Assembly (NCBI GenBank): GCA_017522065.1
Contig: JAFXAD010000058.1
Coordinates: 105,540-169,539 of the forward strand
Direction of reading: 5' to 3'
DNA length: 64,000 bases
Source: Bacteroidales bacterium
Lineage (GTDB): Bacteria > Bacteroidota > Bacteroidia > Bacteroidales > P3
Positions 1 to 64,000 of this stretch are shown piece after piece (the stretch's first letter is position 1; the number at the start of each line of letters is the position of its first letter). A program made the translations under genes and the position numbers. The notes beneath the pieces are model-generated. The model was not told where the DNA came from, searched no databases, and saw only the letters and a list, made by a program, of their open reading frames with translations.

Positions 1-614
1 CAATTCTCAGACTGATTGACACGGCCTCGGGCAGCATCATATTCGAAGGCAGACGTCTCGACACCATCTCGGAAGGCGAGATGCGCATACTGCGGCCACA
101 GATGCAGATCATTTTCCAGGACCCCTATTCGTCGCTCAATCCGCGTATGACTGTCGGACAGACTATTATGGAACCACTCGTTGTGCAGCATCGCGACATT
201 GGCAGAGCCGAACGCAAGGAGAGGGTGCTCGACCTGATGGAGAGGGTGGGGCTGAGGCCTGAATGGATAGACCGCTACCCGCACGAATTCTCTGGCGGTC
301 AGCGACAGAGGATTTGCATTGCCCGAGCATTGATACTCAATCCAAAACTGGTTATCTGCGACGAATCGGTGTCGGCTCTCGACGTGTCGGTGCAAGCCCA
401 AGTGCTCAACTTGCTCAACGAGCTGAAGGAGCATTTCGGCTATACATATATATTTATATCGCACGACCTCTCGGTGGTGCATTTCATCTCCGACCGGATT
501 ATGGTCATGCAGTCGGGACGCATGGTCGAGATGGGTGACTCGGACATTCTTTTCAACAATCCCGAACAGGAGTATACGCGCAAACTGCTTGACGCAATAC
601 CGCGTATTGACTGA
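1..614 (+). CDS. Oligopeptide/dipeptide ABC transporter ATP-binding protein (OppF/DppF type), 5'-truncated by window edge
   Basis: This is the C-terminal part of the ATPase of a peptide-type ABC importer. The reading frame is open from base 3 and the first in-frame ATG is at 81, but the protein clearly starts before the window, because the Walker A region is missing. Visible motifs are the Q-loop with FQDPYSSLNPR (typical of OppF/DppF), the signature FSGGQRQR, Walker B LVICDESVSALD and the switch histidine in ISHD. The tail NPEQEYTRKLLDAIP resembles the oligopeptide-specific C-terminal region. ATP hydrolysis on the cytoplasmic face would power peptide uptake through permeases that are not visible here. 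It converges on the dksA-like gene, with a shared hairpin between them. Family assignment is secure; the substrate is inferred. Confidence 0.9.
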   Translation, partial: ILRLIDTASGSIIFEGRRLDTISEGEMRILRPQMQIIFQDPYSSLNPRMTVGQTIMEPLVVQHRDIGRAERKERVLDLMERVGLRPEWIDRYPHEFSGGQRQRICIARALILNPKLVICDESVSALDVSVQAQVLNLLNELKEHFGYTYIFISHDLSVVHFISDRIMVMQSGRMVEMGDSDILFNNPEQEYTRKLLDAIPRID

Positions 615-637
615 AGAAACACGCCTTCGAAGCCCCG

Positions 638-670
638 AAAAAAAATGCCGCCAGAATTGGCGGCATTTAA
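638..670. terminator. Bidirectional rho-independent terminator between oppF-like and dksA-like genes
   Basis: A perfect 10-bp stem (644-653 with 658-667) with a 4-base loop is flanked by an A-run on the left and Ts on the right. It can therefore terminate both converging transcripts. Confidence 0.85.
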
Positions 671-686
671 ATTGTAGACAAAAAGA

Positions 687-1088
687 TTATCTTTTCTTGC
701 TGAGCATCTCCTTGGCCTCAATGGTCATGGTGGTATGCGGCACTACGCGCAGACGCTCTTTAGGTATCAGTTTGCCTGTGACTTTGCAGATGCCGTAGGT
801 CTTGTTCTCGATACGGATAAGTGCAGCTTCGAGGTCTTTGATGAATTTCTGCTGACGTGCTGCTAGTTTGGAGTTCTCCTCTTTTGAAAGGACAGAACTT
901 CCCTCCTCCAGTGTCTTGAATGTGGGCGATGTGTCGGTGACATCGTTGCCGGCGTTGGCTACTGCGGCGTTGAGGAGTTCAAGATTCTTGCGTGCTTCCT
1001 CAAGTTTTTTGAGTATAATTTCTTTGAATTCTTGCAATTCCTCGGAGTCGTAGTATTTTTTTTCTTGATTTGGTTTGTCTGTATTCAT
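687..1088 (-). CDS. TraR/DksA-family protein with a degenerate zinc finger
   Basis: A 133-residue DksA/TraR-type regulator. An N-terminal helical, Glu/Lys-rich coiled coil (about residues 15-75) precedes the conserved C-terminal segment YGICKVTGKLIPKERL. DksA proteins bind the RNA polymerase secondary channel and, with ppGpp, adjust rRNA and stress promoters. The four-cysteine zinc site is not intact here: only one Cys remains (in GICKVTGK), and the usual second CxxC is replaced by the stretch around TMTIEAKEM. From general knowledge, Cys-poor versions occur in Bacteroidota. A TATTTTTG element at 1119-1126 on the same strand gives it its own promoter, although it lies downstream of rpsP-rimM. 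Role by family; regulatory targets unknown. Confidence 0.85.
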   Translation of the reverse strand: MNTDKPNQEKKYYDSEELQEFKEIILKKLEEARKNLELLNAAVANAGNDVTDTSPTFKTLEEGSSVLSKEENSKLAARQQKFIKDLEAALIRIENKTYGICKVTGKLIPKERLRVVPHTTMTIEAKEMLSKKR

Positions 1089-1118
1089 GGCGTTCTGTCT
1101 TTATGATGAAACATGCTG

Positions 1119-1126
1119 CAAAAATA
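1119..1126 (-). promoter_or_regulatory. Bacteroidota -7 element for the dksA-like gene
   Basis: The minus strand reads TATTTTTG (TAnnTTTG), about 30 bases upstream of the ATG. No clear TTTG -33 box lies at the 19-base spacing. Confidence 0.6.
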
Positions 1127-1177
1127 CATCAAATATCTTTAAAATCTAAGAAAGAAATCTTAAAAAAAGTTGTTAAC

Positions 1178-1696
1178 TTATAAATACAAGTCTATCAAAC
1201 CAGTGGGAGCAGTGATGTGAATTATTTTTTTGTCGCGGTCTACTTTATTTATCACTTGATCGATGACGGGTATGAGAATCTCTTTGTCGTTTTTCATGAT
1301 TTGGAACAGTGCTTGAGCCGGGTAGTCGATGACGCTTGCGATGGTTCCGATGTCTCCTTTCTCGCTGTCAATCACGGTCCAACCTATTACTTCGTGGAAA
1401 TAGAAACGGTTACCTGTCAATTTGGGAAGCATCTCGAGGGGGAGGTAAAGGTCGCTGCCTACAAGCATTTGAGCCTCGTCGGGCTTCAGGTCTTCGAACG
1501 TGACAATGGCCTTGTTGCCATTGATGCTCATCTCTTTAATAAAATAAGGTACAAGACCGTGCTTCTGTTCTACAAATACGGCATCGAGTTCGGCATATTC
1601 TTCCGGGACGTCGACATCCAGAAAGAAAACGACTTGGCCTTTATATCCAAATGGTTTTGTGATTTTGCCGAGTTGGTAGCATTCTTCTTTGGTCAT
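1178..1696 (-). CDS. rimM: Ribosome maturation factor RimM
   Basis: RimM binds ribosomal protein S19 and assists maturation of the 30S subunit head and 16S rRNA 3' domain. The N-terminal RimM barrel begins YQLGKITKPFGYKGQ, the expected signature. The C-terminal PRC-barrel part includes GTIASVIDYPAQALFQI and the end motif IPVIDQVI. I chose the ATG at 1696 (172 residues, normal length). The frame stays open to an ATG at 1762, but that extension would be low-complexity and would run through the rpsP-rimM hairpin. It lies about 100 bases downstream of rpsP in the same orientation, as in the classical rpsP-rimM pairing. No trmD or rplS follows. Confidence 0.95.
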   Translation of the reverse strand: MTKEECYQLGKITKPFGYKGQVVFFLDVDVPEEYAELDAVFVEQKHGLVPYFIKEMSINGNKAIVTFEDLKPDEAQMLVGSDLYLPLEMLPKLTGNRFYFHEVIGWTVIDSEKGDIGTIASVIDYPAQALFQIMKNDKEILIPVIDQVINKVDRDKKIIHITAPTGLIDLYL

Positions 1697-1745
1697 GATG
1701 CGTGTCGGGTTGTATGGGGTGGGTTGAACGAATGTGGACTTACAG

Positions 1746-1775
1746 AAAGGGACATGCAGCAATGCATGTCCCTTT
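1746..1775 (-). terminator. Strong hairpin between rpsP and rimM (attenuator-like)
   Basis: A perfect 13-bp inverted repeat (1746-1758 with 1763-1775) has a 4-base loop. On the minus transcript only three Us follow the stem. It may therefore act as a partial terminator or an RNA-stabilising stem that lowers rimM relative to rpsP, rather than as a full stop. Confidence 0.65.
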
Positions 1776-1798
1776 GACTTCTGTTATCACACTGTGTG

Positions 1799-2356
1799 TT
1801 ATGCTTCAGTGTTTTCTTCAGTAGCTTCGGCAGCAGGGGCTTCGCTTGCGGCAGCTCCTTCAGCTTCGGCTTTGGCAGCGGCTTCAGCCTCGGCAGCGGC
1901 GCGGCGTTTTGCTTCGACAGCGGCTGCTTTGGTTTCGTTGACTTTCTTTTCAGCCTCGAGACGTGATTTGGCCTCATTGCGAGCGTTGTTGGTGATTTCG
2001 CTCTTCTTGTTGGCTATCTTGGCCTCTTTAGCTTGCTTCCATTCGTTATACTTGGCATCGGCCTGTTCCTGTGTGAGGGCGCCTTTTTCGACACCAATCT
2101 GCAGGTGGCGACGGAGAAGGATTCCCTTATAGGAAAGGATACGGCGGCAAGTGTCAGTTGTCTGGGCACCGTTCTTGATCCAATAGCAGGCTCTTTCTTC
2201 GTTGATAACGATTTCGGCGGGGTTGGTCATCGGGTTGTACGTGCCTAATTTCTCGATAAATCTTCCATCACGAGGTGCACGACCATCCGCTACTACGATG
2301 TGATAAAAAGGCTGATTCTTTTTACCCTTACGTTGTAATCTTATTCTTGCAGGCAT
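1799..2356 (-). CDS. rpsP: 30S ribosomal protein S16 with long Ala/Glu/Lys-rich C-terminal extension
   Basis: The first 85 residues or so are canonical S16 ([13 protein letters not shown], then [20 protein letters not shown]), a 30S body protein contacting 16S rRNA. The protein is 185 residues, about twice the usual S16. The extra roughly 100 residues are highly charged and predicted helical, first Lys/Glu-rich (about 105-150), then Ala/Glu repeats ending in an acidic tail. From general knowledge, extended S16 proteins are common in Bacteroidota. The extension could be a coiled coil lying on the ribosome surface. The promoter is unusually clear (2410-2440), and rimM is downstream. Confidence 0.97.
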
Positions 2357-2409
2357 AATTGATTGTTTTTTAAGTTTTTATTTAAATAAATTGATTTTGT
2401 TTGGAATTG

Positions 2410-2440
2410 CAAAAATATTACTTTTTTTTATTCTGACAAA
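2410..2440 (-). promoter_or_regulatory. Full Bacteroidota promoter for rpsP-rimM
   Basis: The minus strand carries TTTG (2440-2437), a 19-base spacer, then TATTTTTG (2417-2410). This is an exact match to TTTG-N19-TAnnTTTG. It lies about 55 bases upstream of the rpsP ATG. Confidence 0.85.
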
Positions 2441-2447
2441 ATTTTTG

Positions 2448-2455
2448 TACTTTTG
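2448..2455 (+). promoter_or_regulatory. -7 element for ribF, back to back with the rpsP promoter
   Basis: TACTTTTG (TAnnTTTG) lies 20 bases upstream of the ribF ATG at 2475. A T-run sits where the -33 box would be (2425-2428) and overlaps the opposite-strand rpsP promoter. Confidence 0.65.
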
Positions 2456-2474
2456 TACTCTGAAAGTTTTGTTA

Positions 2475-3401
2475 ATGAAAATAATCAATATTGAAGATAT
2501 CAATATTTTAGACCGTGAAACAATGGTGACAGTCGGCATGTTCGATGGCCTTCATTTGGGTCATCGGCATCTGCTTGCCACGTTGTCGGAACAGTCGAAA
2601 AAAAGAGACCAGACTCCTATAGTAGTGACATTCGATAGGCATCCACGTCAAGTGCTTCATCCAGAATCGCCTATGCAGCTGCTTTCCACTGCCGACGAGA
2701 GGATGCAGATGCTGGCAGATTTTGGTGTGGAGACTGTTGCGATGGTGAAGTTCGATGTCGAGGCTGCTTCCATGAGCGCATGCAGGTTTGCAGAAAACTA
2801 TCTCTGTAGCCGCCTCGCAATGAAGACTTTGCTGCTGGGTTATGACAATTCGTTCGGCAGCAAGTCGAACGACGATTTCGCCCGGTTGCCGGAGGTGGCA
2901 GAGCGCCATGGATTCGATATCCTCCACGACAGTGCTGTCTATGTCAACGGTGTGGATGTCAGCTCCACAAAGATACGACGTGCTTTGCAGCAAGGCGACA
3001 TCGAGGCTGCCAATGCCATGCTTGGCTATCCATACAGGTTCTCAGGCCATGTCGTTCATGGCCGTCATATCGGAACCGGGCTCGGCTTCCCGACGGCAAA
3101 CCTTGTGTCCGACGACAGGAACAAGTTGCTTCCGGCCAATGGTGTGTATGCGCTGCGTGCCATGGTTGACGGAGTTACTTGGCCTGCAATGGCTAACTTG
3201 GGAATGCAACCAACGTTCGATGGTCACCAGTCTGCCTTTGAAGTTCACCTTATCGGATTTGACAAAAACCTCTATGGCAGACAAATAACGGTCGAGTTTG
3301 TCGGACGGATCCGTGATATAAAACCTTTTTCGTCGCCCATGGAATTGAAGGCACAACTGATGAAAGACTCCGTGGACGCTATGAATATGACAAAAAAATA
3401 A
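2475..3401 (+). CDS. ribF: Bifunctional riboflavin kinase / FAD synthetase
   Basis: RibF phosphorylates riboflavin to FMN and adenylates FMN to FAD in the cytoplasm. The N-terminal FAD-synthetase nucleotidyltransferase domain shows VTVGMFDGLHLGHRHLL and DVSSTKIRR. The C-terminal riboflavin-kinase domain shows GTGLGFPTANL and NLGMQPTFDG. I start at the ATG at 2475 (308 residues, normal for the family). The longer open frame from 2391 would add 28 hydrophobic residues encoded by the promoter region. No FMN riboswitch is visible upstream. A small LRR gene follows 2 bases after the stop, so the two are probably co-transcribed. Confidence 0.95.
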   Translation: MKIINIEDINILDRETMVTVGMFDGLHLGHRHLLATLSEQSKKRDQTPIVVTFDRHPRQVLHPESPMQLLSTADERMQMLADFGVETVAMVKFDVEAASMSACRFAENYLCSRLAMKTLLLGYDNSFGSKSNDDFARLPEVAERHGFDILHDSAVYVNGVDVSSTKIRRALQQGDIEAANAMLGYPYRFSGHVVHGRHIGTGLGFPTANLVSDDRNKLLPANGVYALRAMVDGVTWPAMANLGMQPTFDGHQSAFEVHLIGFDKNLYGRQITVEFVGRIRDIKPFSSPMELKAQLMKDSVDAMNMTKK

Positions 3402-3403
3402 AT

Positions 3404-3973
3404 ATGAAAAAAATATGCCTGATAATAGCATGCCTGTTTCTTGTACAGGGACTTTCGGCACAAAAGGGGAAGGTGTACAAGTCGCTGGACGACGTAAGAC
3501 GTGTGGACTCTGTATATCATCTGAAACTCAACTATAAACGCCTGAAAAAGATTCCTCCAAAGGTTTTTGAGATGCACAACCTGCGCACTCTCGACCTGGG
3601 GCGCAACTTTATCGACAGCATCCCTCCGGAAATCGGAACGCTCGTCAATCTCGAATCTCTCGACCTGCGCCGCAACCGTATCCGAAAGGTGCCCGGTGAG
3701 ATTGGCAACCTGAAAAACTTGAAAACACTGAATCTGAGCAGGAACCCGATTCTTGACTTGCCCGACGAAATGTCCGGTCTCGAAAAATTGGAGGAATTGA
3801 TACTGTGGTGTACCGGTGTTATATCGTTTCCGCCGTCGTTTGTGGCATTGAACTATACGCTTAAAGTAATCGACCTGCGTGTGTGTCCGCTGACATGGGA
3901 CGACCAGCAGGCTATAGAGGAGCTGCTGCCGACCCCTCGCAAACGATGGGATTATGTATGCAACTGCAAATGA
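3404..3973 (+). CDS. Small secreted leucine-rich repeat protein
   Basis: 189 residues. A signal peptide (MKKICLIIACLFLVQGLSAQ, probable cleavage after about residue 19) is followed by roughly four leucine-rich repeats (about residues 55-150), with LDLGRN, LDLRRNRI and LNLSRNPI as LxLxxN cores. It has no sorting domain and no lipobox, so it is probably periplasmic. It follows ribF by 2 bases, and a nitrilase-family gene begins 36 bases later, which makes it part of a ribF-LRR-amidase-mutS2 transcription unit. Cellular role unknown; LRRs usually mediate protein binding. Confidence 0.85.
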   Translation: MKKICLIIACLFLVQGLSAQKGKVYKSLDDVRRVDSVYHLKLNYKRLKKIPPKVFEMHNLRTLDLGRNFIDSIPPEIGTLVNLESLDLRRNRIRKVPGEIGNLKNLKTLNLSRNPILDLPDEMSGLEKLEELILWCTGVISFPPSFVALNYTLKVIDLRVCPLTWDDQQAIEELLPTPRKRWDYVCNCK

Positions 3974-4009
3974 CCTGCTCGGCGGAAACAACAAAAACGA
4001 ATTGCTATC

Positions 4010-4867
4010 GTGACTAAGAAAGAAGAATTGAAAATAGCCCTGTTTCAGCAGGATATAGTCTGGGAGGACCCGAATGCCAACTATGCCAAAATCGAGCAGG
4101 CCTTCGACGAGGCCCTCGCGGGCAAAGAGGTCGATGTGCTCGTTGTCCCCGAGACGTTCAACACCGGATTTGGAGACCACATGGCCCGCCAAGCCGAGCC
4201 GCCCATGGGTGCAACATATAGTTTCGCTCTCAGTATGGCTAAGCGATACGATGCGCTCTTCGCAGGTACGTGGACTGTCAGGGAGGAAGGCACCGTATAC
4301 AACCGGCTGCACCTTGTCAGGCCCGACGGGTCGTTCGACTATTACGACAAAGCCCATACCTTCCGCATGAGTAGCGAAGCCTCGCAATTGGGTAGGGGAG
4401 ACCGGGTGGTGACGACGGAATGGCGCGGATGGCGCATACGCCCTGTGGTGTGCTACGACTTGCGTTTCCCTGCATGGCTGCGCAACACTGCCGACTGGGA
4501 TTACGACCTCATGATGGTATGCGCCAACTGGCCGGGGTCGCGCTACGAGGCTTGGCGTACGCTGCTTCGTGCCCGTGCCATCGAGAACCTCTCGTATGCC
4601 GTCGGATGCAACCGCGTCGGACGTGACAGCACAGGCATCGACTATGCTGGCTGCTCAGCCATTGTCGACTACAAGGGCTTGCCGATAAGCGAAATACCTC
4701 CTTCGCTCGATGCTGTCAATCCCGACGAACGCATCATCACAGCCACCCTTTCGGCACAAGCCCTCGACATATTCCGCCAACATTGGCCGTTCAATTTGGA
4801 TTTTGATGGCTTTATTTTAAAAGATACTAATCCTTCAGAAGGACAACCATTCAAAGATGGAGAATAA
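4010..4867 (+). CDS. Nitrilase-superfamily amidohydrolase (omega-amidase/YafV-like)
   Basis: 285-residue carbon-nitrogen hydrolase. The catalytic Glu-Lys-Cys triad is intact: E48 in VVPETFNTGF, K114 in YYDKAHTF and C148 in VVCYDLRFP. Similarity is best to the omega-amidase (Nit2/YafV) branch, which hydrolyses alpha-ketoglutaramate or alpha-ketosuccinamate and repairs by-products of glutamine transamination. The substrate is therefore inferred. The frame opens with GTG at 4010; no in-frame ATG precedes the conserved N-terminus. Its last 11 bases overlap the start of mutS2, which implies translational coupling. Cytoplasmic; no signal peptide. Confidence 0.88.
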   Translation: MTKKEELKIALFQQDIVWEDPNANYAKIEQAFDEALAGKEVDVLVVPETFNTGFGDHMARQAEPPMGATYSFALSMAKRYDALFAGTWTVREEGTVYNRLHLVRPDGSFDYYDKAHTFRMSSEASQLGRGDRVVTTEWRGWRIRPVVCYDLRFPAWLRNTADWDYDLMMVCANWPGSRYEAWRTLLRARAIENLSYAVGCNRVGRDSTGIDYAGCSAIVDYKGLPISEIPPSLDAVNPDERIITATLSAQALDIFRQHWPFNLDFDGFILKDTNPSEGQPFKDGE

Positions 4868-7304
4868 AATAGGATTTGACAAGATTCGGGAACTTGTAGC
4901 GTCGGAGATTACCAACACTCTGGCCCGTCGCATGGTGGAGGAAATGCACCTTAGCGCTAATTACGAACGCGTCGTAAGAGAATTGCGCCGGACTGAAGAG
5001 TTCCGCCAGATACTGCAGATGGAGAACAGTTTCCCGACGCAGGATTTCGACGACCTCAGCGACGAACTTGCAAGACTCAATGTGGGCAATACGGTGATCG
5101 ACTTCGACGCCCTTGTGACTTTCAAGGCCTCTCTGCACACAATCAGCAGCATACTCGGATTCCTGCAGTCGGATGCAGGAGAGAAATACCCGGAGCTCTA
5201 CGCCCTGTCGCAACGCATCGAGCTCGATTCCAAAGTGCTGCGGCAGCTCGACAAGATGGTCGACGAGAAAGGGGAGATATACGACGATGCGTCGCCCGAG
5301 CTGTTGGAAATACGGCGCATGATGTCTCGCAAACGTGCAGAGGTGGATGCGCAGATAGGACGCTCGCTAAGCAAGGCCAAACGTGAGGGATGGGCTCCAG
5401 AGAACGCAGAGGTGACAATCCGCAACGGACGTCTGGTGATACCCATGCTCGACACGCATCGCCGTAAGATGAAGGGCATAATCCAGGACGAGTCCGCAAC
5501 CCGACAGACTGCTTTCCTCGAGCCGTCGGAGGTCGTGGAACTGAACAACGACCTGCGTGAACTTGAATTCGCCGAGCGTCACGAGATACAGAAAATATTA
5601 GCCCGATTTACCGAATATATTCGTCCGCAGCTGAGGCAGTTGACGGAGGCTTTCTGGTTTCTGGCACGCATCGATTTCATACGCGCCAAGGCCCGCTTCG
5701 CATTGAGCATAGGGGGTGTGATGCCGATTGTCAACGACCGGCAGATGATAGACTGGATCGATGCACGTCACCCGCTGCTCTACTTGAACCACAAGGCCCA
5801 AGGTAAGGAGGTGGTGCCGTTCGACCTGAAACTTGACGAAACGAAACATATACTTGTGATTTCGGGACCCAATGCAGGCGGAAAATCGGTGTGCCTCAAG
5901 GCGGTAGGGCTTCTGCAATACATGCTGCAGTGCGGCTTGCTTGTCCCTTGTCGCGAAACTTCCGAATTCGGCATCTTCGAACACCTCTTCATCGATATCG
6001 GTGACCAGCAATCGATAGAGAACGATTTGAGCACCTATTCGTCACACTTGCAGAACATGAAACAACTGCTTGCTGTAGCTGACGAGCACACGCTGTTTCT
6101 ACTCGACGAACTGGGCGGTGGAACCGAACCGCGCTCGGGTTGCGCCATTGCCGAGGCTATGCTCGAAGAACTCTATGGCCGTCACTCGTTCGGCGTTGTG
6201 ACAACTCACTTTGCCGACCTCAAGCTGCTGGCAGACCGGTTTGACGGTATCGTCAACGGAGCCATGCTGTTCGATACCGAACGTATGGTGCCTCTCTACA
6301 GACTTTCGGTTGGACATCCAGGAAGTTCGTTTGCATTCGAGATAGCCACAAAGATTGGTCTGCCGCTCGATATTCTTGAAGCTGCCGAGGAAAAAGCGGG
6401 GAAGGAGATGCTCAACTTTGAACATCAACTCCAGCAGATTGAACTCGACAAACAGGAGATCGCTCGCCAGCGAAAAGAACTCGAGGTGTCGGATAATTTC
6501 CTCAACGAGGTGATAGGTAAGTATCAGCGATTGACGGATAAACTGGAAGAAAAAAAATACGATATCATCAGCGAAGCCCGTCAGCAAGCCCGTCAGATAA
6601 TTGCCGACGCCAACCGTACTGTCGAGCGAACAATTGCCGACATCAAGGAATCGAACGCCGACAAGGAACGCACACGCCAAGCGCGCGAACAAATGCGCCT
6701 CGATGCCGAGGAGAACGAACGCCAGCAGTCGCAACTCGACAAACAGAGGGAAAAACGCAAAAAGAATAAAACAGCATCGGCTTTGGAACAGCCGGAAGAG
6801 AAAGAGAAGAGCGATGTTGAAATCGTTGCCGGGCCGCTTGTGGTGGGCGACATCGTCCGCATAGACGGTGGCGACACCTATGGGCAACTCGTGGAGCTGA
6901 AGGGCCGCAAGGCTGTGGTGGAAAGCAACAGTCTGCGCATGACAATAACAGTCGACAGACTCGAAAAGACGCGCAAGAAGGCGATACCTGTCGACAAGAC
7001 GCGCCGCCAGAACAATCGGTTCCAGTCGATATACGACGACATCAACGAAAAACGCAAGGTTTTCAACCCCACCCTCGACCTGCGCGGCCACCGTGCCGAG
7101 GAATCGCTGGCAGAGTTGCAGCATTTCCTCGACGATGCGCAGCTTCTAAGCGAAAAAGAACTGCGAATCCTGCACGGCAAAGGCTACGGCATTCTGAAAA
7201 CGCTGATACGCCAGCAGTTGCAGTCCATGCCGGAAGTCGAGTCTTTCCACTCGGCGCCTGTAGATACAGGTGGCGACGGAATAACTGTTGTCCATTTGAG
7301 GTGA
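4857..7304 (+). CDS. mutS2: MutS2 family protein (Smr-domain ATPase)
   Basis: 815 residues, full length. Domain order is the MutS core/lever helices (about 1-300), then the ATPase with Walker A SGPNAGGKS (about 335), the conserved ENDLSTYSSHL segment, and Walker B LLDELGGGTEP (about 415). A long charged coiled-coil clamp follows (about 510-640), then a beta-rich KOW-like piece around VVGDIVRIDGGDTYGQL, and a C-terminal Smr endonuclease domain (about 740-815) with LDLRGHRAEE and LHGKGYG. MutS2 suppresses recombination and, in some bacteria, rescues collided ribosomes. It lacks the mismatch-recognition domain of MutS. The start ATG at 4857 overlaps the upstream amidase stop. Confidence 0.96.
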   Translation: MENKIGFDKIRELVASEITNTLARRMVEEMHLSANYERVVRELRRTEEFRQILQMENSFPTQDFDDLSDELARLNVGNTVIDFDALVTFKASLHTISSILGFLQSDAGEKYPELYALSQRIELDSKVLRQLDKMVDEKGEIYDDASPELLEIRRMMSRKRAEVDAQIGRSLSKAKREGWAPENAEVTIRNGRLVIPMLDTHRRKMKGIIQDESATRQTAFLEPSEVVELNNDLRELEFAERHEIQKILARFTEYIRPQLRQLTEAFWFLARIDFIRAKARFALSIGGVMPIVNDRQMIDWIDARHPLLYLNHKAQGKEVVPFDLKLDETKHILVISGPNAGGKSVCLKAVGLLQYMLQCGLLVPCRETSEFGIFEHLFIDIGDQQSIENDLSTYSSHLQNMKQLLAVADEHTLFLLDELGGGTEPRSGCAIAEAMLEELYGRHSFGVVTTHFADLKLLADRFDGIVNGAMLFDTERMVPLYRLSVGHPGSSFAFEIATKIGLPLDILEAAEEKAGKEMLNFEHQLQQIELDKQEIARQRKELEVSDNFLNEVIGKYQRLTDKLEEKKYDIISEARQQARQIIADANRTVERTIADIKESNADKERTRQAREQMRLDAEENERQQSQLDKQREKRKKNKTASALEQPEEKEKSDVEIVAGPLVVGDIVRIDGGDTYGQLVELKGRKAVVESNSLRMTITVDRLEKTRKKAIPVDKTRRQNNRFQSIYDDINEKRKVFNPTLDLRGHRAEESLAELQHFLDDAQLLSEKELRILHGKGYGILKTLIRQQLQSMPEVESFHSAPVDTGGDGITVVHLR

Positions 7305-7410
7305 TTTTGTAATCATTTGGATTACAATGATTGACATTCCTTGTGGGTTTTTCCTTGCATGTTTCGGAAAAATATTTTGCTTTTGGTGGTTTTACTTTGT
7401 GGAATGGGAG

Positions 7411-7418
7411 TATTTTTG
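7411..7418 (+). promoter_or_regulatory. Candidate distal -7 element upstream of the small lipoprotein gene
   Basis: TATTTTTG matches TAnnTTTG, about 140 bases before the ATG at 7559. No TTTG lies at the exact 19-base spacing. Confidence 0.4.
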
Positions 7419-7504
7419 CAGCGTGAAATAATAGATTATCTGTAAACAAACCGCTCAAAAACAGCAAATACTAAAAAACAAGACTGCAATTTGAAAAAAA
7501 AAGT

Positions 7505-7512
7505 TATTTTTG
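7505..7512 (+). promoter_or_regulatory. Candidate proximal -7 element for the small lipoprotein gene
   Basis: TATTTTTG (TAnnTTTG) ends 46 bases upstream of the ATG at 7559. The nearest TTTG (7490-7493) is too close for the standard spacing, so only the -7 element is supported. Confidence 0.5.
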
Positions 7513-7558
7513 CAAATCATAAAAACTAAAATAATAAATCATTAAATATTGTAATACA

Positions 7559-7993
7559 ATGAAAAAGTTTATTTTACCGATGCTGGCGGCATTCGTGATG
7601 CTGACGGGATGCAGCGAAAAGGCACGTGTGATAACCTCTTATTACACGGTGAACAGCAACCAATGGGAACCGGCCACGACTCTAAACGATGACGGAACCT
7701 ACACTGTCAACTATTATTATTCGGCTTGGGAGAACATTGACATCACTCCCGATGTAATCGACAATGGTGTGGTTCTGGCATACTTTATCGATGCCGACGG
7801 TCGCGACAACCTTCTGCCGTATACGATGTACTTCGTTGGCGACGATGGGGTTCCGTACCAGGAACGTATCGAGTTCGATATTGAAGCAGGCAAGATAACC
7901 TTCAAAATCAAGGATACGGACTTCAATACCGCCGCGTCGATGCAGGATATTGGAACTATGAATTTTAAAGTCAGCGTGATTCGAAATTTCTAA
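7559..7993 (+). CDS. Small lipoprotein of unknown function
   Basis: 144 residues. A lipoprotein signal peptide with lipobox MLTGC places the acylated Cys at residue 18. The rest is predicted beta-rich, with alternating Tyr/Val/Thr and many Asp/Asn, like the small beta-sandwich lipoproteins common in Bacteroidota. No catalytic motif is evident and I cannot name a family. It is monocistronic, with its own promoter candidates and a strong terminator 20 bases after the stop. It should be anchored in the inner or outer membrane by lipid; the exact location cannot be told from the sequence. Confidence 0.85.
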   Translation: MKKFILPMLAAFVMLTGCSEKARVITSYYTVNSNQWEPATTLNDDGTYTVNYYYSAWENIDITPDVIDNGVVLAYFIDADGRDNLLPYTMYFVGDDGVPYQERIEFDIEAGKITFKIKDTDFNTAASMQDIGTMNFKVSVIRNF

Positions 7994-8009
7994 GATGACT
8001 GATTCAATA

Positions 8010-8040
8010 AGCACCGCTCTGTAGGGCGGTGCTTTTTTTG
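8010..8040 (+). terminator. Rho-independent terminator after the small lipoprotein gene
   Basis: An 8-bp GC-rich stem (8010-8017 with 8026-8033), extendable by two pairs, is followed by a run of seven Ts. Confidence 0.9.
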
Positions 8041-8058
8041 TGCCTGCAAAACAAAATT

Positions 8059-8089
8059 TTTGTCAGGTGAAATAATTATAGTAATTTTG
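8059..8089 (+). promoter_or_regulatory. Full Bacteroidota promoter for hutI
   Basis: TTTG at 8059-8062, a 19-base spacer, then TAATTTTG at 8082-8089. This is an exact match to TTTG-N19-TAnnTTTG, 24 bases before the hutI ATG. Confidence 0.88.
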
Positions 8090-8113
8090 CAGCCGTAATA
8101 ATGAAACTGTTTT

Positions 8114-9346
8114 ATGCTGACACTGATTAAAAACATCAAAGAACTGGTGCAGGTTGAGCGCCAGCCAAAACTACGTGTTATGGGTCGTGAGATGGCCCAT
8201 ATTGAGACAATAAAAGACGCTTACCTTCTGATAGAGGGCGACAAAATAAAGGCTTTTGGACCAATGACGGAATGGAGCGGCAATGCAGACTGCGAGGTCG
8301 ATGCCGCCGGCCGTATGGTATTCCCCAGTTTTTGCGACTCGCACACCCATCTTGTTTATGCAGGCAGCCGCGAAATCGAATACTGTGACAAGATCAGAGG
8401 CCTTTCGTACGAGGAGATCGCCAAACGTGGCGGTGGCATCCTCAACAGTGCCAAGCGTGTACAGGAGGCGTCGGAGCAGGAATTGTACGACGATGCACAG
8501 ATGCGTCTCGAACAGATGATAGGCTTTGGTAGCGGTGCCGTCGAAATCAAGAGCGGCTACGGAATGACCACCGAGGCCGAAATGAAGATGCTCCGCGTCA
8601 TCCGTCGCCTAAAGGAAAACAGTCCACTGACAATCAAGAGCACCCTGTTGGGCGCTCATGGAATCCCTATGGAGTATCGCGGACGGCAAGAGGCTTTTGT
8701 CGATCTTGTTGTGAACGAGATGATTCCTCAGGCCGCTGCTGAGGGTCTGGCCGATTTCGTCGATGTCTTCTGCGATCAGGGTTTCTTTACGGTTGAGGAC
8801 ACCGACAGGATGCTCGATGCTGGCGAGAAGTACGGTCTGCGTGCCAAAATCCATGCCAACGAATTGGCCTATAGCGGCGGTATTCAGTGCGCAGTACGTC
8901 ACAACGCCCTTAGCTGCGACCACTTGGAATATACTGGCGATGATGAAATAAAGGCTCTGCTCGGCAGCGAGACGATGCCGACGGTGTTGCCGGGTGCTGC
9001 ATTCTTTCTCAATATGGTCCATGCCCCTGTCCGCAAGATGATGGATGCCGGTTTGGGCGTGGCAATGGCAAGCGACTGCAACCCGGGTTCGTCGCCTTCT
9101 GCCAATATGCAGCTTATTCTGAGTATGGCATGCATCAACTACCGCATGCTTCCTGAAGAGGCCATAAATGCAGTGACTCTGAATAGCGCATACGCTATGG
9201 GTGTAAGTGGCGAAATGGGATCGATAGCAGTGGGCAAACGAGCCAACTTCTACATCACCAAGCCGATACCTTCCTACGAGTATATGCCTTATGCGTATGG
9301 CGAAAACAAGGTCGATATAGTCTTCCTCAACGGCAAAAGAATATGA
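8114..9346 (+). CDS. hutI: Imidazolonepropionase
   Basis: 410 residues, the usual HutI length. This amidohydrolase-superfamily enzyme opens the ring of 4-imidazolone-5-propanoate to N-formimino-L-glutamate, the third step of histidine breakdown. The metal ligands are in [11 protein letters not shown] (HxH), the histidines at LLGAHGIP and KIHANEL, and the Asp in ASDCNPGS. The segment IAKRGGGIL is typical of HutI. No hutH, hutU or formiminotransferase gene is next to it here. The downstream LolD-like ATPase gene overlaps the stop by 4 bases (ATGA). Expressed from the clear promoter at 8059-8089. Confidence 0.95.
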
Positions 9347-9990
9347 TACAGGTCGAACACGTCTGTAAATCGTATGGAGACCTGAAGGTTCTGCGCGATG
9401 TGAGTCTCGAGGTGGCACAGGGCGAGGTCGTGAGTATCGTCGGCGCGTCGGGTGCAGGCAAGACAACTTTGCTTCAGATTATCGGCACTCTTGACCGTCC
9501 GGACAGCGGAACTGTTCGTATCGACGGCACTGATGTTACAACCCTTGGAGAACGCCAATTGGCACGATTCCGCAACAGCAAGATTGGCTTTGTTTTCCAG
9601 TCGCACAATCTGTTGCCCGAGTTTACGGCTATTGAGAATGTCTGTATGCCAGCCCTGATAGGTGGCGTCTCGATGGAAGAGGCTTCGTCCGAAGCCATGA
9701 AGCTCATGGAGTTTTTGAATATCTCGAACCGAGCCACGCATAAACCGTCTGAATTGTCAGGGGGCGAACAGCAGAGAGTTGCAGTGGCGCGCGCGCTCAT
9801 AAATCGTCCTGCTGTAATTTTGGCCGACGAACCCTCGGGGAACCTCGACTCGCAGCATGCCCGCGAATTGCACGCCCTCTTCTTCAAGCTGCGTGACGAG
9901 TATAAACAGACATTCATAATCGTCACACACAATACGGAACTGGCTGAGATGTCCGACAGGATGATAGTGATAAAAGACGGCGGGGTGTGA
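9343..9990 (+). CDS. LolD/MacB-type ABC transporter ATP-binding protein
   Basis: 215-residue single ATPase domain. Walker [11 protein letters not shown]-loop [10 protein letters not shown], signature LSGGEQQR, Walker [13 protein letters not shown] and the switch His in VTHN are all present. The SGNLD variant after Walker B and the overall length match the LolD/MacB/FtsE group, which drives lipoprotein release or mechanotransmission in the periplasm. No partner permease is adjacent. The start codon overlaps the hutI stop, so it is translationally coupled to hutI although the functions look unrelated. The exact cargo is inferred, not shown. Confidence 0.88.
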
Positions 9991-10065
9991 TTCGATAATT
10001 CTTCGTTCGGTAATGAACCCTGAAAACAACTTGCATTTGTTAATTCTTAATTATTAATCAAATAT

Positions 10066-10081
10066 CGTTTCACGTGAAACA
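10066..10081. promoter_or_regulatory. parS: parS-like ParB-binding palindrome overlapping the rlmB start
   Basis: The site contains the perfect 14-bp palindrome GTTTCACGTGAAAC (10067-10080) followed by A. It matches the broadly conserved bacterial parS consensus TGTTTCACGTGAAACA at 15 of 16 positions (C for T at the first base). The GTG start codon of rlmB is inside the palindrome. I saw no second copy and no parAB genes in the window. Confidence 0.75.
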
Positions 10082-10829
10082 AACAACAAAAAACAAGGTC
10101 CAAACAGTTTGTGGCATGCGTCCGGTGATGGAAGCCATCGAGTCTGGTAGGCAGATTGACAAGATATTTATCCAGAGCAATTTGGATGGCAAATTGGCGC
10201 AGGAACTGAAGCAGCGCATAAGGGAAGCCGGGCTTCCGGTGCAGCATGTGCCGGTCGAAAAGCTTAACAAACTCACGACGAGCAATCACCAGGGTGTGGT
10301 AGCCATGATTTCAGTTATCGAGTACCACAATTTTATTGATATTGTCCAGCCTTTGCTTGACGAGGGTAGGGCTCCTTTTGTTGTTTTGCTTGACCATATC
10401 ACTGATGTCCGCAATTTTGGTGCCATTGTACGTACCGCAGAGTGTGCTGGCGCCAATGCTGTGGTAGTGCCGGAAAGGGGCAGTGCGCAGATTAACGAGG
10501 ACGCTATCAAATGCTCGTCGGGAGCACTGCTACGGGTGCCGATATGTAGGGAAAATAATTTCAAATCATTGATAAATCTTGCGCATCAACTCGGCATTCA
10601 GGTCTGTGCTGCGACCGAAAAAGGAGCTGTGACCTATACCGACGTCGATTTCACAAAGCCTACGATATTGGTTATGGGCGCTGAGGATACGGGTATTTCA
10701 CCCGAAGTGCTCAAAATGTCGGATGCCAGAGCCAAATTGCCTTTATGTGGCGAGGTGCAGTCGCTCAACGTCTCTGTGGCAGCGGGAGTCTTCATGTACG
10801 AAATGCTTCGTCAACGCTCTCGGGGTTGA
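10074..10829 (+). CDS. rlmB: 23S rRNA (guanosine-2'-O-)-methyltransferase RlmB (TrmH/SpoU family)
   Basis: 251 residues. SPOUT-fold enzyme that methylates the 2'-OH of G2251 (E. coli numbering) in the ribosomal P-loop. The N-terminal L30e-like substrate-binding part spans about residues 10-85. The catalytic SpoU domain shows VRNFGAIVRTAECAG (motif 1), VMGAEDTGIS (motif 2) and the knot motif LPLCGEVQSLNVSVAAG. The start is the GTG at 10074: an in-frame TAA lies 33 bases upstream, and the next ATG (in CGMRPVME) would cut into the conserved N-terminus. A terminator follows. RlmB is favoured over other TrmH-family members by length and the N-terminal domain. Confidence 0.9.
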   Translation: MKQTTKNKVQTVCGMRPVMEAIESGRQIDKIFIQSNLDGKLAQELKQRIREAGLPVQHVPVEKLNKLTTSNHQGVVAMISVIEYHNFIDIVQPLLDEGRAPFVVLLDHITDVRNFGAIVRTAECAGANAVVVPERGSAQINEDAIKCSSGALLRVPICRENNFKSLINLAHQLGIQVCAATEKGAVTYTDVDFTKPTILVMGAEDTGISPEVLKMSDARAKLPLCGEVQSLNVSVAAGVFMYEMLRQRSRG

Positions 10830-10856
10830 CAGGATTGATTTATGATATCACGATAT

Positions 10857-10889
10857 AGGGCAGGGGAGAACCCGCCCTGTTTTTTTTTG
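10857..10889 (+). terminator. Rho-independent terminator after rlmB
   Basis: A GC-rich hairpin (AGGGC...GCCCT arms with one bulge) is followed by a run of nine Ts. Confidence 0.85.
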
Positions 10890-11183
10890 TTTTTTTAACA
10901 ATTTATTTCAAACTTTTTGTGCTTGCTTTTGCTTCATAAAGTGTAGTTTGCACGATTATACGCGGACTGCATTTTAAAAATGCATTGTGCATTTTTATGT
11001 GATTGGCATATAGTTTGTTAGTGCGCATATATATATTTATTTGTAAAAAAGATGAAGAAAAAAGTCAGAAAATAATGTTTTTTTGTAAATTTGTAATTTG
11101 ATTTTTCGGCGTTATATGACCCCGAATATCGTGTTATATATTGTGTATTTTATTGATAAAGATAAAGATATAAAATTATTAAT
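10890..11183. other. AT-rich leader region of the giant surface protein gene
   Basis: No gene is visible here. It holds a 10-bp perfect hairpin with a 3-base loop at 10975-10997 and a TAAATTTG element (TAnnTTTG) at 11086-11093, about 90 bases before the ATG at 11184. The remainder is A/T-rich sequence without other recognisable sites. Confidence 0.6.
11086..11093 (+). promoter_or_regulatory. Candidate -7 element for the giant surface protein gene
   Basis: TAAATTTG fits TAnnTTTG. No TTTG is at the 19-base spacing. It implies an untranslated leader of roughly 80 bases. Confidence 0.45.
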
Positions 11184-14100
11184 ATGAAAAAAAGATCATT
11201 GCTTTTGGGACTGATTTCCCTCATTTTGGCTTTTCCGGCCAAGGGTCAGATCGTCACTAAGTACGAACAAGGATTTGAAGCCTCGGGCGAGACTTATGGC
11301 TACACCGTTGTACAGGGTTCAGCCATTCCGGTATCGAACGTCGCATCTTCAGGAAGCCGTTCGCTTAAGATGGTGCATTCGCAAAACGGCATAGTCGAGA
11401 TTATGCTCGATACGTTGGATTTTACCGACAATGGCTCGTTCCAGCATTTCTATCTCGAATTCATGCACATCTGCGATGTCAACCCTCTGATGTGTGCAGA
11501 TCAAAGTACGGTTGCAACCATCGAGGCTCGACTGATTGGCGAGCAGCAGTGGGTGACGCTCAACGGTAGCGACTACTACGATGTCACATGGGGCGGCGGT
11601 ACGTCGAGCTTTGTAAGCCTCAGCTCCTTCTCGGAACGCTCATACACAGTGTGGCAGGGTACTAATATCAACGGCACGTGGTGGAAACGCGAACGTTTCA
11701 AACTCGGACTCCGTATATCGAGTGCGCAGTTGGCCGATCGTAAACTCCTGATCCGATTCCGCCTGAGAGGAAGAACGGCCGCAGGAGCCAGCGACGAAGG
11801 ATGGTATCTTGACAATATCAAGGTCCAGTGCAGCCCCAACTCGATGCTCTTGCCTGTAATGAAGATGCTCGACTATCCCGATTTGGGAAGGTATCCGAAC
11901 AGCAGGGGTACCCGTCTGGCAGCTGAGTTTACAACCCCACTCACACAGGGCATGTGCAATGACTCGGTCTATGTCGAATATCAGCTTGGCAGCATTTCTC
12001 CCATTCTGCGCAAGACCATGACGCCGATGTCGTCGGGTACTGGTCGCTACGAGACTTATCTGCCTTTCTGCGGATATGACACTATAGTCAGGTGGCGCAT
12101 TGTCGGTAAGGACAATTCCGTCAACCATAACCAAACCAACTTCCCGGAGGACGTAAATGCTTGGCAGCAATATGTGAATGTGCGCGGAAAGGATATGAAT
12201 GCCAAGATGTCTCCAGCCGATTTCGCGCCCTCCAATTCTGTGCCTTTTCCCAATATGGGTGACTTCAAGATGGAGATGGTATACGACAGCAGCGAGATGG
12301 CACAAGGAGGTTTTGGACCTGGCGCTATTACGCAGATACGTTTCCCGGTCGCATCGAATGTCAATAATAGCTTTACACGTTTTGCAGTCCTGATGCATAA
12401 TGTCGACAACAGTTTCTCTTACACAGGTGCGAATGGAAACTACAACTTCTCGTCTGAGTTCCAGAAGGTGGTCTACGATTCATCGCTTCACGTCATTCAG
12501 AACAATGGTACCTATGGAACAATCAATCTCCAGGATACTTTCTTCTACGCCGGCAAGGGCTTGATGGTGACATTTATTAATGATAATGTAGCCGGCGACA
12601 ACGGTGCTATCAATGTGCGGACTTTCCCTGCACAGCCAAATACCAATACTGGTTCCATCAGCATGGCTTACAATGCGTCGTATGGTATGGACCCGTTCAA
12701 CTCGTCATATTTCCAGAGCGGTAACTTGGGTGTGACTCGTCCTAATTTCACGCTTAAGGTCAATCCCAATGCTCCTCTTCTGCACGACTGTGGAATAAGC
12801 GGCTTCATCAACCCTAACGATACGACACCAGCTAATGCCGTCGGCAACAACGACGTCATCGTCACTTTGAAGAATTATGGTGCATTGCCTATCAATTCAG
12901 TCCGCATTTATTACAGCGTAGATAATGGTGCACACCAATACTATGACTGGAGTGGCACTTTGGCAGGTGGAGCAACGACCAATGTGACGATCAGCAGTAC
13001 CCAGCAGTACGCTGCCGGCTATCATGAGATGCTGGCCTGGGTCGACGACTCGGTGCTCTCGGCAGGAGTGCGCTATCGTGACCATGAACCCTTCAACGAT
13101 ACTCTTTGGACTAAATTCATCAGCTGCGACGGCCCAATGAGCGGTGTGCGCACCGTCGGTGGCTCGACGCCCGACTACGCCTCGCTCGAGAAGATGCTCT
13201 ATGCACTGAGCCAGTGCGGTGTCAACGGTCCGCTCGTCGTCAAATTGGCCCCGGGTTACTATACACCGCACACCTTCCCGTCGATACCTGGCATATCGGC
13301 AAACAACTATGTGCAGTTCGAGCCTTTGAGTGGTTCGGTTACATTTGTATCTGCAATGGCAGACACGGCATGGGTCAACTCGCTCGTCAACCTGCAGCAG
13401 ACACACCATGTGCGTTTCAAAAACATTAATTTCTTTGCCAATGCTGCGTCAAATCCTGCAACCTATTTAGTGCGTATGGGTACCAACAGTAAGGGGTGCC
13501 AATTCCTTGACTGTACGTTCGGCGAGGTTCAGGGTGGCTCGCTTGCCGAATCGTATATGGCTGCTACGGCACTCCTGTACTCAGGTGGTGCTGACTCCTT
13601 GTTGGTAAAGGGATGTACCTTCAACCGCGGTACGGCAGGTCTGAGCCTTGTGGGTCCGGCTACGGACAATATGGCTCGCGGCAGCCGCGTGATAGGCAAC
13701 TCTTTCTCGCATCAGGGTGTCAACAGCGCCATCATCCGTAACCAGATTGATGTGGAGGTTGACAGCAATACTTGCGACGACCTCTATGCCAACTCAAGTT
13801 ACGCCATACTGCTCCAAGACTGTAGCGGTGCTACCAAGGTGACGCGCAACACGGTTTACGTATCGTCTGGCGCATCGTGTATCGGTGCTACTGAGCTGAT
13901 TGGTTCGCCTTCGGGATATGCTGTTGTGGCAAACAATATGCTCATAAGCAACGACGACGGTTTGTCAAACATGCTTACCACCCCGCTCAACATAATCACC
14001 GCCAACTACGCCAAAATCCTGTACAACTCAATAAAGCTCACGGCTCCGACCCGAAGCGGTATTGCAGCAGCAACCTTCGGTGGCGGTACGCTTCAGAACA

Positions 14101-17100
14101 GCTACTTCTACAACAATATTGTCGGATGCTATGACACTGTCAACTTTGCATTCAACTATATACCCACAGGTGGAGCTACTAATTATATAGGATACAATAT
14201 ATATTATTCTCGCGGTCCCGTGCTGAACAAATATGACGGTATCAACTGCCTGTCGTTTGCAAACTGGCAGACTCACTGCACCATGGACGGCAACTCGCAG
14301 AACGTTAACCCTGCTTTCCTTAATATCACTCCGACCGACCTCCGTTCGTACAGCCAGAACGTCAAAAGTCATGGTGTTCCGATTGACGAAGTGCAGATCG
14401 ACATTTTCGGAACCGAGCGCGATTCGGTGGCTCCCTGTATCGGTGCCTTCGAATTCTCGGCGCTTCCTTACGATTTCGAAATTCTTGAATTCATCGAGCC
14501 GTATGATGAGTATTGCGTTGCCCCGTCGGCAGCTCCTCTCCGTGTCGTTATCAAGAACAGCGGTGTGAACGCTTATGACCCGTCGGCAGTCACCACTCCC
14601 ATGCAGCTCTCTTATTCCCGTAGCACAGCACCGGGAGTCATGGCACCGGGTGCCTCGGGCAATGTCATCATCAATACTCCTATCCCTGCTCTCGACACCA
14701 TCGTCTTCAACACCGGAGTGACGGTTCCGTTCCCGACGGTGGGAACTGACGATACGACCTACCGTTTCTATGCATGGCTTACCACGGCACAGCTTGACCC
14801 CAACCCGGCCAACGACACCAACTCGATGCTCGTCACGTCGCACTATCACGCTCCGGCTCCTGACAGCATCTCGGTCAACGTCGACTATGGTACTGCAGCA
14901 ACAGTAACAGCCAACGGAGGCCTGCAGACATGGTACTCGAATGTCTACACTTCGAGCGCTTCGCACAAGTCGTCGGTTTATTGGTACACGTCGCTCGACA
15001 GCGATTCTGCCATCTGGCGTGGCAACACCTTCACTACTGACCCGCTCTATACCGACACGACTTTCTATATCCGTCAGAAACGTGACTATCCGCTTGTCAA
15101 GATTACCGAAGTGCAGCTGAAACAAAATGCACCTGGTGTGACTTATCCCATGCCGTTGTGGATGCATGCTTCGACAACGTTGGCTATAGAATTGACCAAC
15201 ATTGGCGACTATCCTGCAAACCTTATGGACGATACCATCAAGGTTGTAAGCTCAACCAACTCATACAACAACAAAATCTACCGTTTCCCGAACCTTACAA
15301 TACAACCCGGCCAGTCGGTCGTTCTCCAATACCGTAATGGCATTAACAACGTCGACTCTTCGAAAACCATTGCAACATCTTATACCCTCGCTCCTCCGCA
15401 GTCTGCTAATCTCGGTATTGCCTATATCAGCGGTGGCCTCGTGCGCGATGCTGTCGCAATCAACGATATTACTACGCAAACGGCATGGGCAAACTTGAAT
15501 GTGCCGAACAATATATGGTATGGCGAAGGCATATCTTTGCCCGATTCAATCCCCACGGCCGGTATCTATCGTACGGCATGGCCGTCGCCCACAGCATCGT
15601 TCAGCAACACCACAAACCGTTGGCAGCGCTCTGACGACAACAACAGGATGACTATGGGCACCACCAATACCAACCTTATTCGTTTCTACGACAATGGCTG
15701 TATCGGCGATGCAGCTCCTGTTCGCATCCACATGATCAACCTTCCCGACGTCGACATCGCCCTCGAAGGACTTTCCTTGCAGGACGGCTGCGGTATGGGC
15801 GCTACCCCGATAACCATCACAGTCCACAACCGCGGTGCTCAACCCAGCGGACAGACTATTCTCAATTACCGTGTTGTCGGTTATCCGCAATATGCAGGAC
15901 AGGCTCAGGCACTTCAGGTCTGCAGCGATACCATTGCCGCAGGCTTCGCTCCTGGCTCGACAACCACTTACACCTTCAGTGCTGTTCCTGACTTCACGGT
16001 GAACTCGGCCTCGGTCGATTTCGACGTCCTCGTCTGGACTGAAAAAATCACTGCCGACATCGCATCGTTCAACGATACGCTGCGTCTGTCGCTGACCTCG
16101 TTGTTTATGCCCGACAGTGCCAACGTCAGGAGATGGGACACCGTGTCCTACAATACCAGAGCAATACTCCAGTCGCTCACGCCGCCTACCGACTCGCTCG
16201 CATGGTACGACCGCGATATGAACATTCTTGATACTACTAATGTTTATGTGACCGACTATATCTATGAGCCCGATACATTCTATGTCTCGACATTCGGCGC
16301 TCGTGTCAACACCATCCATGTAGGAAACATGTCGAGCCTTACCAATGCCAACAACTACCCGTCGCCCTACAACCCGAAGAAGAAGTATATAAAGGAACAG
16401 TACATCTACCTTGCTTCTGAACTGACCAATGCTGGTCATGGTGCAGGTCCCATCCAGACGGTGGCATTCTATCTCGACACAATCCTGTCGCCTGAAGGTA
16501 CTTTCGCTCTCACCGACTATACTATCTCGATGGGTACTACAACCCAGGCCAACTTCACCAACCAGAGCAACTGGCAAACTGTCACACAGAACTACGTTGC
16601 CGACACACTGACCCTATCCAACTCATCGAAGGGATGGATAACCCACAATCTCAACAACGCCTTCCATTGGAACGGTACCGACAACATCGTTGTGCAGGTG
16701 ACCCGCTCCATCGACCCGGCTGTGTCGCAGGGTGCCCGCACACGCTATACAAGCTCATCCAACCGCGTACTGGTCAAGAATGGCGACGACTCGAGCCTCG
16801 TCAACTTCGTCGGCAATGGTAATCGTGGCAACAATCGCCCCGACGTACAGTTCGGTTTTGTGGACTATGGTTGCGAGAGCGAGCCACTGCCTGTCTATCT
16901 TGCAGTCGTGAATGTTCCTGCTTCCGACGCTGCCATTTCATGGAGTGCGGACGACACGGTGGCATACACTTCATGTGACTCTACCGACATCAATATCCAG
17001 TTGCGTAACCTTGGCGGAGTGGCCTTCACAAGCTATACTATCGATTGCTGGATTGACGACAGCTATCATTCGGTCTTCACTGGCAGCGACTCTGTGCCGG

Positions 17101-20100
17101 CCAATGGCGGCAGTGTAGTAAAAACTGTCGACAGATACCACTTCACACCTGGTCGCCACGTCTTGCGTATGGCTGTCACACAGGCTACGGACACCGTCCA
17201 GACCAATGACACTATTTCGCGTATGATCAACGTCCGCTTCTGTGGCGGTTCATACACTATCGGCCCTGCCAATGGTCTCTATGCCGACTTCACCACTGCT
17301 ATCGATACCCTTACCAATGCAGGTATTGACGGCTCTGTCGAATTCTATGTCGAGAACGGCACTTATCAGGAGCAGGTAACTCTCGGTGCCGTCGACGGTG
17401 TGTCGGCTACAAACAAGATCAGCTTTATAGGTGACACCACAAATCCGTCGAACGTCACTTTGCGCTACGCTCCTGTCAATGGAAACAACTATGTTCTCCA
17501 TATCGATAACTCCAACTTTGTCAACTTCAAAGGTATAACGGTCCTTGCACGAGGTGCTTCCAACTACTCGAATGCCGTATTGATTGAAAACTCCAACCAA
17601 ATCAGGTTCAAAGATATGGTCGTCAGAGTGAAGGGAACGCTCAACAACGTAAATGCTTCGGGCATTGTGCTTGGCAACGGCGTTCAGGCGTTCTATATGG
17701 ACAGCTCGACGGTCGATAGCGGCTACTATTCTATCCGCAGCATCGTTGATATGGGAGGCGCTTCCAATGGAGTATATCTCAACAACAACAGCTTCGTCAA
17801 CTTCACCAATACAGGTCTGTATCTGCGCAAGATTGACGAAGTGTACATCTCGCATAACGAAGTGCATACCGGTGCCAATGCCGCTCGTCCGCTTACGGGT
17901 ATTGTTGTTGCCGAGCATAATGGTGCTGCCGTTATCGAACGCAACAATATTGTGATTTCCGACAACTACAAGGGTGCCAAGGTGGGTATCAAACTCATCA
18001 ACGTCAATGGTGCCAACGCTACGCGCAGCCGTGTGTCGAACAACTTCTGTGCCATGAATGGTAACGACCATAGCGGTTCGGTGGGTATCTGGATTGACAG
18101 CAGCACATGGGTCAACGCTTACTACAACACTGCCAACGTCTTTGCTGGCAATGGTACTGCCGGATCCAACACCTCAGCCATGAAGGTCACCACGACAAGC
18201 TTCAACGTCTATGTGATGAACAACATCCTCTCGAATCAGAGTGCAGGATATTCGTTCTATGTGCAGCAGGCTGCCAACATCACCAATTCGAACTACAACA
18301 ACTATTGGTCGTCGTCCGAGACGCGCCTCTTCTATTGGGGTGGTAACGAATTGGGTAATATGACAGACCTGCGCACAATTAACCATTTGGACAACAACTC
18401 GCTTAACCTCAAACCATTCTATGAGTCTGTAACCGACCTTCACCTTTCGCTCGGAACATTCTGCGAGAAGGCTCAGTACAATACAGAGGTTCCTCTCGAC
18501 ATCGATGGATATATCCGTCCTCAGATCCCGAGTCCATGTATGGGTGCCCATGAGTTCATCCGCAAGACCCACAATATCGCTGTCCAGGAAATCCATGAGC
18601 CTGGCATCAAAATCTATGCTACACAGACCACTGGTTTCACCGACAATATCGAAGGTGACACTCTTTGGGTGAAGGTGACACTTTTCAACGACGGTACATC
18701 TACCGAGAGTAATCTGACTTGGTGGGCCGAAATCAAGGATGTCACACCTGTATTGCGTAGTACTAACCACTACATTGACGAGCTCCTGCCCCAGGGTAGC
18801 GTGACCGACTCGAACTACATTGTGATGCCTCTTGGTGTCATCGACACGCAGATAGTCGTTATCCATTTCCCGATGGCCAACGATTCGGCACAGTCCAACA
18901 ATATTCTTGAAGGCAAGTGCTTCCTCGACCCGGCTTACAACTTGCGGGCAGAGGCTTCCCAGGCCGATATGGGCGACGGTTGCCGTCGACAGAATACCGT
19001 CGTAGGCGTTCAGCTTACGAATGTGGGACGTAAGACATTCACTGCAGGCACAATGGTACCTGTCGGATTCCAGGCAGTTCTCCAAACCTCGGGCATCACC
19101 GTTTCGACGTTGCCGGTTTCGTTCCAAGAGACGTTGCCGCTGCCCGTCGACGTTGAGCCTAACGCATCGGTGACGCTGACGTTCAACCAGACTGCTAACC
19201 TCTATCCTACAGGTAACGACAAGGATATCGTTGTCCAGACACGTGCATGGTCAGCTTATCAATACGACCTGAAGCCCTTGAACGATACTTCTTCGTTCGA
19301 AAGCCGTCAGTCGTACTACACGCCTAATTCGCCTGTTGGTGAAGACCTGCATATACCTTATGCTACATGGGATACCATCTTCGCCACCCAGACCGACAAT
19401 CCGCCTACGGGCGCTGCAATCCACCGCTCGATTCTGTGGTATCGCGACTCCACGATGGATCCGTTCTATACCGGCAACAACTACAACCTCTCGAGATGGT
19501 GGGAAACTCCACAGTACTTCCACGATTCGGTCTACTTCCTGTCCTGCGTGAGCAACCATGGATGTACCAGCTATTACAGCCCTGTACACGTCTACCTCAA
19601 CCCGCGTGTGGCCGTAGATATGGCAGTCCTTGATGTGGTAGAACCTGTCGGAACAAGAGTCTATATGACTAACGACTCAGTCAAACTGGCTCTTATCAAC
19701 TATGGTACGCAGACTATTACCAACATACCGGTGGTCTATGAGCTGTACAGCGCCAACAACACCCTGTTGCAACACGTACAGGAAATCTGCACCGCTTCGA
19801 TAGCTCCCGATTCGGTATATGTGTTCCGTTTCGATTCGTTGCTCAGCATACCTTCGTGGTCCACAACCCAGGCATACAAACTCCGTGTATGGACCGACAT
19901 GCCGAACGAGAATGTCCGACTGAACGATACGTTGCGCAACATATCGGTCTTCTATGCTGTTCCCGACAGTTACTATCCTGCAATCGTTCCTGAAAACAAA
20001 CCTGGTCTCGACATCACACGTGTCGCATTCAGTTCACTTGACAATACGGTGTCGCCTGCCGGTCATGACTATATCAACTTCACCAATGCAAATAGTCAAA

Positions 20101-23100
20101 GTGGTGTGATATCTGACCCGTCGACCATTCTGGATTATATACCTGACTATGGCGGCAAACTCGATGTCCAGTCGATTGGTTCGTTGCGAGCTCTGCATCT
20201 GGTGAAGGGTACGCAGGATACAATGATCGTTGAATGCCGCAACAGCGACAGGGCCAATGACTTTGGAACCACAGGATGGCTCTCGGTATGGATCGACGTG
20301 GACCGCGACGGCCAGTTCAAATATGAGCCACTCACACAAACCATAGACGGTGTGGATACTGTATATGACGGATATCCCTTCACCGAGGTCATTTATCAGG
20401 ATACCATCACCAGCGGAATACCGCTCAAGTTTCCCTTCTCGCTGCCTGCAGATGTACGTACAGGATATATGCGTATGCGTGTCGTACTCGACCAGGGATC
20501 GACCAAGATCAAGGATCCTACTGCCGGATTCCAGTTTGGCTGCATCCAAGACTATCTGCTCTATGTGGAAGATGTTCCTGCTGAGGATGTCGACCTTTGC
20601 GCTTCTCGCATCGTCTCGCCGCGCTCGCAGTTTATCGGTGGTAACACTGGCTATACAGCCGACTCGGCGGTCACGGTAAGCTTCCAGATAGCCAACAAGG
20701 GTCGCCAGCCGGTCACTTCGGCCGAGATCAACTACACTTATATCAACGATCGTTCTGCCATCGAGACAGCTACCCTTCAGTGGAGCGGCAACATCGAGCC
20801 CGGACAGAGCGCAGTTGTCGACCTGCCCAGCCGCGTCTTCGCAACTGGTACGACCGATGTTATCATCGGCGTGTCGACGTTCGGCGATACCAATACCATC
20901 AACGACACTCTGCTTTACCAGTACTATCGTGCCCCCATCAAGCGCCTCATTTTCGCAGACGATTTTGAAGGAGCCAACGACTGGTTCATCCCGAGAGGAT
21001 ACACTGCCTATGACCAGAACCTCTGGCAGCGTGGCAAGACTACCAAGCCAAACATCATGGCATGCGTCAGCGACTCGAACATCTTGTCTACGAATGTCAA
21101 TGGCTTCATCAATACATTCAACACCGGTAATGTCAGCTATGTCTACACTCCAATCTTCGACATCTCTACCATTCGTCCCGACACCCTCGATTTGTGGGTG
21201 GCTCGCGATATGGCTCATGGCCATTTGTGCCGCATTGAGTTCTGCGACTATTTGGGACGTTGGCAGGTTATCGGCTCGGGTAACGACACTTTGTGGTACA
21301 ACTCCGGTGCTGGTTGGGATAGTGTCAGCCCGGGATATGGCTACTCGCTCTGCCGTTTCTCTCTGACCCCTCTCGGTGGTGACTTCCAGCAGCGTCTGCA
21401 GTTGCGCCTGGCATACAAGGCCGAGACCGGCACTGAGCCCTGCGACGGTATTGCTATCGACGACTTTGTCCTTGGCCGTGCTGTCCGTGGTGTCGACGCA
21501 ATGGTTATAGCCATTACTTATCCTACCGAACCGAGGTTCGGTCAGGTGATCAAGCCGCGCGTTATTGTCAAGAACAATGGTCTCGACACGTTGTATGAAT
21601 TCCAGGTGGCATACCTGCCCTACGGTGTGAACCTTGCCCGTACAGGCATCTACCACAACGATGCCGGCCTCCTGCCTGGTGCTACCGACATCTTCGAATT
21701 CCCGACACCGTTCACGGTCAAGAACGACTTCCCCGATACTTTCCAGATCTGTGCTTATACTATGATCAATATGGATATGTATCGCGACAACGATACCGTC
21801 TGCCAGGAATTCTACCTGACGCCGCTCGACAACGATATGGGAGCTATAAGTTTCAATAGCCCGCTCAACCACTGTATTGCCGGCGACTCGATAATCGTGG
21901 ATATCCGTATGCGTAACTACGGACAGGCACCTGTCCAGTCCGCTTCGGTAACATATATCTACAACGAGACTTATCGTGTCACTGAGGATGTCAACTTTGT
22001 CGACATGATTGGCCACGAACTGGAGTCGTTCGAGTATGTCAACTATTCGTTCAAGTCCAAGTTCCGCTCGTCGATGGGTATGATGGACCTTATGGCAATT
22101 GTACACATGGACAACGATGACTATCCGTTCAACGACACTATCCGTATGCGTCTTGAGGGTCTCTCGGCCATTACCGACCTCAGAGCCCGCGCTTCTGTCG
22201 TCGACTCGTCCGACCAGAACGCAACACGTATCCAGGTCATCGTCGACAATGTCGGTGCCCGTGCCGTGAACGATTTCAAGATCGGTTTCTGGTACTACAA
22301 CGATACATCGACGCTCATCGATACCATCTATCACGGCGAGACGCCGCTGCCAGCATTGAGGTCGCTCTATTTCCGCTTCCCCAATCCGTTGCCGCGCCAC
22401 AGCGAGTACTATAAATATGTGACTGCATTCGTCTATACCGACGACGACAACGACCGTTCAAACGATACGACAACATTGATAGAACCTCGATACCTCGACT
22501 TGCGTCCAATCCGTGTCTTGATTGAGGAAAACCGCGAGGATTCATGCCGTGTGCGTATGGAGGTCGAGAATATAGGTAACACCACATCGCGTAGCGACCA
22601 GCCGTTCAGGGCTAACCTTGTGATCAACGGAGCTTCGATAACTGTAAGAGGTATCCGTAGGGACATCATGCCTGGCTACTTCGCCACGATCGAGGTGCCT
22701 ACCAAAGTGCTCAAGAGTCCTACCCGTACCTATGTCGGTAGCGTGACGCTGGATGTTGCGGACGACAACGCCGACAACAACCAGACCACTCGTGTCGAAG
22801 TGATCAACTACTTCGAAGGCATCCCGTTTGTCGCCGAAAAGGATGGCATGGTGCTGCATCAGAACTATCCTAACCCGTTCGACAACACGACACGCATCGA
22901 TTTCCGCCTGCCCAATTCGGGTGATGTACGCTTCTTCGTCATGGACGAGCTCGGACGTCTTGTCTATCAGGAGCAGCGCACCTTCGCCGCCGGAGACCAG
23001 AGTATCACATTCGGACAAGAGAAACTCGCGTCGGGTGTATACTACTACGGTATCGAAATGGACGGCAGACGCTTGATGCGCAAAATGGTTCTGAAACGAT

Positions 23101-23102
23101 AA
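11184..23102 (+). CDS. Giant modular secreted protein (3972 aa) with beta-helices, CARDB-like and GEVED modules and a T9SS sorting domain
   Basis: A signal peptide (residues 1-21) is followed by a MAM/jelly-roll-like module (to about 215). Next come a module of unclear type (about 340-520), a CARDB-like Ig module, and a right-handed beta-helix (about 648-1092) opening GVRTVGGSTPDYASLEKML. Then follow CARDB-like modules, a lamin-tail-like segment (about 1300-1485) and a second beta-helix (about 2020-2457, from YTIGPANGLYADFTTA). More CARDB-like modules lead to a GEVED-like region (about 2930-3135, WIDVDRDGQF), a second jelly-roll (about 3253-3430, FADDFEGANDW) and four or so further CARDB-like modules. 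The type A T9SS sorting domain (about 3888-3972) starts NYPNPFDNTT and ends KMVLKR. It should be exported by Sec, carried across the outer membrane by T9SS and attached to the surface. An adhesin or matrix role is inferred. The frame is intact over 11.9 kb. Confidence 0.93.
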   Translation: MKKRSLLLGLISLILAFPAKGQIVTKYEQGFEASGETYGYTVVQGSAIPVSNVASSGSRSLKMVHSQNGIVEIMLDTLDFTDNGSFQHFYLEFMHICDVNPLMCADQSTVATIEARLIGEQQWVTLNGSDYYDVTWGGGTSSFVSLSSFSERSYTVWQGTNINGTWWKRERFKLGLRISSAQLADRKLLIRFRLRGRTAAGASDEGWYLDNIKVQCSPNSMLLPVMKMLDYPDLGRYPNSRGTRLAAEFTTPLTQGMCNDSVYVEYQLGSISPILRKTMTPMSSGTGRYETYLPFCGYDTIVRWRIVGKDNSVNHNQTNFPEDVNAWQQYVNVRGKDMNAKMSPADFAPSNSVPFPNMGDFKMEMVYDSSEMAQGGFGPGAITQIRFPVASNVNNSFTRFAVLMHNVDNSFSYTGANGNYNFSSEFQKVVYDSSLHVIQNNGTYGTINLQDTFFYAGKGLMVTFINDNVAGDNGAINVRTFPAQPNTNTGSISMAYNASYGMDPFNSSYFQSGNLGVTRPNFTLKVNPNAPLLHDCGISGFINPNDTTPANAVGNNDVIVTLKNYGALPINSVRIYYSVDNGAHQYYDWSGTLAGGATTNVTISSTQQYAAGYHEMLAWVDDSVLSAGVRYRDHEPFNDTLWTKFISCDGPMSGVRTVGGSTPDYASLEKMLYALSQCGVNGPLVVKLAPGYYTPHTFPSIPGISANNYVQFEPLSGSVTFVSAMADTAWVNSLVNLQQTHHVRFKNINFFANAASNPATYLVRMGTNSKGCQFLDCTFGEVQGGSLAESYMAATALLYSGGADSLLVKGCTFNRGTAGLSLVGPATDNMARGSRVIGNSFSHQGVNSAIIRNQIDVEVDSNTCDDLYANSSYAILLQDCSGATKVTRNTVYVSSGASCIGATELIGSPSGYAVVANNMLISNDDGLSNMLTTPLNIITANYAKILYNSIKLTAPTRSGIAAATFGGGTLQNSYFYNNIVGCYDTVNFAFNYIPTGGATNYIGYNIYYSRGPVLNKYDGINCLSFANWQTHCTMDGNSQNVNPAFLNITPTDLRSYSQNVKSHGVPIDEVQIDIFGTERDSVAPCIGAFEFSALPYDFEILEFIEPYDEYCVAPSAAPLRVVIKNSGVNAYDPSAVTTPMQLSYSRSTAPGVMAPGASGNVIINTPIPALDTIVFNTGVTVPFPTVGTDDTTYRFYAWLTTAQLDPNPANDTNSMLVTSHYHAPAPDSISVNVDYGTAATVTANGGLQTWYSNVYTSSASHKSSVYWYTSLDSDSAIWRGNTFTTDPLYTDTTFYIRQKRDYPLVKITEVQLKQNAPGVTYPMPLWMHASTTLAIELTNIGDYPANLMDDTIKVVSSTNSYNNKIYRFPNLTIQPGQSVVLQYRNGINNVDSSKTIATSYTLAPPQSANLGIAYISGGLVRDAVAINDITTQTAWANLNVPNNIWYGEGISLPDSIPTAGIYRTAWPSPTASFSNTTNRWQRSDDNNRMTMGTTNTNLIRFYDNGCIGDAAPVRIHMINLPDVDIALEGLSLQDGCGMGATPITITVHNRGAQPSGQTILNYRVVGYPQYAGQAQALQVCSDTIAAGFAPGSTTTYTFSAVPDFTVNSASVDFDVLVWTEKITADIASFNDTLRLSLTSLFMPDSANVRRWDTVSYNTRAILQSLTPPTDSLAWYDRDMNILDTTNVYVTDYIYEPDTFYVSTFGARVNTIHVGNMSSLTNANNYPSPYNPKKKYIKEQYIYLASELTNAGHGAGPIQTVAFYLDTILSPEGTFALTDYTISMGTTTQANFTNQSNWQTVTQNYVADTLTLSNSSKGWITHNLNNAFHWNGTDNIVVQVTRSIDPAVSQGARTRYTSSSNRVLVKNGDDSSLVNFVGNGNRGNNRPDVQFGFVDYGCESEPLPVYLAVVNVPASDAAISWSADDTVAYTSCDSTDINIQLRNLGGVAFTSYTIDCWIDDSYHSVFTGSDSVPANGGSVVKTVDRYHFTPGRHVLRMAVTQATDTVQTNDTISRMINVRFCGGSYTIGPANGLYADFTTAIDTLTNAGIDGSVEFYVENGTYQEQVTLGAVDGVSATNKISFIGDTTNPSNVTLRYAPVNGNNYVLHIDNSNFVNFKGITVLARGASNYSNAVLIENSNQIRFKDMVVRVKGTLNNVNASGIVLGNGVQAFYMDSSTVDSGYYSIRSIVDMGGASNGVYLNNNSFVNFTNTGLYLRKIDEVYISHNEVHTGANAARPLTGIVVAEHNGAAVIERNNIVISDNYKGAKVGIKLINVNGANATRSRVSNNFCAMNGNDHSGSVGIWIDSSTWVNAYYNTANVFAGNGTAGSNTSAMKVTTTSFNVYVMNNILSNQSAGYSFYVQQAANITNSNYNNYWSSSETRLFYWGGNELGNMTDLRTINHLDNNSLNLKPFYESVTDLHLSLGTFCEKAQYNTEVPLDIDGYIRPQIPSPCMGAHEFIRKTHNIAVQEIHEPGIKIYATQTTGFTDNIEGDTLWVKVTLFNDGTSTESNLTWWAEIKDVTPVLRSTNHYIDELLPQGSVTDSNYIVMPLGVIDTQIVVIHFPMANDSAQSNNILEGKCFLDPAYNLRAEASQADMGDGCRRQNTVVGVQLTNVGRKTFTAGTMVPVGFQAVLQTSGITVSTLPVSFQETLPLPVDVEPNASVTLTFNQTANLYPTGNDKDIVVQTRAWSAYQYDLKPLNDTSSFESRQSYYTPNSPVGEDLHIPYATWDTIFATQTDNPPTGAAIHRSILWYRDSTMDPFYTGNNYNLSRWWETPQYFHDSVYFLSCVSNHGCTSYYSPVHVYLNPRVAVDMAVLDVVEPVGTRVYMTNDSVKLALINYGTQTITNIPVVYELYSANNTLLQHVQEICTASIAPDSVYVFRFDSLLSIPSWSTTQAYKLRVWTDMPNENVRLNDTLRNISVFYAVPDSYYPAIVPENKPGLDITRVAFSSLDNTVSPAGHDYINFTNANSQSGVISDPSTILDYIPDYGGKLDVQSIGSLRALHLVKGTQDTMIVECRNSDRANDFGTTGWLSVWIDVDRDGQFKYEPLTQTIDGVDTVYDGYPFTEVIYQDTITSGIPLKFPFSLPADVRTGYMRMRVVLDQGSTKIKDPTAGFQFGCIQDYLLYVEDVPAEDVDLCASRIVSPRSQFIGGNTGYTADSAVTVSFQIANKGRQPVTSAEINYTYINDRSAIETATLQWSGNIEPGQSAVVDLPSRVFATGTTDVIIGVSTFGDTNTINDTLLYQYYRAPIKRLIFADDFEGANDWFIPRGYTAYDQNLWQRGKTTKPNIMACVSDSNILSTNVNGFINTFNTGNVSYVYTPIFDISTIRPDTLDLWVARDMAHGHLCRIEFCDYLGRWQVIGSGNDTLWYNSGAGWDSVSPGYGYSLCRFSLTPLGGDFQQRLQLRLAYKAETGTEPCDGIAIDDFVLGRAVRGVDAMVIAITYPTEPRFGQVIKPRVIVKNNGLDTLYEFQVAYLPYGVNLARTGIYHNDAGLLPGATDIFEFPTPFTVKNDFPDTFQICAYTMINMDMYRDNDTVCQEFYLTPLDNDMGAISFNSPLNHCIAGDSIIVDIRMRNYGQAPVQSASVTYIYNETYRVTEDVNFVDMIGHELESFEYVNYSFKSKFRSSMGMMDLMAIVHMDNDDYPFNDTIRMRLEGLSAITDLRARASVVDSSDQNATRIQVIVDNVGARAVNDFKIGFWYYNDTSTLIDTIYHGETPLPALRSLYFRFPNPLPRHSEYYKYVTAFVYTDDDNDRSNDTTTLIEPRYLDLRPIRVLIEENREDSCRVRMEVENIGNTTSRSDQPFRANLVINGASITVRGIRRDIMPGYFATIEVPTKVLKSPTRTYVGSVTLDVADDNADNNQTTRVEVINYFEGIPFVAEKDGMVLHQNYPNPFDNTTRIDFRLPNSGDVRFFVMDELGRLVYQEQRTFAAGDQSITFGQEKLASGVYYYGIEMDGRRLMRKMVLKR

Positions 23103-23112
23103 CTGTTACACA

Positions 23113-24465
23113 TTGTACGAACGCTTTATAGACCATATTGAAAAGGAGCACCTCCTTGCCCCAGGGCAGACGGTGCTCCTTGCCGTAAGCGGAGGACGCG
23201 ATTCGGTGACCTTGTGTCACCTTGTCGCCAAGGCCGGCTACCGGTTTGCCATTGCCCATTGCAACTTCCATCTGCGTCCGGGCGATTGCGACCGCGACGA
23301 AGCGTTTGTACGTCGCCTTGCTGACCGCTACGGTGTTGCGCTGCATGTCGCCGAATTTGACACCGCCAGCTATGCCGCCAGCCATGGCATCTCGATAGAG
23401 GAGGCTGCTCGCAACCAGCGCTATGGTTTCTTCGAAGAGGTACGCGCCAAGGAGGGTTATGCATGCATCGCCACCGCACATCACCGCGACGATTCGATAG
23501 AGACCTTCTTCATTAACCTGCTACGCGGAACCGGCATCGCCGGATTGAAGGGCATCCCGCCGCGCAATGGCCATGTGGTTCGTCCGATGCTGCCATTCGG
23601 CCGCGACGAGATAGACCGCTATGTCGAGGAGCACAACTTGGAGTATGTCGACGACTACACAAATGCCCAGCCACTCTATATGCGCAATCGGATACGCCTC
23701 CAGCTCTTGCCGCTTTTGCGGCAACTGCAACCGTCGTTCGACAGCATCATGCAGGACAATCTGAGCCATTTTTCTGATGCATCGCGCGTCTATTCTGCTG
23801 CCGTCGAGTCTGTGCGCTCCCAGTTGGTGGTCGCTCGCGGCGACGGGTTCAGTATCGATATAGAGCAATTGAGAACTCTCGAACCTATCGCTACATACCT
23901 ATTCGAGCTGATACGTCCTTTCGGCTTTGGCGCGGCAACTGCAGAGCAAATTCTGTCGTGCCTCGATGGACAGAGCGGAAAGGTTTTCAATTCGTCGACA
24001 CATAGCATTGTGCTCGACCGCGGACAACTGCTGATAACGCCTCGAGTTAGCAAAGAGGTTGCGGAATATGGCATTGATATCCTGAAAACAGCCGATGGCG
24101 CTATTGAGAGTCGCGAAGGGCTTCCCGACGGAATAGCATGGCGTATCGACGCTGTCGACGCTGTCGATACCATTAGGCTTGAACGAAATGAAGCCTGGTT
24201 TGATGCAGACAGGCTCAGATTCCCTTTGAAGCTTCGCCATTGGCGCTCGGGCGACCGTTTCGCCCCTTTCGGCATGCAAGGCAGCAGACTGGTTAGCGAT
24301 CTGTTTTCGGATCAAAAACTCAGTCTGATAGAAAAGGACAGGGTATGGATACTGTGCGATTCGGCTGACGAGATACTGTGGGTTGCTGGCCTCAGGGCTT
24401 CGAGGATTGCGCCTGTCACAAAAGACACGCGACGTATCATGAAATGGAAAATAACAAAACTCTAA
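23113..24465 (+). CDS. tilS: tRNA(Ile)-lysidine synthase
   Basis: 450 residues. TilS converts C34 of tRNA-Ile(CAU) to lysidine using ATP and lysine, which lets it read AUA. The PP-loop motif AVSGGRDSVTLCHL lies at about residue 25. HCNFHLRP and the ATAHHRDDSIETF segment are typical, and the C-terminal TilS domain is at about 370-445 (LRHWRSGDRFAPFGM). The only plausible start is TTG at 23113; there is no ATG before the PP-loop. It begins just 10 bases after the stop of the 3972-residue surface protein with no visible promoter, so this essential gene may depend on readthrough of a very long transcript or on a promoter inside the giant gene. Confidence 0.94.
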   Translation: MYERFIDHIEKEHLLAPGQTVLLAVSGGRDSVTLCHLVAKAGYRFAIAHCNFHLRPGDCDRDEAFVRRLADRYGVALHVAEFDTASYAASHGISIEEAARNQRYGFFEEVRAKEGYACIATAHHRDDSIETFFINLLRGTGIAGLKGIPPRNGHVVRPMLPFGRDEIDRYVEEHNLEYVDDYTNAQPLYMRNRIRLQLLPLLRQLQPSFDSIMQDNLSHFSDASRVYSAAVESVRSQLVVARGDGFSIDIEQLRTLEPIATYLFELIRPFGFGAATAEQILSCLDGQSGKVFNSSTHSIVLDRGQLLITPRVSKEVAEYGIDILKTADGAIESREGLPDGIAWRIDAVDAVDTIRLERNEAWFDADRLRFPLKLRHWRSGDRFAPFGMQGSRLVSDLFSDQKLSLIEKDRVWILCDSADEILWVAGLRASRIAPVTKDTRRIMKWKITKL

Positions 24466-24478
24466 AAAAAAATATATC

Positions 24479-26116
24479 ATGAAAAAAACACTTATTTTAG
24501 CAATGACAGCTACGATGCTAATGGCCGTCGGCTGCAAGAGCAACCAGAACGGCGAGACAAAATCCGAAATCCAGCAGAAAGTTGACGAGTATGCTGAATT
24601 TGAACTCACTTCCGACCTTATCGGAACCCTGTCGCCCAACGAGAAAGAACTGGTCAAGATTTTCATCGAGATTGGTCAGGTGATGGACGATATCTATTGG
24701 GACCAGTATTTCGGCTATGCAAACCGCAAGGCGCTCGATACGCTTAGCGACCCTGCAGTCCGTGCTTTCGCCAACATACAGTATGGTGCATGGGACCGCC
24801 TCGACAGCGAGAAGCCTTTTGTGCCTGGATATGGCGAGCGTCCGAAAGGTGCCAACTTCTATCCTGTCGACATGACAGAGGAAGAATACAAGGCTCTTGA
24901 AGATCCGCTCAAGGAAAGCCAGTACAGCGTCATCCGTCGCGACGAGAACGGCAAGCTCTATGTGCTGCCCTATCATGAGGCTTACAAGGACGAGCTGGCC
25001 AAAGTCGACGCCCTGCTGGAGAAAGCCATCGGCTTGGCTGAGAATGCAGGCTTGAAGCGCTACCTTGAGGCTCGTCGCGAGGCTTTCCGTACCGACGACT
25101 ATTTTGAGAGCGACATGGTTTGGATGGATATGAAAGACTCCAAACTCGACTTTGTTGTCGGACCTATCGAGAACTATGACGATGCCCTGCACGGCCTGAA
25201 ATGCTCGCAGGAGGCTTACGTCTTGATAAAAGACGAGGAGTGGAGCAACGACCTCAGCAAGTTCGCTGCAATGCTTCCCGAGATGCAGAAACTTCTTCCT
25301 TGTGACGAGAAGTACAAACAAGAGGTTCCGGGCACCGATTGCGACATCAATGTTTACGACGTGGTGTTCTACGGTGGCGACTGCAATGCCGGTTCGAAGA
25401 CCATCGCCATCAATCTCCCCAACGACGAGCGCGTGCAACTTGCCAAGGGCAGCCGCCGTCTGCAGCTCAAGAACGCCATGCGCGCCAAATTCGACAATAT
25501 CATGATTCCCATCGCAAAACTAATGGTTTGCGACGAGCAGGTTGACAGCGTCACTTTCAACGCTTTCTTCGGCAACACTTGCTACCATGAGGTGGCTCAT
25601 GGTCTTGGCATCAAAAACACAGTCACCGGTCGTGGTCCTTGCCGTCAGGCTCTTGGAGCACAGTACAGTGCCTGGGAAGAGGCCAAAGCTGATGTGTGCG
25701 GTCTGTTCCTCACCGAGCAGCTCATCGAGCGCGGTGAAATCACCAACACAACCGTGGCACAAAACTATATCACCTTCATCGCCGGCATTCTGCGCAGTGT
25801 GCGTTTTGGCGCAACCGAGGCTCATGGTGTAGCAAACATCATGTGCTACAACTACTTTAAGGAGCATGGCGCTTTCAGCCGCAATGCACAGGGCAAGTAT
25901 GTTATCAATGTCGACAAGGCTCGCGAGGCTGCTCGTGGCTGGGCTTCGATAATCATTGCCATGGAAGGCGAGGGCGACATGGCCGCTGCCAAAGCATACA
26001 GCGACAAGAACGGCAAGATTAGTGCCGAACTCCAGAAAGACCTTGATGCTATCCGCGATGCCAACATTCCGCGCGACATAGTTTACAAACAAGGTGCAAA
26101 GGTATTAGGTCTCTAA
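24479..26116 (+). CDS. Dipeptidyl-peptidase III-like metallopeptidase (family M49), lipoprotein
   Basis: 545 residues with a lipoprotein signal (lipobox MAVGC, Cys19). DPP III releases dipeptides from the N-terminus of short peptides. The zinc motif is the five-residue form HEVAH followed by GLG (about residue 370), and the second zinc/glutamate motif is EEAKAD (about 400). Classical M49 enzymes have the six-residue HExxGH. Pentapeptide forms are known from general knowledge (a Caldithrix DPP III and plant homologues). Its signal places it on the periplasmic side or the outer membrane, suited to peptide feeding. It starts 13 bases after tilS and ends at a bidirectional terminator. Confidence 0.88.
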   Translation: MKKTLILAMTATMLMAVGCKSNQNGETKSEIQQKVDEYAEFELTSDLIGTLSPNEKELVKIFIEIGQVMDDIYWDQYFGYANRKALDTLSDPAVRAFANIQYGAWDRLDSEKPFVPGYGERPKGANFYPVDMTEEEYKALEDPLKESQYSVIRRDENGKLYVLPYHEAYKDELAKVDALLEKAIGLAENAGLKRYLEARREAFRTDDYFESDMVWMDMKDSKLDFVVGPIENYDDALHGLKCSQEAYVLIKDEEWSNDLSKFAAMLPEMQKLLPCDEKYKQEVPGTDCDINVYDVVFYGGDCNAGSKTIAINLPNDERVQLAKGSRRLQLKNAMRAKFDNIMIPIAKLMVCDEQVDSVTFNAFFGNTCYHEVAHGLGIKNTVTGRGPCRQALGAQYSAWEEAKADVCGLFLTEQLIERGEITNTTVAQNYITFIAGILRSVRFGATEAHGVANIMCYNYFKEHGAFSRNAQGKYVINVDKAREAARGWASIIIAMEGEGDMAAAKAYSDKNGKISAELQKDLDAIRDANIPRDIVYKQGAKVLGL

Positions 26117-26143
26117 AAGATAGGGATTTAAGTTAAATTTTTG

Positions 26144-26190
26144 GCGAGGTGGAATCCGTATGTCTGTGACAGGCGGGTTCCACCTCGCTT
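26144..26190. terminator. Bidirectional terminator hairpin between the DPP III-like and T9SS plug genes
   Basis: A perfect 11-bp GC-rich inverted repeat (26144-26154 with 26178-26188) has a 23-base loop. A/T-rich flanks lie on both sides, between convergent genes. Confidence 0.75.
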
Positions 26191-27485
26191 TAGTTTGATG
26201 CCGCTTGTATCTGCGACAGGCTTACGAGACGGTCGTAGCGGCTTCCCGGCATGCGGAAATAGACAAAGATGCTGTAGCTGTTGGGCATGGCAAAATGGTC
26301 GCCTTCGAGTCGCGAAGTGACGGCCTCCTTTTCGCCAGCCGGAAGGAAGAGCAGCTGATAGGAATAATAGCCTTGTTTCAGCAGCATGCGCTTGGTGTAG
26401 GCTCTGTATTTTGGATTCCAGTCCATGCGGCACGAGTCGTTGAGATTCCATTGCGTAAGGTCGCCGGCGATGTACACGTTGCCGTCGAGCATCGGCTGCT
26501 GCATTGGCAGACTGAATATCACCCACACGTAGTCGGCCTCTATGTGAGGGTTGTTCCTGTCGCGGATGTTTGTCTTCATGCCGCCATTCAGACTGTTGTA
26601 TTGCGAATAGGGTTTGCGCGAGCGGTCTTCGTCGGGCTGCAGGAAAGCAAGGATGTCTGTGCCTATCTGTTCGATGCGTTGCACGTGGTACATGGTGGCA
26701 CGCAGATTGCTCAGGTCGAAGTAGCGAAAGTGGTTCCCGGCGGGAAACACATTTTCTTTGTGCATCGAATAGTCCATTCCAAAGGAATTGTAGCCGTTGA
26801 AGGGCAGAACCCTTTTCGAGTCGTTGCGCCCGTTTTGCTGGACCACGACGTGATAGTAGTCTGCCTGCAGAGGCAGTGAAGACCCTTTCTTTGGTGATAT
26901 TTCGACACTGACCTCCTGGTCCTGGTATATGTTGCCATAAGGGCCGCTGGGCTTCCCTGCCATGGCGTTCATGTCGACGGCATCTTCAGTCACGTAGAAA
27001 CGGCGCGAGAGGATAATGCTGTCCTGGTGGTCGGCATGATAGACCTCGAGGATGTAGTTGCCCGAAGCGAGAAACTGTCCGTATTGTTCGGGCAATTGCT
27101 GATAGTAGTTGGTGTATTCGATGAGTGTTGTAAACGACGACTGGTAACCGCCGATGGGAGCGTCGTTGCTGGTGGTGAAGAATTCCGATACATCGAGGTC
27201 GTCGGCAGTCCAGTCGGCATTGCAGTGTCTGAAGCGGTAGCGCAGATGCTGAGGCTGTGGATCCAGAATGTCGAAGCGGAGTAGCAGTGGCGATGAGACG
27301 TTCCCGTAGTTGTCAATGCGTATTATCGGTGTGGCGAGTTCGTTGCCAAGAGGGGCGAGGTATACGCTTTTGACATTGCTGCTCCACGTCGAGTCCGTGA
27401 GTGGCTGAGCGTTGATGGCGGAAAATGTGAGTAGTAGCAGTGCTGTCGCCAGAATTTTTTGTATGTGTAGATGTATCAATTTCAT
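26190..27485 (-). CDS. Type IX secretion system plug protein (DUF5103)
   Basis: 431 residues with a signal peptide (cleavage near INAQ). This matches the DUF5103 family, whose Flavobacterium member was identified as the Plug that seals the periplasmic side of the SprA translocon when no cargo is present. Recognisable features are the N-terminal beta-sandwich (VYLAPLGNELATPII), RFRHCNADW, and the C-terminal part with YIAGDLTQWNLND, which looks like a carbohydrate-binding/AMPK-like E-set fold. It lies 74 bases downstream of the DUF5686 gene in the same direction and probably shares its transcript. The sprA gene itself is not in the window. Confidence 0.88.
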   Translation of the reverse strand: MKLIHLHIQKILATALLLLTFSAINAQPLTDSTWSSNVKSVYLAPLGNELATPIIRIDNYGNVSSPLLLRFDILDPQPQHLRYRFRHCNADWTADDLDVSEFFTTSNDAPIGGYQSSFTTLIEYTNYYQQLPEQYGQFLASGNYILEVYHADHQDSIILSRRFYVTEDAVDMNAMAGKPSGPYGNIYQDQEVSVEISPKKGSSLPLQADYYHVVVQQNGRNDSKRVLPFNGYNSFGMDYSMHKENVFPAGNHFRYFDLSNLRATMYHVQRIEQIGTDILAFLQPDEDRSRKPYSQYNSLNGGMKTNIRDRNNPHIEADYVWVIFSLPMQQPMLDGNVYIAGDLTQWNLNDSCRMDWNPKYRAYTKRMLLKQGYYSYQLLFLPAGEKEAVTSRLEGDHFAMPNSYSIFVYFRMPGSRYDRLVSLSQIQAASN

Positions 27486-27559
27486 GAAAAATTATAATAA
27501 GATGGTTCTGTTGAGAGTATTGGTTCGGTTTGTGCAAACAAATGTTGCTTGTTTGCCTG

Positions 27560-30172
27560 TTATAGAGTGAATCTGAATGCAATTCGTATCGAGTTGCGCT
27601 GCCGCGATGTCATCCCGTCGCAGTATGACAGTCGCCGTACAAAGTCTATGCGTATGAGTTTGAGGATGTTCTCGACGCCAACGCTGAATTCCATGTAGGG
27701 GCTTGAACCTATGGCCGATGTTCCTTCGGGCAGTTTGTATAGTCCTTGGTTGTCGGCTGCGTTGGGATTGTTTTTGTTTGAGAGTGCACCATAAAGTATG
27801 TTGAACGAGGCCACTTCGCGTAGACGCAGTCTGTTGATGAGTGGTATGTTGTTAAGTATGAGTCCTTTCAGATGGTAGTCGAGGAAAAGCGCAGCGTAGC
27901 GGTCCATAACGAACTCCATCGGTTTCATTGTGTTGAATGCTCTTGACGAGAGGAATATGTTGTCGTTTGCATCGGGGAAGCATAGGTGTGGATACGGTAC
28001 GCGGTTCCATACGGAGGCCAGTTCTGCCCGTGTGTCGAGGTAACCTAATATGCCGAGTTGGAATTTCTTTTCGACGTTGAAATCAGTACGTTGGTAGAAA
28101 AAATTGCCCGACATCAGGCCTATGCGGTGCGACAGGTTGAAGACTGGTGCATTCTTGCGCAGATGGATTGACGATGCATCGTTCGGTCGGCTGTTGTCGT
28201 CTGCATTGTATGGACTGAATGCTATTTTGCCCATCCATTCGGCCTCGGCAATGCTTTTCACGTTGCTCAGTGTGCCGTCGGCATTGTATTGTTGGTAGTT
28301 CAGTGCTCCGACTGGCGTTATGTGGCGTGCGGCAATCCATGTGTCTATGTTGACGTGGTTGTCCCATTCTTTTCTGAGTCGTCCCACGGCCTGTGCCACA
28401 TATTGTACTTTGCGGACAATGTCGTCCGAGGCGAGGATGTTGTCGCGTTCCATAATGTCGATGCTTTGACCTGGCGTTACGAGGTCGTATGATGCCGATA
28501 GGCTTATGTGGCCCAGCGGAGTCTCGTGTGCGTGGTGCCTCATGGTGTCAAAGGTGTGGATGTACGTCACATTGCCCTTCGGCCTTCGGTCGCGGAAACC
28601 GTAGGCGAGGTATCCTTCGATGAAGTTGCGATTGCTGAGCGGGGCTTTCGTCATGCCTCCAATTCTCAGTCTCCATCCTTCTTGGTGGTTGTAGCTTATG
28701 AAGTTGTATATGGGTCCGAGGTCGAAGCGGCTCGAGTCTTTCGGATAGCGGGTTGGGATGTATCCTGTGGCAAGTATTTCGGCTGTTTTTTTTATCCGTT
28801 GCATCTCGGGCAGTCGCGCAAGCTCGTAGCGGAGGCTGTCGATGACTGTCTCTTTGGCAGTGAGTTGTATGGGTCTTATCTCGTTCCATACTTTTCGCCT
28901 CATGAAGGTTTTTTGCAGACGTGCCGTGTTCGAGAGTGGTGAAAACAAGCTGTCGGGCAGGATTGTGGCGGAATCCGCGATGTTGTAGTTCTGGAATATC
29001 CTGACTTGGTGAGCGTATACTTCCTGTAGTTTTTTATGAATGAATATGCGTCCGTATGCGTCCTGCCGTTCGGGAAGGAAGATCGAGTCGTGCTGCTTGA
29101 AGGACTGCATGATGGTAAGGTCGCGGACGAAATTGAGGTTGACTTGCGAGGCCACCTTCATCGAAAAACGGGCGATGCTGTATGTGCCGTCGAGTGTGAC
29201 GTATAGTTGTCCGGTGAATCCGTAGTTGCGCTGATTGGCAGGGGTGAACGATATTTCTACGCATTGTATGCTGTCCACCATGACGGTGTCGGTGATATAG
29301 TAGTGGTAGAATACGGTGGCTATCGAAGAATTCAGCGGGCCTGTGAAGTGGTTGAGCATGAGCTCTATGTTGTTGTCGTAGATGTCTATAGGGACAAACA
29401 TTTCGCCCAGGCTTTCGTCAATGCCTTCTTGGTCCAGCATTTGGTCGAGACCTTCCTGTCGTGCTGCGGTGATGAGGGTGCGCAACTGGTTCTGGCTGCG
29501 TTGCCACGACTGTTTTTTTATCACTTCGCGCATCGAGATGGTCAGAATCGGGGTGTCGTCGAACGGTGTGACATCAATGTATTTTTCGAGGAAGCGCAGC
29601 TTGCGCCAGATGCGTTTTTTCTCGAAGTCGGGGTGGAAATCGTCGAGGGCGAGATTTGTCTTCTCGTATATTTCGCGGTCGAATTTGTCGAGCGACGATT
29701 CTCTGTTGCGGTTTTTGTGCTCTATTGTTTTTTTTATGATTTCCACGGCGGGGTTGTCTTTGCGCCTGTAGCGTGTGCGCGATTTCTTGTCGGCAGTGAC
29801 CGTCACGGTGTGCATCACGTTGGTTTTCGGCTGGAGGAGAATCTTGGCGTTGCGCGTAATCCGGCCTTTCTTGATGACGAGGTTGTGTGGTTCGTAGCCC
29901 AGCAACTGGAATCGTACCGAGTCGAGGCCATTGTTGTTGGAGATGTAGAAGCGACCGTCCATGTCGGTCGATGTGCCGATGTTCGATGAGTAGAAGCCCA
30001 CTTGCACAAAGGGGAGAGGTTCGCCGCTAACGGCATCGAAAACATGTCCTTGGATTGCTGTGAAACTGGACTGTGCTTGCACCGAAGAGACGAGGAAGGC
30101 GCGCCCTCCAGTCCTGCCAAGAAGGATTGTCAGTGCAATAAGGGTCCATATCAGGAATAGTTTTCGTTTCAT
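27560..30172 (-). CDS. DUF5686 outer-membrane protein with carboxypeptidase-regulatory-like domain
   Basis: 870 residues. After a signal peptide, a carboxypeptidase-D-regulatory-like domain (about 38-120: IQGHVFDAVSGEPLPFVQVG, STDMDGRF) leads into the DUF5686 region: a long charged helical part (about 130-290), then a C-terminal beta-barrel rich in alternating aromatic residues, ending IRIAFRFTL with a terminal aromatic signature. Similar proteins are abundant in Bacteroidota outer membranes; their function is not established. It has no TonB-dependent receptor plug. A -7 element TAACTTTG at 30226-30233 precedes it. The T9SS plug gene follows. Confidence 0.88.
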   Translation of the reverse strand: MKRKLFLIWTLIALTILLGRTGGRAFLVSSVQAQSSFTAIQGHVFDAVSGEPLPFVQVGFYSSNIGTSTDMDGRFYISNNNGLDSVRFQLLGYEPHNLVIKKGRITRNAKILLQPKTNVMHTVTVTADKKSRTRYRRKDNPAVEIIKKTIEHKNRNRESSLDKFDREIYEKTNLALDDFHPDFEKKRIWRKLRFLEKYIDVTPFDDTPILTISMREVIKKQSWQRSQNQLRTLITAARQEGLDQMLDQEGIDESLGEMFVPIDIYDNNIELMLNHFTGPLNSSIATVFYHYYITDTVMVDSIQCVEISFTPANQRNYGFTGQLYVTLDGTYSIARFSMKVASQVNLNFVRDLTIMQSFKQHDSIFLPERQDAYGRIFIHKKLQEVYAHQVRIFQNYNIADSATILPDSLFSPLSNTARLQKTFMRRKVWNEIRPIQLTAKETVIDSLRYELARLPEMQRIKKTAEILATGYIPTRYPKDSSRFDLGPIYNFISYNHQEGWRLRIGGMTKAPLSNRNFIEGYLAYGFRDRRPKGNVTYIHTFDTMRHHAHETPLGHISLSASYDLVTPGQSIDIMERDNILASDDIVRKVQYVAQAVGRLRKEWDNHVNIDTWIAARHITPVGALNYQQYNADGTLSNVKSIAEAEWMGKIAFSPYNADDNSRPNDASSIHLRKNAPVFNLSHRIGLMSGNFFYQRTDFNVEKKFQLGILGYLDTRAELASVWNRVPYPHLCFPDANDNIFLSSRAFNTMKPMEFVMDRYAALFLDYHLKGLILNNIPLINRLRLREVASFNILYGALSNKNNPNAADNQGLYKLPEGTSAIGSSPYMEFSVGVENILKLIRIDFVRRLSYCDGMTSRQRNSIRIAFRFTL

Positions 30173-30225
30173 AACAGTCTGAGGTGCTGTCTTTTTGTCA
30201 TTGTGTGTGCTGTCGGTTCGGGTTG

Positions 30226-30233
30226 CAAAGTTA
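30226..30233 (-). promoter_or_regulatory. -7 element for the DUF5686-plug operon
   Basis: The minus strand reads TAACTTTG (TAnnTTTG), 54 bases upstream of the DUF5686 ATG. Confidence 0.6.
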
Positions 30234-30301
30234 CATAAAACAAATCGAATGTTTTGTCCCGTTCTGTAACATATTATTGTCAGGAACGTACGGCCTGTGT
30301 T

Positions 30302-31234
30302 TTATATGAACCTGAATGCCGATGCTACGGCTTCATTGTATCGTTGCAGCGTCGTGGATTTCATTATTTCCTTCTTCTGTTTGCGCGGTATGTCGACATA
30401 TTCCCAAAAGGCGTGCAGATGCGATATCATCTGGCTTTCGCCACAGAGGTTTTTTGTCACGTGGCTTAATATGGCATAGTGCATGTTTTGCAGTACTTCG
30501 TGAGGGTCTTTTCCGCCGGGCATCCACGGTTTTGCCAGCAGGCCGCGTCCAATCATCACACCTTTCAGTCCGGGAATGTTTACTGGCGAATTAGGGTATC
30601 CCGAAATGCTGAATTTTCCGGTCGCGGTGTCTATTTCTGCCACGTCACCGTTATACACCATCGGATGCCGGCACAGCTCGTGGAGTTGTATGAATGATTC
30701 CAAGTCAGGTGTTCCCTTGTATTGCTGTCGGCCCAGGCGCGGGTGCAGGATGATGTGCGTCAGCGGCATGTCGTTCAATATAGGCATGCAGCGCAGGCCT
30801 TCATCTATGCTCTCTTGTCCGAGTCGCATCTTGACGCTGAATACTACGTCCGGCCGTCGACGCATCTCCTTCTCAATTTCCGCCACGCAGTCGGGGTGCT
30901 GCAGCAATCCGCTTCCGCGGCCGGCGTGAACCTGCATGGGGAAGGGGCACCCCATGTTGAGGTCTATCCTGTGCCAGCCCTGCTCCTGCAGTGCATCGCA
31001 TAGCCGAGCGAACTCTTCGCCGTCGCGGGCTATCACTTGTGGAACAGTGGGCACACCGGCGTTGCGCTCGGGGTCGGTGTCGCGTAGGTCTTTGCGTCGC
31101 ACCTCGTCGTGTTCAATTCTCACAAACGGCGTATAGTACTCGTCTACTCCGCCGACGCACTCGTGGTGCGCCTTCCGGTAGACGGCGCTGGTGTAACCCT
31201 GCAGAGGCGCGAAGGCTATATAGGGTCTTCTCAT
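30302..31234 (-). CDS. tRNA-dihydrouridine synthase family protein
   Basis: 310 residues. Dus enzymes use FMN and NADPH to reduce uridines in the tRNA D-loop. The barrel start (MRRPYIAFAPLQGYT), the catalytic-cysteine motif NMGCPFP, VKMRLG, the histidine-containing ILHPRLGRQQYKG and VYNGDV/MIGRGLL phosphate-binding motifs are present. I set the start at the ATG at 31234, which overlaps the rhodanese stop (ATGA). The same frame stays open up to 31624, but the extra N-terminus is only the out-of-frame reading of the rhodanese gene. Which Dus subtype (A, B or C) it is cannot be settled from this reading. Confidence 0.92.
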   Translation of the reverse strand: MRRPYIAFAPLQGYTSAVYRKAHHECVGGVDEYYTPFVRIEHDEVRRKDLRDTDPERNAGVPTVPQVIARDGEEFARLCDALQEQGWHRIDLNMGCPFPMQVHAGRGSGLLQHPDCVAEIEKEMRRRPDVVFSVKMRLGQESIDEGLRCMPILNDMPLTHIILHPRLGRQQYKGTPDLESFIQLHELCRHPMVYNGDVAEIDTATGKFSISGYPNSPVNIPGLKGVMIGRGLLAKPWMPGGKDPHEVLQNMHYAILSHVTKNLCGESQMISHLHAFWEYVDIPRKQKKEIMKSTTLQRYNEAVASAFRFI

Positions 31235-31602
31235 TGTACTATGGTTTTGCCGGCTTTTTGCCAGGCGAGTATGCCACCGTCGAGGTTGTAGACCGTGCAG
31301 CCTTGTTTTGTCAGCATCTCCGCTGCCTTGAGGCTGCGACGTCCGCCACGGCAGTATACGGCCACCTTGCCTTCGATGCCTTTGATGTGATCGGCAAAGA
31401 GCGAGTCTTTGACGTCGATGTTTTCCGCGCCGGCGAGGTGCCCTTCGGCATATTCCTTCGGCGTCCGCACGTCGATAAGGCACACATCGGTTTGCTCCAC
31501 CACTTTGGCAAATTCCTCCACTCCGAGGGTGATAATCTTTTCGCCGTTTCTGCAGCCAAACAGCATCGAAGTCAACAGTGTAAGCATCAGTATTCGTTTC
31601 AT
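31231..31602 (-). CDS. Rhodanese-domain lipoprotein
   Basis: 123 residues. A lipobox (MLFGC, Cys17) is followed by one rhodanese domain: LIDVRTPKEYAEGHLAGA, the active-site loop VYCRGGRRS with the catalytic Cys, and LDGGILAW. Single-domain rhodaneses transfer sulfur to cyanide or thiols. A lipid-anchored periplasmic one may handle thiosulfate or polysulfide, or simply bind. Its stop overlaps the dus start by 4 bases, so the two are translationally coupled. The promoter is the TATCTTTG at 31622-31629, only 20 bases upstream of the ATG, which leaves a very short leader. Confidence 0.92.
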   Translation of the reverse strand: MKRILMLTLLTSMLFGCRNGEKIITLGVEEFAKVVEQTDVCLIDVRTPKEYAEGHLAGAENIDVKDSLFADHIKGIEGKVAVYCRGGRRSLKAAEMLTKQGCTVYNLDGGILAWQKAGKTIVQ

Positions 31603-31621
31603 TTCTTGAATTATTTTTTTG

Positions 31622-31629
31622 CAAAGATA
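31622..31629 (-). promoter_or_regulatory. -7 element for rhodanese-dus operon
   Basis: The minus strand reads TATCTTTG (TAnnTTTG), 20 bases upstream of the rhodanese ATG. It is divergent to the micro-lipoprotein promoter 32 bases away. Confidence 0.65.
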
Positions 31630-31637
31630 TGTTTTTA

Positions 31638-31668
31638 TTTCGGATGTCAGAATTAATTCTTACTTTTG
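31638..31668 (+). promoter_or_regulatory. Near-consensus promoter for the micro-lipoprotein
   Basis: TTTC at 31638-31641 (one base off TTTG), a 19-base spacer, then TACTTTTG at 31661-31668, ending 26 bases before the ATG at 31695. Confidence 0.65.
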
Positions 31669-31694
31669 TATCCTTAAATCAATTATTTCGACTG

Positions 31695-31781
31695 ATGAGA
31701 AACGGAATCGTACTATTGGCCATGACATTATTGTCGGCTCTGGTTGGCTGCAACCGGAACCATGATTCATCCTTCGACTGA
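31695..31781 (+). CDS. 28-residue micro-lipoprotein (predicted)
   Basis: A short frame encodes Met-Arg-Asn, a hydrophobic stretch IVLLAMTLLSAL, lipobox LVGC (Cys19) and a nine-residue polar tail NRNHDSSFD. This layout (positive N-terminus, hydrophobic core, lipobox) fits a complete minimal lipoprotein, in the manner of entericidin-sized peptides. It has its own near-consensus promoter 26 bases upstream and starts with ATG. It lies alone in a 329-base gap between rhodanese and the BspA-like gene. It could also be the remnant of a longer lipoprotein gene that lost its 3' part; the downstream 150 bases show no homologous coding frame. Function unknown. Confidence 0.55.
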   Translation: MRNGIVLLAMTLLSALVGCNRNHDSSFD

Positions 31782-31931
31782 GACAGCCAAAGTGGGATAG
31801 AATAAGCCTTAGATTATGCGGTCAGTTTCTTGAAATATTTGTGGAACATTTGTGCGCTCAGGTTAGAAATATTTTACCTTATAGTTTTATCGTCATTTAA
31901 TTAAATGTTGATAGATGTTTGTGTATTAACG
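31782..31931. other. AT-rich spacer, no gene seen
   Basis: Between the micro-lipoprotein stop and the end of the BspA-like gene. No hairpin with a T-run and no coding frame that I can support. Confidence 0.5.
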
Positions 31932-33482
31932 CTACCTCAGTATCATCTTTTGTGTGTGTATTCTGTTGGGCGAGCTTATCTGTAAAATGTAGATTCCGCG
32001 AGCCAGGTGGCTTACATCAATTTCGGCTTGTTTCCCAATTGCTTTCTGTAGCAGAATGGTCTGACCTTTCGAGTTGATCAGTTCTATGATGCTTTCGCCA
32101 GCGGCAAGGGCTATGGTCAGTCGTGCCGTGGCCGGATTGGGATAGATGGAAACTGCACTGTTCTCCGACCTGTTGATGGCACCGCAGTCCTCGCGGTACT
32201 TGTCGGCAAACTGGCTCCAATAGCTGTCTGTCCACCACGTCGCGTCAGCGCCACATGGAATATAAATGGTCCCTACGTTGCCGGTTTCTTCCAGTGGGCC
32301 GCTACCTTTGACAGCTGGAGGATTTCCGACGGCGAATCTGATATATTCGAGCCAGCCATTCTGAAATACAGCCTCGCCGATGGTGTCGAGCTGACTATTA
32401 ATGGTCACTGAGTTGAGAGCGTTGTTGTTTGCGAAAGCAAGAGCACCAATCCTTTTCATATTGGCCGGCAATGTGATGTCCGAAAACGAGCATCCATTGA
32501 AACAATTGTCGAGGATGTCGGTCACCTCTGCGGGCATGTCGATGTTGCGCACCCAGGTGTTGTTTTCGAATCCGCCGACAACTCTCACGTTTGGGTTCAG
32601 CGTCACGTTAGCACCCGATTTGTGACACGAAACGAGCGTGTCGAAGCCGGCACTGTAAATCATCAGCCCATCCATCACATAGTGGGTGTTGCCGTTGGCG
32701 ATGGTGAGGTTGGTGAGCTGCGGACAATAGGAGAAAGGACATAGTCCGATGTGTGTCACGGTGGAGGGGATGACAATATTGTTGACCGTATGGCACACAT
32801 TGAACGCGAAGTCACCTATCGAGGTCAGTCCTTCGGGTAATGACACCGAAGTGGCACGACTGTTGAATCCGAAGGCTTGTCTGCCGATATGCCGCACAAA
32901 CGAGGGTACTGTGATGGTCCCGGTTTTTCCGCTGGGAACGATACAGAGGGTCAGGCTGTCCTTGCTGTAGAGGCATCCGTCGATAGACTGGTAGTGTGCG
33001 TTGGCCTCGTCAACGGTGATGCCCGTCAGGTTCTTTGCCCAGAAAGCGCCATCGCCATAGCCCTCGAATCCAGCAGGCAGGTGCAGCGTCGAGATGTTGG
33101 AATAGAGGAAGGCGTGGTCGCCGATATGCTTCAACGAATCCGGCATTTGCAGTGATGCGAAATTGCAGTCGTAGAAGCAGTAGGAGCCAAAGCTGCGGAC
33201 GGTCGCCGGAAGCGTCAGGCTTGTGACCCCGGTGCATCCTTCGAACGCAGACCTGCCCAATGCCGTCACGGTATACATAGTCCCGTCATGCACCACAGAC
33301 GGTGGTATCGTGATGGCACCGCTATAGGGATTGTCAAGCAGGAACTGGTAAAATGCCACTTCGACAGTCTGTTCCGATTCGGATGTGATGTTGTACACAA
33401 TCCCGTCGGATACAAAATAGGTCTCTTGCCCCATGGCGTATGAGTATAGGACAACAAAGATGATAAAGTAGAGTCTTTTCAT
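31932..33482 (-). CDS. BspA-type leucine-rich repeat surface protein with T9SS sorting domain
   Basis: 516 residues: signal peptide (cleavage near AMGQ), then about eight LRR_5/BspA-type repeats (about 45-400) with cores such as LGRSAFEGCTGVTSLTLP and IGDHAFLYSNISTLHLP, then a type A T9SS sorting domain (about 440-516) with SIYPNPATARLTI, GIYILQI and a basic end, KMILR. BspA-type repeats in oral and gut Bacteroidales bind fibronectin, fibrinogen or other host ligands; ligand binding here is inferred. It sits 28 bases after the membrane-anchored protein of the ECF sigma operon and probably belongs to that operon. Confidence 0.92.
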   Translation of the reverse strand: MKRLYFIIFVVLYSYAMGQETYFVSDGIVYNITSESEQTVEVAFYQFLLDNPYSGAITIPPSVVHDGTMYTVTALGRSAFEGCTGVTSLTLPATVRSFGSYCFYDCNFASLQMPDSLKHIGDHAFLYSNISTLHLPAGFEGYGDGAFWAKNLTGITVDEANAHYQSIDGCLYSKDSLTLCIVPSGKTGTITVPSFVRHIGRQAFGFNSRATSVSLPEGLTSIGDFAFNVCHTVNNIVIPSTVTHIGLCPFSYCPQLTNLTIANGNTHYVMDGLMIYSAGFDTLVSCHKSGANVTLNPNVRVVGGFENNTWVRNIDMPAEVTDILDNCFNGCSFSDITLPANMKRIGALAFANNNALNSVTINSQLDTIGEAVFQNGWLEYIRFAVGNPPAVKGSGPLEETGNVGTIYIPCGADATWWTDSYWSQFADKYREDCGAINRSENSAVSIYPNPATARLTIALAAGESIIELINSKGQTILLQKAIGKQAEIDVSHLARGIYILQISSPNRIHTQKMILR

Positions 33483-33510
33483 GGTATACTTTGAATATTA
33501 TGTGTTCGGA

Positions 33511-34053
33511 CTATTGTGTCAACTCCTGTTCGTTCGCAATGGCTCTGCTGCTTAGAGCCTCATATTGTCTGGCAAAGTCGGTAGGCTCGTAAATCGTCAC
33601 GCATCGACGATTGAGGAAAAAGAATACCGCTATGTCGTCTGGTCGAATGTCGTCGCGGTTGCCGACAGTTTCTGGAGTGTCGCGATGAGCATGATATCCA
33701 TAAAAACTGTGAAGGGATTCTATAAACTCCCGTTTTACAGAGTCGGGCAAGTCGGGCATGCCGCAAATCTCTTCAATACGTCTGGCATAGCCGAAGATGC
33801 TGTCAATCTGTTGCCATCCGCGGTCGGTTTCGGCATGTAGCACGGTGACAGGAAGACGCAGGGTGTCATCAATCTTTTTGTCGCGGATATAGACCACACT
33901 CACTCCGTCCAAATGCATATCTGCGAAATGTCGGTACACGGTGCTGCACTCTTCGGCGTTCAATTTGCGTGGCATGAAACGCCACAGAGCGACAGCGCCT
34001 ACGGCGAGAAGTGAAAAAAGTAATGTTATGAGTGTATATCTTTTCATTGTCAT
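33511..34053 (-). CDS. Membrane-anchored protein of the ECF sigma operon, unknown function
   Basis: 180 residues from the ATG at 34053, which overlaps the stop of the preceding 81-residue gene (ATGA); a second ATG lies two codons later. One N-terminal transmembrane segment or uncleaved signal (about residues 5-26) is followed by a roughly 150-residue periplasmic domain of mixed helix and strand, with a CxxxxxH-like AEECSTVYRHFADMH segment. No family is recognised. The longer frame up to 34239 gives a low-complexity His-rich extension read from the neighbouring gene and is not used. Position between sigma factor, small membrane protein and surface LRR protein suggests a signalling or assembly role. 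Confidence 0.75.
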   Translation of the reverse strand: MTMKRYTLITLLFSLLAVGAVALWRFMPRKLNAEECSTVYRHFADMHLDGVSVVYIRDKKIDDTLRLPVTVLHAETDRGWQQIDSIFGYARRIEEICGMPDLPDSVKREFIESLHSFYGYHAHRDTPETVGNRDDIRPDDIAVFFFLNRRCVTIYEPTDFARQYEALSSRAIANEQELTQ

Positions 34054-34295
34054 GTCCTGTTTGCTGTCCCATTCAAGTCTGCCAAAGCAATATCGCGCAG
34101 GTTGCGGTCGCTGACATATAACCCGTCGGGGACCGGTTGTGCCAAAACTACCAGAATGGCTATGACGGCTGATGCCATTATGGTGGTGTTCAGTATTGTG
34201 GTGCGCCTTTTGGAACGTTGCCGCTGGCGTATGCACCATTCGTCAAGGCCGTCGGTCATTGCGCGAAGCTGTTGGTGTATATTATTGTTCTCCAT
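34050..34295 (-). CDS. Small single-pass membrane protein, probable anti-sigma partner
   Basis: 81 residues: an N-terminal cytoplasmic helix-rich part of about 30 residues with basic RQRQRSKRRT, a transmembrane segment TIMASAVIAILVVLA (about 37-54), then a short periplasmic tail. Its ATG lies 14 bases inside the end of the sigma factor gene and its stop overlaps the next ATG, so all three are translationally coupled. Small membrane proteins next to ECF sigma genes in Bacteroidales are often anti-sigma factors. No zinc-binding anti-sigma motif (HxxxCxxC) is present, so this role is by position only. Confidence 0.7.
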   Translation of the reverse strand: MENNNIHQQLRAMTDGLDEWCIRQRQRSKRRTTILNTTIMASAVIAILVVLAQPVPDGLYVSDRNLRDIALADLNGTANRT

Positions 34296-34785
34296 AAATA
34301 ACCTTCAATTTTTTTATAATTCTGCAAAAACGTTGATATACAGCGTCGCTCTTTATATTGAGAGCTGACGCAATCTCGGATGCGTCGTATCCGTCCAAGC
34401 GCATCTGTATAAGTTGCCTTTCGCTGTCGCTCAGCAGTTCAGTCATCTCCTCAATGGTCTCTGATAAAACGTCTTGATGTGGACTTTCAGGTATGTCAGG
34501 CAGATTGGAAATGTCATAAAAAACAGCGTCCTTTTCTTTCCGATGCAAGTCGATAAGCACGTTCCTCGCTACACGTCTCAGCCATGCCTTCCGCCCCCGT
34601 TCGCTGGCATCGTCGCGCAACTGGTCGAATTTGAGCCACAGCGTCAGATATACCTCCTGCACCAAGTCGCGACATCTGTCCTGGTCGCCTTTTGCAAAGC
34701 GAAAGCATATCTGCCACACTGTTTGCCGGTGGCTCACCATGAACCTTTCATATTCATTATATCGTTGTGGCGAAAAATCACTCAT
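34282..34785 (-). CDS. ECF-type RNA polymerase sigma factor
   Basis: 167 residues from the ATG at 34785. Region 2 (about 10-80: YNEYERFMVSHRQTVWQICFRF, DLVQEVYLTLW, then AWLRRVARNVLIDLHR) and region 4 (about 110-165: LSDSERQLIQMRL, with the helix-turn-helix ASEIASALNIKSDAVYQR) are clear. ECF sigma factors redirect RNA polymerase to envelope-function genes when released from an anti-sigma partner. It heads a coupled operon with two membrane proteins and a T9SS-exported LRR protein. An open extension to 34902 would translate through the upstream terminator and is rejected. No TAnnTTTG is visible upstream, consistent with possible autoregulation at an ECF-type promoter. Confidence 0.92.
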   Translation of the reverse strand: MSDFSPQRYNEYERFMVSHRQTVWQICFRFAKGDQDRCRDLVQEVYLTLWLKFDQLRDDASERGRKAWLRRVARNVLIDLHRKEKDAVFYDISNLPDIPESPHQDVLSETIEEMTELLSDSERQLIQMRLDGYDASEIASALNIKSDAVYQRFCRIIKKLKVIYGEQ

Positions 34786-34829
34786 ATTATAATATACGTA
34801 AATGGAGGCGATAATCTGACATAGGAGCG

Positions 34830-34870
34830 AAAAAAAATCGAGCTGCCACTGATTTGGCAACTCGATTTTT
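34830..34870 (-). terminator. Terminator of the [FeFe]-hydrogenase operon
   Basis: A 16-bp stem (34833-34848 with 34855-34870, one G-U type mismatch) is followed on the minus strand by eight Us. It separates the hydrogenase operon from the sigma factor gene. Confidence 0.9.
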
Positions 34871-34903
34871 ATCGATTTCGGACTATCGGTCCGTGAAATC
34901 ATC

Positions 34904-35380
34904 TTATTTGTACTCGGCGAGGATGCCGGGAATCTGGTCGGGGGTCAGACGGCCGTAGACCTTGTCGCCAATCATGGCAACAGGAGCCAGACCGCAGGCA
35001 CCGACGCAACGCAGCGTATTCAGCGAGAACTTGCCGTCGGGGGTGCACTTGCCAACCTGGACGTTCAGTTCGCGTGCGAAAGCGTCGAGAACCTTCTCAG
35101 CGCCACGCACGTAGCAAGCCGTACCGAGGCAGACATCGATAGGATGCTCGCCCTTGGGCTCCATGGTGAAGAAGCTGTAGAAAGAGACAATGCCGTATAC
35201 GCGCGACACGGGGATATTCAGTTCGTGGGCGACGACTTCCTGCACCTCGGCGGGCAGATAGCCAAACTTGCCCTGTACCTGGTGGAGGACATTGATGACC
35301 TCGCCGGCACGGTTACCAAAGGATTTAGCAATCTCTTTGATGATGTTGACTTTATCTTCAGATAACTTGATATTTGCCAT
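34904..35380 (-). CDS. hydC: NuoE-like [2Fe-2S] subunit of bifurcating [FeFe] hydrogenase (HydC type)
   Basis: 158 residues, thioredoxin-like [2Fe-2S] ferredoxin. Helical N-terminus (about 1-75), then the four cysteines as CLGTAC (CX4C) and RCVGAC (CX3C), as in NuoE/HydC. It passes electrons between the FMN/NADH-binding HydB subunit and the hydrogenase core. The start at 35380 (MANIKLS) is chosen over 35461 because the longer frame runs through the repeat-filled spacer. It is last in the four-gene operon and followed by a strong terminator. Assignment to a bifurcating complex rests on the gene set, not on biochemistry. Confidence 0.92.
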   Translation of the reverse strand: MANIKLSEDKVNIIKEIAKSFGNRAGEVINVLHQVQGKFGYLPAEVQEVVAHELNIPVSRVYGIVSFYSFFTMEPKGEHPIDVCLGTACYVRGAEKVLDAFARELNVQVGKCTPDGKFSLNTLRCVGACGLAPVAMIGDKVYGRLTPDQIPGILAEYK

Positions 35381-35411
35381 TGTATTTCTGTTTTTTAGTG
35401 ATTCGTGAATT

Positions 35412-35476
35412 GTGAATAGTGAATTGACAAATGACAGCGTCAGTATCGATTCACTATTCACTTGTCACTATTCACA
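35412..35476. repeat. Inverted repeat in the hydA-hydC spacer
   Basis: GTGAATAGTGAAT (35412-35424) is perfectly inverted at 35449-35461. A partial further copy of the inverted arm follows at 35465-35476. It forms a stem with a 24-base loop in the transcript between hydA and hydC. Confidence 0.75.
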
Positions 35477-35482
35477 GTTTAT

Positions 35483-37249
35483 TTACTTTGTTGCTTCGAG
35501 TTTGTCCGATTTGTCGAAGTAGTGGGTGTGCAGCTGCTCATGGCTGAGGTGGCCGCAGGGTTCGCCGTAGTACTCCTTGTAAATAGCCAAAATCTCGGGG
35601 TTCTCGTGGCTCTTGCGGATGGGCTTGCCAGCATCCTCGCGGTAGATGGCTTCCATACGTTTGCGGATGATGTCGCTGTTGCCGTGGTGGTAGGGCTGAC
35701 CGGCACCACCGATGCAACCGCCGGGGCATGCCATGACTTCGATGAAGTGGTAGCCGTTGGGGTTGCCCTGGCGTACCTGTTCCATCATCTTGCGTGCGTT
35801 GCCGAGGCTGTAGACAACGGCAATCTTCAGTGGGAAACCGTCGAAATCGATGGTGGCTTCCTTGACACCGTCGAAACCACGGGTCTCCATGAAGTCGATC
35901 TTCGGCAGGGTCTTGCCGGTGTGGACTTCGTAAGCGGTACGGAGAGCAGCCTCCATAACACCACCGGTGGCACCGAAGATGACAGCAGCACCTGACGACT
36001 GGCCGAGCGGGCTGTCGAAGTCCTCTTCGGGCATGTCGTTGAGGTCGAGGTTGCACTGACGAATCATGTGGGCAAGTTCGCGAGTGCTGAGGGTGAAGTT
36101 GACATCGCTGTCGCCGTTCACGCTGAGTTCCTCACGAGCGCGCTCGCTCTTCTTGGCAAGGCAAGGCATAATGGAAACAACAACGAGGTCTTCGCGTTTG
36201 ACGCCCAGTTTCGGAGCCAGATAGTTCTTGGCGACGGCGCCGAACATACCCTGGGGCGACTTGGCTGTCGAAGGATATTCGAGCAGGTCGGGGAAATTCT
36301 TCTCGTAGAAGGTGACCCATGCGGGGCAGCAGCTGGTGAACATAGGCAGTTTCACCTCTTCGCCTGCGAGGGCTTTCTTGAGGCGGCCGAGGAGCTCGGT
36401 ACCTTCCTCCATGATGGTAAGGTCGGCGCTCCAGTCGGTGTCGTATACCTGGTCGAAACCGAGGCGGCGGAGGGCAGCAGCCATCTTGCCGGTGACGATT
36501 TCGCCGGGTTTCATGCCGAATTCCTCGCCGAGGGCGACGCGGACGGCGGGAGCGGTCTGGACAACGACCTTCTTGGTCGGGTCGGCGATGGCTTCCATGA
36601 CTTTGGAGATGTCGTCAACGAGTGTGAGGGCTCCGACGGGGCATACCTGGACGCACTGGCCGCAGTTGACGCAGCTGCTGTCGCCAAGGTTCTGCTCGAA
36701 AGCGGGAGCAACAACGGCTTGGAAGCCACGGTTGACACCGCTAAGGGCACCGGCGGTCATGAACTTGTTGCACATGGTCTCGCAGCGGCGGCACATGACG
36801 CACTTGTCCATATCGCGATAGACGCTGAGGGTGGAGTCCTTACGGTAGGTAGAGGTTGCGCCCTTGAAGGGGATTTCCTTGATGCCAAGGCGTTTGGTGA
36901 GGCTCTGGAGTTCGCAGTCGCCGTTTTTCTCGCACTGGAGGCAATCGTTCGGGTGGTCGCTGAGGATCAGCTCGACGACAGTCTTGCGAGCGTTGATGAC
37001 GCGTGCGCTGTGGGTAAGGACTTCCATGCCTTCCATAACGTCGGTGGCGCAAGCGGGAGCCAGGTTGCGGCGGCCTTTCACTTCGACCACGCAGACGCGG
37101 CATCCGCCGGGTTTGTTTTCAAAATTCATCCCGTCGAGCTCGAAATGGCAGAGCGTGGGGATATCGATACCGTTCATGCGGGCAGCCTTGAGGATAGTGG
37201 TGCCTTCGGGAACTTGAATCGCTTTGTTATCTATTGTGAGATTAATCAT
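35483..37249 (-). CDS. hydA: [FeFe] hydrogenase catalytic subunit (group A, HydA/HndD type)
   Basis: 588 residues. N-terminal [2Fe-2S] domain (CHFELDG, GGCRVCVVEV, PACAT), the His-Cys cluster HPNDCLQCEKNGDC, two [4Fe-4S] clusters (CVMCRRCETMC and CVNCGQCVQVCP), then the H-cluster domain. Motif L1 is TSCCPAW (about 303) with both the proton-relay Cys and the ligand Cys. L2 is MPCLAKKSE (about 360). L3 is MACPGGCIGGAGQP (about 505), where GGAGQP replaces the common GGGGQP. The C-terminal small-subunit region follows (about 530-575). It reversibly reduces protons to H2 in the cytoplasm. With HydB and HydC it probably oxidises ferredoxin and NADH together. The maturases HydE, F and G are not in the window. 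Confidence 0.95.
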   Translation of the reverse strand: MINLTIDNKAIQVPEGTTILKAARMNGIDIPTLCHFELDGMNFENKPGGCRVCVVEVKGRRNLAPACATDVMEGMEVLTHSARVINARKTVVELILSDHPNDCLQCEKNGDCELQSLTKRLGIKEIPFKGATSTYRKDSTLSVYRDMDKCVMCRRCETMCNKFMTAGALSGVNRGFQAVVAPAFEQNLGDSSCVNCGQCVQVCPVGALTLVDDISKVMEAIADPTKKVVVQTAPAVRVALGEEFGMKPGEIVTGKMAAALRRLGFDQVYDTDWSADLTIMEEGTELLGRLKKALAGEEVKLPMFTSCCPAWVTFYEKNFPDLLEYPSTAKSPQGMFGAVAKNYLAPKLGVKREDLVVVSIMPCLAKKSERAREELSVNGDSDVNFTLSTRELAHMIRQCNLDLNDMPEEDFDSPLGQSSGAAVIFGATGGVMEAALRTAYEVHTGKTLPKIDFMETRGFDGVKEATIDFDGFPLKIAVVYSLGNARKMMEQVRQGNPNGYHFIEVMACPGGCIGGAGQPYHHGNSDIIRKRMEAIYREDAGKPIRKSHENPEILAIYKEYYGEPCGHLSHEQLHTHYFDKSDKLEATK

Positions 37250-37267
37250 TTTGTTTCTTTAATTTAT

Positions 37268-37312
37268 GTCGGACTGGTCGGACTTGTCAGACTAGTCGGA
37301 CGGGTCAGACTA
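37268..37312. repeat. Five 9-bp tandem repeats in the hydB-hydA spacer
   Basis: Five consecutive units of GTC(G/A)GAC plus two variable bases: GTCGGACTG, GTCGGACTT, GTCAGACTA, GTCGGACGG, GTCAGACTA. They sit between the hydB stop and the hydA start. Confidence 0.9.
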
Positions 37313-37316
37313 TATA

Positions 37317-39131
37317 TTATTGAATAGAGATGGCACCAAATTTACAGTTGTTGATACATGCACCGCACTTGATGCACTTGGTGCTGTCGATAACCATCGA
37401 GGCCAGTTTGTGTCCGGGAGCGGTGTAGTCGGTACGGCTGATAGCCTCGACGGGGCATCCCTTGGCGCACTTGCCACATCCGATGCACTTCTCGCGATCG
37501 ATGACGTAGCTCATGAGTTTCTTGCAGACACCGGCGCGGCACTTCTTGTCGACAACGTGCTCGACATATTCATCCCAGAAGTTGTCGAGGGTTGAGAGTA
37601 CCGGGTTCGGTGAGGTCTGACCAAGACCGCAGAGAGCGGTATCCTTGATGACGGCTGCCAGGTTGCGAAGCTCGGTGAGGTCTTCCATGGTACCGCGACC
37701 ATCGGTGATCTTCTCAAGGATTTCGCAGAGGCGTTTGTTACCGATACGGCAGGGCGAGCACTTGCCGCAGCTTTCCTCGCAGGTGAACTCAAGATAGAAT
37801 TTGGCGATAGCAGGCATGCAAGAGGTTTCGTCCATGACGACCATACCGCCAGAGCCCATCATTGAACCGGCAGCGACGAGGCTGTCGTAGTCGATGGCAG
37901 TGTCGAGGTGTTTTGCTGTCAAGCATCCGCCGGAAGGACCACCGGTCTGGACGGCTTTGAACTGACGGCCGTTCTTGATACCACCGCCGATTTCGTAGAT
38001 AATCTCACGCAGGGTGATGCCCATGGGGACTTCGATAAGACCCACGTTGTTGATCTGGCCTGCAAGAGCGAAGACCTTGGTACCTTTGGATTTCTCGGTT
38101 CCAATGCTGCTGAACCAGGCGGCACCCTTGGTGATGATAACGGGGACGTTGGCGAAGGTCTCAACGTTGTTGACGTTGGAGGGCTTGCCCATATAGCCGC
38201 TGACAGCGGGGAATGGAGGTTTCAGAGTGGGCTCGCCACGCTGGCCTTCCATGGAGTGGATAAGGGCTGTTTCCTCACCGCAGACGAATGCACCGGCACC
38301 ATAGCGGAGCTCGATATCGAAATCGAAGCCGCTGCCCATGATGTCCTTACCGAGGAGACCGTATTCGCGGGCCTGGTTGATGGCGATTTTGAGGCGCTCG
38401 ATAGCGAGGGGATATTCAGCACGGATATAGACGAGACCTTTGGAGGCACCGATGGCGTAGCCGCAGATGGCCATAGCCTCGACGATGCTGTTGGGGTCGC
38501 CTTCGAGGATGGAACGGTCCATGAAAGCACCGGGGTCGCCTTCGTCAGCGTTGCAGATGACGTATTTCTGGTCGGCTTTGTTCTTTGCGCAGAGTTCCCA
38601 CTTGAGACCTGTGGGGAAGCCAGCGCCGCCACGACCACGAAGACCGGAGGCCTTCATCTCGGCGATGACCTGCTCGGGGGTCATCTCGGTGAGGCACTTG
38701 CCAAGGGCTTCGTAACCGCCGCGAGAGATGCACTCTTCGATGTTTTCGGGATCTACAAAACCGCAGTTGCGGAGGGCAATACGGATCTGTTTCTTGTAGA
38801 AGTCCATGTGCTTGGAGTCGCTGACGTGCTCTTTGTTCTCAGGGTTGGTGTAGAGCAGATCGGGAACCTTACGGCCCTTGATGATATGCTCGTTGACGAT
38901 GCGCTCAGCATCCTCGGGTTTCACCTGAGTGTAGAAGGTGTTGTCGGGCATGATCTTGACGATAGGGCCACGCTCGCAGAAACCGAAGCATCCGGTCTTG
39001 ATGACCTGGACATCGTCGGAGAGACCTTTTTCGGCAAGGATATTCTTGAAGTTTTCGATAATCTGGAGGCTGTTGGAGCTTTTGCATCCGGTACCGCCGC
39101 AGATTAGGATATGCATTTTGTATTTTGCCAT
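37317..39131 (-). CDS. hydB: NADH/FMN-binding subunit of bifurcating [FeFe] hydrogenase (HydB/NuoF type)
   Basis: 604 residues. An N-terminal thioredoxin-like [2Fe-2S] domain (about 1-90; ICGGTGCKSS, TGCFGFC) precedes the NuoF core with the NADH/FMN site (GLRGRGGAGFPTG, NADEGDPGAF), an SLBB region, and the [4Fe-4S] motif CGKCSPCRIG. Two C-terminal ferredoxin clusters follow (CIGCGKCAKGCP, CIKCGACINNC). This is the standard HydB layout. The start ATG at 39131 is used. The longer open frame to 39194 only translates the 9-bp tandem repeats into Ser-Asp-Lys residues. HydB is thought to be the site of flavin-based electron bifurcation together with its neighbouring clusters. Confidence 0.95.
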   Translation of the reverse strand: MAKYKMHILICGGTGCKSSNSLQIIENFKNILAEKGLSDDVQVIKTGCFGFCERGPIVKIMPDNTFYTQVKPEDAERIVNEHIIKGRKVPDLLYTNPENKEHVSDSKHMDFYKKQIRIALRNCGFVDPENIEECISRGGYEALGKCLTEMTPEQVIAEMKASGLRGRGGAGFPTGLKWELCAKNKADQKYVICNADEGDPGAFMDRSILEGDPNSIVEAMAICGYAIGASKGLVYIRAEYPLAIERLKIAINQAREYGLLGKDIMGSGFDFDIELRYGAGAFVCGEETALIHSMEGQRGEPTLKPPFPAVSGYMGKPSNVNNVETFANVPVIITKGAAWFSSIGTEKSKGTKVFALAGQINNVGLIEVPMGITLREIIYEIGGGIKNGRQFKAVQTGGPSGGCLTAKHLDTAIDYDSLVAAGSMMGSGGMVVMDETSCMPAIAKFYLEFTCEESCGKCSPCRIGNKRLCEILEKITDGRGTMEDLTELRNLAAVIKDTALCGLGQTSPNPVLSTLDNFWDEYVEHVVDKKCRAGVCKKLMSYVIDREKCIGCGKCAKGCPVEAISRTDYTAPGHKLASMVIDSTKCIKCGACINNCKFGAISIQ

Positions 39132-39152
39132 GATTTTCTTTTTTGGGGTAAA

Positions 39153-39188
39153 GTCGGACGGGTCTGACTTGTCAGACGAGTCGGACAG
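39153..39188. repeat. Four 9-bp tandem repeats upstream of hydB
   Basis: GTCGGACGG, GTCTGACTT, GTCAGACGA, GTCGGACAG lie head to tail in the spacer between the ferredoxin-like gene and hydB. The units belong to the same family as those at 37268-37312. Confidence 0.9.
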
Positions 39189-39196
39189 ATTCAACT

Positions 39197-39592
39197 TTAC
39201 TTATCGATTGTTTCGTAATTGACAGGGATGATGCCCTCGACCAGTTCGCCGTTCTGGACATATTTGGTGAGGATTTCGTCGGCGCGGTTGTTGTCGACGT
39301 GTCCGAAAACGATGGGGTCCTTGCCGGGAACGCGCACCTCGAGGGTGGGTTCTGCGTGGCAGTAGCCCATGCATCCGGTCTGTGTGAAGACTGCCTGGAT
39401 GCCAAGTTCGTCGGCTTTCTGCATCATGTGTTCCATTACCTGCTTGGCACCGGCGGCAATACCACAAGTAGCCATAGCGACTTTGATTTGCACAAGCGAT
39501 TCGGGGTGTTCGGCTTTTTCGCGGACATCCAGATTCGACTGAAGCTTTTCTCTCATGGCCTTGAGGTCGGCCAGCGATTTAACTTTTGTCAT
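39197..39592 (-). CDS. (2Fe-2S) ferredoxin domain protein of the hydrogenase operon
   Basis: 131 residues, thioredoxin-like [2Fe-2S] ferredoxin. The cysteines occur as AMATCGIAAG and TGCMGYC, similar to the N-terminal domain of HydB. Related small ferredoxins open many NADH/NADPH-linked hydrogenase operons and probably form an extra electron entry or exit point. First gene of the operon, preceded by a TAnnTTTG promoter (39688-39695). An AAAGGAG sequence lies about 9 bases before the ATG, an unusually good Shine-Dalgarno for this phylum. hydB follows after 65 bases containing tandem repeats. Confidence 0.9.
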   Translation of the reverse strand: MTKVKSLADLKAMREKLQSNLDVREKAEHPESLVQIKVAMATCGIAAGAKQVMEHMMQKADELGIQAVFTQTGCMGYCHAEPTLEVRVPGKDPIVFGHVDNNRADEILTKYVQNGELVEGIIPVNYETIDK

Positions 39593-39687
39593 TGTGTAAA
39601 CTCCTTTTGGTTAATTAAGTTTGTGGATTAATATATTTATTTATTTTATAATGCGTTAGCATGAAATGCACAAGGCGTTTCAAGTTG

Positions 39688-39718
39688 CAAAGATACGCTT
39701 TTTTTATATATGTGCAAG
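39688..39718 (-). promoter_or_regulatory. Promoter of the [FeFe]-hydrogenase operon
   Basis: The minus strand has CTTG (one base off TTTG) at 39718-39715, a 19-base spacer and TATCTTTG at 39695-39688. This leaves a leader of roughly 90 bases. Confidence 0.7.
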
Positions 39719-39759
39719 CGTTTTGCAAAAATAATTATGCGAACTTGTGTTGCGATGCC

Positions 39760-41082
39760 TTACCAGCGGTATTCGGCCGATAGCATGAGCCTGAGATTGC
39801 CCGTTCCGCCGTCGTTGTCGTGCAGAAGTCTGTATTCGGTCGGATTGGTGCTGGATGCCTGTTGCTTAAGGTATTGTGCAAAGGTGTATTCGGCTTCGGC
39901 GTAGATGTTGAATGATGGGGTGGGGTGCCAACCGATGCGTGGCTGTATGCGGTAGAGGTACTCGATGTTGTGACCGCGTCCGAAGAAAGTGAAGTCGCTG
40001 CTGTAGTAGAAGTCCTCGCTTCTGATATCGGCATTGTACCCATAACCGAGGAAGATGCCGGGGCGCCACAGCCCTTGGGTACGCCCGAAGTCGAGCCAGA
40101 AGGTGTTGAAATGCCAGGGAGTATAGTGCGCGGCCATTTTTGCCGGCTCTCCGGGGGTGTTCAGGTGGTGAATGAAAGCGTAGTAGCCTCCCATGGAGCA
40201 TATCTCATACATGCTGTTGTTGAGTAGAGCCTGGACAGACAGAGTCCATTCTGGCCACCGGTATTTGGCGAAAAACGAGTAGCTGATGGTGGTGAATGTT
40301 TTCCGTTCGACGGGAGTCCAGTCGTATTGGTTGTCGCAAAATATCTCGCTTGCAGGGCGGGTGTAGATGTGGGGTTGCATGGTAAGCATATTGGCTGCGG
40401 CACCGGCGAAAAGGCGGCCCTTGTTGAACCGCAGCTGAAGATGGAGTTCAGGTACTGCGGCGCGACGTTGGAAATGGGTGCTTGAAGTTACGGCATCGTC
40501 GATGAAGCCCTGGCTCATGTTGTCCTGTTGGAAAAGTGCTACGGCGAGAGCCTCAAAGCTGTCGAAATGTGTGAAGTAGCGCAACTGGCTGTAGCGTGCA
40601 TAGGGGTGGAAAGGAGCGCCCATGTTGAGCGGACGAGTGTTGGGCATGATTTCCTGCACAACCATCGGGTGCCAGAACTGTCCGGCAAGCATACGGTGGT
40701 GGTCCCAGTCGAACTGCAGATAGGCGTGGCGAAGCCGCAGATTGTTGTTCGTGGCATTGGTAGAGCCCGTGAAATCGCCCTCCACGAACGCCATGGTGCG
40801 GGCACCAAGAATGTCGGGACCATGGACGGCAAGGTTGAGCCGAGCAGTGATGCTCAACATATTCATATTCCATCCGTTGTTGATGTCGTAGCCCGATGTG
40901 CCGTCGGAGAGCACTTCGGGTTTTGGATAGAAGAGCATCATCTCTTCGCGACCCCCGACGACTTGGCGGCTGTCGGCATAGAAATGGGGGTTCACAAAAC
41001 CGTGGAATTCGAAACGGGGTGTGTTGTCCTGCGCAGCAAGCGGAAGGGCGAACAGCATAATGGCCAAAAGAATGAAAAGCAT
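39760..41082 (-). CDS. Outer-membrane beta-barrel (porin-like) protein, unknown specificity
   Basis: 440 residues from the ATG at 41082: signal peptide (MLFILLAIMLFALPLAAQ), then a protein of alternating hydrophobic/aromatic strands and Asp/Asn-rich turns ending in AEYRW, with the C-terminal aromatic typical of outer-membrane barrels. The region around FVEGDFTGS and LRHAYLQFDW resembles DcaP/OprP-like porins. About 16 strands would be expected for this size. The longer frame to 41166 is upstream leader. Promoter TATATTTG at 41164-41171. Its position next to the hydrogenase operon may be chance; the two have separate promoters. Confidence 0.82.
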   Translation of the reverse strand: MLFILLAIMLFALPLAAQDNTPRFEFHGFVNPHFYADSRQVVGGREEMMLFYPKPEVLSDGTSGYDINNGWNMNMLSITARLNLAVHGPDILGARTMAFVEGDFTGSTNATNNNLRLRHAYLQFDWDHHRMLAGQFWHPMVVQEIMPNTRPLNMGAPFHPYARYSQLRYFTHFDSFEALAVALFQQDNMSQGFIDDAVTSSTHFQRRAAVPELHLQLRFNKGRLFAGAAANMLTMQPHIYTRPASEIFCDNQYDWTPVERKTFTTISYSFFAKYRWPEWTLSVQALLNNSMYEICSMGGYYAFIHHLNTPGEPAKMAAHYTPWHFNTFWLDFGRTQGLWRPGIFLGYGYNADIRSEDFYYSSDFTFFGRGHNIEYLYRIQPRIGWHPTPSFNIYAEAEYTFAQYLKQQASSTNPTEYRLLHDNDGGTGNLRLMLSAEYRW

Positions 41083-41163
41083 GTCGATGTTGATTTTACT
41101 TGTTGAGTGTAAATTACTGACGTTGTGTGTGCTGTGTTGGTCTGTGCCGAACTGTCGGATTTG

Positions 41164-41171
41164 CAAATATA
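41164..41171 (-). promoter_or_regulatory. -7 element for the porin-like gene
   Basis: The minus strand reads TATATTTG (TAnnTTTG), about 80 bases upstream of the ATG at 41082. Confidence 0.6.
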
Positions 41172-41287
41172 GATATTTTTCTTAATTGTTGGTATCGGTC
41201 GGATTTTGAATTTGTTAATGCCTTGCCGAAACTTATTTTCCCTGCAACATACGATTCGAGGGAATGTTTCGTTTGATAGTGTGCGTT

Positions 41288-43216
41288 ATGAATGACAAAT
41301 CAAGCATATTGCATCTTGCCCGACTTGACGAATTGCTCGACAAGGAGGCCGCCTACGAGACGGCCGCCTATAGCCGTGCGCTGACCATAGACAATATAAG
41401 CGGTCGCGTTTGCGAGGCTGACTGCAAGTATCCCATTGCAATAAACGGTTGGGGATACAACGCACTTAATCAGTTGATATTGACAATTTCGTATGAGACC
41501 GACGGTGACGAGTTGGAAAACGACTTCGAACCGGGACGGCCTGTCGCGTTCTTCTTTTTGTCGCAAGACGGAAACAATGTTGTGGAAATGCAATACACCT
41601 GTTTTGTCGATATGTACAAAGACGGCATTATGCAGATTCAGCTGCCCGGGAAACAGGCTCTGATGGCAATAAACGAAAAGTCTGGCCACAGTCTGCTTGG
41701 CATTCGGACGGCCATCGACGGCACGTCTTATAGGGTGATGCACGACGCTTTGCGCATGGCGATGCGTTCCAATGATGAAAAGTTTGTCCGACTGCGCGAC
41801 ACTCTGATAGGACCGTTGCATCCGCGTTGCCGGCAGTTGCCGCCAATCCAGTTTCCATGGCTCAACGATATGCAGAACAAAGCGGTACGCCGTGTGGTGG
41901 CAGCCATGGATGTGGCTGTCGTGCATGGCCCTCCGGGAACAGGCAAGACGACTACGCTGATTGAAGCCATAATAGAAACCCTCCAGCGCGAGACGCAGGT
42001 GTTGGTATGTGCCCCGAGCAATGCCGCGGTCGACTGGATAAGCGAGCAGCTTGCGAAGCGCAGCGTCAATGTGCTTCGCATAGGCAACCCGTTGAAGATG
42101 ACGGACGAAATGCTGGAATGCAGCTATGAGCGACGCTATGCGGCTCATCCCGATTATCCGGAACTATGGAGCATTAGGCGTACTTTGCGCGAGAGTGCAG
42201 AAGGCAAAAACTCACATTCAAGACAGGAACAGCTGCGCCGGTTGAGGAAAAGGCAGATGGAACTTGAGATAAAGATAAATGCCGACCTTTTTGACAATGC
42301 GCGTGTGGTCAGCTGTACGCTTATAGGAAGTGCTTACCATATACTTGAGCATCACAGGTTCAGCACCCTGTTTATCGACGAAGCGGCACAGGCTCTCGAA
42401 CCTGCATGCTGGGCGGCCATCATGAAGGCCGACCGCGTTGTGTTGAGTGGCGACCACTGCCAGTTGCCGCCAACGGTCAAGTGTGTGGAAGCGGCCCGGG
42501 CAGGCTTGGCAGATACGCTAATGCAGCATGTTGTCAAGACCAAGCCGGAGTGCGTGACCCTCCTGACGACGCAATACCGTATGAATCGCGACATAATGGA
42601 ATTTCCGTCGCACTGGTTCTACCACGGAGAGCTCAAGGCGGCGCCAGAGGTGGCCGACCGGTTGGTGAGCCTGATGGACATTCCGTTGACTTGGATAGAC
42701 ACGGCGGAAAGCGGAGAGCGAGAAGCGGAGGACGGAGAAGTAAGACCGGAGAGCGGAGAGCGTCGGTCGCGGAGTGGAAGCCTGGCCAATGCCGACGAGG
42801 CTCGCTTGGTTGTGCACACGGTGCGCGACTACGTGGATATGATAGGATTGGAACGCATGGTCTCGGATAATGTAGATGTCGGAATAATATCCCCTTACCG
42901 GGCACAGGTCCGCATGATACGCCGACTGCTGAAGATGCAACGCTTCTACCGTCGCCTGCGGGGTCAGGTGAGCGTCAACACCGTTGATGGTTTTCAGGGG
43001 CAGGAGCGCGATGTGATAATAATCAGTATGGTCCGGGACAACGACAAGGGGGAGATCGGGTTCTTGGGCGACCTGCGACGCATGAACGTAGCCATTACGC
43101 GAGCCCGCATGAAACTGATTGTCATCGGCAACAGCGAGACTCTGTCATGTCACAGGTTCTACAAAGCCCTCTTTGAGCATTTCCAGTCGAGAGGGCAGGT
43201 GATAGAGGCTCGTTAG
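41288..43216 (+). CDS. Superfamily 1 (Upf1/Dna2-like) helicase with an in-frame repeat insertion
   Basis: 642 residues from the ATG at 41288 (an ATG at 41264 is also open). An N-terminal beta-rich region (about 1-190) is followed by the helicase core: Walker A GPPGTGKTTT (about 218), motif II LFIDEAAQAL, motif III GDHCQLPPTV, motif IV TTQYRMN, motif V VNTVDGFQGQERD and motif VI VAITRARMKL. This matches the bacterial IGHMBP2/Upf1-like DNA/RNA helicases. Between motifs IV and V, residues about 472-500 are a Glu/Ser/Arg-rich stretch encoded by short GCGGAGAGCG-type repeats (42702-42785). This stretch looks inserted in a tolerant loop after the conserved WIDTAES. Substrate not known. Confidence 0.93.
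   Translation: MNDKSSILHLARLDELLDKEAAYETAAYSRALTIDNISGRVCEADCKYPIAINGWGYNALNQLILTISYETDGDELENDFEPGRPVAFFFLSQDGNNVVEMQYTCFVDMYKDGIMQIQLPGKQALMAINEKSGHSLLGIRTAIDGTSYRVMHDALRMAMRSNDEKFVRLRDTLIGPLHPRCRQLPPIQFPWLNDMQNKAVRRVVAAMDVAVVHGPPGTGKTTTLIEAIIETLQRETQVLVCAPSNAAVDWISEQLAKRSVNVLRIGNPLKMTDEMLECSYERRYAAHPDYPELWSIRRTLRESAEGKNSHSRQEQLRRLRKRQMELEIKINADLFDNARVVSCTLIGSAYHILEHHRFSTLFIDEAAQALEPACWAAIMKADRVVLSGDHCQLPPTVKCVEAARAGLADTLMQHVVKTKPECVTLLTTQYRMNRDIMEFPSHWFYHGELKAAPEVADRLVSLMDIPLTWIDTAESGEREAEDGEVRPESGERRSRSGSLANADEARLVVHTVRDYVDMIGLERMVSDNVDVGIISPYRAQVRMIRRLLKMQRFYRRLRGQVSVNTVDGFQGQERDVIIISMVRDNDKGEIGFLGDLRRMNVAITRARMKLIVIGNSETLSCHRFYKALFEHFQSRGQVIEAR
42702..42785 (+). repeat. In-frame short-repeat insertion inside the helicase gene
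   Basis: Purine-rich repeats built on GCGGAGAGCG (exact copies at 42711-42720 and 42753-42762) and GCGGAAAGCGGAGAGC (42704-42719). The reading frame is kept. A 15/16 match to this last unit occurs in miaB (61758-61773, opposite strand). Confidence 0.7.
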
Positions 43217-43244
43217 TGTTTTTTGTTTCGAGTTTTTCGGGATT

Positions 43245-43793
43245 CTAAAAATTATGCAATCGTAGAAAAAGTAATCCAGTGACTACTGCTGTCAAATCAA
43301 GGCTGAAACTCATTGTGAAAAAAGGTCTGTCCCAATAGTTTGTCAATCCCATCGCTAAACTTGTCCATGCAAATTTGCTTCTGTTTGCTTTTGCTCCAGG
43401 TGCTATGCGTAAGCCACCATCAAGTCCTAATCTTGGGGTTAAATGATGGTCGAATTTGCAGGCAAGAGTAACTCCGCTGTAAAATTGAATATCAATTTTT
43501 TGACTTGTATCGAAAGGTCTATAGACAACACCGCATACAGCTCCTGCGTAGTCTTTTATGGGGCCCGCGGCGTATGACAAAGACCCATACCATCCCCAAT
43601 GTTCGGGAACGTGAGCATACTGCAGTCCAAAACCAATGCCCAGATTTACCATTGCGTGATCTGGTTCGCTGTCGCCAGGTCCTATCTGTAGCCGTGTTTC
43701 AAGGAAATGAGTCGAAAAGCGAAGCGTGTCTTGTGTGTTTTGTGCCGATGCAGTGAATGCTGCAATCATAAGAAAGAATACAAGTCGTCTCAT
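43245..43793 (-). CDS. Small predicted outer-membrane beta-barrel protein
   Basis: 182 residues: signal peptide (MRRLVFFLMIAAFTASAQ) and about eight predicted amphipathic strands separated by short turns (VNLGIGFGLQYAHV, GWYGSLSYAAG, VTLACKFDHHLTPRLGLDGGL), ending with aromatic F. The size and pattern fit a small OmpX/OmpW-like barrel, but no specific family is recognised and the C-terminal LLFLRLHNF is more hydrophobic than usual. Convergent with the helicase gene (28 bases between stops). No clear promoter element. Confidence 0.7.
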   Translation of the reverse strand: MRRLVFFLMIAAFTASAQNTQDTLRFSTHFLETRLQIGPGDSEPDHAMVNLGIGFGLQYAHVPEHWGWYGSLSYAAGPIKDYAGAVCGVVYRPFDTSQKIDIQFYSGVTLACKFDHHLTPRLGLDGGLRIAPGAKANRSKFAWTSLAMGLTNYWDRPFFTMSFSLDLTAVVTGLLFLRLHNF

Positions 43794-43834
43794 AATAGTT
43801 TTTTTTTAAAATGTAATTGTAATTTTATGTGGTG

Positions 43835-45184
43835 TTATTCCTTCATTCTGTCACCGCCCCATACGGCGTTCATGGCGGCGATACACTCCTGGCGTGTGAT
43901 GTCGTTGTTGCGTTCGAGGTGGCGCTGGTAGAAGATGCAGCGCGACATACCAATGCGGTTTATCACCACGTCGCCGGCAAAACTCTCGCAGGTCGGAGCG
44001 CCACAGAGTCCGCAGTCTATCTGAGGCAGACGCTCTTTGAGCTTGTTGATTTGGTTCATCTTTTCAAAAGCCTTTTTGCGGTCTTTGTCGAGTACGAACA
44101 TCGAGCGAGGCTGTGGGGCTTCAACCCGGCTGTTGGCAATCAGGTAGTCTTTCATTTTGTCCATCTCGCGTTCGCGCGGCACCTCGCCGTTGCGCTCGCG
44201 TTCGGCGGCTTTGCGGGCCCGGGCATACATTCGTGCGCCGCAAAGGAAACGATTCTCGTAGCTGAGCAAGGCACCTGCACAGCTCTGGTCGCATGCGCGA
44301 AGCTCGAGAAATTCGACATCCTCTACTTCGTCGTTCTCCAGCTTGTCGAGGAAATCCATCACGTTCTGAATCCCGTCGATGGAGTAGGACTTCTTTGCTA
44401 AGCAGATGCGCCGCTCGCCGTTGGTGAGGGTGCTTAGGATGGCGTCGGACGACAGGTTGATTGTCCGGTTCTGTTTAGGTATATAGTTTTTGCCTTGTTC
44501 CTTGATTCTGCGATATGTGCGATTGAAGAGCGAATCCATGTTTATCACTCCGTCGATAAGTGAGCGTTTCTCGCCGATAGGGGCTTTCACGGCGGCTATT
44601 TTCGCTGCGCAAGGGGTGACATAGAAGAGCCCTATCTCTTCGCGCGGAATGCCGCGGTTCTGGAGTTCCTGCAGACAATATATGGCCGAGATGTCGAGAG
44701 GAGCCTTGATGGGGGTGATGTTCTCGACGAGCGATGGATACTTGATTTGAATCAGTCGCACAATGGCCGGGCAGAAACTGGATATGAGCGGTCTGATGTC
44801 AGGGTTTTCGCGAGCGTATTTCTCTTTGGCTTCGGCGTAGATGTTGGCGGCAGATTCGACTTCGAACACATGTCGGAACCCGAGGTCCTCCAAGGCAGAG
44901 TATATTCGCGACACGCGTATCTCTTCAGGAAACTGGCCCAGGAAAACCGATGGTATCAATGCCACCGAATGAGGGAACTCGTGTACCATTTCGAAGTCGT
45001 CCTGTTTTATATATATAGCCTTTGTGGGGCAGACTTCATGACATTTGCCGCAGTCGATGCAACGATGCTCCTGGATGTATGCCGAGCCTTCGCTGATGCG
45101 GATGGCCTCGGTGGGACATGTCTTCAGGCAGCGCATGCATCCGATGCATTTTCTGTCGTCTATTAGTAATGCGTGTACGAACAT
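43835..45184 (-). CDS. [FeFe]-hydrogenase-like putative sensor protein with N- and C-terminal Fe-S domains
   Basis: 449 residues. Two N-terminal [4Fe-4S] ferredoxin clusters (CIGCMRCLKTCP; CIDCGKCHEVCP) precede a hydrogenase H-cluster-type domain. L1 is SSFCPAI (about 139): the ligand Cys is kept but Phe replaces the proton-relay Cys of TSCCP. L2 is TPCAAK (about 190). L3 is RACDQSCAG (about 297), so four H-cluster ligand cysteines are present. A C-terminal Fe-S domain (about 390-415) has CGLCGAPTC and a further Cys. This matches the putative sensory [FeFe]-hydrogenase groups that accompany catalytic group A enzymes. It is the third gene of a DRTGG-RsbW-hydrogenase cluster, 89 bases after the ATPase gene. 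The sensing role is inferred from the altered motif and neighbours; no PAS domain is present. Confidence 0.85.
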   Translation of the reverse strand: MFVHALLIDDRKCIGCMRCLKTCPTEAIRISEGSAYIQEHRCIDCGKCHEVCPTKAIYIKQDDFEMVHEFPHSVALIPSVFLGQFPEEIRVSRIYSALEDLGFRHVFEVESAANIYAEAKEKYARENPDIRPLISSFCPAIVRLIQIKYPSLVENITPIKAPLDISAIYCLQELQNRGIPREEIGLFYVTPCAAKIAAVKAPIGEKRSLIDGVINMDSLFNRTYRRIKEQGKNYIPKQNRTINLSSDAILSTLTNGERRICLAKKSYSIDGIQNVMDFLDKLENDEVEDVEFLELRACDQSCAGALLSYENRFLCGARMYARARKAAERERNGEVPREREMDKMKDYLIANSRVEAPQPRSMFVLDKDRKKAFEKMNQINKLKERLPQIDCGLCGAPTCESFAGDVVINRIGMSRCIFYQRHLERNNDITRQECIAAMNAVWGGDRMKE

Positions 45185-45273
45185 GATGGATGGTTGTTGA
45201 ATGGGTTGATGATGGATTGTTGAGATTCAGACGGCTTGCGAAGCGGTTTTTGCTGTGGAAATGTCAGGTGCAG

Positions 45274-45684
45274 CTAAAAGTTGACTTCCATTTCCACGGT
45301 GGTGCCTACGCCCACTTCGCTTGTGACGTTGAGTTTGTCGACATTCTTCTGCATGTTTGGCAGACCCATGCCTGCTCCGAAGCCCATGTCGCGGACTTCT
45401 GGTCGTGCGGTGGAGTAGCCCTCCTGCATGGCAAGCGCAATATCAGGTATGCCAGGACCCTTGTCGGCCACGACCATTTTGATTTTGTCGGAGTCTATGT
45501 CGACAAGGACCTTGCCGCCGTAGGCATGCGCAATGGCATTGACCTCGGCTTCGTAAAGTGCCACTACCACGCGCTTTACGATGGCAGGTTCGACGTTGAG
45601 TTGTTTGAGGGTTTTCTTGACAGAGCTGGAGGCTTTTCCGGCGTTGACAAAATCGCCTTCGATAACGGTGTATTCTTGGTGCAT
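45274..45684 (-). CDS. RsbW/SpoIIAB-like GHKL ATPase (anti-sigma-type kinase)
   Basis: 136-residue stand-alone HATPase_c domain. The N-box is ALYEAEVNAIAHA (Glu and Asn for Mg-ATP), the G1 box ADKGPGIPD, and the G2 box GFGAGMGLPN. In RsbW/SpoIIAB this fold is a serine kinase and binds a sigma factor. No RsbV-type antagonist or SpoIIE-type phosphatase is in the window, and no alternative sigma of the SigB type is adjacent. Its place between a DRTGG-domain gene and a hydrogenase-like sensor suggests it relays a redox or H2 signal. Gaps are 36 bases to the upstream gene and 89 to the downstream gene. Confidence 0.88.
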   Translation of the reverse strand: MHQEYTVIEGDFVNAGKASSSVKKTLKQLNVEPAIVKRVVVALYEAEVNAIAHAYGGKVLVDIDSDKIKMVVADKGPGIPDIALAMQEGYSTARPEVRDMGFGAGMGLPNMQKNVDKLNVTSEVGVGTTVEMEVNF

Positions 45685-45720
45685 TTTGACAGTATTTTGA
45701 GATTGGATATAGTGGTTTTG

Positions 45721-46062
45721 TCAGTAGAGGGGTTTGATTCCGGCCTCGTAGAGCAGGCCGCAGGCCTTGAACATGGAATATGAGCAGGAGAGAATGACCA
45801 TGTCGTTGTCTTCGGCAAGCTCGATCATGTCTTCGGTGACTTTTTTGTTGCGCACAATTACAATGATGTCGAGCGTCGCCATGTCGCAGGTGCGGATGGT
45901 CTGTACATTGCACAATCCGGTTATGAGCATGGGGGTGTCTTTGAGAGTTAGCACGTCGCTCATCAGGTCGGAGGCAAAACCGTATTCTACTTCTTCGTCG
46001 AGCCGGTTCTCACCGATGCAGACAGATGCGTCAAGCAATTTGGCTATTTCGCGAATTGTCAT
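45721..46062 (-). CDS. DRTGG-domain protein
   Basis: 113 residues from the ATG at 46062 (MTIREIAKLL). The whole protein is a single DRTGG-like domain with the expected pattern of an N-terminal helix, YGFASDLMSDVL in place of the canonical DRTGG patch, and repeated beta-alpha units ending with a CGLLYEAGI helix. DRTGG domains are found next to CBS and PTA domains and as small proteins in hydrogenase-linked operons; the ligand is not established. It opens the cluster and has its own TAAATTTG -7 element. The open extension to 46227 crosses the promoter and is not used. Confidence 0.8.
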   Translation of the reverse strand: MTIREIAKLLDASVCIGENRLDEEVEYGFASDLMSDVLTLKDTPMLITGLCNVQTIRTCDMATLDIIVIVRNKKVTEDMIELAEDNDMVILSCSYSMFKACGLLYEAGIKPLY

Positions 46063-46116
46063 TTTGTTTTGGATTTTTAATGGTTGATTATGTTTTTTGA
46101 TGTAAAAAAGAAAATG

Positions 46117-46124
46117 CAAATTTA
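46117..46124 (-). promoter_or_regulatory. -7 element for the DRTGG-RsbW-hydrogenase-like operon
   Basis: The minus strand reads TAAATTTG (TAnnTTTG), 54 bases upstream of the ATG at 46062. A CTTG lies 17 bases further upstream. Confidence 0.6.
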
Positions 46125-46257
46125 CGATTTTTTTTGAAATACAAGCGGATGTAAACGTTTTTATTTTTGTTTTTAACTTTTCGCTTTTTGTAAATGCTTG
46201 AAAAAAAGATTTTTTTGTTTTGGGCAATAAAGCACCTCGAAGCTCGTTTCATTAGTC

Positions 46258-47184
46258 ATGACAGATATACAATCAATGAAGTTACGACCGGGCGACACCG
46301 TGGGCATCGTGGCAACAGCCCGAAAGACTACACCGGAAATGGTCGAGCCGTCTGTAAAACTGCTTGAATCGTGGGGGTTGAAGGTGCGACTTGCCGATGG
46401 GCTGTATGACGTCTGTAACCAGTTTGCCGGTGACGACAGACACAGGGCTTCGTCGTTGCAGTCAATGCTCGACGACGAGTCGGTCCGCGCAGTCTTCTGT
46501 GCCTGCGGAGGTTACGGCACGGTCAGGATTCTTGACAGCCTCGACTTCACGCTCTTCAAGAGAAATCCAAAATGGATTGTCGGCTTTAGCGATGTCACGG
46601 CTTTGCACTGCCATGTGGCAACGCTGTATGGCATACCTACTTTGCATGCCACAATGCCTATAAATATCCCCATGGACGCTGCAACGACAGCATACCCATC
46701 GTTGACAAGCCTCAGACGACTGCTGTTTGATTGTCAGTGCGAATACACTCTTGTCAATGACGATGTGTCGGTGCCGAACCGTCCGGGAGAATGCCGGGCG
46801 CGGATAGTGGGTGGCAATCTGTCGGTCATATACAGTCTGTTGGGTTCCGCTTCGGAAATTGACACTGAAGGAAAAATCCTGTTGATTGAGGATTTGGACG
46901 AAATGCTATACCACGTGGACCGTATGATGATGGCGCTGAAGAGGGCTGGCAAGTTGGCAGGTCTCAAAGGTTTGATAGTAGGCGCATTGACCCAGATGCA
47001 CGATAATGAAGTCCCGTTTGGATACTCTGCTGAGGAAATTGTGCGCAATGCTGTGTCGGAGTATGGCTATCCGGTTGTTTACCATGGCCCGTTTGGGCAT
47101 ATCGGAACCGAAAATCTGGCACTGCCGTTGGGGGTGGTGTGTTCGATGAATGTGCGTGGTAATGAAACGCTTATAAAGTTCTGA
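46258..47184 (+). CDS. LD-carboxypeptidase family protein (peptidase S66)
   Basis: 308 residues. S66 serine peptidases (LdcA, MccF) cleave an L-D bond, usually removing the terminal D-Ala of the muropeptide tetrapeptide during cell-wall recycling. Motifs are MKLRPGDTVGIVATA at the N-terminus, the nucleophile Ser in GFSDVTALH, the Glu in LLIEDLDE and the catalytic His in GPFGHIGTENLALPLG. It has no signal peptide, so it is cytoplasmic, as expected for recycling. Length is normal. It is followed after 72 bases by a separate promoter and an envelope gene cluster. Confidence 0.92.
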   Translation: MTDIQSMKLRPGDTVGIVATARKTTPEMVEPSVKLLESWGLKVRLADGLYDVCNQFAGDDRHRASSLQSMLDDESVRAVFCACGGYGTVRILDSLDFTLFKRNPKWIVGFSDVTALHCHVATLYGIPTLHATMPINIPMDAATTAYPSLTSLRRLLFDCQCEYTLVNDDVSVPNRPGECRARIVGGNLSVIYSLLGSASEIDTEGKILLIEDLDEMLYHVDRMMMALKRAGKLAGLKGLIVGALTQMHDNEVPFGYSAEEIVRNAVSEYGYPVVYHGPFGHIGTENLALPLGVVCSMNVRGNETLIKF

Positions 47185-47207
47185 CGATTCGTTTTCGGTG
47201 GGCCGAT

Positions 47208-47238
47208 TTTGTGCATTTGAAAAAATGTTGTATTTTTG
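47208..47238 (+). promoter_or_regulatory. Full Bacteroidota promoter for the deacetylase-kdsC-rlpA genes
   Basis: TTTG at 47208-47211, a 19-base spacer, then TATTTTTG at 47231-47238. Exact consensus, ending 18 bases before the ATG at 47257, so the leader is very short. Confidence 0.88.
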
Positions 47239-47256
47239 CATTTTATTTGAAGGCTT

Positions 47257-48585
47257 ATGCTGCTCATTCATGTACCACGACTGACCAACCGGTTGGGTTA
47301 TACGCTAAATGTAATTTTCAGGTATATCCTTAAAACCGAATTCGAAATAACGACAGACGTCGATTTGTATACTGGTTTCGACGGTCCCAAGATGTGTTAT
47401 GGCCGCCACAAAATAGGTGAGGGGCTTTTTGTGCGTTGTTCGGACTTGCTGTTCCAGACAACAATCGAGGAGCAGCAGCCACGCTGTTTCAAGTACGAAG
47501 ACACGTATGCGCTCTTTCCGGTCTACAACAGCGAAAGCGATTTCCCGTTCGACATTTTCGCCTCGGCATTCTTCTGCCTGTCGCGCTATGAGGAATACCT
47601 GCCGCATTTCACAGATACGCATGGACGCTTTCCGGCGTCGGAAAGCCTCGCATATAAGGAGGGATTCCTCCAGATGGCGGTAGTTGACAGATGGGCATTG
47701 ATGCTTGCCGGCAAACTGAAATCGTGCTATCAGGACATCAAAGTCCCCGCGCGGAATTTCGATTTCGAAGACACAATCGACATCGACGCCGCATATTGCT
47801 ACAGGAACAAAGGAATTCTCAGGACACTGACAGGAATGGGGCGCGACTTATTGTCGCACGACCGAAAGGGTGCCATGAGGAAACGTATGCGTGTCCTGAC
47901 ACGCAAGGAAGAAGACCCGTTCGACACTTTCGACTATATCATCGACCTGCATCGCCAGTACTCCGGCATGAGGCTGAAGTTTTTCCCATTGATGGCAGAT
48001 TATAATGTTTATGACAAACCGATATCGTATCAGAACAAGGAGTTCTGCGAACTGTTGAAGCACTTGTGCGACAATGCCAAGATGGGACTGCACTCCTCGT
48101 ATGCCTCGTTCGACGAGCCAGAGTTGGTGGGCATAGAAAGCGAGCGACTGGCTTCTGTCCTGCATCGCAAAACTGTACGCAACAGGAATCATTTCCTGCG
48201 CCTGACGTTGCCTAAGACGTACAATGTCTTGATAGATAATGGAATCCTTCATGATTATACGATGGGCTATGCTGACGAGGCGGGGTTCCGTTCAGGAACT
48301 GGCACAGCCTACCCGTTTTTCGACCTCGAGAGCGACTGTGAGAAACCTTTGACGATACACCCCTTTGCAGCAATGGATTCTACATTCTATTACTATAAGA
48401 AATCCACTCCCGACGAGGCTGAAGCTGTTTTCCGACAGCTTGTTGACGAGGTAAAGCTTGTCGGAGGTACGCTCTCGCTCCTTTGGCACAACCAGAGCTT
48501 GTGCGAAGATTTCGGATGGCAGGGGTGGAGAAAAGTATATGAACATGTGCTCGACTATGCCGACAAAGCACACAAATCAAAATAA
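47257..48585 (+). CDS. Polysaccharide deacetylase-like (NodB-fold) protein
   Basis: 442 residues. The N-terminal ~130 residues match the domain that precedes the deacetylase fold in many Bacteroidota proteins (LTNRLGYTLNVIFR, SAFFCLSRYEEYLP). The following region (about 165-430) shows the NodB-like order: FDFEDTIDIDAAY for the motif-1 Asp, a helical segment, MGLHSSYAS as the HxxxS/T metal motif, GYADEAGFRSGT and a late LLWHNQS histidine. It would remove acetyl groups from cell-surface or peptidoglycan sugars, but the substrate is not known. No signal peptide is seen. It is co-transcribed with kdsC (14 bases) and rlpA. Confidence 0.85.
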   Translation: MLLIHVPRLTNRLGYTLNVIFRYILKTEFEITTDVDLYTGFDGPKMCYGRHKIGEGLFVRCSDLLFQTTIEEQQPRCFKYEDTYALFPVYNSESDFPFDIFASAFFCLSRYEEYLPHFTDTHGRFPASESLAYKEGFLQMAVVDRWALMLAGKLKSCYQDIKVPARNFDFEDTIDIDAAYCYRNKGILRTLTGMGRDLLSHDRKGAMRKRMRVLTRKEEDPFDTFDYIIDLHRQYSGMRLKFFPLMADYNVYDKPISYQNKEFCELLKHLCDNAKMGLHSSYASFDEPELVGIESERLASVLHRKTVRNRNHFLRLTLPKTYNVLIDNGILHDYTMGYADEAGFRSGTGTAYPFFDLESDCEKPLTIHPFAAMDSTFYYYKKSTPDEAEAVFRQLVDEVKLVGGTLSLLWHNQSLCEDFGWQGWRKVYEHVLDYADKAHKSK

Positions 48586-48599
48586 AAAAGACAATCACA

Positions 48600-49118
48600 A
48601 TGAATTACAAAGCAAAACTGCATGACATAAAGGCTTTTGTCTTCGATTTCGACGGTGTGATGACCGATGGGAGCGTATGGATGTACGCAGACCGGGAAAC
48701 GGTAAGATGCGGAAGTATAAAGGACGGATATGCAATACAATATGCTGTTAAGAAAGGTTACATCATAGCCTTGATTTCTGGAGCTACATCGCTGAGCATC
48801 AACAATCGTATGGAGTCGCTCGGCGTAACTCAAATCTATACGGGTTGTGCAAACAAGATGGAGACTTATAAGAAGTTCCTTGAAACCAATGGTTTGAAAA
48901 CGAGCCAAGTGCTTTGTATGGGAGACGACATACCCGACTACGAAATCATGTCGCATTGTGGCGTGGCTGCGTGCCCTTCCGATGCAGCTGTCGAAATAAA
49001 GGAAATATCCGACTACATTTCTCTGTATGCGGGTGGTAAGGGATGTGTGCGCGATGTGATAGAGCAGACCTTGCGGCTTCAGGACAAATGGTTTCACGCA
49101 GATGCGGTTAATTGGTAA
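48600..49118 (+). CDS. kdsC: 3-deoxy-D-manno-octulosonate-8-phosphate phosphatase (KdsC family, HAD)
   Basis: 172 residues. C0-type HAD phosphatase that removes phosphate from KDO-8-P during lipopolysaccharide inner-core synthesis. Motif I is DFDGVMTDGS, motif II LISGATS, and motif III GDDIPDYEIM, with Lys in the GCANKMETYKKF helix. Length matches KdsC, which forms tetramers. The glycan-related neighbour and RlpA place it in an envelope cluster. A closely related HAD activity on another sugar phosphate (for example CMP-acylneuraminate-linked) cannot be fully excluded. Confidence 0.9.
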   Translation: MNYKAKLHDIKAFVFDFDGVMTDGSVWMYADRETVRCGSIKDGYAIQYAVKKGYIIALISGATSLSINNRMESLGVTQIYTGCANKMETYKKFLETNGLKTSQVLCMGDDIPDYEIMSHCGVAACPSDAAVEIKEISDYISLYAGGKGCVRDVIEQTLRLQDKWFHADAVNW

Positions 49119-49121
49119 TCA

Positions 49122-49874
49122 ATGATTTTTAATCCGAGAAATATAATCCTGCTGTTCCTCTTGACGTATGGGATGAATCTGTTCGCCCAAGGCTCGGGTT
49201 CGGACAGCATGGAGACCATTACGATGCACGGCACATACTACAGCGACCGCTTTGTGGGCCGGAAAACAAGCAGCGGGGAGGTCTTTATGCAAGACAAATT
49301 CACGGCGGCGCACCGCACACTGAAATTCGGAACTCTCCTTCTGGTGACGAACCCCAAAAACGGCAAGGAAGTGATAGTCCGAATCAATGACCGCTGCCCC
49401 AGAAGCCAAGTGCTGGACATGACACGCCGTGCGGCACAACAAATAGGTGTCTCGTCACACCGTGTAGAAGTCAAGGTGCTGCCGGACCACTACCGTCCGC
49501 TGTGGGAAGCTCAGGAAATGTTGTCGGAACTCATGTCTGAAGGCCGTCTGAAGGCTATGGTGGACATAGGCCTGTCTGCGCAAATGATATTGTCTTCACG
49601 TGCCGACACAACAGAGCAGGCAGATGCTAAAAAAACAGACAATGTTGCCGTATATGACCTCGAGCTGTTGAGAAATGCCAACCTGAGCGATGCGAAATCA
49701 CAAGTGCGGCGCATTCCGGTGCTGTACCAGGAATATGTGAAATATGTCAACGCCGGACGCCCTGGAGGTGTCAGCGTCGTTCTTGAACTTACTTCGACAA
49801 AACAACGAGTTGAAGCTGTCAAAAAAGAGCTTCAGGCGATGTTCCCTGATTCCAAAATAGTTCCATCTAAATAA
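49122..49874 (+). CDS. rlpA: RlpA-like septal lytic transglycosylase family protein
   Basis: 250 residues: N-terminal signal peptide (cleavage near LFAQ), then a double-psi beta-barrel RlpA domain (about 35-130) with GTYYSDRFVGRKTSSGE, AAHRTLKFGTLLLVTN and INDRCP holding the catalytic-type Asp. A linker follows, then a C-terminal SPOR-like region (about 190-250). RlpA enzymes cut peptidoglycan lacking peptide stems, often at the septum; SPOR domains target such glycans. It begins 3 bases after kdsC. The C-terminal SPOR match is weaker than the barrel. Confidence 0.88.
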   Translation: MIFNPRNIILLFLLTYGMNLFAQGSGSDSMETITMHGTYYSDRFVGRKTSSGEVFMQDKFTAAHRTLKFGTLLLVTNPKNGKEVIVRINDRCPRSQVLDMTRRAAQQIGVSSHRVEVKVLPDHYRPLWEAQEMLSELMSEGRLKAMVDIGLSAQMILSSRADTTEQADAKKTDNVAVYDLELLRNANLSDAKSQVRRIPVLYQEYVKYVNAGRPGGVSVVLELTSTKQRVEAVKKELQAMFPDSKIVPSK

Positions 49875-49961
49875 CAAGATTGTTTTTGCTTGATTTTTAG
49901 ACGAATGTGATATTTCGTTATTTTTTTTTTGAAAAAAAGTTTTAGAATAGATAATTCTTGT

Positions 49962-49969
49962 TATCTTTG
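49962..49969 (+). promoter_or_regulatory. -7 element for porP/sprF
   Basis: TATCTTTG (TAnnTTTG) lies about 100 bases before the ATG at 50071. This is the only clear promoter upstream of the T9SS locus. Confidence 0.65.
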
Positions 49970-50070
49970 CAAGTCAAAAAATACTTTGTGTCGGAATATC
50001 CGAACAAGGTGGTTTTGTTTGCAGTGTTTTGAAAAATAAATTATTATATTATATTAACTACATTAACAAC

Positions 50071-51087
50071 ATGAAAATCGGAATCAAAAAAAACATATCA
50101 ATTTTGCTTTTGATATTGGGATTTTCATGTGTTGGTAATGCTCAACAGGAGGTTCAGTTCACTCAGTATATGTTCAACCGCCTTGCTGTAAATCCCGGCT
50201 ATGCCGGAAGCTCAGGATCCATGTGCGGTTCACTCATGTACCGAGGCCAATGGCTGGGTCTGAGGTTAGACGCGCCAACACCAGGTGGTAAACCGGGATC
50301 GTTGCCCACCGACTATTTATTCTCGTTCGATTCACCTGTCAAGATTCTGCACGGAGGTCTGGGTGTCACCTTGTTCGCTGACAAGATTGGCTACAACTCA
50401 ACGGTTAGCGGCGCTCTTGACTATGCGTTCCGAATCTATTGGGGACCGGGAAATCTCTCGGCAGGTATCGAAGGCAACTTTTATAGCATTACGCGTGCTG
50501 AGGGCTTGTTTGGCTATGACGACCTGACTGGCGTTATAAACCAGATACCTTCTTCGACATCCGATCCCTTGCTGAACAACCAGGAAGTTAGTGATTTCCT
50601 GATTGATGCATCTCTCGGTGTTTACTATCAGGTGCCTGGTTCATACTATTTTGGATTTTCATTGAAGAACTTTCTTGGAGCACATAGCGACGAGCTTAAT
50701 TTCAGAACGAGCCGAATCCTCTATCTACTTGGAGGCTATGAATATGTGATTCCGTCGAATCCGTCGTTCCGTCTGAAACCCTCCGTTTTGGTCCGTACGG
50801 CTGATTTCTCTGTCTTCCAATTCGACGCTTCTTGTCTTCTGGAATATCAGAACCTGTTCTGGGGAGGTATCAGCTACCGATACCAGGATGCTGTATCCAT
50901 ACTCGGTGGTGTCAATTGGATGAAGATGAAGATAGGCATTGCCTATGACCTTACGACAAGCAAACTCGGTGTGTATAAATCGGGATTCAGCTTCGGTTCT
51001 ATAGAGGCATACCTCCGCTACTGCTTCAAGATTATCATCCCTCCGAAGCTTCCTTCGGTATATCAGAATACACGTTATCTTCTCTAA
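50071..51087 (+). CDS. porP: PorP/SprF family type IX secretion outer-membrane protein
   Basis: 338 residues from the ATG at 50071 (an upstream in-frame ATG at 50029 gives an unlikely Tyr/Asn-rich prefix). Signal peptide to about SCVGNAQ, then the hallmark QEVQFTQYMFNRLAVNPGYAGSSG of PorP/SprF and an outer-membrane beta-barrel, with the FSLKNFLGAHSDEL and YRYQDAVSILGGV segments typical of the family. PorP/SprF proteins tether partner surface proteins, usually ones with type B sorting domains, and PorP is required for T9SS in Porphyromonas. First gene of the porP-gldKLMN locus, as in P. gingivalis. Confidence 0.92.
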   Translation: MKIGIKKNISILLLILGFSCVGNAQQEVQFTQYMFNRLAVNPGYAGSSGSMCGSLMYRGQWLGLRLDAPTPGGKPGSLPTDYLFSFDSPVKILHGGLGVTLFADKIGYNSTVSGALDYAFRIYWGPGNLSAGIEGNFYSITRAEGLFGYDDLTGVINQIPSSTSDPLLNNQEVSDFLIDASLGVYYQVPGSYYFGFSLKNFLGAHSDELNFRTSRILYLLGGYEYVIPSNPSFRLKPSVLVRTADFSVFQFDASCLLEYQNLFWGGISYRYQDAVSILGGVNWMKMKIGIAYDLTTSKLGVYKSGFSFGSIEAYLRYCFKIIIPPKLPSVYQNTRYLL

Positions 51088-51197
51088 ATTTTGGCATAAA
51101 CGAAACTTTTATTCAGAAAATACGTAATAATTCGGAAATAGACTACATATCATTTGTTAATAATAATATTATATAGATTTTAAAATCATTTATAGAT

Positions 51198-52595
51198 ATG
51201 AAAAAGTTTTTTTTCTTGCTTGCAACAGTAGTTCTGTTATGGAGCTGCGGTTCGTCCGAAAAGGGAGAACTTGTCGGCGTTCAGAACCGTCCTGTCTTTG
51301 AGGATATAGACCTCAAGGGAATGGTCTTCATCAATCAAGGCAATTTCAGCATGGGAGCAGGTACCCAGAATGCAACTTATGGTACACCGTCGCAACCGCG
51401 TACCATGCAGGTCGGCTCCTACTTCATGGACGAGACAGAGATAACAAACAACGAGTATCGCCAGTTTGTAAACTGGGTCATCGATTCTGTTGCCCGTCGT
51501 ATGCTCGGCGAAGCTGGTATCGACGGTTATCTTATTGAAGAAGATGAGTATGGCGAACCCCTCGAACCCGCCATCCTCGACAAAAAACAAAAAATCCGCT
51601 GGGACGAGCAAGAAACTCGTGAGGCCCTCGAAGACCTCTATCTGCCGGAAAAGGACCGCTTCTATCGCCGTCGTACCATCGATCCCGCCAAGCTCAACTA
51701 TGAGTATTACTGGATTGACTATGGTGCATATACTAAAGATGGTGGCAAGGTGGTCTACCAGGGAGCTTCGCAGAAGGAGTCTTCCACTGCAGTAAAGGAT
51801 GAGTACAAGGGTACCATGTTCGCTCCGCGTCCGAAAGGTCTCAATAACCGTTCGTCGTTTATTAAAAGAGAAGTGGTCAACGTTTATCCCGACACACTCT
51901 GCTGGGTTCACGACTATACATACAGCATGAATGAGGACTTCACCCGTCAGTATTTCACCTCACCGGCTTACGACAACTATCCCGTTGTTGGAATCAGTTG
52001 GGTACAAGCCAAGGCATTCTGCATCTGGCGTTCCAATTTCCTCAACCGCTATTTGGAGTCTATCGATTATACCCAGATGAACGATTTCCGTCTGCCTACC
52101 GAGGCAGAGTGGGAGTATGCAGCTCGCGGTGGAATAGCAGGAGAAAGCTACCCCTGGGGCGGTCCCTATGTCCGCAATCCTAATGGCTGCTTCCTCGCCA
52201 ACTATGAGCCTCTCAAAGGTGCTTACGACGACGATGGTGGTGTGAAGACCCTTATGGTCGGCCACTACGCTCCCAACGACTTTGGTCTGTATGACATGTC
52301 GGGCAACGTTTCGGAATGGTGCCTTGACGCATACGACAAATCCACCTATGTTATGGCCAACGCTCTGTCTCCTTTCTACAATTATAATGCAAAGGACGAC
52401 GATTCGCCGGCAATGAAACAGAAGGTTATCCGTGGCGGTTCCTGGAAAGACCAGAAGTATTTTATCCAGGTCCAGACCCGTTCCTATGAATATCAGGACA
52501 CTGCCAAGTCGTACATCGGTTTCCGTTGCGTACAGCCTTACCTGGGCCGTGTGAAGGGTGACAACCTCAAATCTGCATCGAACGTTGCAAAATAA
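51198..52595 (+). CDS. gldK: T9SS ring lipoprotein GldK/PorK
   Basis: 465 residues. Lipobox LLWSCG (Cys17). The remainder is the sulfatase-modifying-factor/FGE-like fold used by GldK/PorK: MVFINQGNFSMGAG, EITNNEYRQFVNW, LPTEAEWEYAARGG, DMSGNVSEWCLDAYD and GGSWKD. PorK and PorN form the large periplasmic ring bound to the outer membrane in T9SS. FGE catalytic activity is not expected. The order porP-gldK-gldL-gldM-gldN is conserved. Spacer to gldL is 92 bases. Confidence 0.95.
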   Translation: MKKFFFLLATVVLLWSCGSSEKGELVGVQNRPVFEDIDLKGMVFINQGNFSMGAGTQNATYGTPSQPRTMQVGSYFMDETEITNNEYRQFVNWVIDSVARRMLGEAGIDGYLIEEDEYGEPLEPAILDKKQKIRWDEQETREALEDLYLPEKDRFYRRRTIDPAKLNYEYYWIDYGAYTKDGGKVVYQGASQKESSTAVKDEYKGTMFAPRPKGLNNRSSFIKREVVNVYPDTLCWVHDYTYSMNEDFTRQYFTSPAYDNYPVVGISWVQAKAFCIWRSNFLNRYLESIDYTQMNDFRLPTEAEWEYAARGGIAGESYPWGGPYVRNPNGCFLANYEPLKGAYDDDGGVKTLMVGHYAPNDFGLYDMSGNVSEWCLDAYDKSTYVMANALSPFYNYNAKDDDSPAMKQKVIRGGSWKDQKYFIQVQTRSYEYQDTAKSYIGFRCVQPYLGRVKGDNLKSASNVAK

Positions 52596-52687
52596 CAACA
52601 ATCTAAACTTGCAGGACCGACGCAGTATATATTAAAGAAATAATACATTAAAAAAATAAGTAAACATAACATTTAAAAATCTTAGTT

Positions 52688-53581
52688 ATGAGTAAAATTG
52701 ACAACCTTGTTCGTAGTAAAGGTTACAAGAACTTCATGAGTAAACTGTATGGATGGGGCGCTTCGGCAGTTATCATCGGTGCATTGTTCAAAATCAACCA
52801 CTGGCCTGGTGCTGTTCCTATGCTGATTCTCGGTATGGGTACAGAGGCTGTCATCTTCTTCCTTTCGGCATTCGAGCCGCTTCACATCGAATGGGACTGG
52901 AGTCTGGTATATCCGGAACTTGCAGGCATGAAAGGCGAGGACAAAGTCATGGGAGGCACTAAAAAATCTGATTCTGTCACCGAAGAGCTTGATAAGATGC
53001 TTGCTGACGCCAAGATTGGCCCCGAACTGGTCGACCGTCTCGGAAAAGGCATGGAGAACCTTGCCAATTCAGCCAACTCGTTGAGCAATATGTCCACTGC
53101 AGTTGCTGCTACCGACAAGTTTGTTACTAATCTTGATGTTGCTGCCGAGGCTGCCAACGACCTCACCGCAGCATACAAACGTACTACCGATTCTATTAAC
53201 CATGATGCCGAGCTTTCGTCTTCGTATTCCGAGAGTCTCAAAGGCGCTACCGCTGCTGTCAACAGTCTGTCCAATATCTATCAGGAGACTGCTCAGACAC
53301 TGCGTTCCGGCGACACCTCGTATGTCGACGAGCTCAAGAAAATGGCTTCCAGCCTTTCGTCAATCAATGCTATGTATGAGTTGCAGATGCAGAACTCCAC
53401 ATCTCAGCTTGAGGCTACCAAAGAGGTACAGGAGCGCATGCAGAGCATGGTGGCCAACTTTGCAGAGTCTGCCGAAGGCGTGCTGAAGTACAAAGAGCAG
53501 GTTGATGCCCTTACACGCAAGGTTGCTGAGCTTAACAACGTTTATGGCAATATGCTCGCTGCCATGCAGACCCGCATCTGA
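52688..53581 (+). CDS. gldL: T9SS inner-membrane motor protein GldL/PorL
   Basis: 297 residues. Two N-terminal transmembrane helices (about 18-35 and 42-60, including WPGAVPMLILGMGTEAVIF) are followed by a long cytoplasmic coiled coil (about 95-290) rich in Ala, Ser, Leu and Glu. GldL is the stator-like five-fold ring that, with the GldM dimer, forms the proton-driven motor energising T9SS and gliding. The Glu in GMGTEAVIF within TM2 corresponds to the conserved membrane Glu thought to take part in proton flow. Length and layout are normal. Confidence 0.95.
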   Translation: MSKIDNLVRSKGYKNFMSKLYGWGASAVIIGALFKINHWPGAVPMLILGMGTEAVIFFLSAFEPLHIEWDWSLVYPELAGMKGEDKVMGGTKKSDSVTEELDKMLADAKIGPELVDRLGKGMENLANSANSLSNMSTAVAATDKFVTNLDVAAEAANDLTAAYKRTTDSINHDAELSSSYSESLKGATAAVNSLSNIYQETAQTLRSGDTSYVDELKKMASSLSSINAMYELQMQNSTSQLEATKEVQERMQSMVANFAESAEGVLKYKEQVDALTRKVAELNNVYGNMLAAMQTRI

Positions 53582-53654
53582 TGCTTTCGCAAGCACCCTT
53601 GCTTGCGAAAACTAATGTAATTCACTAATGGTAGAATTAAATATAAGATAGAAT

Positions 53655-55322
53655 ATGGGTGCTACAAATTGCCCGGAGACCCCGAGGCAAAAGATGATTG
53701 CAATGATGTACCTCGTGTACACCGCCCTGCTGGCACTGAACGTATCTGTCGAGATTCTCAACGGATTCGTAACGGTGGGCGATGCTATGAACGAGAGTAA
53801 CAAGAATATTGAAACACAACTTTTGGAGGCCTACGACATGTTCGATCAGGCCATGATGGCTGATTCCACAAAGGCAGTCAAATATTATGAGGCTGCCCAG
53901 ACCATCAGAGCATATACCGATTCCGTCAAGAATCTTATCGACGAAGGTCGCTACGGTTTCCTGTGCTACATGCAGAAATCGGCCGATGTGGTCCGCCACA
54001 ATGCCGACAAGAGTACCACCAAACGTAAAATCCCCTTGGTAGACGGCAGTGGCAATCCTCTGCTCGACAGTGCCAAGGTAGCATTGGACTTGGGCGGTCT
54101 CGATATTATTGATAAGAAGGACAACACTGATATGGGTACGCACTATTTCTATAACGAAGGAAATGGTAAGGCTATCGATATCAAGAATGCTATTATTGCT
54201 TATAAAGAGAAAGTGGCAGCTATTTTCCAGGATACCAGCCTCACTCACGACACCGTCGAGGTTAACTTCGGTATGAATGTTGAGGGCGAATTCTGGAGCG
54301 AGCATGCAGGTCGTCTTGTCAACTGGGAGGAGTACAATTTTGACGGTGCTATCGCCGTTGCCGATATTGTATGTCTCTCACGTATGAAATCGGAGCTGAT
54401 GAATGCCGAATACGACGCCGTCAAAAAGCTTTTCGGTATGATTGGCAAGGAAGACTTCAAGTTCGACCAGATTGCTGCTATCTGCCGTCCGACATCGAGC
54501 TATGTCATTCAAGGCGGCAAGTACGAGATGAAGGTCAATGTCGGTGCATACGACTCGAAACGCGAGTTCCGTGCTGTCATTAACGGTGCTGAATACAGAA
54601 GCGGTGCCGACGGCTCCATCACCTACACTGCCGGTGCCGGTGCTCCTGGCGAGCGTAAGATTCATGGTGTTGTATACATGATGAAGGACGGTAAAGAGGA
54701 GCAATACCCATTCGACGAGAGCTATTTTGTTGCAGCACCTGTTGCTGTCACTGAGCTTGTGAAGATGAATGTGGTGTATGCGGGAATCGACAACCCTGTA
54801 TCAATAGGTGTCCCTGGTGTCGCCTCGAAGGATATAACTCCTTCCATCACTACGGGTAATGCAACCATAGTGAAGGATGCAGGCGATGGCAATTATATCA
54901 TCAAGCCCTCGAAGATTGGTAAGATGAGCCTCAAGGTTGTTGCCAAGATCGATGGTCAGACAAAGGATATGGGATCCAAAGAAATCCGTATCAAGAGAAT
55001 ACCGAAACCGTCACTGCGTATCGGTAGTTTCAAGAGCGGCGATCAGGCTTCCAAGACAGAGATTACTGCCAACCCAGTCCTGCGTGCTTCGATGGAAGAT
55101 TTCGACTTCCAGATTCCGGCACTGAAGATCAACTCGTTTGTCTTCAACGTGCAGGGTTCGGGAGCTCTTGACCTCAATGGTAGCGGCAACCGTCTGACTC
55201 CCGAGATGATCAGCCGTATCAACAATGCCAAGCGTGGTCAGAAGATTTACATCACCGACGTGACTGTTAAAACGCCTGATGGTGTGACCCACTCGCTTGA
55301 CTGCACACTGCGATTGAAGTAA
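53655..55322 (+). CDS. gldM: T9SS motor protein GldM/PorM
   Basis: 555 residues. One N-terminal transmembrane helix (MIAMMYLVYTALLALNVS, about 17-35) preceded by the NCPETPRQK cytoplasmic tip, then a long periplasmic part: a helical D1 domain (about 40-215) and three beta-domains (about 225-555), ending in a hydrophilic strand (LDCTLRLK). GldM dimers span the periplasm and couple the GldL ring motor to the GldK/N ring. The family hallmark ASVEILNGFV-type segment is present in LNVSVEILNGFV. Spacing to gldN is 18 bases. Confidence 0.95.
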   Translation: MGATNCPETPRQKMIAMMYLVYTALLALNVSVEILNGFVTVGDAMNESNKNIETQLLEAYDMFDQAMMADSTKAVKYYEAAQTIRAYTDSVKNLIDEGRYGFLCYMQKSADVVRHNADKSTTKRKIPLVDGSGNPLLDSAKVALDLGGLDIIDKKDNTDMGTHYFYNEGNGKAIDIKNAIIAYKEKVAAIFQDTSLTHDTVEVNFGMNVEGEFWSEHAGRLVNWEEYNFDGAIAVADIVCLSRMKSELMNAEYDAVKKLFGMIGKEDFKFDQIAAICRPTSSYVIQGGKYEMKVNVGAYDSKREFRAVINGAEYRSGADGSITYTAGAGAPGERKIHGVVYMMKDGKEEQYPFDESYFVAAPVAVTELVKMNVVYAGIDNPVSIGVPGVASKDITPSITTGNATIVKDAGDGNYIIKPSKIGKMSLKVVAKIDGQTKDMGSKEIRIKRIPKPSLRIGSFKSGDQASKTEITANPVLRASMEDFDFQIPALKINSFVFNVQGSGALDLNGSGNRLTPEMISRINNAKRGQKIYITDVTVKTPDGVTHSLDCTLRLK

Positions 55323-55340
55323 ATTTAAAACTCAAATACA

Positions 55341-56225
55341 ATGAAGAAAATATTGTTTTGTTTAGGCCTCTTCTTGTTCGTTGCCGGTGGTTTCACCGCC
55401 AATGCACAGAGCATTATCGATGCTGAGGAAGATCACAATTTCAACGACTTCTACAAAAGAGACCAGGTAAGGGGACGTGACGCCATGCCTTATGCCTATC
55501 TGCGTGAGTCTGATGTGGTATGGGAGCGTGCTGTATGGAGAACAATTGACTTCCGCGAGAAGTTCAACCAGTTCTTCTATTTCCCTACGGATCCTAATCA
55601 GAATACGCAGGGCCGTGTAAGCCTTACCACTGCAATTATGAATGCCCTTAAGAATGGCGATATTGAAGTGTTCAAGGAAGATGACCTGACGACTCCTTAT
55701 ACATACGAAGAGATGATAAGTCAGTTGACTCGCAGCTACAATTTCCACATTGCCGAATATGACGAATGGGGAGATGAGACTGAAGGTCGCGACACATTGA
55801 TCACCGAGGAGTTCAGACCCGAGGAGGTTTATTCTGCCCGTCTGAAGGAGTACTGGTACATCGACAAACAGGACACCCGTCAGAAGGTCCGTATCACTGG
55901 AATGACCCTTGTCTACAACTATTGCAAGGATCGTGACGGCGAGCGCGTCTGCGACAATGTCGAGATGTTCTGGGTACCGATGGACGACATCAGAGTGCGC
56001 AATGCGCTTGTGAAGGTTCTGGCCTACGACGAGCATAATTCGCATGCTGAGCGTTCGTATGACGATATTTTCATTGAGCGCTACTTCGACAGTTTCTGCT
56101 ATCGTGAGTCCAATGTCATGAACCGTCCGGTCTCGGCCTACCTGACAGGTACCGATGCGATACTTGAATCGCAGCGCATTGAGAACGAAATATGGGATAT
56201 TGAGTCCGATATGTGGGAATACTAA
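55341..56225 (+). CDS. gldN: T9SS ring protein GldN/PorN
   Basis: 294 residues: signal peptide (cleavage near TANAQ), then the GldN family core: LRESDVVWERAVWRTIDFREK, YWYIDKQDTRQKVRI, and a C-terminal ESQRIENEIWDIESDMWEY. PorN/GldN binds GldK to form the periplasmic ring and contacts GldM. Its 3' end is followed by a terminator-like hairpin and a T-run that run directly into the ATG of a second gldN-like gene. It is more similar to the neighbour than expected by chance, over its whole length. Confidence 0.94.
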   Translation: MKKILFCLGLFLFVAGGFTANAQSIIDAEEDHNFNDFYKRDQVRGRDAMPYAYLRESDVVWERAVWRTIDFREKFNQFFYFPTDPNQNTQGRVSLTTAIMNALKNGDIEVFKEDDLTTPYTYEEMISQLTRSYNFHIAEYDEWGDETEGRDTLITEEFRPEEVYSARLKEYWYIDKQDTRQKVRITGMTLVYNYCKDRDGERVCDNVEMFWVPMDDIRVRNALVKVLAYDEHNSHAERSYDDIFIERYFDSFCYRESNVMNRPVSAYLTGTDAILESQRIENEIWDIESDMWEY

Positions 56226-56248
56226 AAATGTAACAATCCAAAACAACA

Positions 56249-56287
56249 AGAGTTAGGAGTTTTCATTACTCTTAACTCTTTTTTTTT
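56249..56287 (+). terminator. Terminator after gldN whose T-run abuts the ATG of the second gldN-like gene
   Basis: A 12-bp stem (56249-56260 with 56268-56279, one G-U pair) is followed by nine Ts (56279-56287), immediately preceding ATG at 56288. Confidence 0.85.
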
Positions 56288-57157
56288 ATGAAAGGCTTCT
56301 CTCTACGACATATAATATTGTGCTTCGCGCTCGGTGTAGGCGGTCTGTTGTCGGCACAGACGATAGACGGTGAGGTCGGTCATTTCTATGAGCGTCATAC
56401 CACAAAAGAGCGCGAAGGGCTTGCTGTGCCTTTTGTCAGGGAGAGCGACGTCGTGTGGGAGCAGACGGTGTGGCGGACGATAGATATCAGAGAGAAGTTC
56501 AATCATTACTTTTATTATCCTGTCGAGCGCAAGGGTGTGGAAGGCAGGAAGAATTTTGCTTATGTGATATGGGACGCCGTCGTGTCGGGCGAGATACCGA
56601 TATACAGTGACGACGAGTTCAAGATACCATTGGACAATGCGATGTTTGTCAATCAGTTCACGAAGCCGGATACCATAGTGCTTGAGATTGTTGACGATGA
56701 GGAGAATTATGAGTACAAAACGGTGCTGGTGCCCAAGGAGTTCAACTCGGAGGAGATGCTTCAGATAAGGATTAAGGAGTCGTGGTATATTGACAAACAG
56801 GTTACGGAGCAGAATGTGCGCATTATAGGTCTCTGCCTGACAAAGGAGCTGTATAAGGAGCATGACGGAGACATGGACTATATAGGCACAGCTGAGTTGT
56901 TCTGGATACCCATGCTGTCGCCCATGGTGCGCCGTATCATGGCACGTAACGAGGCCACCTGGCAGGAGAATATAGCAGACCAGCCCTCGTGGGAGTTTGT
57001 CTTCATCAACCGCATGTTCAACAGTTTCATTACCCGTATTTCGAATGTGTACAATCGTACGATATTTGATTACCTTACGGGTCCGGAAGCTATATGGGAG
57101 TCCGAGCGCATCGAGTCCGAGCTGCTCGACATCAGTCAGGATATGTGGGAGTATTGA
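56288..57157 (+). CDS. Second GldN-family protein (gldN paralog, GldO-like)
   Basis: 289 residues. Full-length paralog of the preceding GldN: signal peptide (near LLSAQ), FVRESDVVWEQTVWRTIDIREK, SWYIDKQVTEQNVRI and ESERIESELLDISQDMWEY. Flavobacterium johnsoniae has a similar tandem pair (GldN and GldO), from general knowledge. It has no separate promoter that I can see. A terminator sits right before its ATG, so it is probably expressed only by readthrough. Function is likely overlapping with GldN or as an alternative ring subunit. Converges with rluD (12 bases between stops). Confidence 0.92.
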   Translation: MKGFSLRHIILCFALGVGGLLSAQTIDGEVGHFYERHTTKEREGLAVPFVRESDVVWEQTVWRTIDIREKFNHYFYYPVERKGVEGRKNFAYVIWDAVVSGEIPIYSDDEFKIPLDNAMFVNQFTKPDTIVLEIVDDEENYEYKTVLVPKEFNSEEMLQIRIKESWYIDKQVTEQNVRIIGLCLTKELYKEHDGDMDYIGTAELFWIPMLSPMVRRIMARNEATWQENIADQPSWEFVFINRMFNSFITRISNVYNRTIFDYLTGPEAIWESERIESELLDISQDMWEY

Positions 57158-57169
57158 TGTTTTATTTCA

Positions 57170-58201
57170 TCAAAGCACTTCCTTTGAGTTTTGTGCGTAT
57201 GTGGTCCATTTGCCGAGTACTGCGGCCATGTCGTCAGGGATAGGCGACTCGAAGTGCATCAATTTGTGCGTTGTGGGATGCTCAAATCCTAACACCAGAG
57301 CATGCAGGGCTTGCCGTGGCAGCAGTTGGAAACAGTTGTTCACGAATTGCTTGTATTTGGAGAAGGTGGTGCCCTTCAGAATCTGGTCTCCGCCGTAGGC
57401 GGCATCGTTGAACAGCGGGTGGCCTATGTGTTTCATGTGGGCGCGGATTTGGTGAGTCCGTCCTGTTTCGAGCACGCATTCCACGAGAGTGACGTATCCG
57501 AATCTTTCAAGCACATGCCAGTGTGTTACGGCGTGTTTGCCCACTTCGGGGTCGTCGTAAACGGCCATGATGCGTCTGTCCTTCTGAGAGCGTGCGAGGT
57601 TGCCGTCGATAGTTCCGTCGTCTTCGTTGAAGTCGCCCCACACCAAGGCGTTGTATTTCCGTTCGATTGTATGTTCGAAAAACTGTTTGGCCAGAGCGAC
57701 TTGAGCGTCTTCGTTTTTGGCGATGAGCAGCAGTCCGGAAGTGTCTTTGTCGATACGGTGAACCAGATAAGGCGTAATCGGATTGCCTTGCTTGTCCTTT
57801 TTCCCGTCGTAGTAAAAAGCCAGGGCATTGAGCAGGGTGCCTGTAAAATTGGCGTAACCCGGATGGACAACAAGACCAGCCTGTTTGTCGACGACGAGAA
57901 CGTCGTCGTCCTCGTACACTATCTTAAATGGGATGTCTTCAGGAATAATCTCTATTTCGCGCGGCGGCGTGGGCAGGAGGACGCTGATGACATCGAGGGG
58001 CTTGATTTTGTAGTTCGATTTCGAAGCTTTGTCGTTTACGAGGATGCATGAAGCTTTGGTGGCGGCTTGTATTTTGTTGCGCGACACGCCTTCAATGCGC
58101 ATCTGCAGGTATTTGTCAAGTCGCATAGTCTCTTGTCCGCGGTCGACGGTGAAGCGGTAGTTTTCGTAGAGTTCTATTTCTTGAGATTCTTCGTTTTCCA
58201 T
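57170..58201 (-). CDS. Ribosomal large-subunit pseudouridine synthase (RluD family)
   Basis: 343 residues. N-terminal S4 RNA-binding domain (about 22-85: RLDKYLQMRIEGVSRNKIQ) and the catalytic domain with the active-site Asp in HRIDKDTSGLLL, followed by GRTHQIRAHMKHIGHPL. RluD-type enzymes make pseudouridines in helix 69 of 23S rRNA; RluC or a related paralog specificity cannot be excluded. It ends the minus-strand operon, 13 bases after a T9SS cargo protein. Confidence 0.92.
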   Translation of the reverse strand: MENEESQEIELYENYRFTVDRGQETMRLDKYLQMRIEGVSRNKIQAATKASCILVNDKASKSNYKIKPLDVISVLLPTPPREIEIIPEDIPFKIVYEDDDVLVVDKQAGLVVHPGYANFTGTLLNALAFYYDGKKDKQGNPITPYLVHRIDKDTSGLLLIAKNEDAQVALAKQFFEHTIERKYNALVWGDFNEDDGTIDGNLARSQKDRRIMAVYDDPEVGKHAVTHWHVLERFGYVTLVECVLETGRTHQIRAHMKHIGHPLFNDAAYGGDQILKGTTFSKYKQFVNNCFQLLPRQALHALVLGFEHPTTHKLMHFESPIPDDMAAVLGKWTTYAQNSKEVL

Positions 58202-58214
58202 TATCGGCGGGCAA

Positions 58215-60128
58215 TTATTTTCTGATGATAAGTTTCTTGATTGTCTGTTGTGCTGTCGAGGTGTTGTAGATACGCAGGATATAGATTCCGTTGGGGATAG
58301 GGCTTAGGTCGATGGTTTCGCAAAGAGTGTCGTCGAGGAGCGTTCTGCCATGCATATCGGACAGTGATATTCGCATGAGCGGGCTTGGGTTGTTGCTGCG
58401 GATGTGAATCTTGTCGGATGCCGGGTTGGGGAAGAAGGAGCAGTCGAGTTCTTCTATTGGCGTTTGTGCTATGTCGACAACGGCTTTCGAGCCGAATACC
58501 GGGCGCATCATAACCGCTCCGCGCAGTATGCTCTGCATCCATTCGCCGGAGGTGCGATAGTAGGTATATCGCCGCGAGTCGTTGGAACGGTCGAACCCGA
58601 GGTTGATAAAGTCGTTCGACAGTTGTTCGAACCCCACAAATATGGTATCGCTGACAAGCACCGGAGTCGACAGTTTGTAGCGGTGCATACGGTTCATGCC
58701 ATCGAAGACAGGTGTCGACTTTTCGGAATCTTTGTAAAGAAGAGTCGAGGGCATGCCATTCGAGCATCGCCAGATGCAGAGCTGGAATTGGATGTGAGCG
58801 TTCTCGTCGTTTCGAGTCCGGTTGAAGTAGAGGTCTACAGCGGTCAGGGTGTCGGGAGTCGAGAGGTCGTAGCGGCATGATAGCCAGACTTTGTTGCCCG
58901 GTGCGGTGAGTCCATAACCGTTTTCCGGCACTCCGTCGTCGTAGGCATAGTAGTCGGCAAACACTTGTCGGAAAGTGATTGTGTCGTTGCCGCTCCTGTT
59001 GTCGCCGCTCACACCTTCGCGAACGACGTGTGTGATGTAAAACTCAGAGGGTGAGCTGTTGACGGCGAAAGAGAAATTGACAGGAGGTTTGCTGTGCAGA
59101 GTGTTGCTCTGGTAATTTCCGTTAGGGAAGAAGGGCGGTACGTTCTCAAATCCGCCGTCGTAGTTCTTTATCAGTTGTTCGTCGGAGGAGTAGACAGAGT
59201 ATGAGTAGTTTGAAGCAAGAGTCTGGTTGTAGCGATTGACGATTTTCAGTTCGATGTTGGTAGCCATTTCGGATTGCGAGAACTGTCGTGCAGGCATGGC
59301 ATAGTATTGCCGTAGCATGGAAGGAGCCTTTTCGACGAAAGCGACATCGCGGAAGAAGCTGTCGGCGACAGTCCTGTTGGTACCGATGAAAACGTAGTCG
59401 ATGTTCCATTGGTCGCAGTTGCCAGCGATGCCAGCCTTGGGATTGGGGTCGAGGCTTGCGTAGTTGCGGAAACGGAATTGGAATTTTTTGTTGAAGTATT
59501 TCGAACTGTCGATTTTGACGTAGGCGTATTTCCAGGGCCAGTGGCTTCTGAGGCCTGCCGTGTCGACGGTAAAGCCCGGCGAACACCAAACGACGTTCCA
59601 GGCGTTTTGGTTGGCATCGAAGAACTCGAGGAAGAGCGAGTCGCTGCTCGAAGGGGCATCGCCTACGAGTTCCCACGGGTTACCATACCATCCTCCCGGC
59701 AGGTAGTAGAAACTGAGGCTGATAGAGTCGGAGGGTTGCAGTTTGCGCTGGTTGCTTCCTGTTATTGAGTCGAGCCGTATGATTTGCGAGGCCAGGGTAT
59801 CGGCACCGAAAATATTTGTTGTGGCGTGCGCGTATATGTTCCCGTTGCCATCGATAGCGTCGAGAGTTGCCATGCCCACGGTGGGCGGCAGGGGAGCGTA
59901 GTCTTTGTTGACAAAGGCTTGGTTTGTAAGCCATCGGTCGACGGAGGGAGAGCCTTCGTAGTCGGAAAAGTCGTCGAAGAAAGGTATTTCGATGGTCAAC
60001 GTGTCTGCCGACTTGGGAGAGGGCAGGAGAGGCAAGGACGAGAGTGGTGCTATAATCTCCTGACCCCAAGCAACATTTAGAAGCGCTGCGAGGAGGATGA
60101 GTGTCGGGAACAGTTTTTTTGTCAGCAT
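58215..60128 (-). CDS. T9SS cargo protein, beta-rich, with type A sorting domain
   Basis: 637 residues: signal peptide (near NVAWGQ), then a beta-rich body. The opening FFDDFSDYEGSP resembles jelly-roll/MAM modules, and the region about 110-250 contains LSFYYLPGGWYGN. A middle region follows (about 280-530), then a type A T9SS sorting domain (about 560-637) with FFPNPASDKIHI, GIYILRIY and a basic LIIRK end. No enzymatic motif is recognised. It should be exported by Sec and then T9SS and attached to the surface. It lies 11 bases after the PASTA gene and 13 before rluD. Role unknown; the module resembles the opening domain of the 3972-residue protein. Confidence 0.85.
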   Translation of the reverse strand: MLTKKLFPTLILLAALLNVAWGQEIIAPLSSLPLLPSPKSADTLTIEIPFFDDFSDYEGSPSVDRWLTNQAFVNKDYAPLPPTVGMATLDAIDGNGNIYAHATTNIFGADTLASQIIRLDSITGSNQRKLQPSDSISLSFYYLPGGWYGNPWELVGDAPSSSDSLFLEFFDANQNAWNVVWCSPGFTVDTAGLRSHWPWKYAYVKIDSSKYFNKKFQFRFRNYASLDPNPKAGIAGNCDQWNIDYVFIGTNRTVADSFFRDVAFVEKAPSMLRQYYAMPARQFSQSEMATNIELKIVNRYNQTLASNYSYSVYSSDEQLIKNYDGGFENVPPFFPNGNYQSNTLHSKPPVNFSFAVNSSPSEFYITHVVREGVSGDNRSGNDTITFRQVFADYYAYDDGVPENGYGLTAPGNKVWLSCRYDLSTPDTLTAVDLYFNRTRNDENAHIQFQLCIWRCSNGMPSTLLYKDSEKSTPVFDGMNRMHRYKLSTPVLVSDTIFVGFEQLSNDFINLGFDRSNDSRRYTYYRTSGEWMQSILRGAVMMRPVFGSKAVVDIAQTPIEELDCSFFPNPASDKIHIRSNNPSPLMRISLSDMHGRTLLDDTLCETIDLSPIPNGIYILRIYNTSTAQQTIKKLIIRK

Positions 60129-60139
60129 GATGCAGTAGG

Positions 60140-61027
60140 TTAGAATTCATCAAGCCCGGTAAGGCCAAGCGGGTTGGAACGAAATTCGCCGTCGTCGGCA
60201 GGTTCGTACAAGGCGCGGATGGAGTCTTCCATCTGGCGTTTCTTCATGCGTTCGAGTTCCTCCATGGCGACGACCGACTTGTCGCAGTACCACAATTCCA
60301 CGCCGCTTCCAAAAGCGGCGCCTGTGCGTCCTGTGTATTCAGGCAGTTGTTTGTAGACGATGGCATGGCTCATGTCGGTGATTCCGTCGTAGTGTTCGGT
60401 TCCCACATTGAGCGAGGCAGAGAGTATGCTTTTCCGCGCCTTGGTGGGCGACATGCCGACCAGGTAGGGTACAATGCTCTCGGTCGAGCCGGAGCCGCGG
60501 CCGACAACAAGGTCGACCAAGGCGCCTTTTTCCAGCCTCCGTCCTTCGTTGACGGTGCGCCCCTTGTATTTTTGCTCAAGGACGACGTGGTGCGGGTCGT
60601 CGACGAAGAGCAGGCGACCCCCATGTAGTCCGGCGTTTTCGAGTTGCGATATTGCATGTCTGACGCTAAGCGAGCGCAGGTTGGGCACAATGGCGTTGTC
60701 CGGGACGTAGGAAGTGATTGTCAGGTAGATTTTGCGACCAGTCTTAATCATGGAGCCAGAGTCAGGATCTTGTCTTAGGATGTAGCCTCCGCGTTGGCCC
60801 TGCTGGTATACTGAGTCGATGATTATATATTTGAGGTTTAGGCCATCGCTGTTGCCCAGTTCGTCGATGTAGGAACCGACAACGTAGGGTGTTTTGTACT
60901 CTTGGCCAACACGCCCGTAGTGCTTCAGAACGATGAACGTGATGATGACAATGAGCAGAGAAGCGCCAATAGCTATGAGAGTGTGGAGCGTCCAGGGATG
61001 TTCTTTGAAGAATGGTTTTCGAGACAT
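60140..61027 (-). CDS. PASTA-domain membrane protein without a kinase domain
   Basis: 295 residues: a short cytoplasmic N-terminus, one transmembrane helix (about 15-37, LIAIGASLLIVIITFIVL), then three PASTA-type repeats (about 40-110, 115-180 and 185-250) with TPYVVGSYID, VPNLRSLSVRHAI and VPYLVGMSPTKAR starts, and a charged tail. PASTA repeats bind peptidoglycan fragments or beta-lactams in PknB-type kinases and PBPs. Here there is no kinase or transpeptidase part, so it is probably a cell-wall sensor or scaffold. Second gene of the miaB-PASTA-T9SS cargo-rluD operon, 11 bases before the next ATG. Confidence 0.9.
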   Translation of the reverse strand: MSRKPFFKEHPWTLHTLIAIGASLLIVIITFIVLKHYGRVGQEYKTPYVVGSYIDELGNSDGLNLKYIIIDSVYQQGQRGGYILRQDPDSGSMIKTGRKIYLTITSYVPDNAIVPNLRSLSVRHAISQLENAGLHGGRLLFVDDPHHVVLEQKYKGRTVNEGRRLEKGALVDLVVGRGSGSTESIVPYLVGMSPTKARKSILSASLNVGTEHYDGITDMSHAIVYKQLPEYTGRTGAAFGSGVELWYCDKSVVAMEELERMKKRQMEDSIRALYEPADDGEFRSNPLGLTGLDEF

Positions 61028-61038
61028 GATGATATTTT

Positions 61039-62415
61039 TTATTGCTTTGTTGTTACGGTGCCGATTAGAGTTGCGGCGGTACAGCGCGTCACGCGGACGT
61101 GGACGTACTGGCCAGGTTGTATGTCGCCGCGGTCGAAGACGATGACTTTGTTCTGGCTGTTGCGTCCGAATAGTTGCTGGTCGGAGCGGTGCGAGACACC
61201 TTCGACGAGCACTTCGTAGGTCTTGCCAATTTCCTTTTGGTTGTTTTCGAGGGCTATTTGTCCTTGTAGATTAATGATTTCTTCGAGACGTCGTGTTTTT
61301 ACGTCGTCGGGTATGTCGTCCTGCAAGTGTTTGGCGGCGTAGGTGTTGGGACGCATGGAGAATTTGAACATGTAAGCATAGTCGTACCTTACGCGCCTGA
61401 ACATTTCGAGGGTAGCCTGGTGGTCCTCTTCGGTTTCGGAGCAGAAGCCAGCAATGACGTCGGTAGTAATGCTGCAAGAGGGCAGGATGCGTCGTATGGC
61501 ATCGATGCGGTCGAGGTACCATTCGGGAGAGTAGTGCCGGTTCATGAGTTTCAGCATTCGAGCGCTGCCCGACTGGACCGGCAGGTGAATGCATTTGCAG
61601 ATGTTGTCGTGTTTTGCCATAACGTGCAGCAGGTTGTCGCTAAGGTCCTTAGGGTGAGAGGTGGCGAAGCGGACACGAAGTCGAGGGTCGATGCTTGCAA
61701 CCATGTCCAGCAGTTCAGGGAACCCCACGGAGATGAGAGAGGGGGTATGAGAGTCAAGCTCTTCGCTTTCCGCATTCCGCTTTGCGCTTTCCCAGTGGTA
61801 GCTGTTGACGTTTTGACCGAGTAGAGTCACCTCGCGGTAGCCGTTTTCGACGAGTTTGCGAGCCTCATTGACGATGGTTTGCGGGTCTCGGCTGCGTTCG
61901 CGTCCGCGGGTGTAGGGCACGACGCAGTAGGCGCAATAGTTCTGGCAACCTCTCATAATGCTGATATAGGCGGTGATGCCATTGGAGTCGTAGCGTACGG
62001 GCTCGATGTCGTCGTAGGTTTCGGTCTCGCTCAACATTGTTTCTGCCAGCCGTTCGCCTTGCGCTATGTGGCTCAGCATGGAGGGCAGGTTGCGGTAGGC
62101 ATCCGGGCCGACGATGAAGCTGACGTTGTCTTCTTCTTCCATCAGCTGTTTCTGCAGACGTTCGGCCATGCATCCGAGGATGCCTATTTTGAGGGTAGGG
62201 CGTTGACGTTGCAGAGCTTTCAGTTCGCGTAGCCGTTTGCGAATGCGTTGTTCGGCGTTGTCGCGGATTGCACAGGTGTTGATGAGGATATAATCGGCAT
62301 CGTCAGGAGTGCGAGAGTTTGTGTATCCTGCTTTGTTGAGGATAGAACTGACGATTTCGCTGTCGGCGAAATTCATCTGGCACCCGTAGGTTTCTATATA
62401 GATTTTGTTTTTCAA
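61039..62415 (-). CDS. miaB: tRNA-2-methylthio-N6-dimethylallyladenosine synthase MiaB with in-frame insertion
   Basis: 458 residues. Radical-SAM methylthiotransferase that adds sulfur and a methyl group to i6A37 of tRNA. The N-terminal UPF0004 domain shows ETYGCQMNFADSE and INTCAIRDNAEQR, the radical-SAM triad is in CQNYCAYCVVPYTRG, and a C-terminal TRAM domain (about 395-455) is present. The start is the TTG at 62415; no ATG precedes the conserved N-terminus. Residues about 206-228 (SAKRNAESEELDSHTP) sit between the conserved LLGQNVNSYHWE and FPELLD. They look like a repeat-derived insertion, matching the purine-rich repeat in the helicase gene. Promoter TATTTTTG at 62453-62460. Confidence 0.94.
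   Translation of the reverse strand: MKNKIYIETYGCQMNFADSEIVSSILNKAGYTNSRTPDDADYILINTCAIRDNAEQRIRKRLRELKALQRQRPTLKIGILGCMAERLQKQLMEEEDNVSFIVGPDAYRNLPSMLSHIAQGERLAETMLSETETYDDIEPVRYDSNGITAYISIMRGCQNYCAYCVVPYTRGRERSRDPQTIVNEARKLVENGYREVTLLGQNVNSYHWESAKRNAESEELDSHTPSLISVGFPELLDMVASIDPRLRVRFATSHPKDLSDNLLHVMAKHDNICKCIHLPVQSGSARMLKLMNRHYSPEWYLDRIDAIRRILPSCSITTDVIAGFCSETEEDHQATLEMFRRVRYDYAYMFKFSMRPNTYAAKHLQDDIPDDVKTRRLEEIINLQGQIALENNQKEIGKTYEVLVEGVSHRSDQQLFGRNSQNKVIVFDRGDIQPGQYVHVRVTRCTAATLIGTVTTKQ
61758..61773 (-). repeat. Short repeat unit inside miaB shared with the helicase gene
   Basis: The minus strand reads GCGGAAAGCGAAGAGC, 15 of 16 identical to 42704-42719. It is preceded on the same strand by further AAAGCG/AATGCGG units (to about 61797). 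Confidence 0.7.
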
Positions 62416-62452
62416 TAGATTGTCTTTTATTTAAAAAAATAATATAAAAATG

Positions 62453-62460
62453 CAAAAATA
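62453..62460 (-). promoter_or_regulatory. -7 element of the miaB operon
   Basis: The minus strand reads TATTTTTG (TAnnTTTG), about 38 bases upstream of the TTG start; TTTA sits near the -33 position. Confidence 0.6.
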
Positions 62461-62835
62461 ATAAAAAAACAGTATACCTAAACAGGAAATAAACATTGCC
62501 GGTAAAATCTGAAGTATTCCTGTTGTAAAATACATGTTGAAAATAAGCATATTGCAAGTGCTATATTTCTCCGTCCGCGGAGGCGCGGAGGTGTGCAGTT
62601 GTGTGTCGTGGCGATATGTAGGCTGGAGTCTTCAACACGCTGGTTTTGCAAGGTTAACGAGGTTTCTTGGTTTATATTGTGCGGGACGGGATGGATGGTG
62701 TTTTTTTGAAGCGTTGCTTATTGACTCTTATGCTACGGAATGCATATTCTTTTACTAATCAGTGACGGAATGCATATTCAACGCAATAATGTCAATATGT
62801 TTAGAACTGTTGATCTTTTGCAATAGAAGCACCTG
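62461..62835. other. Intergenic region with a direct repeat, no supported gene
   Basis: ACGGAATGCATATTC occurs at 62735-62749 and again at 62765-62779, a 15-bp direct repeat with a 30-base period. An open frame at 62534-62758 exists, but its composition is unlike a real protein and it has no promoter. Nothing else is recognised. Confidence 0.5.
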
Positions 62836-63588
62836 TTACATCGGGATTTTAGTTTTAACATATTTGATAGTCAAATTTCTATTTTCATCGTATTTAATGA
62901 TTCCTTTCAATGTGTCATTTTCAAAAATATAGCACTCTTCATTTAGTATTGGGTAAAGAGATCCTGGTTCCATAAATATCATATCATATTTATAGCCGTC
63001 TTTAAATAATGCAGATTCTTGTCGTATCCAACCTTTATAGTCTGAATATATCCAACCTTTATAGACTGGATAATTAATTACTTTGTTATCTAATGCAACA
63101 TATTTTGCTTTTATAATGGTGTCATACGGTACATAGATTGTATTATCATTATCCATCTCATAGTATTTCCAGGAGAATATAGTATCGTTGTGTTTGTTAA
63201 TGGAATCAAAACGTATAGCCACTTTGTAATCTGGGAAGATGTCGTAATTCCTTCGGTTTAGTTTTATGGTCAACTGAACATATCCTGATTTGCAGATGGT
63301 GTTTTGTGGTATAATGTTAACATCTTTATATAAGTACTCGGTTTTAAGGTATAAAGAATCATTTTTCAAGTTCCAAGTACCATAGATGTTTTCCCCATTA
63401 TAGATGTATGGTACTTTAAGAATAAAACTACCATCTGCATTAACAGTCAATGATGTCCAGTTTTGTAATACTTCTTTTTTTGTTTCGCTATAAAAGTAAT
63501 ATGTTCCATATATGTTTTTTCGATAGAATGTACTACAAGAAACGCAAAAGAATAGAAGAAGTAGCAGTACTTTGTAATATTTTTTCAT
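62836..63588 (-). CDS. AT-rich orphan lipoprotein, unknown function
   Basis: 250 residues. Lipoprotein signal with lipobox FCVSC (Cys18), then a beta-rich, Tyr/Asn/Lys/Ile-rich body containing a tandem-like YKGWIYSDYKGWI motif near residue 180. Base composition and amino-acid use (many AAA, AAT, ATA, TAT codons) are clearly more AT-rich than the neighbouring housekeeping genes, which suggests a recently acquired or fast-evolving gene. No family recognised. No clear TAnnTTTG upstream. Confidence 0.75.
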   Translation of the reverse strand: MKKYYKVLLLLLFFCVSCSTFYRKNIYGTYYFYSETKKEVLQNWTSLTVNADGSFILKVPYIYNGENIYGTWNLKNDSLYLKTEYLYKDVNIIPQNTICKSGYVQLTIKLNRRNYDIFPDYKVAIRFDSINKHNDTIFSWKYYEMDNDNTIYVPYDTIIKAKYVALDNKVINYPVYKGWIYSDYKGWIRQESALFKDGYKYDMIFMEPGSLYPILNEECYIFENDTLKGIIKYDENRNLTIKYVKTKIPM

Positions 63589-64000
63589 TGTTTTGTATTG
63601 TAGATAAAAATGAAACCATTCTTTGCCTTACGATGAATTTCGTTGTGCATTTTTAAAATCCTTATATAAAGCAGCGTCGGTGCCGTGGCGTCGGCTCGTC
63701 CGACAACGCAGATCCGCCGGAACGGAGGGAACATCCGTCGCGACGGGTCCGCCACAACGGGAACATCCGCTGCGACAGGAACTGGTCCTTCCTCCCTCAT
63801 TCTATTTTATTTTTATGACCCAGTTCCCCATATACCGATCATCTGATATTTTACTATTTCCCTTATACACAAGGTGTCTTTTTATTTTATACTCAACGCA
63901 CTTCCCTTTTATGTGGTATTGACGCCTTCGCTTCACCTTGTACAAGGATAAAGTATCTTCATGTTTGGACATCATGTAGTGAGTATTATACCAACATAAA
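63589..64000. other. Terminal region: GC-rich repeat then AT-rich sequence, no gene supported
   Basis: A short GC-rich island (about 63680-63795) carries an imperfect tandem repeat and is surrounded by AT-rich DNA. Open frames at 63585-63800 (minus) and 63623-63922 (plus) exist but look like chance frames over the repeat. From 63800 to the end I see no coding or RNA signal. Confidence 0.5.
63713..63779. repeat. GC-rich imperfect tandem repeat (two ~32-35 bp units)
   Basis: Unit 1 (63713-63747) and unit 2 (63748-63779) share TCCGCC, then AACGG with a 3-base length difference, then GGGAACATCCG and GCGAC. The preceding bases look like a more diverged partial unit. Confidence 0.65.

Follow-up and report, generated by a model that had tools for sequence, protein, structure and literature searches.

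A putative sensory [FeFe]-hydrogenase in a Bacteroidales genome belongs to a six-gene cassette that accompanies HydBC-type hydrogenases

The window, by which we mean the whole stretch of 64,000 nucleotides that was analysed, is from a Bacteroidales bacterium and carries three intact genes that run in the same direction on the minus strand. They encode a DRTGG-like protein (DRTGG1), a stand-alone GHKL ATPase (ATPase1), and a hydrogenase-like protein (HydS), and they lie 4.2 kb from a hydrogenase operon of the HydABC type (Table 1). A sequence-only reading had placed all three behind one TAnnTTTG promoter, and this was borne out. Across 68 loci with DRTGG1 identity of at least 62%, including the window, 64 have TAnnTTTG within 110 nt of the DRTGG1 start, whereas 200 single-base shuffles gave 4.7 on average and at most 12. 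The gap between ATPase1 and HydS does not contain the element.

Table 1. Features of the locus and of the nearby hydrogenase operon
Feature	Position in window	Strand	Evidence or remark
TAnnTTTG promoter element TAAATTTG	46117..46124	(-)	62 nt upstream of DRTGG1 start (position -62)
DRTGG1, DRTGG-like protein, 113 aa	45721..46062	(-)	Pfam DRTGG 20.8 bits, under cut-off
ATPase1, stand-alone GHKL ATPase, 136 aa	45274..45684	(-)	HATPase_c_2 (Pfam) 53.4 bits
HydS, 449 aa, group D (M2e) putative sensory [FeFe]-hydrogenase	43835..45184	(-)	Pfam, residues, tree
HydS codon F137, position of proton-relay Cys299 of catalytic enzymes	44774..44776	(-)	alignment
HydS residues 391-416, C-terminal Cx2Cx4Cx16C cluster motif	43937..44014	(-)	FeS PF04060 35.8 bits
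HydABC-type operon: 131-aa 2Fe-2S protein, HydB, HydA, HydC	34904..39592	(-)	profile matches; homologues behind cassette in relatives
HydA, catalytic [FeFe]-hydrogenase with TSCCP	35483-37249		within HydABC-type operon

Judging by its sequence, HydS belongs to the putative sensory [FeFe]-hydrogenases of group D (M2e) and is of the sensory, not the catalytic, type. It matches Fe_hyd_lg_C (88 bits), has two N-terminal 4Fe-4S motifs before this H-domain, and ends in an FeS (PF04060) domain whose Cx2Cx4Cx16C cluster is of the type typical of groups C and D. Pfam profiles gave no match to a PAS domain in HydS, so the C-terminal PAS domain that marks group C is absent. This is the group D architecture, as given in the portions of the M2e publications that we compared (PMC6984386, PMC8163306).

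The H-cluster ligand cysteines lie in SSFCP, TPCAAK, and RACDQSC. In an alignment of 108 group D rows (in which the window's protein is present twice, as L002 and L003, and in which species may overlap between the relatives' loci and the named loci), C138 and C192 are kept in every row and C298 and C302 in 107, with one gap. The marks of catalytic group A are replaced: the position of Cys299 is F137 in HydS and Phe in 107 of the rows, with Ala in the Firmicute row L114; the position of Met353 is Thr in all 108 (T190 in HydS); and the position of Met497 is Arg296 in HydS. By spacing and alignment, the proton path of the group D protein TamHydS (E252, E289, S249, and D265) corresponds to E257, E294, T254, and D270. 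These residues, along with T190 and F137, are nearly invariant, and all 108 rows, even that of L114, have E257 and D270. HydS scores only 87 of 406 bits against TIGR02512. In a tree that has no named group D reference or TamHydS sequence, and in which L114 stands without its N-terminal part, 11 group D rows form one branch (100/100) and catalytic HydA is separate. Groups D, C, and A each form one branch, and, with a midpoint root, the branch that unites D with C is very short (93/93, length 0.01). The sequence-only reading was right about the four cysteines, about Phe in place of the relay Cys (HydA has TSCCP), and about the additional C-terminal Fe-S domain. Its view of HydS as sensory and not catalytic agrees with the tree. 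Neither of the two outcomes that it named as refuting and that sequence comparison can show, grouping with catalytic enzymes and a lack of joint conservation of the three genes, was observed.

The solved structures closest to ATPase1 are of SpoIIAB (1til, 1th8, 1l0o, and 1tid; E about 3e-8). Its GHKL ATP-binding boxes are intact and are invariant in 105 rows, and it is more conserved than HydS (means of 97.6, 92.5, and 61.5% in three distance bins, versus 91.5, 72.6, and 46.4%). The DRTGG domain that had been proposed for the first gene is less clear. Because DRTGG1 scores 20.8 bits against Pfam DRTGG (PF07085), under the gathering cut-off of 25.2, the label is weak taken alone. As a tblastn query, DRTGG1 also matches a second protein, DRTGG2, downstream of HydS in relatives (22-35%), and DRTGG2 of the same genome passes the cut-off with 38.8 bits. 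DRTGG1 has conserved positions across 104 rows, and its best match among solved structures has E of 0.14.

These three genes turn out to be the first three in a cassette of six, DRTGG1-ATPase1-HydS-DRTGG2-PHP-ATPase2, so the earlier account of the locus was correct for the trio and incomplete. The neighbourhood survey that it called for finds the trio together at 25 of 25 loci (the window's own and those of 24 relatives) and at 78 of 80 others; the remaining two end at contig ends. Six additional loci all have the trio as well; one of them belongs to a Firmicute and has a 231-aa gene separating ATPase1 from HydS. The window's genome carries the cassette in three separate loci and retains every part, which rules out the loss of DRTGG2, PHP, and ATPase2 from this lineage. 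In a set of 41 genomes, 24 of 25 carriers and 2 of 16 non-carriers have DRTGG2, the same numbers hold for PHP, and ATPase2 is in 25 of 25 versus 1 of 16, although kinship weighs on these counts because 25 of the 41 genomes are from one genus. Counted by genus, both DRTGG2 and PHP occur in 6 of 6 carrier genera versus 0 of 11 non-carrier genera. DRTGG2 beside HydS was sought with DRTGG1 as the query, which may miss some neighbours. A search of the phylum gave at least 5 of 395, a lower bound, with at most four candidates scored in the genomes listed. We also considered whether HydS at locus L083 is a natural fusion to an output domain. Its roughly 490 extra residues open with a signal-peptide-like start (by eye), and the likeliest reading is that two genes have been joined into one.

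HydA or HydB is present in each of the 25 carriers. (In G009 and G025, which might seem to have the cassette without HydABC, HydB is present at contig edges.) Group D HydS is absent from 7 of 30 genomes with HydA, and 3 of the 25 carriers (G011, G014, and G027) gave no HydF match above the cut-off. In relatives, homologues of the HydABC-type operon genes are directly behind the cassette. The window's HydA passes NF040763 ("NADH-dependent [FeFe] hydrogenase, group A6") with 868 of 765 bits, and bifurcation is predicted. This operon is likely to be the target of regulation. We sought an output gene, a DNA-binding protein, or a shared operator at the loci and found none; by eye, the sole upstream block that looks conserved in both operons is the promoter.

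In three genomes from other classes of Bacteroidota (G212, G220, and G377), the cassette is joined to an Hdr-linked [NiFe] hydrogenase. The cassette stands with HydB and HydC beside either kind of catalytic part, [FeFe] or [NiFe], so the link to hydrogenase persists across two unrelated enzyme types. The [NiFe]-linked HydS proteins (L148-L150) keep the four H-cluster cysteines, Phe137, and Thr190. H2 turnover by these proteins is doubtful because the group D proton path (the equivalents of E252, S249, and D265) and one N-terminal cluster cysteine are missing. There is no HydF in the stretches of these genomes that were examined, which says little.

We think that the trio probably does the sensing for a conserved regulatory cassette, of which it is one half; the cassette would serve hydrogenases of the HydBC type (electron-bifurcating type) and, in the window's genome, adjust HydABC. 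The observations behind this are the family marks, the active-site residues, the gene linkage, the co-retention of six genes, and the many carriers without detectable STAS or SpoIIE. The H-cluster of HydS, with its slow turnover, would meet H2 or low-potential electrons, and its state would alter the C-terminal [4Fe-4S] domain or the conformation of the protein. ATPase1, as a SpoIIAB-like GHKL protein, would read this change, and its likeliest partner would be the co-encoded DRTGG1 rather than a STAS protein or a sigma factor. DRTGG2-PHP and ATPase2 would be the second half, which would act in trans in the window's lineage, and the end effect would be on the amount of HydABC or on its activity. 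This scheme presumes that H2 is the signal, and the direction in which electrons flow, the contact between ATPase1 and DRTGG1, and the output are presumed as well. More tentatively, the six genes might form a single H2-responsive relay of a type that has no name, in which a SpoIIAB-like kinase, gated by HydS, has a DRTGG protein instead of a STAS protein as its substrate, and in which the second DRTGG, the PHP phosphoesterase, and the second GHKL ATPase are the return arm. Such a relay would be portable between [FeFe] HydABC (in Bacteroidales and the Firmicute) and Hdr-linked [NiFe] enzymes with the same HydBC core (in the other classes of Bacteroidota), where the sensor would work without the known proton path.

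It seems rather unlikely that the cassette instead helps to assemble the enzyme complex or controls it after translation (cluster insertion or repair, or locking an inactive form), with HydS as a scaffold or electron donor and without transcriptional signalling. The presence of HydB and HydC alongside either kind of catalytic part would fit this idea, and we noticed no transcription factor in the listed cassette operons (by eye). On the other hand, the seven genomes with HydA and no group D HydS argue against it, as do related group C proteins, which bear a PAS domain (examined in L140 only). An equally improbable account, which is a version of the regulatory reading and overlaps with it, is that HydS reads the redox poise of ferredoxin or NADH through its iron-sulfur clusters and that H2 is not a ligand. 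The [NiFe]-linked HydS proteins, with their H-cluster residues and without the published proton path, would fit this account. But the full conservation of E257 and D270 suggests that H2 chemistry is in use in Bacteroidales, and the H2 affinity of TamHydS is raised, according to the portion of PMC8163306 that we compared.

The sequence-only reading suggested an anti-sigma route as one possibility, and we now consider partner switching of the RsbW/SpoIIAB type, with ATPase1 binding a sigma factor or acting as a kinase on a STAS protein, to be very unlikely. SpoIIAB does provide the closest structures, the best NCBIfam match is to anti-sigma F factor, and the window's own genome has SpoIIE, stand-alone STAS, and another HATPase elsewhere. 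(The SpoIIE and STAS matches are on contigs C54, C47, and C30 and the window is on C58, in line with the earlier statement that no SpoIIE or RsbV partner is present here.) However, ATPase1 falls well short of the equivalog cut-offs for anti-sigma factors (69.1 of 135 and 29.2 of 145 bits). Also, 15 of the 25 carriers lack any STAS match outside transporter-sized frames of at least 566 aa (the search did not include PF13466, and 4 of the 15 genomes are less than 90% complete), and 5 of these 15 have no SpoIIE match either. Nor is the ECF sigma gene directly behind hydC (34902-34282) a good candidate for the output, as it is in 0 of the 7 relatives with at least 700 nt past hydC. We give as little credence to the idea that HydS is a metabolic hydrogenase that works slowly and takes no part in signalling: TamHydS is bidirectional with a low rate (PMC8163306 and PMC10407848, in the portions compared), but HydS has no Cys relay, is coupled to ATPase and DRTGG genes at every locus not cut by a contig end, and has HydA or HydB for company in every carrier.

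The regulatory reading extends what has been described. Group D proteins that occur with a kinase-like ATPase ahead of a bifurcating hydrogenase are known from earlier work; we add the six-gene cassette, its split over three loci in the window's genome, and its [NiFe] linkage. In the portions of the group D literature that we compared, signal transfer is left open (PMC8163306, PMC13104023) and no in vivo H2 sensing by a group D protein is shown. Because the break-up of the cassette leaves ATPase1 and DRTGG1 beside HydS, these are the two proteins to test first. The carrier is a rumen-type bacterium, and how rumen bacteria handle H2 bears on methane formation.

As described in the parts of PMC6984386, PMC8163306, and PMC10407848 that we compared, TamHydS (group D/M2e, from Thermoanaerobacter mathranii) resembles HydS in its domain order, its Cx2Cx4Cx16C motif, its lack of PAS and of Cys299, its Thr/Ser at Met353, its proton path, its ATPase neighbour, and its linked bifurcating hydrogenase. 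On the same sources, the position of Cys299 is Ala in TamHydS versus Phe in HydS, and the position of Met497 is Leu versus Arg296. In the window's genome, moreover, the cassette is split and the trio is 4.2 kb away from the hydrogenase operon. An AraC regulator adjoins TamHydS (PMC8163306) and none is seen here, while the TamHydS descriptions compared make no mention of DRTGG, PHP, or a second ATPase. The group C proteins TmHydS and Ruminococcus albus HydS are likewise putative sensors with a C-terminal FeS domain and a link to another hydrogenase. In contrast to the window's HydS, group C has a PAS domain (PAS_8/PAS_9 matches in L140; for R. albus, the portion of PMC6776011 compared) and an adjoining gene for a SpoIIE-type phosphatase (L115, L116, and L140). 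SpoIIAB and RsbW are, like ATPase1, stand-alone GHKL ATPases with intact ATP-binding boxes, but ATPase1 is under the equivalog cut-offs, has many carriers without detectable STAS, and is linked to a hydrogenase-like protein. Finally, the NiFe-HydABCSL operon of Acetomicrobium mobile (with HydD, HydP, and HisK) resembles our [NiFe]-linked loci (L151-L153) in combining a HydBC core, a [NiFe] unit, and a kinase-like gene. The portions of PMC8880783 and PMC9304861 compared mention no group D [FeFe] sensor in that operon. The [NiFe] linkage described here offers a separate instance of a sensor whose metal centre differs from that of the catalytic enzyme.

The simplest account of our results is that DRTGG1, ATPase1 (a SpoIIAB-like GHKL ATPase), and HydS (a putative sensory [FeFe]-hydrogenase of group D) belong to a six-gene sensor cassette for HydBC-type hydrogenases, and that the window (G000:C58:105540-169539, from a genome of 2.6 Mb) shows half of this cassette still together. 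The three co-directional genes that the sequence-only reading proposed are real, with gaps of 36 nt (DRTGG1/ATPase1) and 89 nt (ATPase1/HydS). The promoter also held up: TAAATTTG fits the TAnnTTTG promoter of Bacteroidetes, and 64 of 68 loci have this motif no more than 110 nt from the start, versus a mean of 4.7 and a maximum of 12 in shuffled sequence.

Features of the trio and its surroundings in the window
Feature	Position	Strand	Remark
Promoter element TAAATTTG	46124-46117	minus	TAnnTTTG match
DRTGG1	46062-45721	minus	
ATPase1	45684-45274	minus	
HydS	45184-43835	minus	[FeFe]-hydrogenase homologue, 449 aa
182-aa protein	43245-43793	minus	co-directional, 41 nt behind HydS
HydABC operon	39592-34904	minus	4.2 kb from trio
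ECF-type sigma factor gene	34282-34902	minus	Sigma70_r2, r4_2; directly behind hydC

The nearest named relatives, in which HydS is 88-94% identical, are Bacteroidales genomes that are mostly labelled as ruminant gut. HydA of the window scores 868 bits against NCBIfam NF040763 (cut-off 765), a family named NADH-dependent group A6; we call the operon bifurcating-type, a name taken solely from the layout of HydB and HydC. The 182-aa protein has an apparent signal peptide and no match in a Pfam search, and 8 of 19 close relatives have a homologue at the same place. An ECF-type sigma gene was found behind hydC in none of 7 relatives.

The trio is conserved across relatives: DRTGG1 and ATPase1 are upstream of HydS on the same strand in all 25 loci (our own and 24 relatives), and the same order was found in 78 of 80 other loci, with the remaining two (L084 and L107) ending at contig ends. 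DRTGG2, PHP, and ATPase2 continue the run in Marinifilum (L102), Candidatus Colimorpha (L070), and Parabacteroides distasonis (L113). In the first two, the cassette is followed by a 2Fe-2S protein, HydB, HydA, and HydC; NCBI annotates the third as hypothetical protein, ATP-binding protein, hydrogenase, DRTGG, PHP, and ATP-binding protein. In L114, a plasmid record from a Firmicute, the order is DRTGG1-ATPase1-(231-aa DUF3592 gene)-HydS-DRTGG2-PHP, and the adjoining divergent genes encode HydC, ATPase2, a 2Fe-2S protein, HydB, and HydA. HydA of this Subdoligranulum record (1127-2851) reads TSCSP, with Ser where other HydA rows keep the first H-cluster ligand Cys; this could be either real or a sequence error. 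With DRTGG1 as the query, DRTGG2 was seen beside HydS in 35 of 80 loci, not seen in 41, and undecided in 4.

Even where the cassette is split, its parts are kept. In our own genome, contig C59 carries DRTGG2 and PHP with an overlap of 8 bases, and C52 carries ATPase2. Among the 20 carriers (genomes with a group D HydS) of the window's genus, as read off match lists, 18 have DRTGG2 at a distance from HydS, G014 has the two side by side, and G011 gave no DRTGG2 match; DRTGG2 is within 250 nt of PHP in 17 of those 18 (2.1 kb in G009); and ATPase2 and HydS are on different contigs in 19. Across 41 genomes (our own and 40 relatives, with 25 carriers, including these 20), PHP and DRTGG2 were each found in 24 of 25 carriers versus 2 of 16 non-carriers, and ATPase2 (E < 1e-40) in 25 of 25 versus 1 of 16. 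The exceptions are genomes that are 67, 79, and 82% complete (G011, G007, and G010). At the genus level, the counts for PHP and for DRTGG2 are 6/6 versus 0/11 (one-sided Fisher 8e-5, not corrected for kinship). HydA or HydB is present in every one of the 25 carriers (just HydB, at a contig edge, in G009 and G025), and seven genomes have HydA without a group D HydS (G003, G020, G031, G032, G033, G034, and G040). HydF scored above its cut-off in 22 of the 25 carriers but not in G011, G014, or G027. G014 and G027 have HydA and HydS and are listed as 97 and 98% complete; either an assembly gap or unusual maturation may be behind the missing HydF.

A phylum-wide search found HydS (E <= 1e-60) in at least 5 of 395 genomes, our own included. 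Three of these, from other classes (G212, G220, and G377), have DRTGG1-ATPase1-HydS-DRTGG2-PHP-ATPase2-HydC-2Fe-2S-HydB, in this order. What comes next is no [FeFe]-hydrogenase: this gene had no Fe_hyd match in L152, and in these loci it is an N-terminal HydA-like part fused to part of HdrA, which scores 445 (L152) and 430 bits (L153) against NF040770 (a whole HdrA would need 1100), and the L151 gene is 80% identical to that of L152. All three loci continue with genes for FlpD and for both subunits, small and large, of a [NiFe] hydrogenase (L152 has a radical-SAM gene in between), and all three have an HdrA N-terminal gene upstream of the cassette. The subunits were identified by Pfam in two loci and by 65-72% identity in the third. 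In these three HydS, all four H-cluster cysteines are conserved, as are Phe137 and Thr190. At the positions of S249, E252, and D265 of TamHydS (the group D reference from Thermoanaerobacter mathranii), they have V, L or I; Q, Q or L; and G, A or S; and the second cysteine of the first cluster motif is H, R or D. Because they form one branch (97/97), the [NiFe] linkage counts as one event. The literature searched, which included parts of PMC9304861 and PMC8880783 and was largely outside subscription journals, nowhere mentioned a group D sensor accompanying a [NiFe] operon. Some 3.7 kb upstream of one [NiFe]-linked operon is a trio that, by eye, resembles STAS, an RsbW-type ATPase, and a phosphatase-type protein (L155 13044-15540, G377:C13).

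What does ATPase1 act on? It is better conserved than HydS in every distance bin (97.6 vs 91.5%, 92.5 vs 72.6%, and 61.5 vs 46.4% identity, for 22, 45, and 35 loci), its ATP-binding boxes are invariant, and among solved structures SpoIIAB chains come closest to it. The suggested relay to a sigma factor or STAS partner fared poorly. ATPase1 scores 69.1 of 135 bits for anti-sigma F and 29.2 of 145 for RsbW. Furthermore, 15 of 25 carriers (G002, G006, G009, G011, G012, G014, G016, G018, G019, G021, G024, G025, G027, G029, and G037) have no STAS match or have one only in a frame of at least 566 aa, the size of sulfate transporters (the search covered PF01740 in the 41 genomes, with PF13466 outside it). 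Of these 15, 11 are at least 90% complete, and 5 had no SpoIIE match either (G011, G012, G014, G024, and G025). Our own genome does encode, on contigs other than the window's, SpoIIE with a neighbouring HATPase_c_2 protein and a stand-alone STAS (G000:C54:16528-17605 and C47:46740-47033), so there may be crosstalk in this species. Given the linkage, and since many carriers lack the usual partner, we suspect that ATPase1 acts on DRTGG1. H2 would be the signal, judging from the family of HydS and the constant presence of a hydrogenase.

A SpoIIE-type phosphatase gene adjoins group C sensors (L115, L116, and L140), and a kinase-like ATPase adjoins group D. In G001, operons of both groups are convergent neighbours: 9 nt separate the end of the group D trio from an operon that encodes a group C HydS-PAS, a SpoIIE-type phosphatase, and a group B hydrogenase (L140 2435-9100, G001:C5).

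As for HydS itself, it comprises two N-terminal 4Fe-4S motifs, the H-domain, and the extra C-terminal FeS domain that had been described from the sequence, whose motif is Cx2Cx4Cx16C; the domain search gave no PAS match. A tree of 24 proteins places group D apart from group A, and the D, C, and A rows each form one branch (100/100, 100/99, and 100/100). This tree has an L114 group D row without the N-terminal part (322 aa), a 938-aa run-on from L083, and L150 on a long branch, and TamHydS is not among its rows; the group C rows were named by PAS (L140), by literature (R. albus, L115), or otherwise by likeness, and the group B row of L140 passes TIGR04105 (544.6 of 450 bits). The L083 run-on (9968-12784) joins HydS in frame to the secreted-type protein behind it and looks like two genes run together.

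We checked the marks of group D, as given in PMC6984386, PMC8163306, and PMC10407848, by position. Phe137 is indeed at the position of the proton-relay Cys (Cys299), and Thr190 occupies that of Met353. T254, E257, D270, and E294 correspond, with identical spacing, to the TamHydS path S249, E252, D265, and E289. Among 108 aligned HydS rows (106 from Bacteroidales loci, with the window protein twice, plus L113 and L114), Thr190, E257, and D270 never vary, Phe137 occurs in 107, and Arg296 (the Met497 position) in 106. At these last two positions the known sensors differ from HydS of the window: according to the values in those papers, TamHydS has Ala and Leu, while TmHydS, of group C, has Ala and Ser.
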